Of a stretch of 64,000 nucleotides of DNA, positions 1 to 64,000 are shown piece by piece; positions within the stretch are counted from its first letter, which is position 1; each line of letters begins with the position of its first letter. The notes beneath the pieces were generated by a model that did not search any database, was not told the origin of the DNA, and saw only the letters and a program-made list of their open reading frames with translations. Source of the DNA: Schizosaccharomyces osmophilus (Eukaryota; Ascomycota; Schizosaccharomycetes; Schizosaccharomycetales; Schizosaccharomycetaceae). Position numbers and translations under genes: made by a program. The stretch is from contig NC_079238.1 of the NCBI RefSeq assembly GCF_027921745.1, positions 1,736,001 to 1,800,000 of the forward strand, given 5' to 3'.

Positions 1-179
1 GTAAGACTATTATAAAATTTGCAAGATTGCCAAAAGTATCAGTTTATATCAAATAGAGGCTTGTATCATTTTCACATTTTCAAAAAGAACCGTACTTTTG
101 GACCCAAACCTGATATACAACAAAATAACTGCCTGATTGTATATACACTACACTTTTTGCTCCCAAAATCATATTCTTT

Positions 180-3100
180 TTAAATCTCCATGTTCGTCTT
201 GTGTTTGGTGGGTGACAGTGTAGGATAAAAATCATGGGATTTTCGATAACTGTATTCACATTCCAATACATGTAGATATTCTTTGTACTTTATGCTTTTT
301 TCATATAAAAACTTCATTTTTGTGTTCCAATTCGATAGCGTTTTTTTGTAATTCTTTGATCCGGTGCCATAACAGCTAAGCATTTTGTCAAGCACATTTT
401 GAAATTCCAGACAGGTCTGAAGTAGAGTAGGCACATGGCGACGGAAATCGTTGACTTTTTCGCGTAGTGGGCGTGGAATGTCTCGTAGTCCTTGCAAATC
501 TGAAGGCTCCCAGTTTTGAATTTCCACCAAATCCCCAACATAGGTAACTGTGCCATCAGCAGAAGTGTAATGGGGTTTATCCTCTGCCCGTCGTAAAATC
601 GGACCCCAACCATATTCGGTATTTGTAATATTTTCAGGAAGTGGATGACAGGACGCCATTGCAGCATTAAAGTTGAATGCATGAATCCATTCATTCAATA
701 CGAGGATGTTGTCTACTTGAATAAGTATACTGCATTCTCCAGGGACGTTCAGTGTAAAACAATTATCTCTTCTTGAGGTGCATGACGATGGCACATCAAC
801 ACTTGCGATCGTATTTTGTAAATCAATTTCTTTGTGAATTGTTCCATGTTTCATCCAAACTTCAGCATCAGAAAGGTCTCCGGAAGTAAACATATTTAAC
901 TTGTATATATACAGCTTTCCTTGAGAAACTTTGGCAAACCGTTTATACCAAGGTCCAGCTGTCCACTTTCCGTTTTTTTCGGGAATTACTTTTTTGTACG
1001 ATATCAAGCCCTGACGCAACCACGGTAATTTTTCGTGAGTTTTCTCTTCTTTCATATGAAACTCATAGTTGAATATTTGAAAATGCGGTCTTCCATCAAT
1101 CACGTCTGGTTCTGGGAGATCAATTGTTTTTGTTGCGAAAAAACCAGCATTTGCTTCTGTTAATACATAAGATGAATTTTCTTTAAAAGCGTCATTTTCA
1201 CTAGCAATATCTGTATTCGTTATTTTTTTCTGGGGCTCTGCTCTTCGCAACAATTCTGACATTAAATTCATTTTATCCCTTTGTGGACTAACGTGACCTT
1301 TCACTTGGTTGCATAACTGTACATAAACAGCCTTTGGTACTTGGAATGGATTGACAACAAACAAATCGTAAAACTCATTAAGCATACACTCAAGAGCAAA
1401 CCCTACCTCTTGAGGCATACTATTCCAAGACGCACATAAAACTTTGGCTAACATTGTTTTCGATTTTCCATACTTCCTCCATTTTCGTCTTTGCTCAATA
1501 GGAACCGCACATACTGCTTCAGGATGGATTAAGGGCAGTATGGTCTGAAACGTTGATTTGATAAATGTATCCGCTGATGTATAATTGTACATTCGACGTC
1601 TAGTATTCGTTTCTTTGTGCAATCGGACAAGGGATTTTAGAAGCTCTAAAATTATTTCTTCGGTTAAAAACCCAAATGTCGAGTTCTGGCTTAACCATTT
1701 GTTAGCGAAAATGCGTATTAATCGTGAGTTCAAGAAATCTTCAGAACCATAGTAGAGATCGCAACAAATCTTTTGAAAAGCCTCGTAAAGGCTTAGATTT
1801 TTTAAATCATAGTATGATAGATAACTCGAGAAAACTTCACTCTTATTAGAGAAGTAATTTACAAACCAATCGGTGAAATTATAAGAAAGCAATTGGTTCT
1901 GTTGCAGATCCCATAAACAATGAGCAAGTTTCGCAGGATCAGAAAACCTTGAATCACTGCAGACTTGCAATAAAGGAAGGTAGGATGCATTTGGGATATG
2001 CAAAACGCGAACCGCACAATGGGGAATTAAGAACCTTATGTTCTCGTAGTCATTAAGGTCGTCCTTTTCTTTTATACTTGATGTAGGGGTTTCATCGTCG
2101 TCGAACTTTAATTCGAAATTGTTTAATGTTTCGATATCGTAGACATCATCACCTTCGTCGGTTGAATCTTCCATAAACTCTTCTAAAAATGTTTCTTGTA
2201 TATCCATCGTCTTCAGATCTGGATTGGCAAATAACTTGTTTCCTATTTTCTGTGGTTTAGCTCGAACACTTCGTAAATTTCCCATTTTTTTGATTTCTTC
2301 TGCAATTCCGTTCCAGTCTTCATTTTCGTGACGAATGTTCTTTTTTAATTGACATAAATAGCTTCTTTCATCATAACTGAAATTTTCATGGTCTTCTTTT
2401 AAAAAGTTCACAAAAGACTTCAAACCTTCCGGGGTGTCCGGTGTTGAATAAATCCTGTCACGTCGCATAAGCTCCTCACATAAATCTATTTCAGATAGGG
2501 AAGCATAGAATGTTACAAGAGACGATTGAATGTTGAGTATTTTTTCCATTGGAGCTTTAAGATACCTAGCGAACACAAGGGCGAATTGGTGCTCAGCATG
2601 TCTTAGATCGTAAACACGGAGCAAATGCTTAGCAGTTCTGCAAAAGTAAAGCCTATCTGAAAGGCGCTCTATCAAATACGATTCCGGCTCTGTGTTTTGA
2701 TGATCAGTAGTTAGTAGACGTTTGGGCTGCAGAGTCTCTGCTCGAACACTTTGTTGGGAAACCTCATTCTTTTTGTCGAAGTCGACCTTCTCATTTATGA
2801 TATCACTTGGAATGTTTTCCTTTTGCAAATCTTTCAAAGTATGGTTTGCAATTGTAATCTTGTCAGGGGTTACCGGTGGAATCAACTTGGATACCGATTC
2901 ATTTTCATTTTCCTTAGAAGCTAATCCTTCTGTCTCTACCGTCCTCTTAGAAAATTGAGGGGTATTAGTGAACTGTTCAGCTAATGAGCGAACGTGTCCT
3001 TTCCATGGTGCATCTTTTATATCAATATTAATCGGTATAGCATCGATTTCTTCTAGATTGGCACTCTTTGTATCATTATTCATTAAATTTGATGTTTTTT

Positions 3101-4145
3101 CTCGGATGGCTTGCAAAAATCTATGAGACGCAGACTGTTCTTGGAAAATCTCGGTTTCGGCAGGTTTTGTGGGTTCATTGGGCTGATTTCTGGAGGCGAG
3201 TTTTGTAAACACGTCTCTTATTTGATTCACTTTCTCCGTGACAATGTTGGAAATTTGATCAGGTCGACTATTTACCACATCAAGATCATTTTGATTCTCC
3301 TCAGGAGTCGTCTCTTTTCTCTCTTCGTTACGGCGTTTAGCAAGGTCTATTCTGGCACGAACATTAGCTCCTGAAACTTGCTTTTGTATCCTTCGTCGAG
3401 CAGACAAACTCAAAGTACCAGATGGATAAATTTCATTCGGGAAATTCGACACAACTAAACGAGGCTCTGGTGTAACATTCCGTTTTTTTGAGGGTTGGAT
3501 ATCATCAATACCATCTAATCCTCTTTTCATTGAGTTAGTATTACTACTGACGCTCCGCGAATGAACCTCTTCGTTGTCATTTTGTGACAAATGAGAAGAG
3601 CTGCGTAGGGGAGCACTAATGATTCTTTTTGCTGATGAATCAAGTTTCGGTGACTTCTTTCTAAAAGTTAATGAAGCTTTGGGGCTTCTCTTTCCATCGT
3701 ATAGAGATTTGAATTTAGTTGTAGATTTCTTAGGGGGTGCGTCAGCGTTCAGGACTTGTGCAGTGGATTTATAGGTTGCCTGGTTTGAGGGCTCTTGGCG
3801 AGAAATTCGGCGAAAGTTGATGAAATCTTGAAACCGCTTTGATTTAGGCAAACGCTTAAGACCGAATCTCTCATGCTCATTTATTTCACGTTCGGTGATT
3901 TCAACATCAATTTCGTCCAATTTCGAGGATATCGAGGGCTTATCATGAAGATTCTTGGTAAGTATGTCTTGACTTGGTCGATAATTGTCGAATGCAGTTT
4001 CTGAATACATATTTTTTCCTTTGTTTTGATAAGGAGAACCTTGAGACATTGGATCAAATTTCAATCGACCATCCTTGCAGGATTCAAACCCAGCTAGTTT
4101 TTCAATAAAACTGAGATGTGTTGGCGAGGTTTCTTCTTCAACCAT
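180..4145 (-). CDS. spo7: Spo7-like PH-domain protein for forespore membrane assembly
   Basis: A single-exon frame encodes about 1321 residues. The frame extends further upstream, but the first ATG is at 4145 (MVEEETSPTH), so I start there. The N-terminal third is basic and Ser/Lys-rich with low complexity. The middle (about 490-900) is helical and may hold a divergent Sec7-like segment. Near the C-terminus, residues about 1040-1165 read as a pleckstrin-homology domain (KWTAGPWYKRFAKVSQGKLYIYKL). In S. pombe, Spo7 (Mug79) acts at the meiotic spindle pole body to start forespore membrane formation. The assignment rests on length, the C-terminal PH domain and the gene next door being the Rtt106-like mug183 homolog, as I recall from S. 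pombe. Forkhead/FLEX words lie about 350-390 bp upstream. The Sec7 resemblance is weak. Confidence 0.82.
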   Translation of the reverse strand: MVEEETSPTHLSFIEKLAGFESCKDGRLKFDPMSQGSPYQNKGKNMYSETAFDNYRPSQDILTKNLHDKPSISSKLDEIDVEITEREINEHERFGLKRLPKSKRFQDFINFRRISRQEPSNQATYKSTAQVLNADAPPKKSTTKFKSLYDGKRSPKASLTFRKKSPKLDSSAKRIISAPLRSSSHLSQNDNEEVHSRSVSSNTNSMKRGLDGIDDIQPSKKRNVTPEPRLVVSNFPNEIYPSGTLSLSARRRIQKQVSGANVRARIDLAKRRNEERKETTPEENQNDLDVVNSRPDQISNIVTEKVNQIRDVFTKLASRNQPNEPTKPAETEIFQEQSASHRFLQAIREKTSNLMNNDTKSANLEEIDAIPINIDIKDAPWKGHVRSLAEQFTNTPQFSKRTVETEGLASKENENESVSKLIPPVTPDKITIANHTLKDLQKENIPSDIINEKVDFDKKNEVSQQSVRAETLQPKRLLTTDHQNTEPESYLIERLSDRLYFCRTAKHLLRVYDLRHAEHQFALVFARYLKAPMEKILNIQSSLVTFYASLSEIDLCEELMRRDRIYSTPDTPEGLKSFVNFLKEDHENFSYDERSYLCQLKKNIRHENEDWNGIAEEIKKMGNLRSVRAKPQKIGNKLFANPDLKTMDIQETFLEEFMEDSTDEGDDVYDIETLNNFELKFDDDETPTSSIKEKDDLNDYENIRFLIPHCAVRVLHIPNASYLPLLQVCSDSRFSDPAKLAHCLWDLQQNQLLSYNFTDWFVNYFSNKSEVFSSYLSYYDLKNLSLYEAFQKICCDLYYGSEDFLNSRLIRIFANKWLSQNSTFGFLTEEIILELLKSLVRLHKETNTRRRMYNYTSADTFIKSTFQTILPLIHPEAVCAVPIEQRRKWRKYGKSKTMLAKVLCASWNSMPQEVGFALECMLNEFYDLFVVNPFQVPKAVYVQLCNQVKGHVSPQRDKMNLMSELLRRAEPQKKITNTDIASENDAFKENSSYVLTEANAGFFATKTIDLPEPDVIDGRPHFQIFNYEFHMKEEKTHEKLPWLRQGLISYKKVIPEKNGKWTAGPWYKRFAKVSQGKLYIYKLNMFTSGDLSDAEVWMKHGTIHKEIDLQNTIASVDVPSSCTSRRDNCFTLNVPGECSILIQVDNILVLNEWIHAFNFNAAMASCHPLPENITNTEYGWGPILRRAEDKPHYTSADGTVTYVGDLVEIQNWEPSDLQGLRDIPRPLREKVNDFRRHVPTLLQTCLEFQNVLDKMLSCYGTGSKNYKKTLSNWNTKMKFLYEKSIKYKEYLHVLECEYSYRKSHDFYPTLSPTKHKTNMEI

Positions 4146-5019
4146 GATATAGCTATGAATTAATCCGGTTACAGGCGCTGTTGTGTTTCTTGAAATGATA
4201 ATTCGCTTGCTTGAATGAATCAATTAATTGGCTGCGAAAGATGCTGCTAAAGTTCGTGAAAAAGATTCAATCGGTAGGAGATCTTTAAATAAATATTCCA
4301 ATTATGTGCAAACAGACGTTTTTGTTCGTCTGAGTATCTCCTTTTAAATCCTCTGAGTACAACGCAAATTCCAATTGCAGGAGTATTATCCGGTATCCGG
4401 TTTGGGTTGGGAATGGTAAAAACTAAGAAAAAGTATGAGGACAATTATATGTATACATCAACAAACAATAGTTCTGTAAGTTTGGTTGATATAAACAAAC
4501 AGCTGCCATCCTGATAAATGTAAACAAACATTAGTTGGAAGGGCGAGAAGAACGAAAGTATATGTATCACACCAAATAAACGAGCCTTTTAGGTTCTGCC
4601 GATAAGTCTAAATTGTCAATTTGAGCAATCTGATCGCTACATCGGTTTTCACAAATCTATGAAACCAAGCACTTCGATTTGTTTCACACACGGTAGGAAT
4701 AATGTAAAAAAAATTCCAAAAGACGTAGAGAGCACATAACTAGGACGCTTTTCAAAGTAGCCTTATAACCTTCATTCTTTTGACATGGATGATTGTCTTG
4801 TCGAAAACGTTCAGTAACATTTACGGTTACTTGGATTTGGTTAATTACTTACTACAGTAAAAAAAAAAAAATTCTTTTGAATCACATCGTTGGCGAGAGT
4901 AAATCTACATCTTAACTGGAAGTATGAGATTGGGAGGAATTCAGTTGTAAGTGAGCGTACGATAGTAAGGCCAAGCACAAACCAAGAGGACTTATCATAC
5001 AATAGATTTCCTTAGCGAA
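4146..5019. other. Divergent intergenic region, spo7 / Rtt106-like gene
   Basis: This 874-nt region is the shared upstream region of two divergent genes. It holds two forkhead-type words at 4491-4531 and an A12 run near 4859-4870. I see no supported coding sequence. Confidence 0.6.
4491..4531. promoter_or_regulatory. Paired FLEX/forkhead-like sites between spo7 and mug183 homolog
   Basis: ATAAACAAACA occurs at 4491-4501 and GTAAACAAACAT at 4520-4531. The second matches the FLEX element (GTAAACAAACA) bound by the meiotic forkhead factor Mei4 in S. pombe. Both flanking genes are homologs of meiotically up-regulated (mug) genes. The motif is seen directly; control by Mei4 is inference. Confidence 0.55.
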
Positions 5020-6249
5020 ATGGACACAAAATTTAAAAATGACATAAAAAAAAGGTTTTCTAAAGATCGAAAATTATCACAAAATGTTTTAACGGAATGC
5101 GGTATGAATTAGGCCTCGGCGCGCAGTAGAAGAAAGCTAATATGAAGAGCGAAATTCTGGCTTATGTTCATTGATTGATAGTATATGCACTTATTATGAA
5201 GCGTCAGAAGTCAACGACAAAAATGCTGAACCTGAAGCAGGCATGAAAAGGAAAAATCGACTTCAGGGTGAAACTGGAGACTTGGTTTATGGAGTATTAG
5301 GACTCTCGTTTCAGTCGCCCATGAGGAAGCGTTTCGATACATATATATACGAACGCGGTATCAGCATTACTATACCCGGAGAAGAAAACTCAGTTGAGCT
5401 TTGGCTACCTTGGACAAATATTCATTTCGTTTGTCATATACCTGGGCCCCGAAAAGCAAACGTTCAGAATAACATAATCATATTTAGAAAGAGCAACTTA
5501 AATAACAAGTCTGTTCTAGAGGACGCAACCGCTGAAGGGAATGAACCCATACTTTTTACTGCACCGCATCCTTTGGAAAAGCTGAAGCTAGTAGAAGGCA
5601 AACGTTCGTTTACTTATTGCACAAATTCTTGGGATATATTTAGAGACTTCTTTGAATATGTAGGGATAAGTATCGTTGCTCCATCCCAAGAAGAATTTGT
5701 TTGCCCTGTAGCTCAAACCGGAGACAACGGGGTTTCTTACGGGGTAGAAGCAAATTACAAAAACAAAGATGGTAATATTTTAATTTTTTGTAAAAAATCT
5801 TCTAACCTGTGTCTTTCTTAGGCTACTTATATTTTTTAAAGAAAGGAGTCCTTTGGGGATTTCGTAAACCCATGTTGTTTATTGATACTTCAGATATTCA
5901 GAATTTTTACTATAGTAATGTTTTACAGAGAACGTTTTCAATCAATTTTGAAGTGAGGAATACGATTCTATCTTTCGATATGATTGATCAAAGCGTTTTT
6001 CAAGCCTTAAATGAGTATGCAACAACGCATGGCTTGATGGACACCAGCTTAGCAGAAGAAAAGGCTGCACCTCCTACGAAAAATCCCACTACCTCGTATT
6101 TGCAAGAGGCTGATGAAGATGAGGACAATGGGTCAGACGACAACTACTCAGACACAAAAGAAGTTGAAGAACAAGAACAAGAACAAGGACAAGGACAAGG
6201 ACAAGAAGAATCTGATGACGGCAGTGAAACTCTGGAATCCAATGAGTAA
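5020..6249 (+). CDS. mug183: Rtt106-like histone chaperone (mug183 homolog), 3 exons
   Basis: Proposed exons are 5020-5101, 5148-5771 and 5822-6249, giving 377 residues. The second intron (50 nt, donor GTAATA, branch CTAAC) is clear and joins the tandem-PH core (LVYGVLGLSFQSPMRKRFD to GVLWGFRKPMLFIDTSDI). No ATG opens the main frame until residue GMKRKN at 5243, but an upstream exon from ATG 5020 splices in frame through GTATGA...CTAAT...AAG. It supplies the short N-terminal helical segment that budding-yeast Rtt106 also has. The tail is acidic with a Glu/Gln/Gly repeat. The Rtt106 family binds H3-H4 and helps heterochromatin and replication-coupled assembly. The first exon is less certain: its branch A lies only 7 nt from the end of the AG. 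Confidence 0.78.
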
Positions 6250-6717
6250 CTGCTCTAGAATAAAGTCATTGTTGTAGCTTCCTTTCATACTTTTATTTCA
6301 GTAACTGTCAGATGTGCGAACATAAAAGTTCTTCAATGTAAACAAGTTGTTATTAGAAACCTATCTTTGAAAGATTACAATTTTATGGAACTCTTTTTTA
6401 GTTTCAAACTGATTACCTTGCTATAGTATTCCTCTTATCCTATATGAAACCATTAACAAGATGTTTAGCATAATAAATAGTACTTTTACATTCAAATGCT
6501 CAACTAATCTAATTGTGTTCAAGCCATAAAGAATTCTTCTTTCAAATAAAGATTTCTTGGTTTTTATGATATTAAGTCCCATGTTTATTTACGTACGTAG
6601 CGTAACGTTGTCGTTAACCAGGTACTGTATTATAGCGAATGCCTATTTCTACTGTATTAGGAAATTTGAGTAAGAAAGAAACCAAAGGTAAAACTAGAAC
6701 CAAAACCATAAAGCAGG
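6250..6717. other. Intergenic, mug183 homolog to nop9
   Basis: AT-rich 468 nt between two co-oriented genes. A GTAAACAAG word lies near 6338. Otherwise I see nothing specific. Confidence 0.5.
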
Positions 6718-8667
6718 ATGCCGAAAGGAAGAAAGCAGCGTGGAAAAAAGCACTCCTCGAAGCAGGATCCTGAAACAGAAGAGGCCCATATTGAGGTAGA
6801 CAACCTAGTTCCTTCTGAAACCGTTGAAGAAGGACAAGAAGAAAATGGATTTCAGGTCAATCCTTACACAAAGGCGCCCGTGCAACCGTTCCTCGGTGCA
6901 TTAGATCCAGAAGAAGAAAAGTATTTTCAAGAAGCCGAAAAAGCTTTCGTGAATCATTTTACGCGCGACAATGAGGAGACACGATATTTTATCGACAGCG
7001 TTTACCGTGAAATAAAAGGAAAAGAATTGATAGTTTTAAATAATGTGTTTGGTTCCAAGGTACTAGAGCATATGTTTCCTTTGGCAACAACTAGCCAGAT
7101 TAAGTCTGTCTTTTCATCCTTGAATGGTCATTATTTAGAAATTGTTCAAACCACATTTGGTTCTTATGCCTTTGAAAAGCTCTTGAGCCATATGGCGGAA
7201 ATTGTTGATTTAGAAACAAAAGGAGCTTTGGACAATGATGAAGAAATGCTGGAAGGAGAAGATCAAGTGTTCAGCACGGCAGAGTCGCTAGTGATGTACA
7301 TGTGCAATGAAATACGACCAGATTTCTCTTTGCTTATCAACCATAAGCTTGCTGTGCACGTCCTCCATAAAATCCTTATGTTATTAGATGGATATCGATT
7401 TGTTTACGCTGAAGGTCGACGCGAATCCATGGTACATATACGTGTCCCTGAAACTTTTCCTCAATTTGCATATTCCATCATTGATAGTGCAGTGGAGAAC
7501 TTGAGTACTTCAGAACTGCGTAATTATTGTGTGGATCGCTATGCTTCTAAAATAATGCAAGCATTCGTTCGTATCGACTTTGAGCGTGCACAAGGTGGCA
7601 AAAAGAAAAAGGCAGCTCCTTTAGCTGATAAATTACTACTCTCTTCGGATAACAATCTGAAGGAACTACCATTTCTTGATACCTTACTGAAAGACGAAGC
7701 TGCATCCCGTATTTTGGAGATCATTATTGAGAAGATGCCGAATTCCCAAATCCCAAGGTTCCGGGAAGCTTGGGAAGGCCGCTTTTATCGACTTTGTGTG
7801 CACCCAATTGCCAATTTCGTCATGCAACACTACATCAAGCGACTTCCTTTGGAAGAACTTGGATATGTGGTACAGGAGTTGAAACAGGGTTCCGATAATG
7901 TGGTACGTAAATCATTTTTGGCAGTCTTGAAGACTCTCTTACAAAGATGCAATACTCTTCAAGCTTACCAGCATGAATTGGCTTCTTTAATTTTTGCGTC
8001 TGCCGAGGAAAAGGAAAAGAAGCAAAACATAATTCCTATCCTTTTGCGCTCAAAGCACAAAAGAGACGTCAACAATCCCGAAAATAAGAGAAAGCTGGTC
8101 AACAATATGCTGGGTGCACAGTTATTAGAAGAGTTTCTTAATGGTCCCAAGGAATATGTTGAAGTGATTTTGAACAATGTGTTGGAACTCTCTCATGAAC
8201 AACTTATGGAATATTGTCAAGAAAGTGTGTCTTCTCGTTTGATAGAAAATATCTTGGATTGGCCAGACCTAGATCTCATTTTCCGGAAGAAGTTTTTGAA
8301 TCTGCTCTCAAATACGATTGTTGAGTTGTCCATATCAGCATCGGGTTCTCACATCGTTGACAAACTTTGGAAAGTGTCACGTGGTTTACCTCTTTACAGA
8401 ACGCGTATTGTTCAGGAACTTGTTCAAGGCGGTGACCAAGTTAAATTCGACTTTTACGGTAAAAAGGTATGGTCAAATTGGAAAGCGGAGCTATTTCGCC
8501 GTGCTCCAGACGAGTGGTATCGGTTTATGAAGGAGGATGAGCCTGTGAAACGAGTTCACGAGAAAGCTCGCAATATGCCAGGGCTGTCTGCGAATTCACA
8601 GCCACTACGGAAAAGACCAAACATGGAAGAAAGCGCAAACGAAACAGAAAAACGTGTTCGGGCTTAG
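6718..8667 (+). CDS. nop9: Nop9, Pumilio-repeat pre-40S assembly factor
   Basis: An intronless frame of 649 residues starts at ATG 6718. The N-terminus is basic (MPKGRKQRGKKHSSK), as expected of a nucleolar protein. Repeated helical Puf-type units follow through about residue 600, with recurring phrases such as NNVFGSKVLEHMF, TTFGSYAFEKLL and NHKLAVHVLHKI. The C-terminus is again basic. Nop9 binds pre-rRNA near the 3' end of 18S and restrains premature cleavage by Nob1. Nob1 is also encoded in this window (38 kb), but far away, and I read no functional linkage into that. Length and repeat layout fit the family. Confidence 0.9.
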   Translation: MPKGRKQRGKKHSSKQDPETEEAHIEVDNLVPSETVEEGQEENGFQVNPYTKAPVQPFLGALDPEEEKYFQEAEKAFVNHFTRDNEETRYFIDSVYREIKGKELIVLNNVFGSKVLEHMFPLATTSQIKSVFSSLNGHYLEIVQTTFGSYAFEKLLSHMAEIVDLETKGALDNDEEMLEGEDQVFSTAESLVMYMCNEIRPDFSLLINHKLAVHVLHKILMLLDGYRFVYAEGRRESMVHIRVPETFPQFAYSIIDSAVENLSTSELRNYCVDRYASKIMQAFVRIDFERAQGGKKKKAAPLADKLLLSSDNNLKELPFLDTLLKDEAASRILEIIIEKMPNSQIPRFREAWEGRFYRLCVHPIANFVMQHYIKRLPLEELGYVVQELKQGSDNVVRKSFLAVLKTLLQRCNTLQAYQHELASLIFASAEEKEKKQNIIPILLRSKHKRDVNNPENKRKLVNNMLGAQLLEEFLNGPKEYVEVILNNVLELSHEQLMEYCQESVSSRLIENILDWPDLDLIFRKKFLNLLSNTIVELSISASGSHIVDKLWKVSRGLPLYRTRIVQELVQGGDQVKFDFYGKKVWSNWKAELFRRAPDEWYRFMKEDEPVKRVHEKARNMPGLSANSQPLRKRPNMEESANETEKRVRA

Positions 8668-9172
8668 TGCGTGTTTGCGACATTACGAAAAATAACAACT
8701 TTATTTATACTCAACTGGGGACTAGGTTTCATTTTTTTGGCTTTTAATTTGTTTAAATTTTAGAGCGGTTTCTAATAAAATCTATGATTTTGATCATTGA
8801 ACATTGTGTAGATTTTTCAAATTCTAAGATTTCTTCATTCCAGTCATTGCTTCCTTTTGCTACAACCTCTCTCACCTAGTGCCGCTCCTTCATTTGAACT
8901 GTAAAAGAAACTTGTTACCTCAAAGTTTGTTCCTTGAATAAGTGGCTTGCTAGAATGCATTGCAGCTTGTTAAGCGTTTAAGGTGGCTGGGAAAAGTCTA
9001 ATCTCTTGAAATATATAGTGAGTCGACAGCTACACTTCACAGGATGGATTTGGAAAAGTCCACCGTGCTCCGTATTTGGAGGAACTGAGTTTTTCATGGT
9101 TGACTTGAACGTTCATAGTTTTCATTTTGGACCATTGCGACTGCAAACGAGGCCTGAATTGATCAAGACAGC
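8668..9172. other. Intergenic, nop9 to DUF1764 gene
   Basis: This 505-nt stretch carries the nop9 3' flank and the DUF1764 5' flank. Short frames occur on both strands but none shows a recognisable domain. Confidence 0.5.
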
Positions 9173-9882
9173 ATGGAAATTGACGATATTTTTTCTCAGA
9201 AAAAAACGCAACCCAAAGGAAGTGGTTCTGACGAGAAAGAACAAAACAAACAAGAGTCAAAACATCCTGAGAATGCTCGTCCTTCCAAGCCCAAAAAAGG
9301 TGGCAAGAAAGGAGACGATTTGTTTTTAGATCCCAAGGGAAGTTCAGGAAGTAAGTTTTTCGATCAAGCCGTTCAACTATGGAAGGAACACGAAGCGTGA
9401 AGAAAAGTTTGTCATGTCCATAAGCGAATTGAATTTGACAAATTGTCTTTACCAAATGTATTAATGATCAATTTCGAACTGAAACGACTAGACAGTCTTC
9501 ATTGAATGGAAATCCTTCTTTCCATGATTGACGCTTGTGTTTACATTTGTTTAACGCGAATCGCGATTTGCTGCCAAAATAGCTTGCTGATGTCTGGCTG
9601 GATTCGGTATTCTATTTTGGGCGGTCGAAGGCGCTATGAAATAATGATTTGCGAGACATTTTTCTGTGTCCTATCCTGTCTTTTGTTTACTAACAACATT
9701 CTAGGAAAACGAACTGAAGAAGGGTTTTTGGTGTACGATTTCGATGAACTACAAGTGGGTAAAGGAGGAGACACACCACAATGTCCTTTTGATTGTGAAT
9801 GCTGTAAGGAAAATATTCATACTGCTACCATCCTTGATGGTTCTTGTGTCTTATGTGATACTAACGATTTCTAGGTTATTAA
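9173..9882 (+). CDS. DUF1764 small conserved protein, 3 exons
   Basis: Exons 9173-9350, 9705-9803 and 9875-9882 encode 94 residues. The N-terminus is Lys/Glu/Ser-rich and disordered. The C-terminus has the DUF1764 signature: RKRTEEGFLVYDFDEL, then GKGGDTPQCPFDCECCY at the stop. Intron 1 is long for this genome (354 nt, GTAAGT, TACTAAC). Intron 2 is 71 nt with GTAAGG and a TACTAAC branch point. Splicing it leaves only 8 nt of coding sequence in the last exon and ends the protein right after the CxCC motif, where DUF1764 members usually stop. Reading through intron 2 would add an unrelated tail. The function of the family is unknown; the Cys cluster hints at metal binding (inference). Confidence 0.8.
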
Positions 9883-10359
9883 AAATTAGAAAAAAAAGTA
9901 TTGTGTCATTTTTCTTTTGTTTACGATGCCGTTGAAGGGATTCAACGGTGTCCATGGATGAAATCCTTCATAGTCTAAGTTCATTGCTGCAATAAATTTT
10001 GCAAACGTAATCTTGTTTATTTACATGGCGTTGCCGTCCATTTTTTTACGTGGATACAAACGATTTTCATAAACAATAAATAAACAGTGACGGGTTTCAA
10101 ACGCTTAATTGTTTATGTTTACTCTGTTGTCTTGGCAACGGAACACATTCAAAAAATCATATAAACAAATGCCAGGTCGCGCCTATTGTTCGACATAGTA
10201 GACAGGAAGAGAGCATTCCAAACAAATTAAATTTCGATTTTCTTCGGTTTCAGCAGCTGGCCTCGCAAAATTCTTCCTCTCTTCAAGAGGGCACCACAAC
10301 CTTAACATTCCTTATATTGTTATAGCACTTTGAACGTTAGGCTTCGTTGGTAAACAAAA
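9883..10359. other. ace2 upstream region
   Basis: This 477-nt region holds a cluster of forkhead-type words (listed separately). I see no coding sequence. Confidence 0.55.
10013..10358. promoter_or_regulatory. Forkhead-site cluster upstream of ace2
   Basis: Forkhead-type (R)TAAACA words occur at about 10013-10024 (TTGTTTATTTAC), 10070-10086 (two overlapping), 10110-10122 (TGTTTATGTTTAC) and 10161-10169 (ATAAACAAA). The last, GTAAACAAA at 10350-10358, abuts the start codon. In S. pombe, the forkhead factors Sep1/Fkh2 drive M-phase transcription including ace2. The motif density is seen; the factor is inferred from that knowledge. Confidence 0.6.
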
Positions 10360-12048
10360 ATGTCTTCCAAAGGAGCATCTGCCGCAAAGAGTTCTGGCAA
10401 TGTCTTTGCCTTGGATGGCTTATCTAATTACCAGAATCAGGCTGATTCTTTCGACTACCAAGAGTATCTTCCAGAAATGGAAACAGCTTACTCTTGTCCT
10501 CTTTCAACCGTAATGGAGCAGCCTGATTATTTTCGTCAAAAGCATAATCATCCTTTACCCACGAATTCCTTAACCACTTCTTTCCCTACTAGACTCACTG
10601 ATCATATCGACTATGCGCCTTACATGAACGTTCCAATTGCTTCCTCTCTCGATTCCTCTTCTTCTTCTTACTTGAATGTTCATACAGGTGGAATTTCGGA
10701 TTCCCACTCTTATACTTCTTCCTATGGTCCTTCCCTCTCTCCTCCTTCTTCGCCCTTTGATATAGGGATTCACACGTCGTTGGATCCCCCCTCTACGATC
10801 CTTGAAGAGAACGGCAACGACCTAGAATACCAAGAAAATTTGGCATCCGTTTGGAAAAATGGTTTGGCACACGAGGGTACTAACCCTTCTTTCCCCGAAG
10901 TTCCCATTAAAGAAGAGAACGAACATTTAGCTTATTATGACAATGAAGATTATTGTCCGCCAAATCAGCTTTACCATGAGCCGGATTTTTATGCTTCTAC
11001 TGCGTTTCCTAATCCAGAGACAATTGAACCTATTCAAGAGGCCTTGTCGAGTGATTTCGTCACATTGCCCTCTTCTCCTCCTCGTTTTGAAGAACCCTGT
11101 GATTCTGTCCGCCCTAGTAATTTGACGTTGCAAATCGCAGGTTATGAACCATCCCTCACGGACATTTCCACACCAAATACCCCCGCTAATATCTCTCCTG
11201 CCTCTCCGTTTGCAACATTAACCAAGGTAGAGCCGGCCTCACCTATGAAACCTTCTTTTGCATTTGAAACCCTACCTCAATTAAGGCCAAATAACAGAGC
11301 CCTTAACTCTCAGGTATCCCTCGCTGGCGAGGTCTTGCATTCTGAAAATCAAACTTTGTCTCCTACGAGTACTCTGCATTTGGATAATCGACAAAGTGGG
11401 TTTACAGACATCTTTCATGATAAACATTCTTCAATCCCCTTTTCCAAGGCTAATAAACCCTTGGAGAATCATGAACGTCGAGGACCATGGAAACATGAGC
11501 CCAATTGTTTTGTCCCTTCCGAGAATAACCACGATAACCCTTTCCACGCACTCCAACAACAGTTTTCAAATGCTTCTGAAGCATCACATTCCGTGAAGCA
11601 GGAGCCTTTGGATTCTCAAGGTATGCATCACGCATCACCATTGTTGACACCCAAACCTCGCACGAAAATTACTGAAAACAATGGCTGCAAAACCTCTCGA
11701 AAGCAAGGTTCAAGGATCTGCCGTATTCCTCCAGAAACCATGGCCAGCTTGTATCGTGGGCCAGAAGAAGATGGCAAGTTTGTCTGTCTATTCAATGGTT
11801 GCTGCAAACGAATTCGCCGAAAGTATAATATCGAATCTCATATTCAAACCCATCTTAGTGATCGTCCTTATCGTTGTGAAACCTGCAAAGCGGGCTTTGT
11901 TAGGCATCACGATTTGAAACGACACCTGCGTATCCATGAGAATGGACGACCATACATTTGTGAATGCAGCAAGCGATTCAATCGTCTGGACGCTCTGAAT
12001 CGCCATAGACAAAGAAATATTTGCATTGGAGGATTAGACCGCAGATGA
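10360..12048 (+). CDS. ace2: Ace2, C2H2 zinc-finger activator of cell-separation genes
   Basis: An intronless frame of 562 residues. The first 450 residues are Ser/Pro/Asn-rich and disordered, with the low-complexity look of an activation region. The last 80 residues carry three zinc fingers in the Swi5/Ace2 arrangement. Finger 1 is CxxxxC (CLFNGC), finger 2 is CxxC (CETC...HLRIH) and finger 3 has the short CxC form (CECSKRF) ending in HRQRNIC. In S. pombe, Ace2 switches on the glucanases and other genes for septum dissolution at the M/G1 transition. It lies between the DUF1764 gene and ubi3, as in S. pombe. Forkhead sites upstream suggest the same periodic regulation. Confidence 0.93.
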   Translation: MSSKGASAAKSSGNVFALDGLSNYQNQADSFDYQEYLPEMETAYSCPLSTVMEQPDYFRQKHNHPLPTNSLTTSFPTRLTDHIDYAPYMNVPIASSLDSSSSSYLNVHTGGISDSHSYTSSYGPSLSPPSSPFDIGIHTSLDPPSTILEENGNDLEYQENLASVWKNGLAHEGTNPSFPEVPIKEENEHLAYYDNEDYCPPNQLYHEPDFYASTAFPNPETIEPIQEALSSDFVTLPSSPPRFEEPCDSVRPSNLTLQIAGYEPSLTDISTPNTPANISPASPFATLTKVEPASPMKPSFAFETLPQLRPNNRALNSQVSLAGEVLHSENQTLSPTSTLHLDNRQSGFTDIFHDKHSSIPFSKANKPLENHERRGPWKHEPNCFVPSENNHDNPFHALQQQFSNASEASHSVKQEPLDSQGMHHASPLLTPKPRTKITENNGCKTSRKQGSRICRIPPETMASLYRGPEEDGKFVCLFNGCCKRIRRKYNIESHIQTHLSDRPYRCETCKAGFVRHHDLKRHLRIHENGRPYICECSKRFNRLDALNRHRQRNICIGGLDRR

Positions 12049-13135
<1,087 letters not shown>

Positions 13136-13535
13136 GTGTTGTAATAAATTTGGAATTATCCTTAAATGTTTACTCTGAGCTTTATTTTCTTGTAATTAGT
13201 AATGTATCAAGTAGTTGGTTTTATTTTTCAATTATGTATTTTTGATTGTTACCTGCTCAAGGTAGCATGAACGAGGTAGCATACAGTGAGTCATCAGAGC
13301 TATGTCTAGTTTTTCGTCTCCCATGTAGTAAAAGCAAAAGGCAGGGAACTGTTAATATTCATTTAAATAAAGCCTTGTTAAAACAGGTTATTAGTTGAGT
13401 TCAGTGTCAAAATATAATTATAGCATTGCTTCCAAGTCCAACAATCTCTCAGGTTGGGTCTATCGAGGTAGGCCGGTACTTTACAGATTATTTTCTGTTT
13501 GCACATACCTCTCATTGACTTACTCAATTTTGCTA
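13136..13535. other. Intergenic, ubi3 to MMTAG2-like gene
   Basis: A 400-nt AT-rich stretch. The downstream reading frame stays open upstream to about 13395, but that extension looks like leader rather than conserved protein. Confidence 0.5.
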
Positions 13536-14210
13536 ATGGGTCGTAGTAACGCAACTCGTGGAGGCACCCGTGGCGGTCAAGGCGAATTTCAGTGGGATCA
13601 GGTGAAAGGCGATAAACAAAAGGGAAACTATTTGGGCCAGTCTATTTATGCGGCCAGTGGTCGGTGGGCGCAGGGACGCGACTTAGAGTGGTGGTCGAAA
13701 GGCAGAACTACCCAAGCAGAATCCGATCCCAATAATGAAGATGCGTACAAAAAAGAGGTACTAGAAATTAAGCATAACGAGCAAATTATGATAGCTGAAG
13801 CTCTTGGCCTTCCTCCTCCGCCTCCTCTTGGATCTGTAAGTACCTCTCAAAAACCAGTAGCAACGAAAGACACCCGAGAGCAGCGTCCGGATTATCATCA
13901 TCAAAGAAGCTCTCATAAAAAAGAAGACCATTCGCATAGGAGGTTTCGATCTCGATCTCCATCCTCTGGTGCTCGATCTCATCGGAGCGAAAGACCCAGA
14001 AAGGATGATTATCATTATAGTCGACGTAGAGATCGTGGAACCAAACGTTATTCTACAACACCCGAGCGTCCTGATGAAGAAAAAGGCTATGATCAATATC
14101 GAGATTCCCGCCATCGACGCCAACAACATAGTGATGAATTCTCTCAACGGCATTATGAAAAAGATTACCATAATCGTTCACCTTCGCCTCCTAGGCGCAG
14201 GGATTATTGA
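13536..14210 (+). CDS. MMTAG2-like conserved eukaryotic protein with RS-like tail
   Basis: I chose ATG 13536 (224 residues). From there the protein begins MGRSNATRGGTRGGQGEF and runs into WDQV...NYLGQSIYAASGRWAQGRDLEWW, which matches the N-terminal domain of multiple myeloma tumour-associated protein 2 homologs. The 47 codons upstream show no such similarity. After about residue 90, including a Pro-rich PPPPP patch, the chain becomes Arg/Ser/His/Asp-rich, resembling an RS or RD domain of splicing-associated proteins. The molecular function is not established. Nuclear RNA-related work is an inference from the tail composition. Its place between ubi3 and gls1 matches S. pombe. Confidence 0.8.
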   Translation: MGRSNATRGGTRGGQGEFQWDQVKGDKQKGNYLGQSIYAASGRWAQGRDLEWWSKGRTTQAESDPNNEDAYKKEVLEIKHNEQIMIAEALGLPPPPPLGSVSTSQKPVATKDTREQRPDYHHQRSSHKKEDHSHRRFRSRSPSSGARSHRSERPRKDDYHYSRRRDRGTKRYSTTPERPDEEKGYDQYRDSRHRRQQHSDEFSQRHYEKDYHNRSPSPPRRRDY

Positions 14211-14327
14211 ATTACAAGTATTTATAGCTAATTATATCTATGAACCACAATACAAATGCTTTACTAGTATGACCATTCTTGAAAAATATTATTATAAAAC
14301 ATAAACAGGCATCATAATTCTATCTCC

Positions 14328-16839
14328 TTAATACTTTTCTGACATAATATTCACAATAACTGTTGTCCAACCAGTAAAATCTTTAGTTCTTTGGCCAACA
14401 CCAGTAACGGAATCGTACTGCTCCCAGAAGATGCCTGTACGTTTCCAGTTGTCAAAGACGGTGTTCACAACGTTAAGACGAAGTTCTTCGTAAATAGACT
14501 TAGCCAATCCTTGACTAGGTCCAGGAACATGGATGTAATTCTGATAAAGACTGCTCAATATCAAATAATTCATATTCATCCAGACAGGGCCACGCCAGTA
14601 GTTTTCGTCCGTTCCAAAGTAAGGATCATTCAAACTCAAACTTCGAATACCGTAAGGAGACCACAACTCACTTTCATCTCTAATCATATTTAATATGGTT
14701 GTCAATTTTTCAGATTCAGCAGGCAAAAGACCCAACATCAATGGCAACAACGAAACATATCCCTTGTGACAAATATATCTAGGATCATCATATTGATCGA
14801 CACTAGCATCACAGTAAGCTTGAACTTCCTCATCCCAGTGAAGATCATCTAAGTTTCGAAGCATAGCATATTCATTCTTGGCTAACTTCTCGGCTTCCTC
14901 GCTTTCACCTAAGAATTCAGCAACAAAACGTAGACTCTTTGTGAAAGAAGTCATCCAGCTTAGCAAATCAACGTGTAGTTCAGCAACGCTAGGAGGCTGA
15001 GGTCTAGGATAGTCATCTAAACCACTAGCGAGACAATGCTGATACGTACGACCACGCCAGCGATAGCCTTCAACATTAGAGAACGATTCACGTTCCCACG
15101 TATCGAAATCACCATGTTGAGTCTTTCTGAACCATTCGTAATGGCGCAACATTAAGGGAAATAATTCCTGTAGAAATTGAATAGACATTTCAGGATTTGA
15201 AACCGAAACAGAGCGAAGGTAATCCAAATCTTCTAAAGAATAATCAGAACCTACATCATTAAAAGACTTCTTATGGTCCTGCTCTTTCAATTTTTCTATA
15301 TAAGCCTTCAAAGCCAAAATGAGAGTGGGAGGATTTGCGATATCGGGATATTGAGTTTGAAACTCATCAGGAACCTTGCTACGAGCTTCAGGTCCAAGAA
15401 TCTGTTCACGACCGACCCAACCTTCTTCATTAACGAGAGAAAACCAACTTTTCAAGATTTCCAAACTACATTGTTAGTTTAAATGTGAAAAAAGTTACTA
15501 CATACCTAAAATCATTATCCCAAAGACCAATTGGCAAAAGATGGAACCCTTCATCCCAGTAAAACCCTCGTGGAAAGTGAGATCTACTGGGAATAGCAGT
15601 AAGCAAATGGCGCTCCTTATCAAAGAAAGCAGTATTTTCAGATAGTTTTTCTTTAGCACTTTCGAAACCTTGCATAAACTCATAATCTTCATCATCAGGT
15701 TCGATAGGAGTTTTACTGACAACTGAATCTCCTTCGAAAAATCCAACGTTACCGAATAGGTTAGCAAAAGCAAACTCAGCAAAACGTTGGTACTCTGGAT
15801 TTTCGTCGTAGGGGTATTTCAATGGAAATACTTCTTGAAATTTGTTTGAAAAGTCTATGTGATTTTCTTCAATTGTCTTGGTAATCAGTTCCTCAGAAGC
15901 CACTTGGGTTTTGGCAGTATTAAAGACAATGTCAAACACAAATTCTCCCTTAAATACCTTTTGGATGAACTGAAGACCATCACCACCAGGAACGTTTGGT
16001 AAAAGCAATGCTTCATATGCAGGAGGTAAATCATCTAAAGTTTTCATATTGCCATGTTCACTCAATACTTTCATTTTTGTATCCAGCAAATAAAGAAGGA
16101 TTTCAGAAGTCTGCCATACTTCCTTAGAGTTGATTTGGAAGCCAGCATAATAATCCTTGTCCATGGTAGTACTCTCCAAGTCTTCCACCCTACTAGTACT
16201 AGGATGCTTGCCCATGCGGTTAAAAGTGTGAACACGGAATTTGCCCAAATCGGGTGTTTGGCCTTCCATGAAAACTTTCTTGGGAGATGTTGCTTTCAGC
16301 TCCAAGTTGCCTTCTCCGTTCACATAGGCGTAAAAAAATAGAGCCGTAGTCAAGTCCTCAGGGGCGCCAGGAAGAGGAGTACCATGAACACGCAAAGCCC
16401 AGTTTCCATCTGGTAACTTAACGAATTCGGTTACCATTTTTATACCCATAAGAAGATCCTCAATCACTTGTTGACCACCTCGGCGAACATCATAGGAAGT
16501 CCAACCGAAAGTGCCAATATCATCTCCGTGTTCTGCACGGTGACGAAGTTCTTAAATGTCTGTTAGTGTTTTGAAAGGATAATGCTTTCGTGCCAACATA
16601 CTTGAAAATCTGGCATAATCATCGACATTAGCCCACATCAATCCGCTCATTAGGGAATTTGGAACTTTTGGACGTATGCCTACATATAGATTTGGACGAT
16701 AAGGTCCCCATAACAAAGAGTCGTTTACTGCATTTTCAATTGCGTTGACGTTTGCGTGAGAAAGGAGCGCATTCCAGAGTAAAAACACAGTTCCAAGTAG
16801 GAACCATGAAGTTACTCTAAAGACAGGATTTAATACCAT
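14328..16839 (-). CDS. gls1: Glucosidase I (GH63), ER N-glycan trimming, 3 exons
   Basis: Exons on the minus strand are 16839-16602, 16550-15506 and 15465-14328, giving 806 residues, the family's usual length. The 51-nt intron (GTATGT, CTAAC) joins DDYARFS to KLRHRAEHGDDIGTFGW. The 40-nt intron joins GLWDND to FSLEILKSWF. An N-terminal signal anchor lies at about residues 9-27. GH63 landmarks include LLWGPYRPNLYVG, FPRGFYWDEGFHLL and, near the C-terminus, YWRGPVWMNMNYL and DFTGWT. The enzyme removes the terminal alpha-1,2 glucose from Glc3Man9GlcNAc2 on new glycoproteins in the ER lumen. Confidence 0.95.
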
Positions 16840-17162
16840 CGCGTACTCTCACCAGAAGTATCGACGACAGATTTGTGCTTTGGAGTAGAATGCTGCTTTG
16901 CTACTATACTTATAAAGTTCTTCGATTTTCTGTGCTACGGTACGTTATTAAATTTGAAAGCAGTGAGAGTGACGAGCTAGTAGTAAGATGAATTTCACTT
17001 TTTAAAGAAAAGAAATGAAAAGCTATAGATGTCCTTTTAACATACTCAGTTTACAGTTGTATTCGAGAAAGGTGGTAGTTGTTATGTTGAGGAGCAAATC
17101 GACCTAAGCAGGATCAAAAAATCAGATTAGAAAGCCATTAATAATAATCAAAAAGTAATCAC
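16840..17162. other. Intergenic, idp1 3' to gls1 5'
   Basis: 323 nt holding the gls1 promoter side. I see nothing recognisable. Confidence 0.5.
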
Positions 17163-18479
17163 CTAAGAACTCTTTGCAAGTTCAGAGTTAAGCTCAGATT
17201 TAACCGCATCCAAAAATTCGAAAGTATCGACGTATTCTTTGACATCAGGACTCAAAATACAAAGATCCTTTGTCATAATACCCTTTTGAACGCAATTGAC
17301 ACAAGCACGCTCAAGGGCATTGGAAAAGTTAACTAAGGGTTCGTTGTTATCCAAACGACCACGTTGAGCAAGACCGCGAGTCCAGGCAAAGATAGATGCA
17401 ATACTGTTTGTGGAAGTCTTCTTGCCTTGGAGGTGTTGCATATAATGACGCTGAACAGTGCCGTGAGCAGCCTCACTTTCAAAAGTACGGCCATTGGGGT
17501 GAATCAAGACAGAGGTCATAAGGCCCAAAGAGCCATAAGCTTGAGCAACGATATCGGACATAACATCACCATCATAGTTCTTGCAAGCCCAGACAAATCC
17601 ACCATTGGACTTGATAGCTTGGGCAACCATATCATCAATCAAGCGGTGTTGATACCATAAACCAAGTTTTTCAAACTCACCCTTGTAATCAGAATCATAG
17701 ATTTCTTGGAAGGTATCCTTGAATCTACCATCATATTGCTTCAGAATAGTATTCTTGGTAGAAAGGTACAAGGGCATCTTCTTTTGAAGGGCCATTTGGA
17801 ATGAACTGTGGGCAAATCCGCGGATAGAGTCATCAGTGTTGTACATAGACATTGCGACGCCAGGACCAGAAAACTCATAAACGTTGTGGGTTTGCTTAGC
17901 AGCCTCGTTGTTCTTTGGGGTAAAAGACATTTCCAATAAGCCTGGTCCAGAGGCAATCATATCGGTAGATTTGTATTGATCACCAAAGGCATGACGACCA
18001 ATGCAGATAGGATTTGTCCATCCCGGGATGTACTTGGGAATGTTGTTAATAAGAATGGGTTCACGGAATACAGTACCGTTCAAAATGTTTCGGATTGTAC
18101 CATTAGGAGATTTCCACATCTTCTTCAAGTTGTATTCCTTGACACGAGCTTCATCAGGAGTAATTGTAGCGCACTTCACACCAACATCGTGTTTAGTAAT
18201 AGCATTGGCGGCATCCACAGTGATTTTGTCACTAGTTTTGTCACGAGCCTCAATACCAAGGTCATAATAATCCAATTTAATGTTCATGTAAGGGAGAACA
18301 AGCTTCTCACGAATAATTTGCCAAATGACACGAGTCATTTCGTCACCATCCATTTCTACCATTGGGTTTTTAACATCAATCTTTTGAAATGGTTTAGAAG
18401 ACGCAAAGCGAACATTGCGATAAAGGCTTGCTGCCTTTCTAACCTGTTTAAAAGGCATATTTGGACGTACGGCAAACAT
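17163..18479 (-). CDS. idp1: Mitochondrial NADP-dependent isocitrate dehydrogenase
   Basis: ATG 18479 gives 438 residues. Upstream in-frame codons lack an ATG. The first about 30 residues ([22 protein letters not shown]) are basic and hydroxylated with no acids, so they look like a mitochondrial presequence. Eukaryotic NADP-IDH landmarks follow: [13 protein letters not shown] near the start, a substrate loop with [24 protein letters not shown] (metal-binding Asp residues) and [10 protein letters not shown]. It oxidises isocitrate to 2-oxoglutarate and makes matrix NADPH. It lies between gls1 and cbc1 on the same strand, as in S. pombe. No intron is needed. Confidence 0.95.
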
Positions 18480-19061
18480 CCTATATACAACAAAAATCAA
18501 CTAGATAACTACAAAAATAAAGGCTATCAAACTCCCAGAACGTATAGCGTCTTTCAAAATTTGGTAGTTTACAGGTTACTATGCTCGCTCGTTAAGCATT
18601 ACTTCGGTCGATGGGAAGCATAAGATTGATTCAAGATAACCTAGGAAACTGATCTAATCAGATCAAGAATGTAAACAAAACGTAAAATGCGAAAAAGTTG
18701 AAAAACAATATTTAGTAACTAATGAAAGGATTATTGGCATTGATGGACAACTTTAGTTGAATTCAGTTGGCATTTCATAGTACTATGATTACCTGCATCT
18801 GGAATAACACCTAGAATTAACCTTGAAGTTATTAGCTTAATCTAATAATATTTACAATAAAATAGAAAAATAATAAAATAATATGACAAGCACATGAATG
18901 TCATAAACCGTACTTTTATTCCAAAGTGTAAATTATCTATGTTGACGCTGTTTTTTAAGGTCGAAATAAAGAAAGCGCTCCTTATATAGTTCCCTTTCTA
19001 TACCGGATAATCCAGTCAAGGATTTAGACAATCAATCAATTTTCATTATAAGGGTTATCTT
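18480..19061. other. Intergenic, cbc1 3' to idp1 5'
   Basis: A very AT-rich 582-nt region with a GTAAACAAA word near 18670. I see no coding sequence. The regulatory meaning of the single word is unclear. Confidence 0.5.
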
Positions 19062-21330
19062 CTATTCACTAATTTGACCATAAACAGATTCCAAATTGTT
19101 CTGGATTAGTTGAATCCAGTGAGGTATCCAAGGAACACTTTCGTATTCGGATTTCCGCTTGGGCAACTCCGTAAATAAAAGATTTAAAACTGTATCTTTT
19201 TCTTCCTTGGATTCCCTGATGAGTTCTTTTAAGTTTTCATTATCACTATTTACAGTTTCTAGTCGAGCATCCATCTTCTCTAAGGACATGTGCATTAAAA
19301 ACCATGTCCAACTCTTGGCCCAAATAGATGAATCCTTCTGATCTAGTAGCCATCGAAAAACAGACGTGATACTCACAATTGAGTAGTTGAGCATTTTGCT
19401 CAACCAAATGACTGCAGTACTTGGTTGTAATCTCCAGCATGAAAACAATACGTCGATTGTTTCCATTTCGGTTAATAATGATTCTCTAGAAAAATGCTTG
19501 ATAACATCCAAATGTTTTTCAAATGTATTCGAAGCGTGGGAAAGGGATTTCGAACCAAGACTATAAGCACATGCCATTAAGAACCTCACTCCGGAAATCT
19601 CAGAAGTTGGGTTTTCCTCAACAGACTTGAGAGCCGAAGATATCACTTCGATAGGTTTGTGTATCCTTAAATGGTTGGTTACCTCTTTAAAGTTTGCGTG
19701 CAGTGGATGTGATTCATCTTCATAAGGGATTTCAGGCTTTGGTGCTTCAGGTGCCATTAATTGATGCAACGGTTCCGGTAGAGAATCACGGATGCGTGAC
19801 CAATAGCTCAACTCTAGTTCCTTGGAAATCGTTTCTCTCATGAACACCTTTTTTGGGTGAAAATCTTCTAACTCTATGTTACTTACCCATTCCTGCCACT
19901 TCCAGAAAAAGTTAAAGTTACTTAGGTGGTGAGAAAACCAGTTGATGAATTTCTCAAAAGTTCCCATTGGGAGGTTTTCACTAATATTAAACACAAAACG
20001 AATAATCCTTCCGAATGTTGGCGCTAAAATTTTGGGAGCAACCCGGCAACACTCTGTAAGTAACGAGTGGTAATAGACGGGCTTGAAAGCAGACTTGCTT
20101 GTCAGTAGTTCCGAAAAAATTGCTTCTGTTATAATATCTTCTACTTTCCAACGAGACTCCTCTGCATCCAGCTTGGGAAGCTCGCCAATCGGAGTACCAC
20201 GTAAAGCAAACGTCTTGTAGGTAAAGTACACATCAAGATCCGTCAAAATTTGAGCCGCTTCCATACGGTTGTATTCAAGATGATTTATTATATCAACAGT
20301 AACGTCTCGAAAAACACTGGAAGCAATGTTAAGGGTTTCTGGTGTAGTGCGAATTTCAGAAGTATGGAATATTTCTACAAAGGGGCGGAAACTCGGCGAT
20401 TTCAACTGCTCTTCTGATACGGAAGTAGACCATTCAAATGATTTTGAGATCACAGGTGAAACTTTGGCTAAGTCTGACTCAAATGCTTCCCAAGGACGAG
20501 GTAAATAAGAAAATTGAAGCCCGTTGTCCTTCTCGAGAACGAGTTGGCGATATAAAAGATCCAATTCTTCCTCAGTATATTCTTCGGAATTAGAAAACGG
20601 GTTTCTTACTTGATGTAACAATGGCTTTCTTAATTCAACGTAAGATGCACATCGTTGAATCCAATCTTCAACTAAAGCTACTTTTTCAGGATGCTTAGAT
20701 GCGACGCAGTAATATGGAATATCAATCAAAACTATTTTCAATAGTTGATCTCCAAAAGTGGAAGGCGCCGTTTGCTCGCCTAGCCTGTCTAAAAATTTGG
20801 TGAAGATGGGTTCTACACCCTCCGATTCATAGATGCGACTAAGGCATATAAGCAAACGGAAAACAATTTTAGCCTGATAATAGTCGTATTGTTCTAAAGA
20901 AAACACCAATTTGGATTGCAAAATCTCCACACCACGTTCAGCCAAAAGAGGTGCTTTTAATGCAGCCCGCATCATCAGTGTTGCCAAATGCGCTACTTTA
21001 ATAGGAATAGAAAGAGCTCTGTAAACATTGTTAGAAAAAAGCACTTTATCTTCCATAAAGAAGGTACAAAACAACATACGTTTCAAGAATACAATTCAGA
21101 ATGGCAGACACACTCTCTTCTTCATGAGACTCACGACTCACAGACATAGCGACATAATTAATGTCTTCTGTAACGACAGGATTAACACGAGGATCTGCTA
21201 GAAATGTAATATCCTTTTTTATGCGATAACCAAGAAGTTCTTGAGGATTTGCCCTATTAGGGCGAAACCCAGTGTCAGATTCCTCTCTACCACGCTTCCT
21301 TGATCGTATGGGAGTACGATAGGAAGACAT
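19062..21330 (-). CDS. cbc1: Nuclear cap-binding complex large subunit Cbc1 (CBP80), 2 exons
   Basis: Exons 21330-21080 and 21018-19062 give 735 residues. The 61-nt intron has GTATGT and CTAAC near its end, and joins NCILET to ALSIPIKVAHLATLMMRAAL in frame. The start MSSYRTPIRSRKRGREESD has a bipartite nuclear-localisation look, like CBP80. The rest is all-helical, with the MIF4G-like N-terminal lobe and later helices (ESEGVEPIFTKFLDRLG; QILTDLDVYFTYKTFAL). Partnered with Cbc2, it binds m7G caps and guides splicing, 3' processing and export. It sits between idp1 and the FAD oxidase, as in S. pombe. Confidence 0.9.
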
Positions 21331-21494
21331 TTTGTATGTTTCGACCGCGTTTGGAGTTTCGTAGGCAAGCAAGCAAAGATGCAACCTTTTTCGTGTCAGG
21401 TAACAATGAAACAACACAAGTACCATAAACGAAAGGCTGGGATTGTCAGAAAAACCAAAAAGAATAAATAAACTAGAAAAATGATATAATATCG

Positions 21495-22722
21495 TTAATC
21501 GTCAATTTCTATACTTTTAATTGTTCCCTCCAAAATCAATTCTGCCATCCAAAGACCAGTGGCAGGTCCTTGGGTTATGCCCCAGCTTGCATGTCCAGCG
21601 GCGATATAAATTCCAGAGCGTGAAGTCGTTAAAATAGGAATCCCAGTTACTCTGTTTTTCGGGAGAAAAGCACAAGTGCAATCAATTACTTCCGACTTTA
21701 CCTTCTCTGCTAGTAGCAGATCAAATGTTTCTTTTAAATCCATTAGATGCTGAGAATTGATTTGAATAGCCTCATTGCCTTTGGGCAGTGGAATGAATAA
21801 AGTGGATCCTGTAATGAATGCTTTGTTATTTGGAAGAAAATGCACTTCTACGCTTCTTTCTTGGAACTCTGGGTTCTGTAGATTCACATTGCAGATGGTT
21901 ACATACTCTTTAGATTCACAACCTTCCAAGTCTAACAGAAGCGACTGAGCAAATAAACATCCTATTCCGGAATAAGGAAGAATATAACCAGTCCAAGCAC
22001 CTGCGCTCACACAAACTTTATCGGCATCCAGTATAATGGTATCGCGTGTATCGTACCCTTTAGGTACATAATGTACGCTATTGTTTTTTACATCGGTTAC
22101 TTTTCCATAAATAATCTGGACTCCTCGCTCACTAATTTTTTCGAAAAAGAAATCACAAAATTTTTTGCCATTGAGGATCATAAACTCGTTTCTGTCTCCA
22201 AGTTTTGAGCCTATTCTCCAAGGTTAATATACACAACTTATTTTTCCAGAGACAATTGGAGAAGAAGTCCATCAGAAAATTACTTACATTTTTGAAGGTG
22301 TTCATCACTAAAATAATCAAACTGTTCCGGTAATTTTGAGACATGGTCATTGAATTTTGTAAAATTCATTAGCCAAGGCTCTACGTAACGGAATTCCCAT
22401 TTGTTTTTACCGTCATATAGGTCATTCAGCCGTTGATGCAACCTGACAGAAGCTTCCGTTAGAGGATGGAGAGCTTCGTTTTGCCATTGAGAAGTAATTA
22501 AAGCAGATGGAATCGAAGATGATCCGGATGCCACCTCATTCGATTCCACAATTATGATTTCCATCCTTCCTTCTTTATATAGCTCGTGTTCAGTCAAATA
22601 AAAGCTTGTACAAATTCCAATAATGCCACCTTTAGACTTCATGTTAAAAACAGTGTATAAGATCGCTTATAAACAAACATACATCCTACAATAATGCATT
22701 TCAGCTTCCCGTTGTCCTCCAT
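21495..22722 (-). CDS. FAD-dependent amino-acid-oxidase family protein, 3 exons
   Basis: Exons 22722-22683, 22629-22288 and 22210-21495 encode 365 residues. The first 40-nt exon (MEDNGKLKCIIV) matters. After removal of a 53-nt intron, the join creates the dinucleotide-binding motif G13-C14-G15-I-I-G18, which no single open frame shows. Later landmarks are ASGSSSIPSALI, DADKVCVSAGAWTG and, at the C-terminus, GIYIAAGHASWGITQGPATG, all DAO-fold features. The S. pombe neighbour of cbc1 is an FAD oxidoreductase related to budding-yeast Tda3, linked to endosome-to-Golgi traffic. The substrate cannot be told from sequence. Confidence 0.85.
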
Positions 22723-23225
22723 TCTTTTTTCAAAGTTTTTCTCTACTGTTCCTGGTACTGCCTATCCATTAATCCTCAAAAGGACAAATACTTGGTAATG
22801 TTATTGGTTGATTACTCTACACAACTTCTTGTCGTAGTATGACACTTTTACTTTCGATAATAACAATAATGAGAATCATCATGCGTACATTCATTTTATC
22901 AAGATTATTTCAACATGACAGCTCATATGCAATTTAAACGTCGTCAAGCATAACTCAATTGGTTTGGTTTATTTCTTTCATTGCAAAATTCCACCGCAGA
23001 ATAAATGTAAATTTTATATCTTTAATTTTAATTAAAACGTCGGTTTAGAATGCTGAAATTGCAAATTCATATTTAGTTCACCGACCATGCCTGTTTACCA
23101 ACGAACTCTAACAAATATTGTTTATAACATATAAGGTAATTTACAGAAACACACTAGATTCCTCTGCCAACAAAGAAACACCATATACGAACATTTGCTT
23201 TTCATCAATATCATCTGGCGATGCT
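22723..23225. other. Divergent promoter region, FAD oxidase / trs120
   Basis: A 503-nt AT-rich region between divergently transcribed genes. I see no clear motif. Confidence 0.5.
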
Positions 23226-26200
23226 ATGGAATTTGACTTTTTCTCTTTCGTAGCTCCATCTAGAATACAATCGCTGACCCGCCCATTTGGCAGAATCAAA
23301 CGGCATCGCTTTCATACTTTCCTGGAACTGTTGCGTCGCGTCAGTCATATTCAGTTAAGTGATGTTCCTGTAGGCCGAGCGACGAAGAAATGTATGCGAC
23401 TTTGAATTTATAATTCTTATTACTAACTTTGTAGCAAGCTCTTTCAATCCTTTAGCTTTCCCTTTAGGGCGCATTATTTATAACTTCACCACGACTCTAG
23501 ATGATCAACAATCCTTATTAGAAGAATATGAGTATTTCCGAAGAATTTTTGTCTTCATCGGCGTAGTTGACGGGTCTGAAGAACAGGACTTTTCACATTT
23601 ACAGTCGTCCTTAGATGCTTGGCAGCGTCGTGTTCCTCATGCTTCGGTAGCAAAGTGCCTTATTTTTGACTGTCCTCCAGAATCAGAAGCAATACTTCAA
23701 GATCCCCGATTTTTGCTTGGTCCACGAAGCAATTCGTCGGTAAACTCAATCACGAGATCGATTCTTTGTGACATTACAGCTGAATTATTAGAAGAATTTA
23801 GTTCGTTGGAGTTTTCCCTTCACGCTAGGTCAGTAATCTTATCCCCTATAACAGAAATGCCACATTTAGCTCCCTTACAGCGAACAAATTCTTTCTCCTC
23901 TATGCATAGTCCTCGTTCCTCAACCACTACTCCAATAAGCAGAACGACTTCCATACCTTCTGTTCGCTCTGTCTCTTCTGTAACGGAACGTTCCAAAAGC
24001 CTTTCCAAAGGTCGAATCGAGAATCAGTTAGGGCAACTGTATCTTTTGGCTGGGAGACTTCCTAATGCCTTAAAACACTTTGCTAATGCAATTGCAATCA
24101 CAAAATCTACAAGTGATTATCTTTGGCAAGGATTATCTCTAGAATTGTTTACCGTGTGCTTGATGTTAATGGCTCAATTACATATCGATGTTCAAATTCC
24201 TCATAATATTATTAGCATGTTTCCGTCCTACGTCGATCGTTTCAATGAACATGGGCCTTTGAAGCTAGACTTTTTGTTTAGCTTCATAACCGAAACACGA
24301 AATGCTATTGACCAACTTTATCACAAGTCCACCTTGCAACCTAATGATTCAATTCCCGGACTTTGTTTTTCTGAAAGCATCCTTCGATTCTCCCATCTTT
24401 TGACTATAGTTTACATATGCAACGGTCTTACCGATGTTGCTTTAAATCATATAATTTCTCAGTCTCCTTTACGCTCTTCGAAGTCTTATTCTTCTTACAT
24501 TCCTAGTAAAGCAACTATTTATCTATGGATAATTCGAGCGCGTGGACAGCATTTAAACTCCCTTTCCATCCGCGAAAACTGCCGTATCTATGGTGCTATG
24601 GCAAATATGCTTGGTACAATAGGCTTTCACCGCCAACGATCTAAAATGTTACGTGAAATGCTGTACAACTTAACTCCGGCCATTATTGAATCGAGAAAAC
24701 AAATTGCTTCAAAGAGTAGCACCCATCCTGAGAATGTTACCATGCATACTGCTTCTTCTCTAGATAATATTCAAACTGGTATCGATATCCTTCCTTTGAT
24801 TTTAGAGATCTGCGAAGAATTTAATCTGTTACGGCTAGACGGTACAGTTTTGAACCCTGAAACAACCAAGTGGGGCTGGACATCTCTCCAGTTTGATGTT
24901 TTAAATGAACTTATTTCTTTCTGTGAAGCATTGTCGGATTACCAGACAATACTCAAATTAATTTCTTTGTTTTTTATGATTTCACCATCTTATTCTACTT
25001 CTGCTCAGCAGATTTTTTTATACAAAACTTTCAGAAAGACTTGTTTATTTGCTAGCAATTTAGGCATATCGCTTCAAACCCCCTATTGGGATCCATTTAT
25101 GATTTCGGACATGCAGTATAGCGGGCATCCGGATTTCGAAGAGCCGAAGCTTATTCATTTGAAAGCGCCAAAAACGAATTCCTCTCAGGGTAGAAGCCCT
25201 TTTATTTATAATCCTTTTTTAAAAAAGAGTACCGACATGCAAAAGACTGTACGTGCCAAGGTCACTAATGGAATTCAAACTAACTTTTTTTTTTTTTTTT
25301 TAGAACATCCTAGTAGCAGACGAGCTTGTATTTTTTAACGTCTATTTACGAAATCCTTTTCACTTTTCTGTGGATATTCAAGAAATTAACCTCAATGCTG
25401 AAGGGGTTGAAGTTAAACATTCGACGTGTGTGACTACCTTGCGACCATTAACTACGGAAATGATCAGCTTATCAATAATTCCTTTGAACGCAGGCACGCT
25501 AAACATACGTGGGTGTAATGTTAAAGTACTTGGGTGTGAATCGTCGGTACAATACTTTTATAATAAAGAGAAAGAAAAAGATGCTTTGCATATTTCATTG
25601 GAAAAAATGAAACGCAACTTTGATGAAATGCGTCCCACTGATGTAGCAAAACATGAATGGAACAGTATACCCGAACTTTCTATAGATTTAAAATCTTTGA
25701 ATTTTCAAGTCATTGAGAAACAGCCGAAATTGATAGTTTCCTCAAAAAAATTCTCGATAAACAATCTTAATTTTGCCGAGTATGAAACTGGCGAGCTGAT
25801 GTTTACCGTTGAGAACGTCTCTAATACAAAGGCCACACATGTTCGTATATCCTTCGAGGACAGCGCATCTAAAGTGTACGAACAACTTAAGTCAGACAAA
25901 AATATTACGGCTGATATGTTGTTTGAGCTTCAGCACGAGGAGTACCAAATGCCAACCTTCAGGGTTAAGAATGAGCAACCCTTTGCTCTTGAGCCAGGTG
26001 AAAAAAGAAAAATTCATGTTAACGTTATTGCAAAACCGATATCAGGGGAGGGTACCATTATCTTTGAGAGTAGTTGCCGAAACGATGATGAATCGATTTT
26101 TTATGCCAGACACTTAAAGTTACCTGTTGCTTTGAATCTGAGTAAAAGGATAACTCTCAGTGATTGGTCTGTGCTTCCGGACATGCAGAAGGATCCTAAT

Positions 26201-26968
26201 TATTGTATGCTCTTGCTGAACTTTTATAACCATCATTCTGAGTCTCTGAAAGTCCTTTTAAAGAAAAAGGAAACAGATGTAATAGAAAGCAGATTTGTGA
26301 AGCCTAAGGCTGACCACGTATTCTTTCTACGACTAGCACGCTTCCGTATCTCAGAGGAAGAGTTAAGTAACGACATTCCTAATCTTTCCTTTAAGCAGTT
26401 TGTTCTTTCAAGCGGAATGAAAAAAAGTCTCGAAAACATCACAGCCTTGAAGAGAAGATTTTGGGTAAAACAGTGTCTTTTGGAAGAAATACAGGCTTCC
26501 TGGGAAAGCGATGATCTAAATCGACATGGTCAAGTCTATATGAAGTATCATTCATTAACAGATGACATGACCCGATTACTATTGCTGCCTTCCATTCAAA
26601 TATTACCGTCTTTAAAACAGAATGGACAAACGACTTCTCATGTTTTACCACGTAAGCCGTTTACGCTAGTATTATCGTTTGTCAGCCGTGAAGAAAACTT
26701 ACGTTATAAATTATCCTGGGTGTTACTGAGTCGTAGTTCATTCACTACAATAGATAGACAAAAGGGATTAATTTTGGATGGCCCTAACGAGGCAACATTA
26801 TCAGATTCAGAAAAGACAGGTACTTCCCTTGTTGCCGAAAGAAACTTTTTGGCGCTTACCCCTGGGATTTACCAAATTTATATATCTGCAAAGTCAGAGA
26901 GCGATGATTCCCCTTTTTCTGATTGCGACGTCAATGAACCACTCGTGCTTCATGCCGAAACCAGCTAA
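23226..26968 (+). CDS. trs120: TRAPP complex subunit Trs120, 3 exons
   Basis: Exons 23226-23391, 23435-25248 and 25304-26968 encode 1214 residues, near the S. pombe length. The start MEFDFFSFVAPSRIQSL is the Trs120 N-terminal signature. The 43-nt intron 1 joins VGRATKK to SSFNPLAFPLGRIIYN. The 55-nt intron 2 has the unusual donor GTACGT and a CTAAC branch followed by 17 Ts before the AG. It joins MQKT to NILVADELVFFNVYLRNPF, where the C-terminal Ig-like beta domains begin. Trs120 belongs to TRAPPII, the exchange factor for Rab11-type Ypt3 at the trans-Golgi. Confidence 0.92.
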
Positions 26969-27230
26969 TTATACTTATTATCTTTTGAAAATCCTAATGG
27001 ACCTACTGCTACACTATAATGACATTTATACTTGATGGTTGATGCCCTGTATTCTATTCCTTCCTTGTTCACTACATAATAAAAATCATTTTATAAATTT
27101 AACTAATGAACGTATCGAAGAATACATGTAAAAGAACGACTTTTATTTTTAGTAGGTGTTTGCTGTAGGTGTTGCTTGTAAGTAACGAAATATCAAGTAT
27201 CATTTGGATTACGACCTAACCAGAACCAAT

Positions 27231-28202
27231 ATGTTTAGAAATCAATATGGTATGGAATAAGGTAGAGAAAGCCTTTAATTAACTTTTTTAGATGGAGATG
27301 CGACTACATGGAGCCCTCAAGGAAGACTTCATCAGGTTGAATATGCTCTCGAAGCAATAAAGCAAGGATCAGCAACTGTGGGAATCGTTTCCAATACACA
27401 TGCTGTTCTGGTTGCTTTAAAGGTATTAAATGAAACAATTATGCCATTTTTACTAATCATATATAGAGAAATGCTGAAGAACTTAGCAGCTACCAAAAGA
27501 AATTGATTCGCATTGATGATCACTTAGGCATTGCTATCGCTGGTTTAGCTCCAGATGCACGTGTATTGAGGTATGGTTTGAACAAAATGAACCTGGCTTT
27601 TAAAGTAATATAAGAAAATACCCGCTAACTGACAAACTAGCAATTACATGAAACAGGAAGCAATGTCCTCAAAAACTCTCTTCAGCCGCCCTATTCCAGT
27701 CCGTCGTTTATTGAACCGTGTTGCTGAAAAAGCTCAGTTAAACACTCAACAATATGGTAACAGACCTTACGGTGTAGGCTTTTTAGTTATAGGATATGAT
27801 GAATCTGGCCCTCATTTGCTGGAATTCCAACCTTCTGGCTTGGTATTGGAATATTTGGGTACCGGCTTGGGCTCACGCTCTCAATCCGCTCGTACCTATT
27901 TGGAGCGTAACCTAAGTACCTTTGCTACTGCATCTAGAGAAGAGCTTATTCTATCTGCATTAAGAGCACTTCGCGATACACTTACCAAAGAACAAGAGTT
28001 GACGGAAGACAATGTTTCCATTTCCGTTGTAGGAAAAGGTGAAAAGTATACGCTCTATGACCAAGCAAATACCAAGGAATGGCTTGAAAAATTGGGTGAG
28101 CGAAGTACAGCAGCTGCTCGTGCCACTAGAACAGCTGAAGAACCGTCTGCTCCCACTACGGAAGCCATCCTGGACTCTGCTGATGCTATGGAAACCGAGT
28201 AA
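27231..28202 (+). CDS. pre5: 20S proteasome alpha-6 subunit Pre5, 4 exons
   Basis: Exons 27231-27249, 27292-27422, 27467-27570 and 27641-28202 encode 271 residues. The first exon is only 19 nt (MFRNQY). Splicing yields the alpha-subunit signature [20 protein letters not shown]. Later landmarks are [32 protein letters not shown] and [19 protein letters not shown]. Introns are 42, 44 and 70 nt with GTAT donors and TAAC/TAAT-type branches. The protein forms part of the outer heptameric ring gating the core particle. It follows trs120, as in S. pombe. Confidence 0.95.
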
Positions 28203-28850
28203 ATGACGATTAAATTGTATATGTGTAGAGAGTGAAAGAGCTGTTTGAGCTATGATAAATATCATTCATAAAGTCATATAGAGTTTTGTTACCGTTGAAG
28301 ATGATACCTATGATTCTGAACCTGCCTACCTATGAATATTGACATAATTAAAATATGTCCTTGGATGGGTACACAATATACTTTAAGAGAAACTATGAAT
28401 TCATTTCAATCTTTTCATCTCGACTTTAGTTGAATTGTAAACAGTATCTAAGTATATAAGTTAAATCGTTGTTGGATATTTGAAGGAATAACCAAATTTC
28501 ATTTCGCCTTCATTATTCATAACATTTGCTCTCCAAACTTCTAGTAATCAGTATTATTATTATGTTATGAAATATAATCATAACGAATATTCAGAATAGT
28601 GGGTGACTAATGCCAAGTTTTAGTTTGTACCTGTATCTCTTCGCCAAATACAACGAAGAATTCCTGAACAAGAAAGTTTCGATTTGTTCTCAGACCAACT
28701 CCTCTAAACTCAATTACTCCATTAAAGTATAAAGAAACTGGAATATTTGAGACCGCGTGTTTGAATTGCGAGAGGCGTTGGCTTTATACTTATCTTTTGG
28801 TTTGGTGAAAGGAACGAAGATTGTTTCGTGTTTAAGAAAGTTTATTCACA
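28203..28850. other. Intergenic, pre5 to ABHD-type hydrolase
   Basis: 648 nt, AT-rich. I see no coding sequence or clear regulatory word. Confidence 0.5.
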
Positions 28851-30113
28851 ATGTCTGAAGCTAAAGTCGCTAGTGCGAATACTGCACCTGCTTCTTCCAT
28901 GCCACATACGCTAAGAATGTCATGGAGACAGTGGCGCACAGAGAGCAGCTCGGCATATGCTAAAAGATGCGAGTTAGAGGTGTTAGATAGTGTTGATTTT
29001 ATCCGTGAAAATGAAAAAGACCCAAATAGGTTGGTTGAGATATATGATTTTCCTCTTCATGAGAATGAGGGCTTGATTCATGAACTCTGTGTCAGTGACA
29101 AGAAAACAGGAAAAGAAAATAAGAAGAATGTGGTTTATTTGCACGGATATGGAGCTGGACTTGGATTTTTTTTTCAAAACATCGATGAGTTAACGAAAGA
29201 AACAACAAAAACGCACAACAGTTACTTTATCGATTGGCTGGGTATGGGTAACTCCTCTCGTCCACCATTTAAGCTTAAGGGAGCGAACGCGTCTGAGCGA
29301 GTGCACGAAGCCGAAAGTTTCTTTGTGGAATCGTTGGAATGCTGGCGTGAGAAACATAAAATCGAGAGCATGTCTCTTGTAGGCCATAGTCTTGGAGGAT
29401 ATCTAAGCACAGTTTATGCAATGCGCTATCCTGATCGAATTGAAAAACTGATTTTGGTAAGCCCAGTTGGTGTTCCAGAGTGTCCGTACGCGACTTATGA
29501 CGACGCTGAAGAATATCCAAGCGTTACCGCCTCTGCACTTCATGCTATGACGGATGATACACCAAATACGAATGTAACAAACGAATTATTACAATCGCAA
29601 GACGAGACATCTGGAAAAGCCTCCCCTGGTTCTGTCAAGCCGAGGAATCCTCTTCCGAGATGGGCTACCTTTTTATGGGAGCAAAACATAACACCTTTCG
29701 CTCTCTTAAGATACAGTGGACCTCTGGGACCCAAGCTAACTAGCCTTTGGACTTCCAGACGCTTTTCGACTTTACCAGAGAATATAGCTCAAGCACTACA
29801 TTCTTATTGCTATTCCATTTTTCGTTTGAAAGGCTCTAGTGAATACGCTCTTGGAAGTTTACTAGCACCTGGTGCTTTTGCGAGAAAGAGCATTCATAAT
29901 CGATTGCATAGAGTTAAATGCCGAACCATTTTTATGTATGGCGATAAAGATTGGATGGACGATATAGCTGGTTTAAAAGCAGTCGAGACTTTATTGCAAC
30001 AAAACGTTGAAGCTGAACATCATTATATATTAAACGCTGGCCATCACTGTTATTTAGATAATCCAAAAGACTTTAATTCGTTGGTTTTGAAAGAGATTCT
30101 TGAAAGAAAGTGA
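28851..30113 (+). CDS. Alpha/beta hydrolase of the ABHD4/5-Cld1 group
   Basis: An intronless frame of 420 residues. Features in order are the oxyanion region [15 protein letters not shown], the nucleophile elbow G-H-S180-L-G-G, a long lid (about 210-320), the acid-bearing strand [10 protein letters not shown], and [11 protein letters not shown]. The last carries the catalytic His and an HxxxxD motif (H398-D403) typical of ABHD5/CGI-58-type proteins. Relatives include budding-yeast Cld1, the mitochondrial cardiolipin phospholipase that starts acyl remodelling, and Ict1. The triad looks complete, unlike mammalian ABHD5, so hydrolase activity is likely. No strong presequence is visible. Cardiolipin as substrate is inference from family. 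Confidence 0.85.
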
Positions 30114-30840
30114 AGCACCCTTTATTTTTAATTAGTATACCAGGTTTTGCCTCACACGTTTTTATCTTTGCGTGTTATTTATTGCTTACGATTCTATACG
30201 ATTTTGTGCTTATTTCGTTTGTTGTTATTTACATTTACTTTACAAGTCCTAATGATAGCTTTTTCCAAATCGAACTTTGTGTGGTATAATCCTTGATACT
30301 GAGAATACCTGTGAATATCTGAGATTATAGGTAGCTTTCAACCTGGAATTTCTTCTATTTATATAAGTACGATTTGTCTTGTTATTAGTGCTTTAATTTA
30401 AAAAATACTCACACATTGAAACCTTTAAATTCTTGGCTTGAGTTAACCCGTACTTGAAATCCTAAAACATGGTTCTGTTTTGAATTAAAATAAGAAAAAC
30501 TTTATGAAGTTTTTCTTATGGCTATGGAAAACAGACAAATGATTTCCTAATTACTTGAATTTGAGGAGGTTGGTAGTGTAAACTACAGCAGAGGTCTGCC
30601 ATGAACACTCCAAAAGCAAATCGTTTCTGCAATGCTGCAAAGACTATATTTTTAGAGGATCAGTAATTGTTGTTTATTTCTTATATTGTTCTTTTGTTTA
30701 ATTTTTGGTATTTTTGGACCATTATATAGAGTTTAAAATATTTGGTAATCGGTTTTACACGAAGTAAAAAAAAAAAAAAACCCAACGCCGGAGTTGAGTT
30801 TTGGAACTTTTGTTTTTGTTTTATTTATATTTTAATTTTC
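30114..30840. other. Intergenic, hydrolase to tea3, with a perfect hairpin
   Basis: 727 nt without supported genes. It contains a 13-bp perfect inverted repeat at 30490-30519 and an A14 run just upstream of tea3 (30767-30780). The frame leading into tea3 stays open across that A-run, but the run and the Lys-rich reading argue against it being protein. Confidence 0.55.
30490..30519. repeat. Perfect 13-bp inverted repeat with 4-nt loop
   Basis: Left arm ATAAGAAAAACTT and right arm AAGTTTTTCTTAT are exact reverse complements around TATG. As RNA it would fold into a simple stem. It lies 377 nt after the hydrolase stop and 322 nt before the tea3 start, so it could belong to either transcript or be a DNA site. 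Confidence 0.7.
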
Positions 30841-33800
30841 ATGAGCTTGGATTCTGATATAGACGCGAAATCGTCCACTCCTTCTCTATACAGCCAGTCA
30901 TGGAGTGTTCCTAAGGTCTTCGAGGAGGAAGCTGGAAACGATAGAAGTACCAGTTTTACAAATGGTGATTGTGATTTTTCTTGTGCGCCAGACTTAATAA
31001 ACGAAAGATATTTGTACTTTTACTGCAGTCATGGAAAAATACCTTCAAAAACATTTGTATCATTGGATCTTGAAACTTACAAAGCAAGATTTATAGAGCT
31101 TGATGTAGATCTTGAATGGTCAAAATACAGTCCATCACTCGTCTGTTATAAAAACAATCTTGTTTTATTTGGTAAACGAAAAACAGACGATGAGGAGAGG
31201 AATCATCAAAATGATTTTCTGCTAAATATTGTCGGGGGAAATTTTCAAAACTGTGACATTATGAAAATTGACGACTTTTCGTTTTCTTCACGACACGGTT
31301 ACTCTTTGGATACACTAGATACTAATATTTTTTTATTCGGTGGAATTGTAAACGAAGAGTATTCAAATGACATACTTGTTATGAATCTTCAAGGGCTCCC
31401 TATTTCTCCAAAAAGTTACTTCACGGATAAAGAAAATGCCCTTAGGTGGTCCGAATTACCTCTTCAATCATCTTCACCGCCTGGCCGCTGCAACCACGCT
31501 ACAACGATGATAGGAAATAAACTAATCGTCCACGGAGGAAAAAACAAGACAGGGCTTTTAGGAGATCTATGGCTTTTGGATTTAGATACCATGAGTTGGA
31601 CTGAAATCCGACCTGTAGGCGGGTTTCCATGCCCAAGAGAAGGCCATAAATTCGTTCCTTTAGGAAACAAATTCTATATGTATGGTGGGTTTGATGAAAA
31701 TCAAGTCATACGTAATGAATTATGGTGTTTTAATTTAGATAAGCAATGCTGGTTGCGAACTAAGGGCCCTTCCATTGCTGAAGGTAATGCGAGATTTCTT
31801 ACCATGAATAGTTGTAATGACCGTCTCTTCCTAACATTCTTCCGCAAGATGCTTAATTCATATCACTTTCATTGTTATGAGTGCGATCCAACTCGCCTTT
31901 CTTGGAATAATATGGATGCTTATGGGTTACCTGTCTTTAATCATGTTAGAATGAACTCCTCCAATACATTTAATTATACGATTCCACTTGGAAAAATCAA
32001 CACGAGTCATACAAAGAATCGCTCAAATGCATCGTTCAACTTCTACGATTACATGGAACCATCCCATAAAACGGTAAAGTCACTGGGACATAGACACTAC
32101 GGGAGCTTGGATGAACAGGGACTGGAATATTTGAAAGGAAAGAAAAGGAACTCTTTACATCATCGTCGAAATTCCGATAATCTTTCCCTTCGTGAATTTG
32201 GCCAAAGTAGTCCATTTGCATATGATGTTGATAAAACAATTACTTCTCTTCCTATTGCGTATGATGAAGAAGAAGATAATATGGATAATCAATCGTTCTT
32301 AAGTGTACCAGACTATGTTTCTAATCGTTCTACAGATTTGCAAACCTTTAACTTCAGTAGTACGGACGATCGAATCGCATGGTTAGAAGAACAGCTACTT
32401 TTTTGTATGACCCAGGGTTACGCGCTCAAACCCCCTGGACATTTAAGAGAAAAGTATTCAAAAGGGATTCATATCCATTCTCAACCGTTGAAAATGCTTG
32501 AATCTTTACATGTTATGGAAGAGGAATTAAGCAAGACAGAATTCGAGTTTAACCGAAATGCTTGCAATATGATTAGTGAAAATGCTCAGTTGTTGGCGGA
32601 AAAGGATGCTGCGCAAAGCTCTGTTGAGTTTCATATAAAACTTCTCCAAGAAAGTAATATAAATAGCCTCACTCGAATGCTGAGCGAACGAGTGCATACG
32701 CTAGAGATTGATGTGCAGCATTCTTTAGCTGAGGCGACATTTTACTACCAAGGATACAATGAACTAAAACAGAAAGTCGAGGAATTGCAGTGTATGAATA
32801 GTATTATGAGGAATCATCAAGCAGAGCTTAATGAAAATTACGAAAAACTTCATTCTGTTTTTGAAGAAGATGATATTAGAGTTGGATTGCTACAGACAGA
32901 AAACAATCTACTCAAACTAGATGTCAGCAGGCTCTCCCAGGACTCGTTAGATTGTCAATCAAAATGTCAAACTTTGGAGTACGATAATTACGAATTGGAA
33001 ACAAAGTTGATCGAGTTATGCGACCGAATGGAAATGCAAACAAACGTAGTTGAAGCGTCTGCAAGTGCTCTAGACGTTTCGAATACCGCTATTCTATCTT
33101 TTGAAGATTCCCTTCGTAGAGAAAAGGAAGAGAACAAGCTTTTACAAGAAAACTGCTTAAGCTTGACTTATAAAAATTCTCGCTTGAATGCAGAAGTAGA
33201 ACGACTTCAGCTTGAAAATAAGGAGAATCAAAAAGTGACAGATCAGGTTCGTTCAGATGGAACATATTTGAAATCAATTATACAAAATGGATTGTCAAAG
33301 TTGCTTTCCTCGGATGGCGAAACAAAGAAAATACTTCAGGATTCCCCGAGAGCTAGCCAAAAAATTACACATCTTGAATCGCGACTAGTTGATATACAGC
33401 AGTCGTTTGGAAAGCAGCAGAGTAACTTTGAAAATACAATACAAGAACTGGTTTTTTCGCAAAGAAAATGTACTGAAATGAAACATGCCTATTCATCAGC
33501 GGTCGCCGAAAAAGGTCACCTGCTCAGTCAGATGGGTGACTTCACAGACGCAAGTAAAGCCAAGGAATCGGAATCTCAGAGAGCATTATCTGGATCAAAG
33601 CTAAGTCAAATTAATAATCACCCAGCGTCTTCGAAAGTTAATTCTTTTGATCGACTTCTGCACCAGCGCCATTCCAGTTCAAATGAAAATCCTGAAGAGA
33701 AAATCAATGCACTTTCAGTCAATGATGAGGCTAATGTGGACGATTCTATGTTTAAAAAATATCAGAGAAGCTATAATAATTTAATTTCTGCAGAACCGTT

Positions 33801-34077
33801 GACCATGTCTCGTCAGCAAAAGACGCTTCATCGTTTGAATTTGGGATTAGAAGACCAAAAGAAGCAGCTTATCGATACTCCAAATGCCTTTTCAAATGGT
33901 TTCAACCAGACCGTCGTCAATGGCAACCAAGGGAGAAACGTTAACCAACTGCAATCCACGACTGGTGATTATTATGCTAATAGGATTAAACAACTAGAGG
34001 ACGATTATCAGCAGGCATTAACATTTGCAAATTGCTCTGATGAATCGTTCCAACAGTTGAATTATAATTTCATATAG
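30841..34077 (+). CDS. tea3: Tea3, kelch-repeat cell-end marker
   Basis: I start at ATG 30841 (MSLDSDIDAKSSTPSLYSQ; 1078 residues). The open frame reaches 30742 but passes through a poly-A tract. Residues about 60-350 hold kelch repeats with recurrent FGG/YGG and W motifs (NIFLFGGIVN, LIVHGGKNKTG, FYMYGGFDEN). After a disordered basic linker, residues about 510-870 form long coiled coils, and the tail is disordered. In S. pombe, Tea3 marks non-growing cell ends, binds Mod5 and helps bipolar growth with Tea1. The architecture matches that protein. Confidence 0.9.
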   Translation: MSLDSDIDAKSSTPSLYSQSWSVPKVFEEEAGNDRSTSFTNGDCDFSCAPDLINERYLYFYCSHGKIPSKTFVSLDLETYKARFIELDVDLEWSKYSPSLVCYKNNLVLFGKRKTDDEERNHQNDFLLNIVGGNFQNCDIMKIDDFSFSSRHGYSLDTLDTNIFLFGGIVNEEYSNDILVMNLQGLPISPKSYFTDKENALRWSELPLQSSSPPGRCNHATTMIGNKLIVHGGKNKTGLLGDLWLLDLDTMSWTEIRPVGGFPCPREGHKFVPLGNKFYMYGGFDENQVIRNELWCFNLDKQCWLRTKGPSIAEGNARFLTMNSCNDRLFLTFFRKMLNSYHFHCYECDPTRLSWNNMDAYGLPVFNHVRMNSSNTFNYTIPLGKINTSHTKNRSNASFNFYDYMEPSHKTVKSLGHRHYGSLDEQGLEYLKGKKRNSLHHRRNSDNLSLREFGQSSPFAYDVDKTITSLPIAYDEEEDNMDNQSFLSVPDYVSNRSTDLQTFNFSSTDDRIAWLEEQLLFCMTQGYALKPPGHLREKYSKGIHIHSQPLKMLESLHVMEEELSKTEFEFNRNACNMISENAQLLAEKDAAQSSVEFHIKLLQESNINSLTRMLSERVHTLEIDVQHSLAEATFYYQGYNELKQKVEELQCMNSIMRNHQAELNENYEKLHSVFEEDDIRVGLLQTENNLLKLDVSRLSQDSLDCQSKCQTLEYDNYELETKLIELCDRMEMQTNVVEASASALDVSNTAILSFEDSLRREKEENKLLQENCLSLTYKNSRLNAEVERLQLENKENQKVTDQVRSDGTYLKSIIQNGLSKLLSSDGETKKILQDSPRASQKITHLESRLVDIQQSFGKQQSNFENTIQELVFSQRKCTEMKHAYSSAVAEKGHLLSQMGDFTDASKAKESESQRALSGSKLSQINNHPASSKVNSFDRLLHQRHSSSNENPEEKINALSVNDEANVDDSMFKKYQRSYNNLISAEPLTMSRQQKTLHRLNLGLEDQKKQLIDTPNAFSNGFNQTVVNGNQGRNVNQLQSTTGDYYANRIKQLEDDYQQALTFANCSDESFQQLNYNFI

Positions 34078-34258
34078 ACAGATTACTTTCTTTGTTAGTT
34101 TAAATAGTATGGGTAAAAGGGTTATTTCCAACGTAGCAAATTTATAAAAAAAAGGGGAGTATCAAAGTATTCTATAGGAGCTATATCTACCTTCATATTA
34201 TTAATCAGATTATGAATTTAAAGGTACGGTGAATAATGCAAAATTAAAATCTAGGACA

Positions 34259-36595
34259 TCATTGAAGCGAAGGATCAGTATTAGGAGGAGGATTTGACTC
34301 GTTAGAAGGATGCATCAGCTCTGCCCAGCTTAAAAAAGGCGGAGCCGGCCATTGCCTGTCTATGTCTATGTTTAAGTCGAGATCATCAGCAGACGGAAAA
34401 GTGTTACGGAGAAGCAACGTGGATGGGTCAGCCAAAAACTCAGTGTTCGAAACAGACGATGAAAGATGATCTGATTGGGGGAGGTCTCCGTTTCTACGAT
34501 CAACTAAAGTACTTTCATCAATTGAAATAGGATCTGAAACGGAAGCTCTTTGCTGTTGCAAATAATCATTTTGAGACATATCTCCAACCCAAGACTGCCA
34601 CTTTCGAAAGCTAAATTGAAAGTCACTCGATTCAGGAACAAAAGAAAAAGCCTTCTTATTTGCGAGTTGTTCTGAAAGTTCTTTCAAGGTTTGCAAGTTT
34701 AACCGAGTAGTTTCATTTCGTTGAGATAGAAATTCCATAACTTCCCACAATTTGGATATGGCATCGTCAATTTCTAGAGAAGGCTCATAGTGAGAGCATA
34801 CTAGCAAGATAATTCCGCTGCATATAGGGAGATATGCATCAAAAAACGAATAACTAGACAGACGCTTGTTTTGGAACAACTGATGGGCGATAATAACAAT
34901 ACGACAAGAGCTGTCGACACACATATTTGCGTACTGAAGATTTTCTGGGCTAAGAATTTTTCCCTTATATTTGAATAGCAATACAAATCGGGTAGCAAGA
35001 ATAACCGCATTGTCGTAAATCATTTGTAATTGAGCGTTTAACCGGAAATGAGGATGTTGTGGCGAAGACTCATCGCATAGAAGAGAATGGTGCAAATTCC
35101 GTTTCCAAAGCTCAAGACGAGCACATAGTCTTCGAACATGAGATAGCTGCGTATTAAAATCGGATGGAACTTTCGAGTACAGACAATCACACACTTCACT
35201 CGTGATTTTAGTCAGCTCTATAACTGCGCACATATTAGTAACCATTGAAGGAATACCAGGTACTTCTAAATCAAGCAAAACGCTCGGGTAAGGGGTGGTC
35301 ACATTATCTAAAGTGATACTAAACGGTCGACCTGTCGCAATGCTAATGAACCGATCAACACAAAACACTGACCACCAAAGACGATTTCGAAGTTCTCTAG
35401 AGCTTTGACTAAGGGTAAAGTCCTCACAGTTTTTATGTAATCCTAAGGAGATAGCCGTCTTAACTGCCAAACCAAAGTAAGAATAACTAGCTTTTTGATA
35501 TACTGTAGGTTGAAGATAAAGAGCAATTAAAATAGCAGATTGAACTGTGTTTGTGTTACCTTGAAGCAAAACCATTGGGAAAATGCTAACTGCGGCGGAG
35601 AAGAGCCGATTCCCTATTACGCAAGCTTGAGGACTTGCTGCTACGGGGTCAGTTTGGTGTTCAATCATATATTGGTTTCCAAAAGCGAGTACCATCAATA
35701 GTATACAAAGGAATCCAGGATCAGTTTGGTTTTTTATCGAAAGAAAAATTTCCAGACGAATTTTGAAAAATGATGCATGGTAAAAGAACAAATTGGTTTG
35801 AATGTTCGTAAAAAACGTATTCACTAGAAATTCCGTTACAGTGAGAGAAGGGATAAGGTCACGAGCATGAGAGAGTAAATACTCGTCTAATTCTGAATTA
35901 AAGAAAAATGAGGTAGGTTGGTTTTGTAAAAGAGAATTTTTAGTGGAGAAATCGTTTAGACTAGTATCATTTTGAATCTTTTTTAAGAATTGGTCCACTG
36001 AGGTAGGCCCAAGATACATCGTATCCTCCATTTTTCCTATTAGCAATGACTCATCAAGAGTGACAGCCGGTTCGTTTTGAAGCAAATCATGAGAAAAACT
36101 AGGACCTTTGCTATTCGGAGCAGAAGCACCGTCATCGTCATCGTTGCTTATATGGTTTTTCTTTAGCTCGTTGTTGATACTAACAATAGGATCCAGATCA
36201 TTAAGGATAGTAGAGAGCTGATCAGAAGTTAAACTTTCATGCTCAGATAGTTTCTTAGAGACCGCAACCAGATTTTTTGTGTCCAAATTAAATTCTGGGC
36301 AAATCCTAGAAAAAATGTACTCAAAGCACAACTGACGTTCAGATAATTCATTCAAATACTCCCTAGATGGGAGCTTACTTTGATTTTTCTGCGTGTAGAC
36401 ACAGTCCACTCCAAGCAAGCTACAATTCTCACAAGGATCGTTTCCGTCACATTTAATCTTCTTTTCTCTACAATGTTTACAAGCGCGAAAGACTCTTCTT
36501 CGTTGTTCGGGCGGGACGCGTCGCTTTTTCTTTTTCTCTAATGCCTTGACGTCTGCGTATAATTGAGTTTTTATAAATCCCAAATTTTCATTCAT
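34259..36595 (-). CDS. thi1: Zn2Cys6 transcription factor, probable Thi1 (thiamine regulator)
   Basis: An intronless frame of 778 residues. A Zn2Cys6 cluster sits at Cys39, 42, 49, 55, 58 and 65 (CxxC-x6-C-x5-CxxC-x6-C), inside a basic stretch. The fungal transcription-factor homology domain (about 270-560) includes LGLHKNCEDF and LWWSVFCVDRFISIATGRP. The C-terminus is Ser/Asp-rich. S. pombe Thi1/Ntf1 activates thiamine-biosynthesis genes when thiamine is absent. It has about the same length and lies beside nob1, as here. The name depends on that synteny and length; the zinc-cluster class itself is certain. Confidence 0.75.
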   Translation of the reverse strand: MNENLGFIKTQLYADVKALEKKKKRRVPPEQRRRVFRACKHCREKKIKCDGNDPCENCSLLGVDCVYTQKNQSKLPSREYLNELSERQLCFEYIFSRICPEFNLDTKNLVAVSKKLSEHESLTSDQLSTILNDLDPIVSINNELKKNHISNDDDDGASAPNSKGPSFSHDLLQNEPAVTLDESLLIGKMEDTMYLGPTSVDQFLKKIQNDTSLNDFSTKNSLLQNQPTSFFFNSELDEYLLSHARDLIPSLTVTEFLVNTFFTNIQTNLFFYHASFFKIRLEIFLSIKNQTDPGFLCILLMVLAFGNQYMIEHQTDPVAASPQACVIGNRLFSAAVSIFPMVLLQGNTNTVQSAILIALYLQPTVYQKASYSYFGLAVKTAISLGLHKNCEDFTLSQSSRELRNRLWWSVFCVDRFISIATGRPFSITLDNVTTPYPSVLLDLEVPGIPSMVTNMCAVIELTKITSEVCDCLYSKVPSDFNTQLSHVRRLCARLELWKRNLHHSLLCDESSPQHPHFRLNAQLQMIYDNAVILATRFVLLFKYKGKILSPENLQYANMCVDSSCRIVIIAHQLFQNKRLSSYSFFDAYLPICSGIILLVCSHYEPSLEIDDAISKLWEVMEFLSQRNETTRLNLQTLKELSEQLANKKAFSFVPESSDFQFSFRKWQSWVGDMSQNDYLQQQRASVSDPISIDESTLVDRRNGDLPQSDHLSSSVSNTEFLADPSTLLLRNTFPSADDLDLNIDIDRQWPAPPFLSWAELMHPSNESNPPPNTDPSLQ

Positions 36596-37370
36596 ATCAA
36601 ATCAGTCCCGAAATCCATCTCAAGTCTTACGAAGATTTAAGACATTCAACCAAAACCAAACAAGCCTATTTTTGTAAAATGATTTTTTTCTCTGCGGTCG
36701 TAAGGAATCATAATCACTGGAACGATGCTAAGCATCATTCCTTGTAATATAATGCAAAGCAGGATATACTTGTAAGCATATGCTTTTTGTATTATCCTTA
36801 TATGCTTTTGAAATGTAAAAATTTACCACCTTTTAAAAATTAAGAATATGTTTATATGATGTTAATATGTTAAATTATTTACTAAATGCTTGTAAAGCAG
36901 GCCCTGTATGTTCCTATGTTAGATATATGTTATTTGAATTGAATGATATGATTCATGCTCTTGCAGAATCATTTATTAAAATTTATGTTACAATAGTTAG
37001 ATTGCTACCAATTACAGGTTGCAGTTAAAACTAAAAGACTATTGCAAAGGAAGTAGAATACTGGGTTCATAGCCTCTCTTTTTTCTAAATAGACTGGCTA
37101 ACATATTCAGGTCGATTCATTCCTAAACACAAACAGTTTTTACTTAGGATGAACTGTTTAACTATTAAGGAAACCAAGTGATCTAGTGCCCTTTCAGAAT
37201 ACAATTTCTAATAAAAGCTTATTTCCAGACAAGTCTAAAATATTATATATTTCCTCAACTAGAACTAGACTGAATTAAAATCCCAATATAAACACCAAAT
37301 AATAATATAGCGGTACCCAAAATTTTTACTTCAAACATCCAAAACCTATAAATGAACAAAATACACTACT
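36596..37370. other. Intergenic, nob1 3' to thi1 5'
   Basis: 775 nt, very AT-rich, with short scattered repeats. A 12-bp palindrome AAGCATATGCTT lies at 36774-36785, about 180 bp upstream of thi1. I see no coding sequence. Confidence 0.5.
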
Positions 37371-38818
37371 TCAGTGTCTTGTTTTACGAACCTCGTTTGG
37401 ATTCTTTCTACCAGCACCAACGCTGATACGCATATGTTCCTTGGGGGCACCGGTCAACAGAGAAGGCAAATAATCTTGGTCCATGAGATCGACTTCCTTC
37501 TTGCGCTGCATATAACGAACAGCCTTTTGATATTCCGGCTGATCCCCACGCAAAACAGGATTTTTCTTACCTTTACCACTTGCTGTACCGTGAACTGGTT
37601 TAGGGATAGCATATTTCGTACCGCGGGTCTTCCATTCAAAGTTCTTTTTCAAGTGGACCTGAAATTCACCTTTGGAATTTATGCTACAGGTGGTTTTGAT
37701 TAGGGTATCACCTCCGCAGGAAGGACAGAACGTTTTCGACATGTCATTAACAACAGCAAAGCAACCATGACAGCGAAGTACAAAGCGCTTAACGTTTTGA
37801 ATCTTCATTCCATCTGAAGAAACCAAATTTAAGCCTATTTGTAACATAACATTTTGCATAGCAAAGTCAGTTGTTGCACATGCAACCTTCAAGTGAGACG
37901 GTTGAACGACGCTTTCACCAGCACCATCCTGGGCCTTCTTCTTGCGAATATTGGAAGGCGTAATCCAACCATCATCTTCCTCCTCTCGGTCTTCTTGTTC
38001 TTCCTCCGTTAATTTCGGATTTTCATCACTGCTAGAAGCACCATTTTCATTTTCGTTTTCATCCCTCTTTTGCTGCTCCATCACCGATTCTTGGTTTTGT
38101 TCAGACTTTTCCACAGCTTCCTTCTTGTCTTCGAGTGGCAACGAGTTTTCTTTTCCATTTAATTCATTGTTAAGATTAGCCGGAGGCTTTCCGTTAATTC
38201 GCTTCTGACCGGGATATTGACGAAGTCTCCAATCTCCTCCATTGAATTCAAATTCAAGTTCGTACGTCAGGGCAAGGATGTGAATATCTGTAATGGATAA
38301 AGAAGCAAAATCACCAGTTTTTTTTGCAAAATCAGAAACTACATCAAAGGTTAATACTAATCCCCGTATAAGCCTCGCATATGTATGCACGGTACGAGAA
38401 TATAAAGAAAAACAACCCCCAAAGGAAAGTCATAGCAACAGCAACAACACAACTCGCTTTGCTTTTTGCAGCTTCCTATACATCACACTGTTGTTCCACC
38501 CATTCTTGCATACAAAGTTTGGGAATTTGTTTTTACTTTGTGAAGAAATTGTTTCCACCAAATCCAAAGTTTACTCTCCACGTCCATTCATAAGCAAAAC
38601 TTCACGAAAAACTTACCTTTTTTTATAAACTCTTGCTTGGGAACTCGCTGGATGACTTTACCGCCCCAGAGCTCAAAATTTCTACGTGAAGCTTCATCTC
38701 GAATTTCTTGAACAACTCGAGGTGTAGTATAAAATTTCTCAGCAGAATTCCTCAAAAGAGAGCTTGAGCATATAATCCCACCAGTATCCAAAACGAGGTG
38801 AGTAATTGATTTACTCAT
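37371..38818 (-). CDS. nob1: Nob1, PIN-domain 18S rRNA 3'-end endonuclease, 2 exons
   Basis: Exons 38818-38617 and 38338-37371 give 389 residues. The PIN domain begins HLVLDTGGII, with catalytic Asp11. It continues across a long 278-nt intron (GTAAGT; branch TTAAC), which joins QEFIKK to VSDFAKKTGDFASLSITDIHILAL. An acidic Glu/Asn-rich insert follows. The zinc ribbon is LRCHGCFAV...FCPSCGG. The C-terminus is basic. Nob1 makes the last cytoplasmic cut that matures 20S to 18S rRNA in pre-40S particles. The intron sits inside the PIN fold, so splicing is essential for activity. Confidence 0.93.
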
Positions 38819-39187
38819 AGTATCATGAAATAATATGGTTTAAGACAAATTCATTGACACCCTACATGATAACTACCCTTCTCGTTCTAGCTCGATAAGA
38901 TTTGGCGATGCAGCATAGCTCGTTGTTTCCTTTAACGAAAGTAAGGACCCATTATTTGCTAAATAATATAAACAAGAGTCTCCAAATACCAATTTATTGC
39001 CATATGGACAAGTTTGCATTTTCCTAGTTTTTTGGCGTTTTCTGGGTCTCGTGTTGAAACAGGGTGTTGTAGACGGAAAGAGCATTTGACAGTATCAGGT
39101 AGGAGTGGATTATTTATGGTTTTCTTGCGTCAAGTTTTTTGATTGTTGCAGCGAACGAACCGGTTTCTGTTGGTTTAATGTAAAAGA
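38819..39187. other. Divergent intergenic region, nob1 / RBR ligase
   Basis: 369 nt between divergent starts. A 70-codon frame on the minus strand ends 54 nt before the nob1 ATG; it may be a leader frame and is not called as a gene. Confidence 0.45.
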
Positions 39188-40492
39188 ATGATTAAGGAAA
39201 CATTCATTGACGAAAATAGGGAGTTAATTTCAGATGAATTGGTTGCTCTACAGTCCATTTATCCTGAACTTGAACTGGATGGCAACAATTGTGGTCGCGT
39301 TTCCATCCCCGTGTCAACAGAAGACACTTTCTATTTGTCTTTTCCGGACTTACAGACGAATAGATTAGATACTATAGCGGTGAAACATTTTCCTGCTATA
39401 GAATTAGAGTTTTTTCTTCGGCAAGGATATCCTCAAAAGTCGCCGCCGGTTTTCTTTGTAAAGTCATCATGGCTTCCTATGAAACAACAGCGTGCTTTAA
39501 CATCCTCTATGGTGGCATTGTGGAATGAGATTCATGACTGTGTTTTGTTTGATGCGATTGAACTTTTGCGCTCTGATGCATCATCGGCATTTCAATGTCC
39601 GAAGGAGATGGTCTTTCCATCAGGCTCAGAGAACTTGAAACAAGAATTCCTTGCAACAGATAAGCATGCGACTTTAACGGAGTTTGAGAGTCGTAAATTT
39701 GTGTGCTTGATTTGTTTTGATCAATTCAACGGCAAAGATTGCTTTCAGCTATCTCGGTGTGGTCATGTATGCTGTAAGCAATGCCTTACCGATTATTATT
39801 CTGTTTGCGTTGAAGAAGGGATGTTTTCTCAGTTAAAGTGTGTCGATTTGGAGTGTGCTAAAACTGCTCCTATTCTGTCACTCGAGGAAATGGAAATGAT
39901 AGTAGGTATGGAATTGACAAAGAGATTCCAGGAATTAGACGAAAAGCGGAGGTATGAAAATGATACAAATATTGTATTTTGTCCACGTAAATCATGTCAA
40001 GGCCCGGCAAGACGAGATCCGGGTCAAAAACTTGCAATCTGTCTCAAGTGTGATTTTGCTTTTTGTTCCTTTTGTCAAGCATCATGGCATGGCGACTTGT
40101 CTGCTTGTAGACTTCAGGGTGATTCTAAAAAATTAGTGAAAATGTATTTGGAGCATCTTGAAACAGACAAAGACAAGGCTGAAGAGCTTGAAAAACGGTA
40201 TGGTAAACGCATTCTGGACAAGCTCGTCGAGCAAGTTAAGAACGATGAAGAAGCTGAACGTTGGGCTCTTTTGAACGGTCAGCGTTGCCCTACTTGCGAT
40301 CGGGTAGTTGAGAGAATTGATGGATGCTGTCACATGATTTGTCTTTGCGGGTCTCATTTTTGCTTTCTCTGTGGTGCTTATCTCATGATAGCAAATCCTT
40401 ATATACACTTCAATGACCCTAGTAGTACGTGTTATGCGATGTTGTTTGCTTCTCCAGAAGAAAAACAACGCTTTTCAGAAAACTGGTTATGA
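39188..40492 (+). CDS. itt1: RWD-RBR E3 ubiquitin ligase (Itt1/RNF14 type)
   Basis: An intronless frame of 434 residues. An N-terminal RWD domain (DELVALQSIYPELEL; about 12-135) is followed by RING1 (CLICFDQF...CGHVCCKQC), an in-between-RING segment (CPRKSCQGPARR...FCSFCQASWHGD), and RING2 (CPTCDRVVERIDGCCHMICLCGSHFCFLCG). The predicted thioester cysteine is Cys380 in the DGCCHM motif. RWD plus RBR is the layout of human RNF14 and budding-yeast Itt1, which modulates translation termination and resolves RNA/ribosome-linked crosslinks. The adjacent med6, on the opposite strand, matches the S. pombe neighbourhood I recall. Symbol less sure than family. Confidence 0.85.
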   Translation: MIKETFIDENRELISDELVALQSIYPELELDGNNCGRVSIPVSTEDTFYLSFPDLQTNRLDTIAVKHFPAIELEFFLRQGYPQKSPPVFFVKSSWLPMKQQRALTSSMVALWNEIHDCVLFDAIELLRSDASSAFQCPKEMVFPSGSENLKQEFLATDKHATLTEFESRKFVCLICFDQFNGKDCFQLSRCGHVCCKQCLTDYYSVCVEEGMFSQLKCVDLECAKTAPILSLEEMEMIVGMELTKRFQELDEKRRYENDTNIVFCPRKSCQGPARRDPGQKLAICLKCDFAFCSFCQASWHGDLSACRLQGDSKKLVKMYLEHLETDKDKAEELEKRYGKRILDKLVEQVKNDEEAERWALLNGQRCPTCDRVVERIDGCCHMICLCGSHFCFLCGAYLMIANPYIHFNDPSSTCYAMLFASPEEKQRFSENWL

Positions 40493-40630
40493 TTCCAAAC
40501 AAACCCTGAAAAGCATTATGCAAATTAGAAGGATAAAAATTTTTCAAGAAGATATAGAAACGTACATTTTAGGATTCTAGATTATTTATTTATCTATTAG
40601 TAATACCTTTTTTTGAATGGATTTGTGAAA

Positions 40631-41533
40631 CTACGGATTAGAGGGATTAGGGAAAGAGTGTAGGCTCTTCATAAATGCTCGCACGACTGAGAAATCCTCA
40701 GTAGAAAATGTACCGTCGGCATTATTATCTGCATTTGTATTTTCGTTATTATCTGATTCCTGTGCATCTTTGATTTGGGAACTTGGATTATCAGACATAT
40801 TCTGAGAGTATGTATATCCTCCTTGAGGATGGTACTGAGGCATTCTTTCAATTTTCTTTAAAGCCGTTTGAAGACTATGAGTAGCATTCAACTACAGAAG
40901 AATTGTTAGTCAATTTAACTTTTTCCTAATTGGTGTTGCACTTACCATTCTAGTTGCCAGTAATGAATATGCATTGGGAGCCATGTAAATATTTTCGTTA
41001 CAAACAAAATAAGTATTTAATGGTCGTACTTTGTAGTGTTAGTGTTTGTTGGAGGGGGGATGAAAGGTGATTAATCCAGCATGCATACCTTCTTGCTCAT
41101 TGAGCCGATGTTGTTTTTGAATAATCCATAAAAAGGGAGGTCTTTCATGAGTTACAACGAACTGTGTTCCGGTCAATCTTCTTAAATGATTATTCAGGTC
41201 ACCCAAATCGAGAGCATTAAACTGAGATTGCATTTTTAGCATCTGATTGTTGGATTTATGATCATAAAAGGGAGAAAATGAAAAGTAATCAAGAACTGAA
41301 ACTGTCAGTATAAGCTGGGAAAAAGCATCGTACAGGAGCAGGGCTTACGCTCCACTGTTTATATAGACTTTTCAGAACGAGCATCTTAAAATAAGTAGGA
41401 AAAAATCAGAGAACGTGCCCGCAGGATTCATCGTAAACATACCATTTTCGGTCCGCAGACCTCCCACAGATTGTACCCATTCAGGCATCCGCCATTGTAT
41501 ATTGCTGAGATCGAGAGAAGGTGTAGATGACAT
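40631..41533 (-). CDS. med6: Mediator head subunit Med6, 4 exons
   Basis: Exons 41533-41443, 41295-41089, 41028-40946 and 40891-40631 encode 213 residues. Splicing recreates the Med6 core in order: LSNIQWRMPEWVQSVGGL, then NVLDYFSFSPFYDHKSNNQ, then LKMQSQF, then TGTQFVVTHERPPFLWIIQKQHR and NENIYMAPNAYSLLATRM. Introns are 147, 60 and 54 nt with GTATGT/GTATGC/GTAAGT donors and CTGAC/CTAAC branches. The C-terminal 60 residues are acidic and Asn-rich. Med6 links the Mediator head to the middle module for RNA polymerase II initiation. No single frame shows the protein whole. Confidence 0.93.
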
Positions 41534-42186
41534 GATTCTATTGATAAAAACAAGAGTTATACTACCAAGAAAAGTAAAAATTAAATAGAACTTTTGAGAA
41601 TAATAAATAATGACAGTTTTCACGCAGACGAATTGTAAACTGCAAGAGAGAGTCGAACTTCGTTATTTAGTAGGAAAAAATTATTTACTTTGGAGAAAGA
41701 AAGGTAAAGGATGACAAAATAATGGTATTAATTCAGAAACACTCGATGATAGTGATAGCAGGTAGTATCCATAGACTCGTCGGTAGGAGAGTCAACTATA
41801 TTTTGGTTTGGCTTGAACATTGTACAATCCTAGTATGACTGAATTATATACGCTTGGCAGTAGGTTTTTGATATTTGCTTTTCTTAATTGCATGAATTAC
41901 TACGGAAAAAACGGCGATGTATAAGCATAGAGAAAGCATATAAAAAAAATGTATTATAAAGCAAGCGGATAACAAACCAAGAATTTATTCGTCGAATGAT
42001 TATCGATCCAAAAAAAATTCTACAATAAATATTTAAAAAAATGAACAGCAGGGTATTATTCGCAACAAGGCATGTACAAAGGAAAGTGATTAAGGATAAC
42101 GCCAAAAATGAATTAACAAAAGTCAAGAAAGACGTTTCATTCGCTTCAGTTTCGGTTCTTCTCTTTACGCAAGGTATAAAATCGTC
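41534..42186. other. Intergenic, transporter 3' to med6 5'
   Basis: 653 nt, AT-rich, no supported coding sequence. Confidence 0.5.
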
Positions 42187-43674
42187 TTAAAGCATATATA
42201 GGAATAGAGGATCCTCGTCATTTTGGGGCTGTTTGGATAGTTCCTTGGGAGTCAATTGCTCCATACAACGTCTTTTCGAAGCATTCTTAGCTGAATAGTA
42301 TAAGATAGTCAGGATGTGCAAAACGGTTGCGATGCCAATGGCAACTAAAGAGGTAGCATGGCCAGCTACGTACTTGGGCGGAAACTGATACACTTGGCCA
42401 GAGAGAATACCAGCAGAGTTTGCAATTGCCATTTGCATACTAATAGCTGTTGCACGCTTGTAATGAGGTGCAACATTAGCGCTCAACCAAGTGACATTAA
42501 GACCAGCGCCGGTGTAAATTCCCAAGGAGCATAAATAGCAAGCAAAGTATAAAACATCGTTTTTTCCTTGACAGGTTAGCAGCAATATATAACCGATGAT
42601 GGGGAAGATATTGCTAGCAATCAAAATAAGACCTCTCGATCTAAAGCGATCCGAAAGGAAAGAGGCTACGATGTAGACGACAGCACCAAGGATATACACT
42701 GGGATGGTAAGGTATTGAACGGAAAGAGATTGATGGCCCATTCCTTGGATAATGGCGGGAAGAAAGGTACTGAAACCGTACAAGCAAGTATCCTGCCCAA
42801 ATTCAGCAAGAGAGGAAAGGTAAATTTTTTTATCTTTAAAAGCGTCGAAAATGCTTTTCCAGTCGAATTGATCTGCCAAATCCGAGCGTCGCTGTTCTTT
42901 ACGATGACGAACCATATCCCGATAGGGCTCAGACAGGAACCAAGCCTTTGCGGGATCATTGGGAATGATAAAATACCCAAGGACTCCAGAAACGAATCCA
43001 ATCAACCCTTCAATGATAAACAACCAACGCCATCCAGCGTAGCCTCCGACATTTTGCATATGCAAAATGGCATAGGCAAAAAGGCCACTGAAGGCACCGG
43101 AAAGTGCTGAAGCAGCGAATAGATATGCAATGCGTGGTGCCAGCTCGTCTCTAGAGTAAATCATGGTTAAATATACTGTGAGGCAAGGAAACAGACCTGC
43201 CTCACAGGCACCTAAAACAAGGCGAGTAACAAGAAACCCGGCAAAGTTCTGAACGAATCCAGTGAATATTGTTGTAAGCGAAAAAGTAAGAACGATGAGA
43301 GTGAGCATTTGCTTTGGCTGGACTTTCTTGATCAACAAAGTGATGGGTATTTCTAACAAAATAAAAGTGACATAAAATAAGCTCGTTACAATATTGAATT
43401 GGTTTCCTTTCAAGTGTAAATCTTCAGACATGCCAGCGACTTTTGCGTTGCCAATGTTGGTACGATCCAAAAAGGCAATTAAATAAAAGATCATGATTGT
43501 AGGAGCTAAAACCAAATCTAAACGCCTCAGCAAACGTTTTCTCTCATCCATGGAAAGCTCTCTTTCCACAAGGCTATTCGATGATGAGCCCGTAGAATCG
43601 TTTTTTTTCTCGTCTACGATAACATGGTCTATTTTGGAAGTCGCTTTATCCGAACCTGAAGACTCAGTAGACAT
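42187..43674 (-). CDS. MFS anion:cation symporter, nicotinic-acid (Tna1)-like
   Basis: ATG 43674 (MSTESSGSDK) gives 495 residues. The frame is open 25 codons further upstream but without conserved look. After a charged, Ser-rich cytosolic N-terminus come about 12 membrane segments. The family signature is FYLIAFLDRTNIGNAKVAGM in segment 1, followed by RLVLGACEAGLFPCLTVYLTMIYSRDE, as in the allantoate/nicotinate permease branch. S. pombe has a predicted nicotinic-acid transporter at this spot beside urg2. Its position inside the uracil cluster leaves room for a pyrimidine-derived or breakdown-product substrate (inference). Confidence 0.82.
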   Translation of the reverse strand: MSTESSGSDKATSKIDHVIVDEKKNDSTGSSSNSLVERELSMDERKRLLRRLDLVLAPTIMIFYLIAFLDRTNIGNAKVAGMSEDLHLKGNQFNIVTSLFYVTFILLEIPITLLIKKVQPKQMLTLIVLTFSLTTIFTGFVQNFAGFLVTRLVLGACEAGLFPCLTVYLTMIYSRDELAPRIAYLFAASALSGAFSGLFAYAILHMQNVGGYAGWRWLFIIEGLIGFVSGVLGYFIIPNDPAKAWFLSEPYRDMVRHRKEQRRSDLADQFDWKSIFDAFKDKKIYLSSLAEFGQDTCLYGFSTFLPAIIQGMGHQSLSVQYLTIPVYILGAVVYIVASFLSDRFRSRGLILIASNIFPIIGYILLLTCQGKNDVLYFACYLCSLGIYTGAGLNVTWLSANVAPHYKRATAISMQMAIANSAGILSGQVYQFPPKYVAGHATSLVAIGIATVLHILTILYYSAKNASKRRCMEQLTPKELSKQPQNDEDPLFLYML

Positions 43675-44857
43675 AATGGAAATGTTATTGAATAAGATAG
43701 AAAATAGTAAAGTAACTTTTACTCGTTTTCCCCGAAATGAATTAGACAAGGACTATGTGAGGACGAACCCTTCTACCGGAGAGACGACAAACCTTTTGAA
43801 TAAGACAACAAGAAAAAAAGGAACGCGAAAAGATACCTTTTTTTTCAACTTAAGAGAAACCAAATTGAACCAACAAGAAAGATGAAAGAGGCAGAAATCA
43901 AAAATCGGTGGCGAAAATCGACAAGACAGACTTCCAAAAGAATTTATAGGTATCCAAAAAGACAAAAAAGAATTGTTATTCTCGATTGTTGTTCTGTGTG
44001 TGTCTCCTCAAGAGGACTTTATGTATAAAAAAAAAAAGAGATCATTAATGTTTATACCGGGTAACTGGAAAAACAGTCCAACGGATTTATCGGATATAAT
44101 CAAATATGATTCGACATTAATTAAGAAACGAAACCTTATAATACTAAACGAAAAACCCCGCAACGAGCATGCATGTTTCTCTCGGTTTTGTTTCTTTTTT
44201 TATTGTTTTGTGTTTTATTTCTAAATTAGAATTTGATGAAATTAATTCCAATCGAATTCTCGCCTTGTGAGAACCTGTATTCAGTGTTGTAGGATACTTT
44301 GGATACGGGATTTCGGGTATGATTTTAGTCGGAAATTCGCGCATTACGACATAGAATCAACAAATACCATACTAAAGAGGAATCGTAAGATAATATTTAC
44401 TAGCATTCAGAGGCATTGATTTTCTATGGTTGAGAGTAGGAAAGAAGAAGGAAGGAGGAAGAAGAAAAATCAAAAAGGTGTTTGAAAGAAATCTTACAAT
44501 CGAAACCAGCTTTTATGGACGGGTGGAAACGCATCGTCAAGAGGGTTTCTTTGGTAGATTTTTATAAAGATAGGAACATTCTTAGGTTATGAAATCTTTT
44601 TAGATCATGACGGCAGCAAACAAGATCATTACGATGGCGTTGAGATGATGAAAAAGGATAGACTTTTGCTAAAAAGAAGATCCGAATTGAACAATGGACT
44701 TTTTGAAACTAAGAAATCCTTCCTATGGGAAAACAGGGAAAAAGTGAGAATCTAGTAATATGGGCAAGTCTGTGTAAATTGTCATATCATTCCTTTAAAA
44801 CCATTGGGTTCCACAAAGTTCAAGTTGTTATACTTTTGAGGGTGCGTGACTCAGGGC
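43675..44857. other. Intergenic, urg2 3' to transporter 5'
   Basis: 1183 nt. It carries the transporter's upstream side, with T-rich and A-rich patches. Short frames on both strands have no recognisable content. No CCGCGG is present here, unlike the other promoters of the cluster. Confidence 0.5.
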
Positions 44858-45478
44858 CTAAGCAGTGGCGCCGTAGAGCCGATCGCCAATGTCGCCAATG
44901 CCAGGGACGAGGTAACCTTTGTCATCGAGGCTCTTGTCGATGGCACCAAAGACAAACTCGACATTAGGAGTGTCGTTGAAACGAGCAACAGCTTGTGCAC
45001 TTGCCAAAACACTAACAAAGACAATGTGCTTGCAGCCCCATTCTTGGAGAGTAGTAATCACCGCCTGAGCAGTACCACCAGTAGCCATAACGGGGTCCAA
45101 CACAATGGCGACTTCTGTAGAATGTTTGGGAAGCTTGTTGTAATACTCAATGGGCTGCAGAGAGCTTTTTTCTCGGAAAATTCCGATATGGTAGATTGGA
45201 ACATCTGGCAATACTTTGGAGAAAGCACTCATCATTGACATGCCGGAACGAAGGACTGGGATTACGGACACGGAGGAAACGTCCAAACACTTTGTAGACT
45301 CGTAGGCCAAGAATCGAGAAATCTCATCCACCACACTGCGCACTTGGGAAGGCTTCAAGGACAAGTCACGAAGAATGGAAATTAATTCGTTGACAACAGG
45401 ATGATCCGAAATAGTTATGTTTTTCATGGTTTCTACAGAGGAGGAAGAAAAAACAATCGAATTGGCAGTGTTTGTCAT
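44858..45478 (-). CDS. urg2: Urg2, uracil phosphoribosyltransferase family (Urc6-like)
   Basis: An intronless frame of 206 residues. The PRPP loop is intact: D128-P-V-M-A-T-G-G-T136. The uracil-binding C-terminus reads GYLVPGIGDIGDRLYGATA. VLRSGMSMMSAF matches the flexible loop of bacterial-type UPRTs. UPRT makes UMP from uracil and PRPP. In S. pombe, urg2 is strongly induced by uracil. In Lachancea kluyveri, the equivalent URC6 is needed for uracil breakdown as nitrogen source, which suggests that forming a nucleotide starts the catabolic route. It is divergent from urg3 across a promoter with two CCGCGG sites. Confidence 0.92.
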   Translation of the reverse strand: MTNTANSIVFSSSSVETMKNITISDHPVVNELISILRDLSLKPSQVRSVVDEISRFLAYESTKCLDVSSVSVIPVLRSGMSMMSAFSKVLPDVPIYHIGIFREKSSLQPIEYYNKLPKHSTEVAIVLDPVMATGGTAQAVITTLQEWGCKHIVFVSVLASAQAVARFNDTPNVEFVFGAIDKSLDDKGYLVPGIGDIGDRLYGATA

Positions 45479-45719
45479 TGGAAAAGAATCGTTTCTTGTT
45501 TGTAATGTATTAGAATAGTGTCCAGAATAATAAACAAAGGGCTGGTTTCAACAATGCGAAAAAACCGAAGCAAAAAAAACACACACACACACACAAAGAT
45601 ACTGTTTTCTTTTTAAAAAAGAAAAAGAATGGAATGGATGGATATGCTTCTTTTTGATGGAAACCCTTTGAATTTATAGCATTTTCCCTTTTCTTTGTTT
45701 TCTGGCTTCCTCGGCACCT

Positions 45720-45725
45720 CCGCGG
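45720..45725. promoter_or_regulatory. CCGCGG site 1, urg2/urg3 promoter
   Basis: Palindrome CCGCGG, with a CGG 8 nt to its left (TCGGCACCTCCGCGGG). Everted CGG triplets are the usual half-sites of Zn2Cys6 factors. The palindrome is seen directly; its role as a binding site is inferred. Confidence 0.5.
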
Positions 45726-45793
45726 GTCGACCAGCTCTGTATCAGCAGCGGCTTGTTGATAGTACAGTTGGACGGGAATTCTTTCTTATACCA

Positions 45794-45830
45794 TATGCTT
45801 TAAAAGAACAAAACATATGCTTTTAAAATG
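45794..45830. repeat. Direct repeat CATATGCTTT(T)AAAA
   Basis: CATATGCTTTAAAA at 45794-45807 and CATATGCTTTTAAAA at 45816-45830 are identical but for one T, and their starts are 22 bp apart, about two helical turns. The location between divergent promoters suggests paired binding sites (inference). Confidence 0.6.
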
Positions 45831-45880
45831 CGACAAATATGTCCATGAAAGAATGTTTATCCAAGTCTGCGACGGAATCC

Positions 45881-45892
45881 AAGCCGCGGCTT
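45881..45892. promoter_or_regulatory. CCGCGG site 2, extended 12-bp palindrome
   Basis: AAGCCGCGGCTT is a perfect 12-bp palindrome, with CCGCGG at 45884-45889. It lies about 305 bp upstream of urg3. Confidence 0.55.
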
Positions 45893-46196
45893 AGCCGTGG
45901 TAAAAAGAAAAATCCACAAAGCTGTGACATACCAGAATGCGTATCTCAAAAAAGCCATTGGGTGGGATAATATCTTTTCCATGAACATTTCTCCTCTATA
46001 AATAACCATTCTTTTCCTTGTGTGAGTCTTCTAGAACCATTGTCCTATCAAGAAACCTTGCCATTTTACAAAGAACCCAAGTTTACGTTCGTTCGTTCTT
46101 TTCCAACTCGTCTTGCTTTCCTGTTCCCCTGAATTCCACCTTGATTGCTTTTCAGAAATTGCTTGCAATAGTGAATTCCTACCCCGTCGTTCCAAT

Positions 46197-47399
46197 ATGA
46201 CTACAGAAACAATTGCAGACATCCTGTCTTTACAAAACATTCGCACCAAGGCTCAGAGAGTTTTGGCCATTGCCGAGAAAAATCGGCTGCATGCTTTTGA
46301 GTACGATCCTAGCAAGCTTGACGCGGTAGCAGATTTTGTGGTATGGGTGGTTCAAAAAGATTTCAAGGGTAAATACGACACAATTCCCCCTCATGGAAGA
46401 TGGCAACACTTTGAGGTTGGAAACATTCCACGTCTCACTCGACTGATACATACTTGGACCGATCAAGGTGTATCTTCTCTTGAAGTCTGCAAGCGTGTTT
46501 TGGACATAACGTTTCTTAGTGTTTTGCTCGATGCTGGTGCCGGGGATACATGGTCGTATTTGGATGGCGTTGAACGCTATGCCCGTAGTGAAGGGTTAGC
46601 GGTCGCCAGTCTTCGTTGCTTTGAGAAAGGTTTGTTCTCTCATGATCCCGAAAACCCATACCAGGTAGACGGTTTAGCTTTAAGCCAACTGAAAACGGAA
46701 GCATTGGCTGAGGGCTTTCAAGTTTCCAAACAAAACCCAATTGCTGGTATAGAGGGAAGAGCATCCATTCTTCGTGCTTTGGGAAACCAATTGCAGAGCT
46801 CTCGTCCTAGTTTTTTTGTTGATTCTATTTTTCCAACGGGAAACTTTGCTTCGGAGTACCTCGATGTTGAAACGCTGTGGTCGGAATTACAAACAGTATT
46901 GATCCCCATTTGGCCTGAGCGTACAAAATATGAGGGAAAGAATATCGGAGATGCTTGGTATTTATCAACCATTGACTCTATGCAGCCTTTCCATAAATTA
47001 ACGCAATGGCTCACTTACTCTCTCTTGGTTCCTTTGAAGCGATTGCTGCACGTACAAGTGGTCAACGAAACACTTTTGACCGGATTACCCGAATACAGAA
47101 ATGGAGGGCTTTTTGTAGACCTTGGCGTACTCAAGCTTCGTCCCGAATATCCCACTACCGAAGAATACGAGCCGGACAGCGTTGTTATCGTCGAGTGGAG
47201 AGCCATGACCATTGTCTTGCTTGATAAGCTACTAAGCTTGGTAAACGAGCGCCTGCGAGAGGAGTTAAAGACCCCATTGTCCTTGGCACAAATGTTGGAA
47301 GCTGGAAGTTGGAAATCCGGAAGAATTATTGCTCGCAAGTTACGACCCACCAGTGCCGGCAGTCCTATTCTCATCAAAAGTGATGGTACATTGTTTTAG
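46197..47399 (+). CDS. urg3: Urg3, DUF1688 protein of uracil catabolism (Urc4-like)
   Basis: ATG 46197 (MTTETIADILSLQNIRTKAQRV) gives 400 residues. Upstream in-frame codons lie in AT-rich leader. The family DUF1688 is recognisable from PPHGRWQHFEVG, DAGAGDTWSYLDG, RSEGLAVASLRCFEKGLFS and RPSFFVDSIFPTGNF. In S. pombe, urg3 responds to uracil. In L. kluyveri, the homolog URC4 is required to use uracil as nitrogen source. The reaction is not known to me. Conserved Asp/His/Trp/Arg clusters suggest an enzyme, perhaps a hydrolase acting on the ribosylated pyrimidine (inference). It is divergent from urg2 and co-oriented with urg1. Confidence 0.92.
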   Translation: MTTETIADILSLQNIRTKAQRVLAIAEKNRLHAFEYDPSKLDAVADFVVWVVQKDFKGKYDTIPPHGRWQHFEVGNIPRLTRLIHTWTDQGVSSLEVCKRVLDITFLSVLLDAGAGDTWSYLDGVERYARSEGLAVASLRCFEKGLFSHDPENPYQVDGLALSQLKTEALAEGFQVSKQNPIAGIEGRASILRALGNQLQSSRPSFFVDSIFPTGNFASEYLDVETLWSELQTVLIPIWPERTKYEGKNIGDAWYLSTIDSMQPFHKLTQWLTYSLLVPLKRLLHVQVVNETLLTGLPEYRNGGLFVDLGVLKLRPEYPTTEEYEPDSVVIVEWRAMTIVLLDKLLSLVNERLREELKTPLSLAQMLEAGSWKSGRIIARKLRPTSAGSPILIKSDGTLF

Positions 47400-48147
47400 T
47401 TTATATGTTTTCCTTTCCTTTGTTGTTGAATGATATTCTAGGCTTATATGAATTCTTGTCATTTTTTAACAATCAAATTTAACCTGTATAAAAGCTTGTA
47501 GACGCTCTATCGATATAATAGAAAAGGTTCTTGTAAGAATGCAAACAAACGTATAGATATTTCGTCTGTATCTTTTTGGATGCACATATAGCAAAGCAAA
47601 GCAATTCAATAGCATATAGTTATCTTAAAAAGTTCCTTCGATTTTTTGAATGCCTTATCTAAAAACCTCACGTTTCCATTTCCATTTCCAACTTTTGCAC
47701 TTCATCCAAAACAAACGGATTATTCGTTCTCTGTTGATTGTCTGTTTCCCTTTTTCCCTTTTCTGTTTATTTACGTTTCCCATAAAGGCGCCTTTGCTTT
47801 GTCGCTTAAAGAAAAGCCAAATTGGCCTTTCGTAGTTCCGCGGATGTCCCGAAACACATACTTATCCGGTAGACCATAACCCATTACGTCTTACGTCGAC
47901 AGCGGCGGCAATACCTCGGCTTCACCGTCAACATGACTTGAAAGAAATATATGATAAACAAAAGATAGAGCCACGAAAGGTATAAATAAGGCAGCGTCCG
48001 CCACAAAGACATTCATTACCAGAATTGATTTTTACGTTGACAATAAAAACAATTCCAATTAAATTCTTTCAAGCTGAACTTATCTTAGTTCCTCTGTTTA
48101 CATAGAACGAATTTTCTCACATACGCTTTTGTTTCCTAAAACGTACA
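47400..48147. other. Intergenic, urg3 to urg1 (urg1 promoter)
   Basis: 748 nt. It contains one CCGCGG palindrome and, 60-75 nt later, a CGGCGG plus further CGG triplets (about 47900-47930), then a TATA-like TATAAATA near 47982. In S. pombe, the urg1 promoter is rapidly uracil-inducible. Confidence 0.6.
47837..47844. promoter_or_regulatory. CCGCGG site 3, urg1 promoter
   Basis: TCCGCGGA is an 8-bp palindrome with CCGCGG at 47838-47843, about 305 bp upstream of the urg1 ATG. It is followed by CGG-rich sequence. It is a candidate target of the cluster's Zn2Cys6 factor (inference). Confidence 0.55.
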
Positions 48148-49461
48148 ATGTTGGCTACTGAACAGCCAAAACCTAGCACTCATGAAGAGAATCATCCAAC
48201 TGTTTTGGTGAAGAAGCCTCTGTATACCCGTCCTGTTGTTTTGACGACCTATCCAACACAAAACAAGTCCGACCCTTTCCCTTTAAATTGGGGAGCATCA
48301 TCACCTCAAAAGCGTGGTCCTATAACAGTTTCTCGTTCCATTGAAACTCTTCCTCACAGAAACGCCATTGGAGCTCATGGCGGTAGCTATTGTGTTTACA
48401 ACTCGTTGGCCGTGGCAGGTGGGTTCTTGCCTGCTGACCATCACCCGGATTTTACACTCACACAACCTACCTTTGAGTTTCCTGAAGTTGCTTCCTGGCA
48501 CGATAAGAACAAGATTGTTGCCATGGACCCCTATGGCCATGACACCCCTCGGTACTTTAAAGAGTACTTGGAGAAGGGATATGATATCCGTCCTACTATT
48601 GCTATTACCCGTGCAAACATTCGAGTAACTGAAATCCAACGTTCTATCGAAAATGGATCTCTAGCGGTGGATGGCAAAGTTGTACTCAACAAGGAGGGCG
48701 ACATTGCCGTTACGAAAGTGGCAGTGGAACCTGTTTGGTATCTTCCCGGAGTCGCTGAGCGATTTGGTGTGGACGAGATCACTCTTCGTAGAGCCTTATT
48801 TGAGCAAATGGGTGGTGCTTATCCTGAATTAATTACCCGTCCCGATATTAAGGTCTTTCTTCCACCCATTGGAGGTGCCACTGCTTACATATTTGGTCCT
48901 CCTGAGTACCTGAGTGATCCTACAAAAAAGTTGGCCGTCCGTGTTCACGATGAATGCAATGGTTCTGATGTTTTCCAGAGTGATATTTGCACCTGCAGAC
49001 CTTATTTGGTGTTTGGTCTTGAGGAAGCCGCTAAAGAAGCACAGAATGGTGGCGCTGGCCTAGTTGTTTATTACCGTAAGGAAGGCCGTGCTCTGGGTGA
49101 AGTTGTTAAATACCTTGTTTACAATAAGCGTAAGCGTACTGGAGATACCGCTGACAACTATTTTCGCCGAACCGAAGAATTAGCAGGTGTCCGTGATATG
49201 CGTTTCCAAGCTTTAATGCCGGATATCCTCCACTGGTTCGGAATTACCAAAATTGAACGCTTGCTCAGTATGTCTAACATGAAATACGATGCCATTGTCG
49301 GATCTGGAATTTCTATCGTGCAGCGCGTTACGATCCCAGAAGACCTCATTCCTGCCGATTCGCAAGTCGAAATCGACGCCAAAATTCAGTCTGGATACTT
49401 TTCTGATCAAAAGAAAGTCACGCAAGAGGACTTGGCCTGTGTTCACGGTCGTACCTGGTGA
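48148..49461 (+). CDS. urg1: Urg1, GTP-cyclohydrolase-II-like enzyme (Urc1-like)
   Basis: An intronless frame of 437 residues, about 200 longer at the N-terminus than bacterial RibA. The GCHII zinc ligands are present as Cys270-x10-Cys281-x-Cys283 (HDECNGSDVF...CTC). The catalytic loop is YYRKEGRALG (308-317) against RibA's YLRQEGRGIGL, so the key Arg stays. The segment that in RibA reads TNNP near the base is here SMSNMKYDAI (374-383). A true riboflavin-pathway GCHII would keep that, so a different substrate is likely. L. kluyveri URC1 of this family is needed for uracil breakdown. In S. pombe it is the classic uracil-induced gene. Confidence 0.93.
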   Translation: MLATEQPKPSTHEENHPTVLVKKPLYTRPVVLTTYPTQNKSDPFPLNWGASSPQKRGPITVSRSIETLPHRNAIGAHGGSYCVYNSLAVAGGFLPADHHPDFTLTQPTFEFPEVASWHDKNKIVAMDPYGHDTPRYFKEYLEKGYDIRPTIAITRANIRVTEIQRSIENGSLAVDGKVVLNKEGDIAVTKVAVEPVWYLPGVAERFGVDEITLRRALFEQMGGAYPELITRPDIKVFLPPIGGATAYIFGPPEYLSDPTKKLAVRVHDECNGSDVFQSDICTCRPYLVFGLEEAAKEAQNGGAGLVVYYRKEGRALGEVVKYLVYNKRKRTGDTADNYFRRTEELAGVRDMRFQALMPDILHWFGITKIERLLSMSNMKYDAIVGSGISIVQRVTIPEDLIPADSQVEIDAKIQSGYFSDQKKVTQEDLACVHGRTW

Positions 49462-50869
49462 ATGCACGGCTAATTATTCTTTGCATGTGCTTGTCTTTGA
49501 AATTTTGTCTGTTCCACTCATTGTTACTTTTTTAGCTTGAGGCTTTGTTCATGTCTTGACGAGCCATATCTATCTCTTCACCTTTCATGTTTATAATAAT
49601 TTCCGTTTTCCTCTATTCGTCTTTTGTAAAACGCACTGTAAGTTCTCTGTTTTGGAAGTAGTTTCTAGTTTGTACGGACCGCATAGGGTTTGTTATCACT
49701 CTTACCAACTCTGGGCTTTCTTTTACTCGTACATTCTAAACTTTTTGTATTTCTTTTATTTCCCTCTACTGCTTCTTGTAAGGTAAATAAGTACGTGTTA
49801 ATGGCAAAAAGGATCGACTTTGTTAAATCTTCCCTGTTTGCGACATTATGAGATGCGGCTTCCATGGAAAGCAAGCAATCTTTCATGTAAACAAAAACAG
49901 CTGTTAATACTGTAAAGTTCTATACATATTTTAATAGATCCGTTTTTAAACCCAGCAAATTTATTCAATAGTAAATCGTACACAGCTCGCATCAGAGGAG
50001 CTTTTAATATTACAAAGCGTCGGTAGACAATGATAATACTAATGCATATATAAGTCATAGATCAGCATAATTTAATCAATCGAGGATTCAAAGCAATGAA
50101 CTAGCAGTAGTTATTCTGCATTTATACTTTTTCGACTCTTAAAATTGTCAAATGCTCCTAGGAGAGAACTTAATCGGAAATTTCGCTGGCTGAGTTAATA
50201 GACCTGTTCGATAACAGAGATTTTAGTATCACCAAAGCCATTCCTACAGTAAATTCTATCACGTATTTTATACGAATAAGAATATCTTTAATAACTCTTT
50301 AACTACGAGCAGTTGTATTCTGCTTATGCTATTACATTCAGCAGATTTTATGCGAAACTCGTTTTTGTTATGTTATTATAGTAAAGAAACATATTACTAG
50401 TACCTACTGGTAAATTTCTCTGTTGAGGGATCTTTGTTTCCTCTAGGTTCTGGTCTATTTCCTTACTTTCTCCTTTATTAAAGTATCTTCTGAAAGGGCT
50501 ATATCTGAATAGGTACTTATATCTCCCTCAGCAGTAGCGTAAATTCACTTCTGTTTTATCATCGAATATATTATTTTACTTGAACAAACCCGTGTTTTTT
50601 CTTATATTATCACTTTGCAACTTTACCAGGGTAAATCCATTTACTTTGAGTATCTATAAAAGATCAAAATAGAAAGAAAAACGCTGTTTTGGAATTTCCG
50701 AATTTTTGGGGTAAACAACAACAGACTTTCAAAGAGATATCCAGATTGAACCTCTATATACCTATACTATTAATAAAATCCTGCGCCGATTGTTTGGGTT
50801 CTTCTCTGCTAATGACTCTTTTTTTTTTTATGCATAGACTGTCAATAAAGCAAACTTGAAGAGTCCTTA
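49462..50869. other. Long intergenic region, urg1 to toe1-like gene
   Basis: 1408 nt, strongly AT-rich. No frame here has recognisable content. A TATA-like TATAAAAG lies near 50655, about 215 nt before the next ATG. No CCGCGG was seen. A non-coding transcript is possible but nothing in the sequence proves one. Confidence 0.5.
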
Positions 50870-52592
50870 ATGAATGGAATGAAAGCCCAACATCCATCCA
50901 GTATACTTATGCTTAAACGGAAAAGAGCATTGGAAGCTTGTGACTCTTGCAGAAAACAAAAAACACGATGTCTTGCAGGTCCACCCGATGATGAAGATCG
51001 CACATGTTTGCGGTGTCGTTCTTTACAGCTCGAATGTAGCTTGGCCAAATTTAACCAGACTCTCCGTAAACCTGATGGCGATGCCTTGGAATCTTCAGCA
51101 GCAGTCATTCTCAATGTAAATCTCGAAAAAAGGTAAGGTTTAAATTAGCATCACAACAGTATCCTTTTCTTCTAGTTAGGTGTGTCTTTGCTAACTTTTT
51201 TTTAGACTTAAAGTTTTGGAAAAGGCCGTAAGCTCTCTTTCAACGTCGGCCCTCCATGCACGACCCACCTACCCTTCTGAAGACATTTATCTCAACGGTA
51301 TACTCTCTCTTGATGAAATTGAGCTCTTATTGGATATTTTCATTGAACGCTATGGTAAGCGTTGGCTATCACTTGACTGTACTGGAGCTGAATATCTCGA
51401 GTTTCTTTACCGCAAGTCTCATCTTTTGCTTGTAACTGCTTGCGTAATAGCTTTGCGACACAATCCTTCTCTCAAGGCCCGAGTGTATTCACAATTACTT
51501 GATATAGTTGATCTCCTCGTTTCCCAAGAATTACTGACTGCATCGCCCTCTCTCCAATTTTTTGAAGCTGTCTCTATATTGTCTCTGTACCAACCTCTTC
51601 GTTACGTTCAAAAACAAGATCTTTGGCTCCTTAGCGGGTTTGCCTTGCGGCACCGCATCCTCTCGAGTACCCAAGGTTGGTTCAACGGCTTTGTAGGTTC
51701 TCGATCAACCCTTACTTACCTGGACATTGTTCCTGCTCGTACTTGGAACCATCTTTGCCATGCCCATTTACTCATGTGTATAGGATATCGTCGACATGCA
51801 ATGCTTGAAGAACCCACCTTCGACGAGTGTAGAAATATTTTGACCAACTGCCAAGCCAGTGAATTCGATGGAAACATCCTTGGTATGTTGTCTGTTTATT
51901 CCATGTTGTATCGTTTACTTCGTTCGTCTTTTGATTTAGATTATGCCATTTTTCAACTCGAAGAATGGCGAAAAGAATGGTGTCACTTATGGGAGCAACC
52001 CGAACCAGTGTATTCGCAGGTTGCTTATTTTTATGCTTACAATGTCGTTTATGAAGTTGGCATCCAAATGACTTCAGATACGAAGCATCTTGCTAATATT
52101 GCAGAATATGTTGGTATGCTTGAAACGTATGCTTTAAAGACTGTCAACGCCATTTTTGAACTCTCTGCGTATGATATGTCTCGTTGTTCTGACCATGTCT
52201 TGTTTCATGCGGCCTTTGCTTGTGCCAGCATGCTACGATTAATGTATGCGGCGAAAACCAAAGACATTGGTTCTCTAGCGGTTCAAACAGAACTTTTGAA
52301 CGAAGTTGTTACAAAGACATGGAAATGGCTTTTATTGATTAGCGTCGATCAATATCATTTCGCTACCAAATTCGCTACCTACTTAAAAGAGTACCAATCT
52401 ACTGTCAACGAGGCAGACCCAGATACTTTTCTGTCTTCCGCCAAATCAGGTTCTTCTATTGTCCCTTCGTCTTCTGATCCAACGTCGACTCCGTCCACAT
52501 GGTATAGAGGCCCACCTCGAGCGGTATCCGATGCAACACTGCAAGGAATAAAGCCATATAATTTAGGAGTGGCTACTGTGGAACATGGCTAA
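50870..52592 (+). CDS. toe1: Zn2Cys6 transcription factor, Toe1-like, 2 exons
   Basis: Exons 50870-51132 and 51206-52592 encode 549 residues. The 73-nt intron (GTAAGG; GCTAAC then a T-rich tract) joins NLEKR to LKVLEKAVSSLS, completing a short dimerisation helix. The zinc cluster is at Cys24, 27, 34, 46, 49 and 56, with an 11-residue third loop. The remainder is helical (fungal TF homology region), with FVGSRSTLTYLDIVPARTWN and later helices, and the C-terminus is Ser/Pro-rich. In S. pombe, a factor of this class (SPAC1399.05c, toe1) neighbours a UPRT and fur4. Here it lies between urg1 and the UPRT, a natural candidate regulator of the cluster. The exact orthology needs an alignment. Confidence 0.82.
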
Positions 52593-52682
52593 ATTTGTTG
52601 TGTCATCCGCTTCGTTGAATGATAAAGTCTTTTCTTTTATTGTGCGTTGATTTTGTGTCAAAAAATAAAAGGGTTAAGGGTA

Positions 52683-52699
52683 CCGCGGGGAATCCCCGG
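52683..52699. promoter_or_regulatory. CCGCGG site 4 with overlapping inverted repeat, UPRT promoter
   Basis: CCGCGGGGAATCCCCGG holds CCGCGG (52683-52688) overlapping a near-perfect inverted repeat CGGGGA/TCCCCG. It lies about 165-180 bp upstream of the second UPRT gene. This is the most GC-rich spot in a very AT-rich flank. Confidence 0.55.
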
Positions 52700-52861
52700 A
52701 AATAGGAATGAAGAGTATAGCTGTGTATCAGAATTTGTCCCTTATATATGAAACAAAAAGTCTCTCGGAAAATGCCGTTTTTGTTCATAAATTATCGTTT
52801 TCATACCCATTTCCTCGTCCTTCTTTGTCGCATTTTTTGACTCAAGTTTTTTACTTCTTAC

Positions 52862-53568
52862 ATGTCTCGTTCAAATTTTGGACTGGAAAATGTACGAGTT
52901 CTTCATCAGACTGTGTACTTAATTTCGTTAATGACAATTATTCGTGATAAAAATACCAATCATTCTGAATTTGTCAGAACATCAAATATAATCATTAATA
53001 TGCTGGTACAGGAGGCAATGAATTATGTCCCCATGAAGAAACACCTTATTGTTAGTGGTTCTGGTGGTACATACAATGGCTTTAAGCCTGCCCAAAAAAT
53101 ATGTGGTGTAAGTATTTTGAGAGCTGGTGAAAGCATGGAACATGGCTTGAATGCTGCTTTTCATTCCGTACCCATTGGGAAAATCCTTGTCCAAAGAGAC
53201 GAGTTGACTTTTGAGTCCAAGCTCCTATTCTGTAAATTGCCCAAAGGCATTGAAGCCTATTTGGTTTTTCTTATGGACCCTTTGTTGGCAACAGGAAACT
53301 CTTCTGTCCTTGCCATCCAGGCGTTATTACGAAAAGGTGTCCCAGAGGAAAACATCGTTTTTCTTAATCTGATTTGTTGTTCTCAAGGTATTGAGAATAT
53401 TGGAAAGCGATTTCCTAAACTCAAATTGGTTACTGCAGCTATCGATCCAGAATTAAATGATCAATGGTACATCATAAAACCATTTTCTATTATCTATACT
53501 AACCATTGTTTAGCTATGTGTTACCTGGCTGTGGAGACTTTGGAGACCGCTATTTTGGTACTTCTTAA
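52862..53568 (+). CDS. Uracil phosphoribosyltransferase, second paralog, 2 exons
   Basis: Exons 52862-53466 and 53514-53568 give 219 residues. Without splicing, the frame drifts after AIDPELNDQ into unrelated hydrophobic sequence. Removing a 47-nt intron (donor GTACAT, branch TACTAAC, TTTAG) restores the uracil-binding end YVLPGCGDFGDRYFGTS. The N-terminus VRVLHQTVYLISLMTIIRDK and SILRAGESMEHGL are Fur1-like. In the PRPP loop, Fur1's DPMLATGGS reads D139-P-L-L-A-T-G-N146-S, so the second glycine is replaced. Activity may be changed. It is distinct from Urg2. S. pombe has a comparable paralog beside fur4. Confidence 0.85.
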
Positions 53569-54378
53569 AACCATTGTAAATTTACGCAATTGCACATACA
53601 CAAATATATATTTGCTTGCAATTATCTCTGCCATGTGTTCTATTTATGTATAATATATATTATTGAATAAACTATGTAAAATCATTGCAATTAGGTCAAG
53701 TGAATACGTTTAGAAGAGAGCAAGGGTAGTGCAATGGTCTCCAAGTCAAAATGATTTTCTTTTGAATAATTTATCTATTACTTGAGTAAAGTAAACGGAT
53801 AATTTCTAAACAATCTCGTCGTTAGAATAATTCGGCTTTTCAAGGTGCTTGTTCAAGAGTAGATGTCTTCAATTCAATGCACGGTACCACATTCCTACTA
53901 ATTTAAAATGGAAAATAAAATTCCTAATTGTTTATTTTGGGTTTTGTAAAACAATCACCACTCTCTATTCCATGTTTTATTCTAACGAACCTTTTTAGTA
54001 TTATCTCTTGGGCAGAAATAAACTTATATTAAAAAGCATTAACTCAAAATGAAATGAAATAACTTACCCTGTTTACGGAAAAAACGTACATAAATAAATA
54101 ACATGTTATTAACATAAAGAAAGACATAAACATCTTTTTCATACAAAAATGGAAAATAAATATCTAAAAATAAATAAAATGAAGCCTTGATACCTGCATT
54201 GATTCAAATGAAAATGCTATAGCTATAAGTTCGTCAGTAGGTGATTTTGATAAAAATACATAATAAATCAAGGAATCAAGGCAGAAATTAACTAATCCAA
54301 AAACCAATTAAAAAAAATTTTAACGAAACGACTAACAATTAGTGAGATACGTAAGAAGAACAAAGTGAAAAACATAAC
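53569..54378. other. Convergent 3' region, UPRT / uracil permease
   Basis: 810 nt of very AT-rich DNA between two converging genes. I see nothing beyond likely 3' UTRs. Confidence 0.5.
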
Positions 54379-56079
54379 TTATGGCAAGCAACCAACTTCT
54401 TTGGACTTAAGACTGTGAACATCGCTTTTCTCATCCTCCTTGCTTGGTAAGCCATCAATGAAATAATCAGAAGAACTGTCAGTTGTATCTTCCAGACTTA
54501 TTAAGAATTCTTCTGTTTCTTGAGGTGTTTCACTTAAGAACTTCTCACCTAACTCAGTAACAGGGAACACATAGCAGATCAAAATATGGGTCAAGGCACT
54601 GACTAAGAATCCCAAAAAGTAATTGAGATTGAACATGGTGCTTGCGGCAGTCGGTACTTTGTTACCAGTGGAACCAGCCATACCAACAATGTTTATCAGC
54701 ATACCACATATATAAGAAACAAAGCCACGGAAATTAATCCCCTTGTAAAAGTAATAGCAGCTAGATTCGTCGGACTTGTAAAGATGTGAAGTTCGAATAT
54801 ATCCTTTACGGATTATAAAGTAATCGGCAGTAAAAATGCCAGCAAAAGCCGACATGAAAACCGAGTAAGAAGAAAGATATGTGGTAAAATTGTTGCTAGA
54901 ACTTAGCAAATTCCAAGGACACATGCAAATAGCAATTATGGAAGCGAGGTAAGCACCGCGACGGACATTAAATACGGTAGGAAGCAACGCAGAAATATCA
55001 TTACCGGCAGAAACAGAGTTTGCTGCCACGTTTGTACCAAGTTGGGCAACACAGAGACCAAAACCGATGAAAAAAACGCCAGCACGAACACCATGGGCAT
55101 TTGAATGGTCCAAAAACGCCGAAAGGAGACTAGTTGGGTCCCAATAAGCCTTTCCATAGATTGACTTGGAAGCAGAACTGACAAGGATACCAATTAAGGA
55201 TGTGATACCGAATGAAAGGGGTACAGTAATGATTTGAGGCCAGAGGTTGGCATTAGGAGTAGTGGCAAATCTAGCAAAGTCCGGACTATTAACGGCCAAG
55301 GTAGCAAAGCCATCCAAGACAGTTACAATGCCATTTACGACGGTCCAACCATGCTCCCATTTCGGAAGGTTTGTAGGCTCGTGAATGACAGGACCAGCGC
55401 CTTTGGCTTTGACAAGGGCCCAAATTAAAAAGGCGACTGCGGCAGGAGGAGCGATAAAAGCCTTAATGGTAAAAAGATGGCGAATTTGATGAACTGGAAA
55501 CCAGATTGCGACATTCGAAACGAGCCAAAAGATAAAGAAGCCAACCCATTGGTAAGTTTCGGTACCACTGTTCCCCATGGTATTGTGGATATGGGAAAAG
55601 GAGGGCCAAATAGATCGTAGCATTAAGACGACACATTCACCTCCAATCCAGGCGTGGACACCAAACCATATACATGCCATGACACTGCGATTTAAAACAG
55701 GCCATAAAGAGCCCCAAATACCAAACGAACAGCGAGAAACTACAGGAAAGGAAACATGATAGACGGCACCAGGACGACCAGTTGCAGCGATCAAAAAACC
55801 ACAAATCATGTAACCTACCCAGACGCAAATCCAAGCTTCCCACCAATTGAGACCAGCTTCAATGGCAGTAGCTGAAATCATCCAAGTGTTAATGTTTACA
55901 GATTCAGCAAGCCAAAAAGAAATATAGTTCCAATGCCCCCAAAGACGCTTGCTGCTTGGGACAGGGTATAAATCCTCGTTAGTCAACATGCGTTGCCTCA
56001 AAGATAAACCTGGCTTTTGGTCTAACAGGATAATGTCTTTGAGTTTTTGGTAGACCTTATTTTCCGTGACTTTGCCCAT
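54379..56079 (-). CDS. fur4: NCS1-family uracil permease, Fur4-like
   Basis: ATG 56079 ([19 protein letters not shown]) gives 566 residues. The preceding Phe-rich codons are a T-run artefact. NCS1 landmarks are [23 protein letters not shown] before membrane segment 1, [19 protein letters not shown] and NSPDFARFA. About 12 membrane segments are visible, and the C-terminal tail is acidic and Ser-rich, as in Fur4, where such tails control endocytosis. The transporter brings in uracil by proton symport. It closes the pyrimidine block: regulator, UPRT and permease are adjacent. Allantoin or uridine as substrate cannot be excluded from sequence, but context favours uracil. Confidence 0.87.
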
Positions 56080-57543
56080 ATTGCCCAAGAAAAAAAAAAA
56101 CAAAGACGGTACTTTCCAAACAATAAAATAAAAAAGACTAAAAAGATAAAAAAACGAGACGATAAGAAGCCAAGAAACAGAAATTCACGAGGGAGAAGTG
56201 TCAATGAAAGATTTTTTTTAGTGCAACCCTCTAGGACGAAAACTTTTTGCTAAGACTTTGAGCCCAAAAAAAACAGGCAAATGTTTCTTTAGATTCAAAC
56301 TGGCTTAAAAGGAAGGATACAAAATGGATATATGCCCAATTTTGCAGGGCGTGGTGTTTGGGAAAGACAAGCTTGGATTGCACACAACAAAAATTTTTAG
56401 GCAGCCACGAAGCATACGACTTGCACAACTTCGCTAACTTAATAAGCTCTTTCGAAACGAAGGACAAAAATTGCTACTCCAAAAGCACGAAAAACAAAAA
56501 TTCGCTTTGCAGCTGTTGGATGTAAAAGAAGGCGAAATGGCGAAATGCACTTTCAACAGGAATGTAGTAGGAAGAAAGAGAATACAGTGCTTGTGCTCTA
56601 AAAACTGGGTCTTCAGTCTTTGGTTGATTGTAAATGTTCCTGATTAGGCCTTGGAAGAAGAGTGAACGAGATGTCCCTGTAGGAGAAAAAAATAACGAAT
56701 GAATGCACAACGCTTCAAAAAGAGTCAATGGAACAGAAAACACACACAGGAATGGGGAATTGGGCAAGAAGAATCACAATGTTTTAAATTTGAACAGGAT
56801 TGACTAATGTTTCCTTTCCTTGGCGAATCAAGGAAGCAAAAACGAGCAAAGAAAAGGAAAGAAAAAGAAAAAGATAATGTTGCTTATGCTTATGCAAGGA
56901 AGTTTGCTCTATTTATGTCCTTCCTCACCTGTCGTATCTAAACTTACGTTTCTGCTCCTCCACGCTGATTATCAAAAAGCCTGGTTTGTCTTATCGAATG
57001 CATTGGAGCCTGGAGCTTTGATAGCACTAATAAAAAGAGAAAGCAAAGAAAATAGGCATTGCTGTTCTTTCTTAGACCCCGGTAGGAAAAGCACCCCGTT
57101 TCATTCCTTCCATGGTTTCTTGCTTCCTCGCTTTCTTTGGATTCTTTGGTTTTTAAAATTTTTAAATTCTTTGACTAGAAACGGTAATGGCAAGCTCATA
57201 CAAAAGATCAATATCCTTCTTTTCTTTTTGTAATCTCGTAGCCTTTTCTATCCTTGGATGGAAGAATTGCGCTACATGTACAAACAATCATCTTTAAAGA
57301 AATATAACCATCCAAGTGTCGTTTTTTTATTTCATTTCATTTGTTTTGTTTTGTTTCGGAAACGGTTTGCTTTTTGTTTTTGGTTGGATGGGTCCGTTCT
57401 CTTTGTTCTTCTTTAGATCAACATAAAACATTCGTTCCTTACTTTTAAAGTATACTAGCTAAGCTAAGCTAAGCTAAAAACCCAAGTTACATTTTGATAT
57501 TGTTGTTTGTTCCCAACTTGTATTCCACCACATATATTGCAGT
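56080..57543. other. Divergent intergenic region, uracil permease / phs1
   Basis: 1464 nt. Two longer frames (56474-56767 minus, 56820-57233 plus) look random in composition and are not called. There is a small tandem repeat AGCTA x4 at 57457-57476, about 70 nt before the phs1 ATG. No CCGCGG occurs in the permease promoter. Confidence 0.5.
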
Positions 57544-58335
57544 ATGGTAAAGACATGTAAGAAATAATGTTCTAGAGGTAAAGATTCGTCTGCTAATCTC
57601 GTAGTTTCAACCCAGTATCTTAAATTGTACAATGTTTTATCGTGCTTTTTATGGCTAAGTGTCTTAATTCGAGCTGGCTTGCTTTGGCACATCTCTGGTG
57701 ATCAGCGTGCAGTCTTCAACCACACAAACGTCTTGGTACGTTGGGTCCAAACGTTGGCTTTGGCCGAAGTCTTCCATAGTATCCTTAGGTTCGTAAAGTC
57801 ATCTCCCTTCACCACTGCTATCCAAGTACTTTCTCGTCTTATACTTGTTTGGGGTGTCTGCTATCTTTTCCCACAAAGCATCAATACCTCTCCCATCTAT
57901 CTGTTTATGATTCTAGCTTGGTCCATCACTGAAGTTATCCGTTATGCATTTTACGCTTGTAACTTGGCCGGCAGTGTCCCCAAGTTGCTTTTATGGCTTC
58001 GTTACAATACCTTTCTTGTTTTGTATCCCATTGGCGCCGGAAGTGAATTGTTGCTCGTTCTGAAAACGTTTCGTGTTGCCTGGAACACCTTCTTTTTGAG
58101 TAAAATTGTGTGGACCGCTGCCACTGTAATCTATCCTTTTGGTATGTACTCTGCTTGTTCCTCGCTTTGTTCTAGTCAACTTTACAATTGTCTGTTCGAG
58201 ATGAACAAACATGCTAAGTCGTTCGTTCCTTTACATAAACTGACATTTTTTTTAGGATTCTACATGTTGTACACGCACATGATTTCCCAACGTCGTAAAG
58301 TCCTTAAACTTACAAAGAAGGATGTTAAGGCCTAA
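57544..58335 (+). CDS. phs1: Phs1, very-long-chain 3-hydroxyacyl-CoA dehydratase, 3 exons
   Basis: Exons 57544-57556 (13 nt), 57605-58141 and 58256-58335 encode 209 residues. The main frame has no ATG at its head. The 13-nt exon MVKT joins through a 48-nt intron (GTAAGA; CTAAT) to FSTQYLKLYNVLSCFLWL, the expected PTPLA start. A 114-nt intron is removed between YPFG and FYMLYTHMISQRRK. Six hydrophobic segments are visible. Catalytic Tyr145 and Glu152 sit in RYNTFLVLYPIGAGSE with the same 7-residue spacing as budding-yeast Phs1. The ER enzyme dehydrates 3-hydroxyacyl-CoA during elongation. The basic C-terminus (LTKKDVKA) fits ER retrieval. Confidence 0.92.
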
Positions 58336-58737
58336 TACAAAGTGCATCATCGCTTCTCTACATGATTTTCGATCTCTCAACTTGTTCGATTCCTAGAAAG
58401 TATCTATACTCACTCACTCTTTTCGTCATTCATTTTAATTTTCAAAGGCTATACAAACAGTTGGTAATTCTTTTTTATATTTTCTTCTTTCCCATGAGAT
58501 ACCATTCTCATGAGTTTTTGCAACAGGAAGGTGTTTCCAATAAGTAGAAAGTGCAGCAGTCAAAATAAAACTGCTAATAAAAGACAAGATTAGCAATGCT
58601 TTTCTTCCCCTTTGATCATGTTATTATTCAGTACAAAAAGCAAATCTTGATTGTATATTCGTAAAAGCGTTGCAGAGAACTTGTTCACCTCAATCTGCTA
58701 CTTTATAATAGTTTTATAGCTCGTTTTATTCACTTTC
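58336..58737. other. Convergent 3' region, phs1 / smd3
   Basis: 402 nt between converging genes. I see nothing specific. Confidence 0.5.
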
Positions 58738-59189
58738 TTAACGTCGTCCACCACGAGTCGGTAACGGCGTACCACGAGCAGGTCCTACTTTGAACATAGG
58801 TGCGTTTCTATCTCAGTCAGTAAAACTTGCTTTCACTGTTACCGAATTAGCTTACTTGAGCATGTCTGGAACAATCAAAAATCGAATGTGAGATCCCCGA
58901 ATGTATACTTGGTCAAGATGAGAAACGCGTCCATCTCTGGCAGTGACGCTTATGTCTTTCATCTGGCAGTTCATATTGTCTTCCGCTAAATTATTTGTTA
59001 GCCGACATTTTTAAATTGGTACTTTACCTTCAATCAGTTTGCCTCTATAAGTAGAACCATTTTCCAACTCCATACTAACGATGTGCCCTAACAATCAACG
59101 TTAGTGTACTTAGCTTCATAAAAAAAAGAACAAAAGAATAAAGGTTAAATACCTTGGGACTCATGGAGCAGCTTTAAGCACAAAGACAT
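58738..59189 (-). CDS. smd3: Small nuclear ribonucleoprotein SmD3, 4 exons
   Basis: Exons 59189-59153, 59087-59028, 58985-58856 and 58807-58738 encode 98 residues. No single open frame covers even half of it, so it is easily missed. The spliced protein reads [20 protein letters not shown], then [20 protein letters not shown] (Sm1), [21 protein letters not shown] (Sm2) and a [11 protein letters not shown] tail whose Arg/Gly end is a methylation-type motif. Introns are 65, 42 and 48 nt with standard branches. SmD3 forms the heptameric ring with SmB, D1, D2, E, F and G on U1, U2, U4 and U5 snRNA. Confidence 0.95.
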
Positions 59190-59392
59190 GATTCAGTTGA
59201 ATTGCCTTTTGTGGTGAGTATTCAGTAGGTGCTATGCTATGTCCGTAAAAACCTTTGCCCACTACAAACGCTGTGTAAGCCAGTCAAAATTACTACTATA
59301 AGAGTTGCTTGGTTAATTTGGACTTTATCAAAAGAAAGAAACAAATACCAATCTTAATTTAAAGAATTGAGGTCACTTTTAGGGTAAAAGAA

Positions 59393-60523
59393 ATGCAAAA
59401 CATAGATGGAAATGACAACGACAAAGTTTTTCTTTGCAAAAAATGCAAGAAACAGGCAACCGTAATGTCTAGGTCGGAATACACTTGTGATGGATGCTTT
59501 GTCCGATCAACAGAAAACAAAATTCGTCGTCAGTTTGAGCTTTCGCGTCCAAATTTGGAAAAAGGACACTCTCAAAAGGCCTTGCTCGCTGTTTCCGGGG
59601 GTATTTCTTCAATGGCCATGTTGGAAACTGCGTATTATCTTTCGCGACACAGAAAAGATAACTATCGACCAATGTTTGATGAATTCTTGGTTGTTCATTT
59701 GCAAAGTAAATCTTTACAAAACGAAGAAGAGTGCGCGCAAACAGTCAATACAATCCAAAAAGCCATCGATTGTCATTATACGCAATGTAAATTTGAGGTT
59801 ATCGAAGAAGAGGATTTACTGAAGGAGGCATCTTACATTGACACCAATGGCAAATTTTCTCGTGGTGATTCTTCTGAACCCCATACGTTTAATTTGGAAG
59901 CTCTTCCATCATTAGCTTCAAGACAAGATTTGTTGTATCGGGTTCGCGAGCAAGCTCTTGTCGCCATTGCCGAAAAGGAACAATGTGACACTATCGTTTT
60001 TGGTGATTGCGGTACAACGATCGCAGCTCGCGTTTTGGAGCTTGTAGCTGAAGGAAGAGGTTTTGCCATTCCTTGGTGCACATCTGTTTGTTCTAAGCTT
60101 CCTGATTTCCCTGTTTTTTTGTTGCGTCCTCTCCGTGATGTATTGTCTTCCGAGCTAAAATCTTACATGAAAATCAAAGAACTTGATTATATAGCAAAGG
60201 AAGTGGAAGAACGCCCTGCCACAATATCTGGCGTAGCAGAAAATTACTTTACAACCTTGAACGACCATTTCCCCAGTCTGGTAAATACTGTTGTACGGAT
60301 GTCGTCCAAGCTGGGCGTGCCAGAGGTGAAGAAAACCTGTTCACTTTGTAAGTTGCCGATGCAGGAAAATGCGGAAGCCTGGTTACAAAGAACTACTGTG
60401 CAGCATCCTAGCGAAAGACAAGAAGATGTTGCCGCCAACCCTGATATATGTTATGCATGCTCCGTTTCCCTAAAGAATATGAAACAGCCATTACGGATTC
60501 CCGCGGTCAAAAAAGAACAGTAA
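59393..60523 (+). CDS. ctu2: Ctu2/Ncs2, cytosolic tRNA thiolation subunit
   Basis: An intronless frame of 376 residues. An N-terminal zinc-ribbon-like part (FLCKKCKKQA...YTCDGCF) is followed by an ATP-pyrophosphatase-fold loop AVSGGISSMAM, a degenerate SGGxDS motif as expected of the non-catalytic Ctu2 partner. C-terminal Cys pairs follow (CSLCKLP; ICYACSV). With Ctu1 it adds sulphur to wobble U34 (mcm5s2U) in Lys, Glu and Gln tRNAs. The gene order phs1, smd3, ctu2, mL43, mdm34 matches S. pombe. Confidence 0.92.
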   Translation: MQNIDGNDNDKVFLCKKCKKQATVMSRSEYTCDGCFVRSTENKIRRQFELSRPNLEKGHSQKALLAVSGGISSMAMLETAYYLSRHRKDNYRPMFDEFLVVHLQSKSLQNEEECAQTVNTIQKAIDCHYTQCKFEVIEEEDLLKEASYIDTNGKFSRGDSSEPHTFNLEALPSLASRQDLLYRVREQALVAIAEKEQCDTIVFGDCGTTIAARVLELVAEGRGFAIPWCTSVCSKLPDFPVFLLRPLRDVLSSELKSYMKIKELDYIAKEVEERPATISGVAENYFTTLNDHFPSLVNTVVRMSSKLGVPEVKKTCSLCKLPMQENAEAWLQRTTVQHPSERQEDVAANPDICYACSVSLKNMKQPLRIPAVKKEQ

Positions 60524-60691
60524 ATAAGGGTCTTATGTATATTAATATTTTTTTTGGATTTCTTCGCACTATTTGGGTAAACACTTATTTATGGAGTACA
60601 AGGATAAGGATAAAAAAGAGGAAAGGATTGATTAGTTAATAATATTAAGAGTATTTTGTTTATGTTGAACTTGTATCAGTAGTTTTGTCCA

Positions 60692-61272
60692 TCAATTTTT
60701 CCCATAAACCCGATATGATTTTGCTGATTCAGAAAAAGGGCTCCAAACACCACGCACAGATGGATTTGTAGATTGGACTGGTTGTTTGATAAATCGTGGT
60801 TTCAAACCATCACTGTCACGGCACATTGTAATTTTGTCCATAATCTGCTTGGTGTCCATCTTTCTAGTGCAGATTGTTTTTTCACGTCCAGTATCTTAAA
60901 GATATTTAGTCAGTATACAATTACTTTTATGAAAAAAACACGCAGCGCGGCATATCATGCCAGCTGCTGTTTATGTTGTTCAGTTGAGATTACTTACTGT
61001 AAAATGCTCGTATTAAAGGATGCTGTCCTTGTCTGTTGTAAACATGAAACTCGATATCCTGAGAGGTTTTTGCAATAGGAGCTAACTTTTTCGTTAAAAA
61101 CTCTTTCATTGATTTGGAACTTCCGCCCCAATTGCAGTATGAGAGTTCGATCCTTTGGCACTAATTAAAAATCATCAGCATGTCTTTTTCTTCAACGTTC
61201 TATACATACAGGACGGATAAAGGATCCCAATCCATTTTTCGGTATGGCCGTTTTCTGCACGATTTCAATCAT
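60692..61272 (-). CDS. Mitochondrial large-subunit ribosomal protein mL43, 3 exons
   Basis: Exons 61272-61210, 61160-60998 and 60894-60692 give 142 residues. Splicing joins KNGLGSFIRP to CQRIELSYCNWGGSSKSM, the signature of the L51/S25/CI-B8 thioredoxin-like family, and then LIRAFY to NTGREKTICTRKM. Introns are 49 and 103 nt (GTATGT, GTAAGT; the second has CTGAC and CTAAA near its end). The C-terminal 50 residues are a fungal-type extension. It lies between ctu2 and mdm34, where S. pombe has its homolog. As with smd3, no one frame reveals it. Confidence 0.9.
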
Positions 61273-62614
61273 TGTCCAGCAAATTGGGTTTCCTATTTCA
61301 ATGGAATGAATGAAGGGGAAAACAAATAGGCAAAGGTCAAGAGAACAAAAAAAAAAGTATTCAAATAATAGCGGACTCCTCAAAGAACGCTTAATTTACA
61401 AAAATGCTACAAATGTACAAGGTAAGGTGGGTTGTGTAGGAAGGGCTAGTGGAAGGAGATGCGCGGGTCAGGCAGGAGTATGGAAAGTACTAGTTGAGTG
61501 GTAATGGGCAGCGAAAAAAGCAGTAAAATAAGGCTCTTTATTCTATTTCTTTCTTTGATTCGTATGCACATTTCTTGAACCCATTTCAGCGGTTTCTATG
61601 TTTTCAGGTTTCTTTTCAAAGAATGCAATTAGCTATCCAAAAAAATGCGTTTCGTTACGATACGAATAATGTTTTTTTTATTTTTAAAAGAGCTACTGTT
61701 TAACGCTGAAGAGTATGGGCAATGGTACTGCAGAAAGGAATGTATGGGTCAAACAATTAAAAGGCAGGATCGCGCTTGGACTCTGACGATGGAAGTTTTT
61801 CTGAAACAAGAATATCTTGAAGAAATGGATACCGCTTTCCTACTGATGTTGAACCTCGAAATGTCAAAATCATATCATTCTTCCACCCGCGTTTATACCG
61901 AGCACTCTAACCTTTCATACAGTTCATACTGCTTCTTCTACCTTTGCTTTACGAATTACTTTTTCTAGTGCATATATTTCGCTGATGCTACTCTTATAGA
62001 ACTGGTACTTGGGTTACTGAAACTGGCATATTCTCATTTAAAATAAATGAGCCGACGAGAGAACAAACAAATTTACAACAATCCATTTGTTCAATCCGTG
62101 TTTTCAAAAGCCTATAGGAAAAAAAGAATGCAGAAGAGGAAAGACACAAAACAAGCGCCAATATTTACACATGCCTCCTTCTTTGAGAGAACGCAAACAA
62201 ACAGGCAAGGTTGTTCTTTCATTGTCAATTACCATTAATGAACCAAAGGGTTCTCAGCAACACAGTCCATCCTACTGATGATATTATTTAAGATATTTCT
62301 TGTTTTTCTAACCTTGGGTTATATTCATGTTTGTTTACTTTTGGAAATAGCATACGTTAGCGAAGCATCCTACTTTTATTTTTCACATTTCCCAAAGCTT
62401 CGGTAAACCCCACTGCTCCTTTCAAATAACGTATTGCTGTTTAACGGACCCGCCACTAGTTAATTACAACCTGCCATCTACAAATATCGAGAGAAGCGAT
62501 TCTGAATGGAATTGCTATAAATAGCAAGGAAACTAAACAAAGATTTATGAGATTTAGCAAAGAATAAGGCTTTGAGTGCATTAAATTGACCAAGGTCACC
62601 ATTTGACTGTGAAA
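61273..62614. other. Divergent intergenic region, mL43 / mdm34
   Basis: 1342 nt between divergent genes. Frames of up to 107 codons (61645-61968) exist but have no recognisable content. I see no tRNA-like cloverleaf. Confidence 0.5.
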
Positions 62615-64000
62615 ATGTCGTTTCGAATAAGTGGTTGGGGTGAACAGTTTTCGGAAGCCTTTTATGAGCGAGCCACGACATTACTGACTGCTGCCCTTAA
62701 CAAGGGTGCGAAGCATTCACTAATTGCTGATCGCATTACTGTCAAGGAATTGAATATGGGTGAACAACCACCGGAACTGGAGATTTTAGAAATAGGAGAT
62801 TTTGCGCCTGATCGGTTTCAGGGTTTGTTTAATTTTCATTACTCCGGAAATGCATCATTGGTTTTGCAAACGAAAATTCGGGCAAACCCCTTGTCTGTTG
62901 AAAAACGGAAAGTACCTAGCTTTGGTGCAAAAAACACCATGCTGGCATCTTGTGCTCCTTTGACGGTTCCAATGTTCTTGCGGTTGTCAAATCTTAAACT
63001 GAATGGTATTGTTGTTTTGGTTTTTTCAAAGCAAAAGGGAATCACCATGGTATTTCGCAATGATCCTTTAGAGTCTTTACGAGTTTCTTCCTCCTTTGAT
63101 TCAATTCCTGCGATAGCTCGTTTTTTACAGAGAGAAATTGAGGTTCAACTTGCTGCTTTGTTTCGGGAAGAACTTCCTTCTATCATTTACAAGATGTCTC
63201 GTTTGTGGTTTGCCAAAGCAGATCCAGCTCTTCCTTTTTCAGTTCCTAAGCCGAGATCAACATGCTATGGAGCTTCCAGGGAGGCCGAATTACCAGCGTC
63301 TTCAAACCCTGACTTCTTAGATGGACCACCGGATTACTTTGAATCCACCAAAGTCGATGCTCAATATCCAATGAAAATGGGTCCACTAGACGTCCATGCT
63401 CACCCTAATCTTCAATCGTTGACAAAGATGGCTTTGTCGAGGAATTCCCTCCATCCAAAATCCTCCAACAACATTCCCATGTGCATTTTTAGGTCCACTC
63501 CTTTTGATACCATTCATCGCCTTTCGGCTCAGTCTGAGGAGCCTTCTTGCACTCCTCCTTCAACACTTTCCCCTTCTCCTTCTACAGAATATTTCTTTAC
63601 TCAACATAATGTTTCGACAACAGGAACTGTATCGCCGCGACCCACAATATTCGGCAAAATGAAGAATGCGCATCCTCATCGTCGTCGTGAACAGGTGAAA
63701 AAACGACACGTTATACGTTTACAATCATCAGAAATCATGCAAACGTCGCCGTCTAATACAATTTCCGCTACTCATAATTCGGATCCTTTTGTCTGCGAAC
63801 CTCACATTTCTTCAAATAATGAAAAGTCTGCATTTGGAGATTCTTCGGAAAAAAACCCAGAGAAAGTAATTATTTGTGATTCCAATGTTAAAGACTCAAT
63901 TGAGAAATCTTCTTTAAACAGCCCTATCCCTCGTTGGAGAGCAGACGAATTACAACGCAAGTTACAAGAGGAATCATTATCAAAAAAGGTTTTCAACCCA
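62615..64000 (+). CDS. mdm34: Mdm34, ERMES outer-membrane subunit (5' part)
   Basis: From ATG 62615 (MSFRISGWGEQFSEAFYERA) the frame is open for 462 codons to the window edge, so the gene is cut by the window, not broken. The first about 200 residues match the SMP lipid-transfer domain of Mdm34: LNKGAKHSLIADRITVKELNMG, PPELEILEIGD, LFNFHYSGNASLVLQTKIRANPL and MFLRLSNLKLNGIVVLVFSK. After it the chain is Ser/Pro-rich and basic (HPHRRREQVKKRH), as in other fungi. With Mmm1, Mdm10 and Mdm12 it tethers ER and mitochondria and moves phospholipids. Because it lacks a stop in the window, it can be overlooked. Confidence 0.93.
   Translation, partial: MSFRISGWGEQFSEAFYERATTLLTAALNKGAKHSLIADRITVKELNMGEQPPELEILEIGDFAPDRFQGLFNFHYSGNASLVLQTKIRANPLSVEKRKVPSFGAKNTMLASCAPLTVPMFLRLSNLKLNGIVVLVFSKQKGITMVFRNDPLESLRVSSSFDSIPAIARFLQREIEVQLAALFREELPSIIYKMSRLWFAKADPALPFSVPKPRSTCYGASREAELPASSNPDFLDGPPDYFESTKVDAQYPMKMGPLDVHAHPNLQSLTKMALSRNSLHPKSSNNIPMCIFRSTPFDTIHRLSAQSEEPSCTPPSTLSPSPSTEYFFTQHNVSTTGTVSPRPTIFGKMKNAHPHRRREQVKKRHVIRLQSSEIMQTSPSNTISATHNSDPFVCEPHISSNNEKSAFGDSSEKNPEKVIICDSNVKDSIEKSSLNSPIPRWRADELQRKLQEESLSKKVFNP

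Follow-up and report, generated by a model that had tools for sequence, protein, structure and literature searches.

Seven adjacent genes at 42187-56079 of the window (the whole stretch of 64,000 nucleotides analysed here) raise the question of whether uracil import, breakdown and control are encoded together, and of what reaction the DUF1688 protein Urg3 (Urc4) contributes. Gene identities were assigned from open reading frames and Pfam/NCBIfam matches (Table 1). The preliminary description of seven uracil-related neighbours stood for the genes themselves, all of which are real, and for six of the identities, while the transporter holds only as an MFS protein. The hallmarks of a URC cluster are present together, namely Urc1 (GTP_CH_N and GTP_cyclohydro2), Urc4 (DUF1688) and an adjoining Urc6-type uracil phosphoribosyltransferase (UPRT), and the locus is a URC uracil-catabolism cluster, carried by a Schizosaccharomyces species that is not S. 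pombe. The cluster has already been described for S. pombe, in which urg1-3 are clustered and uracil-induced (PMC2174524) and to which a uracil transporter, UPRTs and a zinc-finger factor were added (PMC3869809). GC content across the window was 37-40% in 8-kb steps, and no tandem repeats or Rfam matches were found in or around the cluster.

Table 1. Genes and promoter regions of the URC cluster (positions of the window)
Feature	Position	Strand	Evidence
MFS transporter	42187..43674	-	PF07690 E 1.8e-39; adjoins urg2
urg2 (Urc6-type) uracil phosphoribosyltransferase, bacterial type	44858..45478	-	PF14681 E 3.5e-54
Bidirectional urg2/urg3 promoter region	45479..46196		CCGCGG x2, at 45720 and 45884
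urg3 (Urc4, DUF1688)	46197..47399	+	PF07958 E 2.1e-150
urg1 promoter region	47400..48147		CCGCGG x1 at 47838, 310 bases upstream of urg1 ATG
urg1 (Urc1), putative UTP-cyclohydrolase-type GCHII relative	48148..49461	+	PF12471 E 1e-86, PF00925 E 6e-18
Zn2Cys6 transcription factor	50870..52592	+	PF00172 E 1.7e-7 on first 120 aa; intron 51133-51205
Second-UPRT promoter region	52593..52861		CCGCGG x1 at 52683
Second UPRT, eukaryotic (Fur1-like) type	52862..53568	+	1upf E 2.2e-62; intron 53467-53513
fur4-type uracil permease (NCS1 family)	54379..56079	-	PF02133 E 7.6e-164; TIGR00800 above cut-off

The first gene had been called a nicotinate-type transporter, a label that the profile matches did not support: its product matched only the MFS superfamily (PF07690), with TIGR00893 reaching 207 bits against a cut-off of 395, and the gene is tied to uracil or nicotinate by position only. 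The proposed "UPRT pair" is correct in that two UPRT genes are present, but they are not a recent pair, since they share 31% identity over 137 aa. The closest solved structures are 1upf for the second UPRT and 1i5e for Urg2 (E 1.6e-39), and Urg2 is shorter by about 20 residues in one internal segment of the alignment. Degeneracy of the second UPRT at its C-terminus was considered and rejected, because an intron accounts for the ending: its removal restores a UPRT C-terminus (...PGCGDFGDRYFGTS) and shifts the stop to 53568. The regulator gene model also contains one intron, and from its position we take the Zn2Cys6 factor to be putatively Toe1-like.

Part of this arrangement is also found in bacteria. 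A UPRT gene adjoined urc4 in 34/34 distinct bacterial loci (11/11 plus 24/24, with L004 and L019 counted once), and Urc1 did so in 32 of the 34. Of 300 genomes, the same 11 exceeded the cut-offs of both PF07958 and PF12471; in a second genome set (n = 289), 25 and 24 genomes, respectively, did so. An apparent Urc1-Urc4 fusion in L010 (an 850-aa open frame) was rejected because the matches to the two proteins lie in different frames. Eleven bacterial urc4 loci, taken with flanks of up to 10 kb, contained nothing related to the permease, MFS protein or factor at E<=1e-6. The gene identities agree with the preliminary description in that genes for uracil import, for nucleotide formation by UPRT and for opening of the ring adjoin one another and the gene of a dedicated regulator; in bacteria, urc1, urc4 and UPRT form a tight unit. 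"Self-contained unit" was too strong a term, since handling of urea and of the three-carbon product is encoded by none of the seven genes.

We then considered the promoters. CCGCGG, an everted CGG, occurs seven times in the window: four copies lie in three cluster promoters (urg2/urg3, urg1 and second UPRT) and three in coding ORFs, and all four non-coding copies of the window are thus in cluster promoters. The fur4, MFS and factor genes have no copy in their promoters. When the six cluster intergenic regions were shuffled, 0/2000 shuffles reached four copies. The motif was chosen after inspection of promoter six-mers, among which AAAGAA ranked higher; allowing for all 2079 six-mers raises the nominal 1.8e-5 of CCGCGG to about 0.037. 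Long words common to the cluster promoters are mostly A-rich. We regard CCGCGG as a candidate regulator site, a weaker result than that for Urc4, and one that the Zn2Cys6 factor may bind.

An alternative is that the genes are neighbours without common control, the uracil response being confined to urg1-urg3, with the permease, the second UPRT and the MFS gene as bystanders. The promoters of fur4 and the MFS gene that lack CCGCGG fit this account, as do the 11 bacterial loci, in which nothing similar to the permease, factor or MFS protein reached E<=1e-6, and urg1-3 are the only strongly induced genes named in the available text of PMC2174524; however, the second-UPRT promoter also carries CCGCGG, and the functions of the genes fit one pathway. 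Moreover, PMC3869809 places the permease, UPRTs and factor in the same conserved arrangement, and the urg1-fur4 spacing is nearly equal in S. pombe (4847 bases between printed gene bounds; PMC10097750) and here (4917 between coding sequences), which leaves bystander status unlikely, although not far-fetched.

The assignment of the ring-opening enzyme is supported by several comparisons. Urg1 scored above the cut-off of NCBIfam NF005536, matched 7ej3 and 7eev end to end (E about 7e-144) and showed 54-59% identity with bacterial Urc1. Its C270, C281, C283, Y325, D350 and R352 were invariant in 11/11 sequences and align with GCHII C54, C65, C67, Y105, D126 and R128; on this alignment, the catalytic residues of GTP cyclohydrolase II, including the zinc cysteines and the Tyr/Asp/Arg, are kept in Urg1. 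The PDB name of 7ej3 and 7eev is GTP cyclohydrolase II, and we infer that they represent the published UTP cyclohydrolase. The "UTP cyclohydrolase" paper (Zhang et al. 2021) is cited for the URC pathway in PMC12507026, and the earlier statement that the chemistry of Urc1 is not settled is therefore out of date.

For Urg3, the only Pfam match at E<=0.01 was DUF1688, and the Q_salvage profile PF10343 was unmatched. Sequence searches of the PDB gave no relative for a single Urc4 protein and only chance-level matches, without a Qng1 chain, for a profile of 12 Urc4 sequences, so a fold search was needed. We searched the PDB from two AlphaFold models of Urc4, one fungal (Urg3; pLDDT 85.8, pTM 0.87) and one bacterial (pLDDT 91.5, pTM 0.91). 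With each model, 11/11 matches at E<=0.001 were Qng1/DUF2419 chains, with best E-values of 5.0e-9 (fungal) and 3.8e-9 (bacterial), while the next-best matches had E-values of 1.4 and 0.66, respectively. The resemblance is distant, with ~18% identity, an rmsd of 4-6 A and a query-based TM of about 0.6. When a profile of 12 Urc4 sequences was compared with one of four Qng1 sequences, all bacterial, the result was Prob 93 and E 3.4e-7 over 301 columns. On rerun, the score was 64.1, compared with best scores of 33.5 for 100 Qng1 column shuffles and 24.0 for 100 Urc4 shuffles, 15.5 against reversed Qng1 and 12.7 against Urc1. Together, the models and profiles indicate that Urc4 is homologous to Qng1 and has a Qng1-type fold. 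This link is new here, whereas the cluster itself is already in print; no connection of DUF1688/URC4 with Qng1, DUF2419 or queuine salvage was found among the literature matches listed, the founding Urc and Qng1 papers lying outside that search.

The active-site positions were compared on the same basis. Qng1 K199, D231, D298 and W302 fall on Urg3 K267, E299, E368 and W372 in the alignment. Urc4 K267, E299, Y300, R301 and W372 were kept in 36/36 aligned rows (35 distinct genes, L004 and L019 being one gene; L042, incomplete because its contig ends there, was dropped from the conservation and locus counts), and 19 of the 42 doubly invariant columns were identical between Urc4 and Qng1. Qng1 (PF10343) was found in 0/11 genomes with Urc4 loci, but control genomes likewise gave no match, so this absence is uninformative; a second search, covering 194 genomes from the phylum to which the Plectonema genome belongs, gave PF10343 in 5.

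A pathway in which Urg1 acts as a UTP cyclohydrolase and Urg3 as a Qng1-fold N-ribosyl hydrolase, with urg1-3 and the second UPRT controlled by the Zn2Cys6 factor, is quite probable in our view. Uracil would enter through the Fur4-type permease and be converted to UMP by a UPRT. UMP is raised to UTP by kinases of the cell. Urg1 would then open and strip the ring, yielding ribosylurea phosphate and a three-carbon acid, and Urg3 would split ribosylurea 5'-phosphate, giving urea and ribose 5-phosphate; the genes activated by the factor, possibly via CCGCGG, would include at least urg1-3 and the second UPRT. Mutants in urc4 accumulate ribosylurea. The ribosylurea-degrading role of Urc4 is named in PMC7530994 and PMC8709784, without a mechanism in the available text of either, and to the extent of this role the description of its chemistry as not settled is out of date. 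Qng1 is a base-releasing hydrolase of nucleosides or nucleotides (PMC9406330, PMC11130926), with queuosine 5'-monophosphate as its substrate in the title of Hung et al. 2023 (cited in PMC11130926), in agreement with PDB titles. The relationship of Urc4 to an enzyme that separates a base from its sugar phosphate thus suggests how the last URC step may work. We find it reasonably likely that Urc4 and Qng1 are two branches of one nucleotide N-ribosyl hydrolase family, that Urc4, with Glu for Asp, cuts ribosylurea 5'-phosphate to these products (substrate, phosphorylation state and bond cut being presumed), and that a UPRT/UTP cyclohydrolase/glycosidase core was kept from bacteria to fission yeast and is wired here to the Zn2Cys6 factor via CCGCGG.

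Urc4 might instead have the Qng1 fold and act as a ureido-group or amide hydrolase, releasing ammonia and carbon dioxide or carbamate from ribosylurea and leaving the sugar-nitrogen bond to another enzyme. Ribosylurea has amide-type bonds too, and Urc4 has Glu in place of the catalytic Qng1 Asp; PMC7530994 gives the URC4 reaction as ribosylurea to urea, with the manner unstated in its available text, but this urea product requires cleavage of the sugar-nitrogen bond, and the active-site positions map onto those of a relative that releases bases (PMC9406330, PMC11130926), making such a reaction improbable. Equally improbable is a nucleoside-type hydrolase acting on dephosphorylated ribosylurea after a phosphatase: ribosylurea is given without phosphate in PMC7530994 and PMC8709784, but Qng1 is described on the 5'-monophosphate, the cluster contains no phosphatase gene, and the ORFs tested in the flanks of bacterial urc4 included no conserved one.

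The reading of Urc4 as an N-ribosyl hydrolase related to Qng1 names a specific substrate with its products and points to residues for mutagenesis. With it, the core of the second eukaryotic route of pyrimidine breakdown would be complete, and nucleotide recycling would be joined to queuosine salvage. The CCGCGG sites bear on how uracil turns on the urg promoter, and work in fission yeast makes wide use of the urg1 promoter as a tool.

Compared with known systems, the S. pombe locus has the same genes (urg1-urg2-urg3, factor, UPRT and fur4), while nine S. pombe urg1-locus primers and probes (PMC2174524) fit the window imperfectly even where they match best, with 2 to 8 mismatches; deletion of urg1 in that species left growth unaffected with or without uracil (PMC2174524). 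The URC pathway of Lachancea kluyveri has Urc1, Urc4 and UPRT in common with the cluster here and yields urea and 3-hydroxypropionate, but also includes the URC3/URC5 urea amidolyase and URC8 (PMC7530994), steps performed by 0/7 genes here. Bacterial units have Urc1, Urc4 and UPRT side by side as here, without relatives of the permease, MFS protein and factor (11 loci). Urg1 differs from GCHII in its PF12471 N-terminal domain, which is absent from the 196-residue GCHII chain 2bz0. Finally, Urc4 retains the Lys and Trp of Qng1 (K199 and W302), while the catalytic Asp231 is replaced by Glu299 in 36/36 rows and D298 by Glu or Gln at position 368, and the one Qng1 locus examined adjoins tgt (PF01702) rather than urc1.

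A concrete and testable identity predicted for Urc4 (Urg3), that of a hydrolase with the fold of the queuosine-salvage enzyme Qng1 (DUF2419), is the main addition made here. We had suspected a Qng1-like enzyme ahead of any fold search because the conversion of ribosylurea to urea requires cleavage of a sugar-nitrogen bond. Searched with the Urg3 AlphaFold model (12 sequences, pLDDT 85.8), the PDB returned 73 matches at E ≤ 10, and all 11 at E ≤ 0.001 were Qng1/DUF2419 chains, with the next match at E 1.4. The model of a bacterial Urc4 (11 sequences, pLDDT 91.5) gave 101 PDB matches, of which 11/11 at E ≤ 0.001 were again Qng1 (next 0.66); the two models are not fully independent, since most of the alignment is common to both. 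At the profile level, Urc4 matched four bacterial Qng1 proteins over 301 columns (Prob 93, E = 3.4e-7). A rerun scored 64.1, compared with best scores of 33.5 and 24.0 in 100 shuffles each of the Qng1 and Urc4 columns, 15.5 for reversed Qng1 and 12.7 for Urc1.

The PDB entries of S. thermophilus Qng1 include K199C and D231N mutants, and the D231N chain fixes residue 231 in the alignment; D298 and W302 are described as active-site residues in excerpts of PMC11592518. The profile alignment places K199, D231, D298 and W302 at K267, E299, E368 and W372 of Urg3. Among 36 aligned rows (35 distinct genes), K267, E299, Y300, R301 and W372 were identical throughout, and position 368 was Glu in 21 and Gln in 15. 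The same residue occupied 19 of the 42 columns invariant in both families. With Glu in place of the Qng1 residue D231 and either Glu or Gln at position 368, Urc4 is therefore not Qng1 itself, and the Pfam scan gave no match of Urg3 to the Qng1 profile PF10343.

For Urc1 (Urg1), the entries 7ej3 and 7eev matched over the full length (E about 7e-144). Residues C270, C281, C283, Y325, D350 and R352, invariant across 11 Urc1 proteins, align in chain 2bz0 of GTP cyclohydrolase II (GCHII) with C54, C65, C67, Y105, D126 and R128, residues that serve in zinc binding and catalysis. A GCHII-like mechanism in Urc1, also releasing pyrophosphate, would leave ribosylurea 5'-monophosphate.

We further compared bacterial urc4 loci: 11 came from named genomes, and a class-wide search contributed another 24 that were usable (34 distinct, as L004 and L019 represent one gene). 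A uracil phosphoribosyltransferase (UPRT) lay within 1 kb of urc4 in 11/11 and 24/24 loci, and Urc1 was present in 10/11 and 23/24, or 32 of the 34 distinct loci; L001 is ended by the contig end, L038 is cut, and L028 has no Urc1 in its locus, but another contig of its genome does. The Urc4 profile PF07958 exceeded the cut-off in 11 of 300 genomes, and the Urc1 profile PF12471 in the same 11, always on one contig; genome G464 had an extra sub-cut-off PF07958 match without PF12471. A second search of 289 genomes found PF07958 in 25 and PF12471 in 24, with 24 common to both (22 on one contig) and the 25th PF07958 match a contig-end fragment. The Corynebacterium glutamicum control genome gave a sub-cut-off PF12471 match in both searches. 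Searches of the 11 named-genome loci with the MFS, Zn2Cys6-factor and permease proteins of the window gave no match at E ≤ 1e-6. Together, these linkages and absences show that urc1-urc4-UPRT forms the core, with transport and control as additions in the fungal cluster. On one gammaproteobacterial contig, the unit comes after genes resembling those of the respiratory chain (Proton_antipo_M, molybdopterin oxidoreductase). Unlike urc4, a bacterial Qng1 gene immediately precedes tgt, which fits queuosine salvage. In genome G012, the Qng1 family match falls in two adjacent pieces, at positions 2-171 and 173-285, which may reflect a split gene or a frameshift.

Coordinates of features in the window and on bacterial contigs
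Feature	Sequence	Coordinates	Strand	Remark
urg2	window	44858-45478		
Intron of Zn2Cys6 regulator	window	51133-51205		required by gene model
Intron of second UPRT	window	53467-53513		required by gene model
Second Zn2Cys6 factor	window	34259-36595	-	Fungal_trans domain
urc1-urc4-UPRT unit and neighbors	L003	1-12245		
Qng1 gene	L012	8-970		
tgt gene	L012	622-2187		PF01702

ORFs and Pfam/NCBIfam matches upheld the seven genes placed by the preliminary description: an MFS transporter, urg2, urg3, urg1, a Zn2Cys6 factor, a second UPRT and a Fur4-type permease. Urg2 lacks about 20 residues, present in bacterial UPRTs and the second UPRT, between its first helices and the PVLRSGM strand. Outside the cluster, a Pfam scan of part of the window's ORFs identified, among others, RBR-type ligase, Ctu2-like, Nob1-like, Nop9-like, GH63 glycosidase and Trs120-like proteins, none with a pyrimidine-related function. 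Another Zn2Cys6 factor, about 5.6 kb before the cluster, looks unrelated. No tRNA or Rfam match was found, nor any tandem repeat in the cluster.

Everted CGG repeats can be bound by Zn2Cys6 factors, and Vachon et al. are said to have found that Toe1 itself drives pyrimidine-salvage genes. In excerpts of PMC9434175 (citing Vachon et al. 2013), Toe1 is one of the characterised factors listed, and the processes of that group include pyrimidine salvage. As a candidate regulatory site, CCGCGG occurs seven times in the window (mean 3.25 in 100 window shuffles, two of which reached seven): two copies in the urg2/urg3 promoter, one each in the urg1 and second-UPRT promoters, and three within coding ORFs. 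It is absent from three of the six cluster intergenic regions. Across 2000 shuffles of these regions, four copies were reached in none (mean 0.17) and three regions hit in one; CCGCGG was picked after inspection and ranked second among the six-mers tested, below AAAGAA, at about 0.037 after correction. The urg1-promoter copy lies 310 bases before the ATG, and low expression of S. pombe urg1 without uracil depends on the region between 232 and 675 bases upstream of it (excerpts of PMC2174524).

Nine S. pombe urg1-locus primers and probes matched the window at best with 2 to 8 mismatches, and the window is therefore not S. pombe; at NCBI the genus has eight taxa immediately under it. According to the same excerpts of PMC2174524, S. 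pombe urg1-3 are clustered and show the strongest uracil induction of all genes, nitrogen starvation raises urg1 more than 100-fold, and its deletion leaves growth normal. The locus also carries UPRTs, a transporter for uracil and a putative factor of the zinc-finger type (excerpts of PMC3869809, citing Andersen et al. 2008), and ribosylurea degradation is the role given to Urc4 in parts of PMC7530994 and PMC8709784. With the S. pombe cluster and the Urc1 and Urc4 roles in print, this cluster cannot count as new, and the chemistry of Urc1 is for the most part settled; the preliminary description held for gene content and not for novelty. The window carries the known cluster in a sister species of S. 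pombe, with 4917 bases between the urg1 and fur4 coding sequences, compared with 4847 from the S. pombe coordinates excerpted from PMC10097750.
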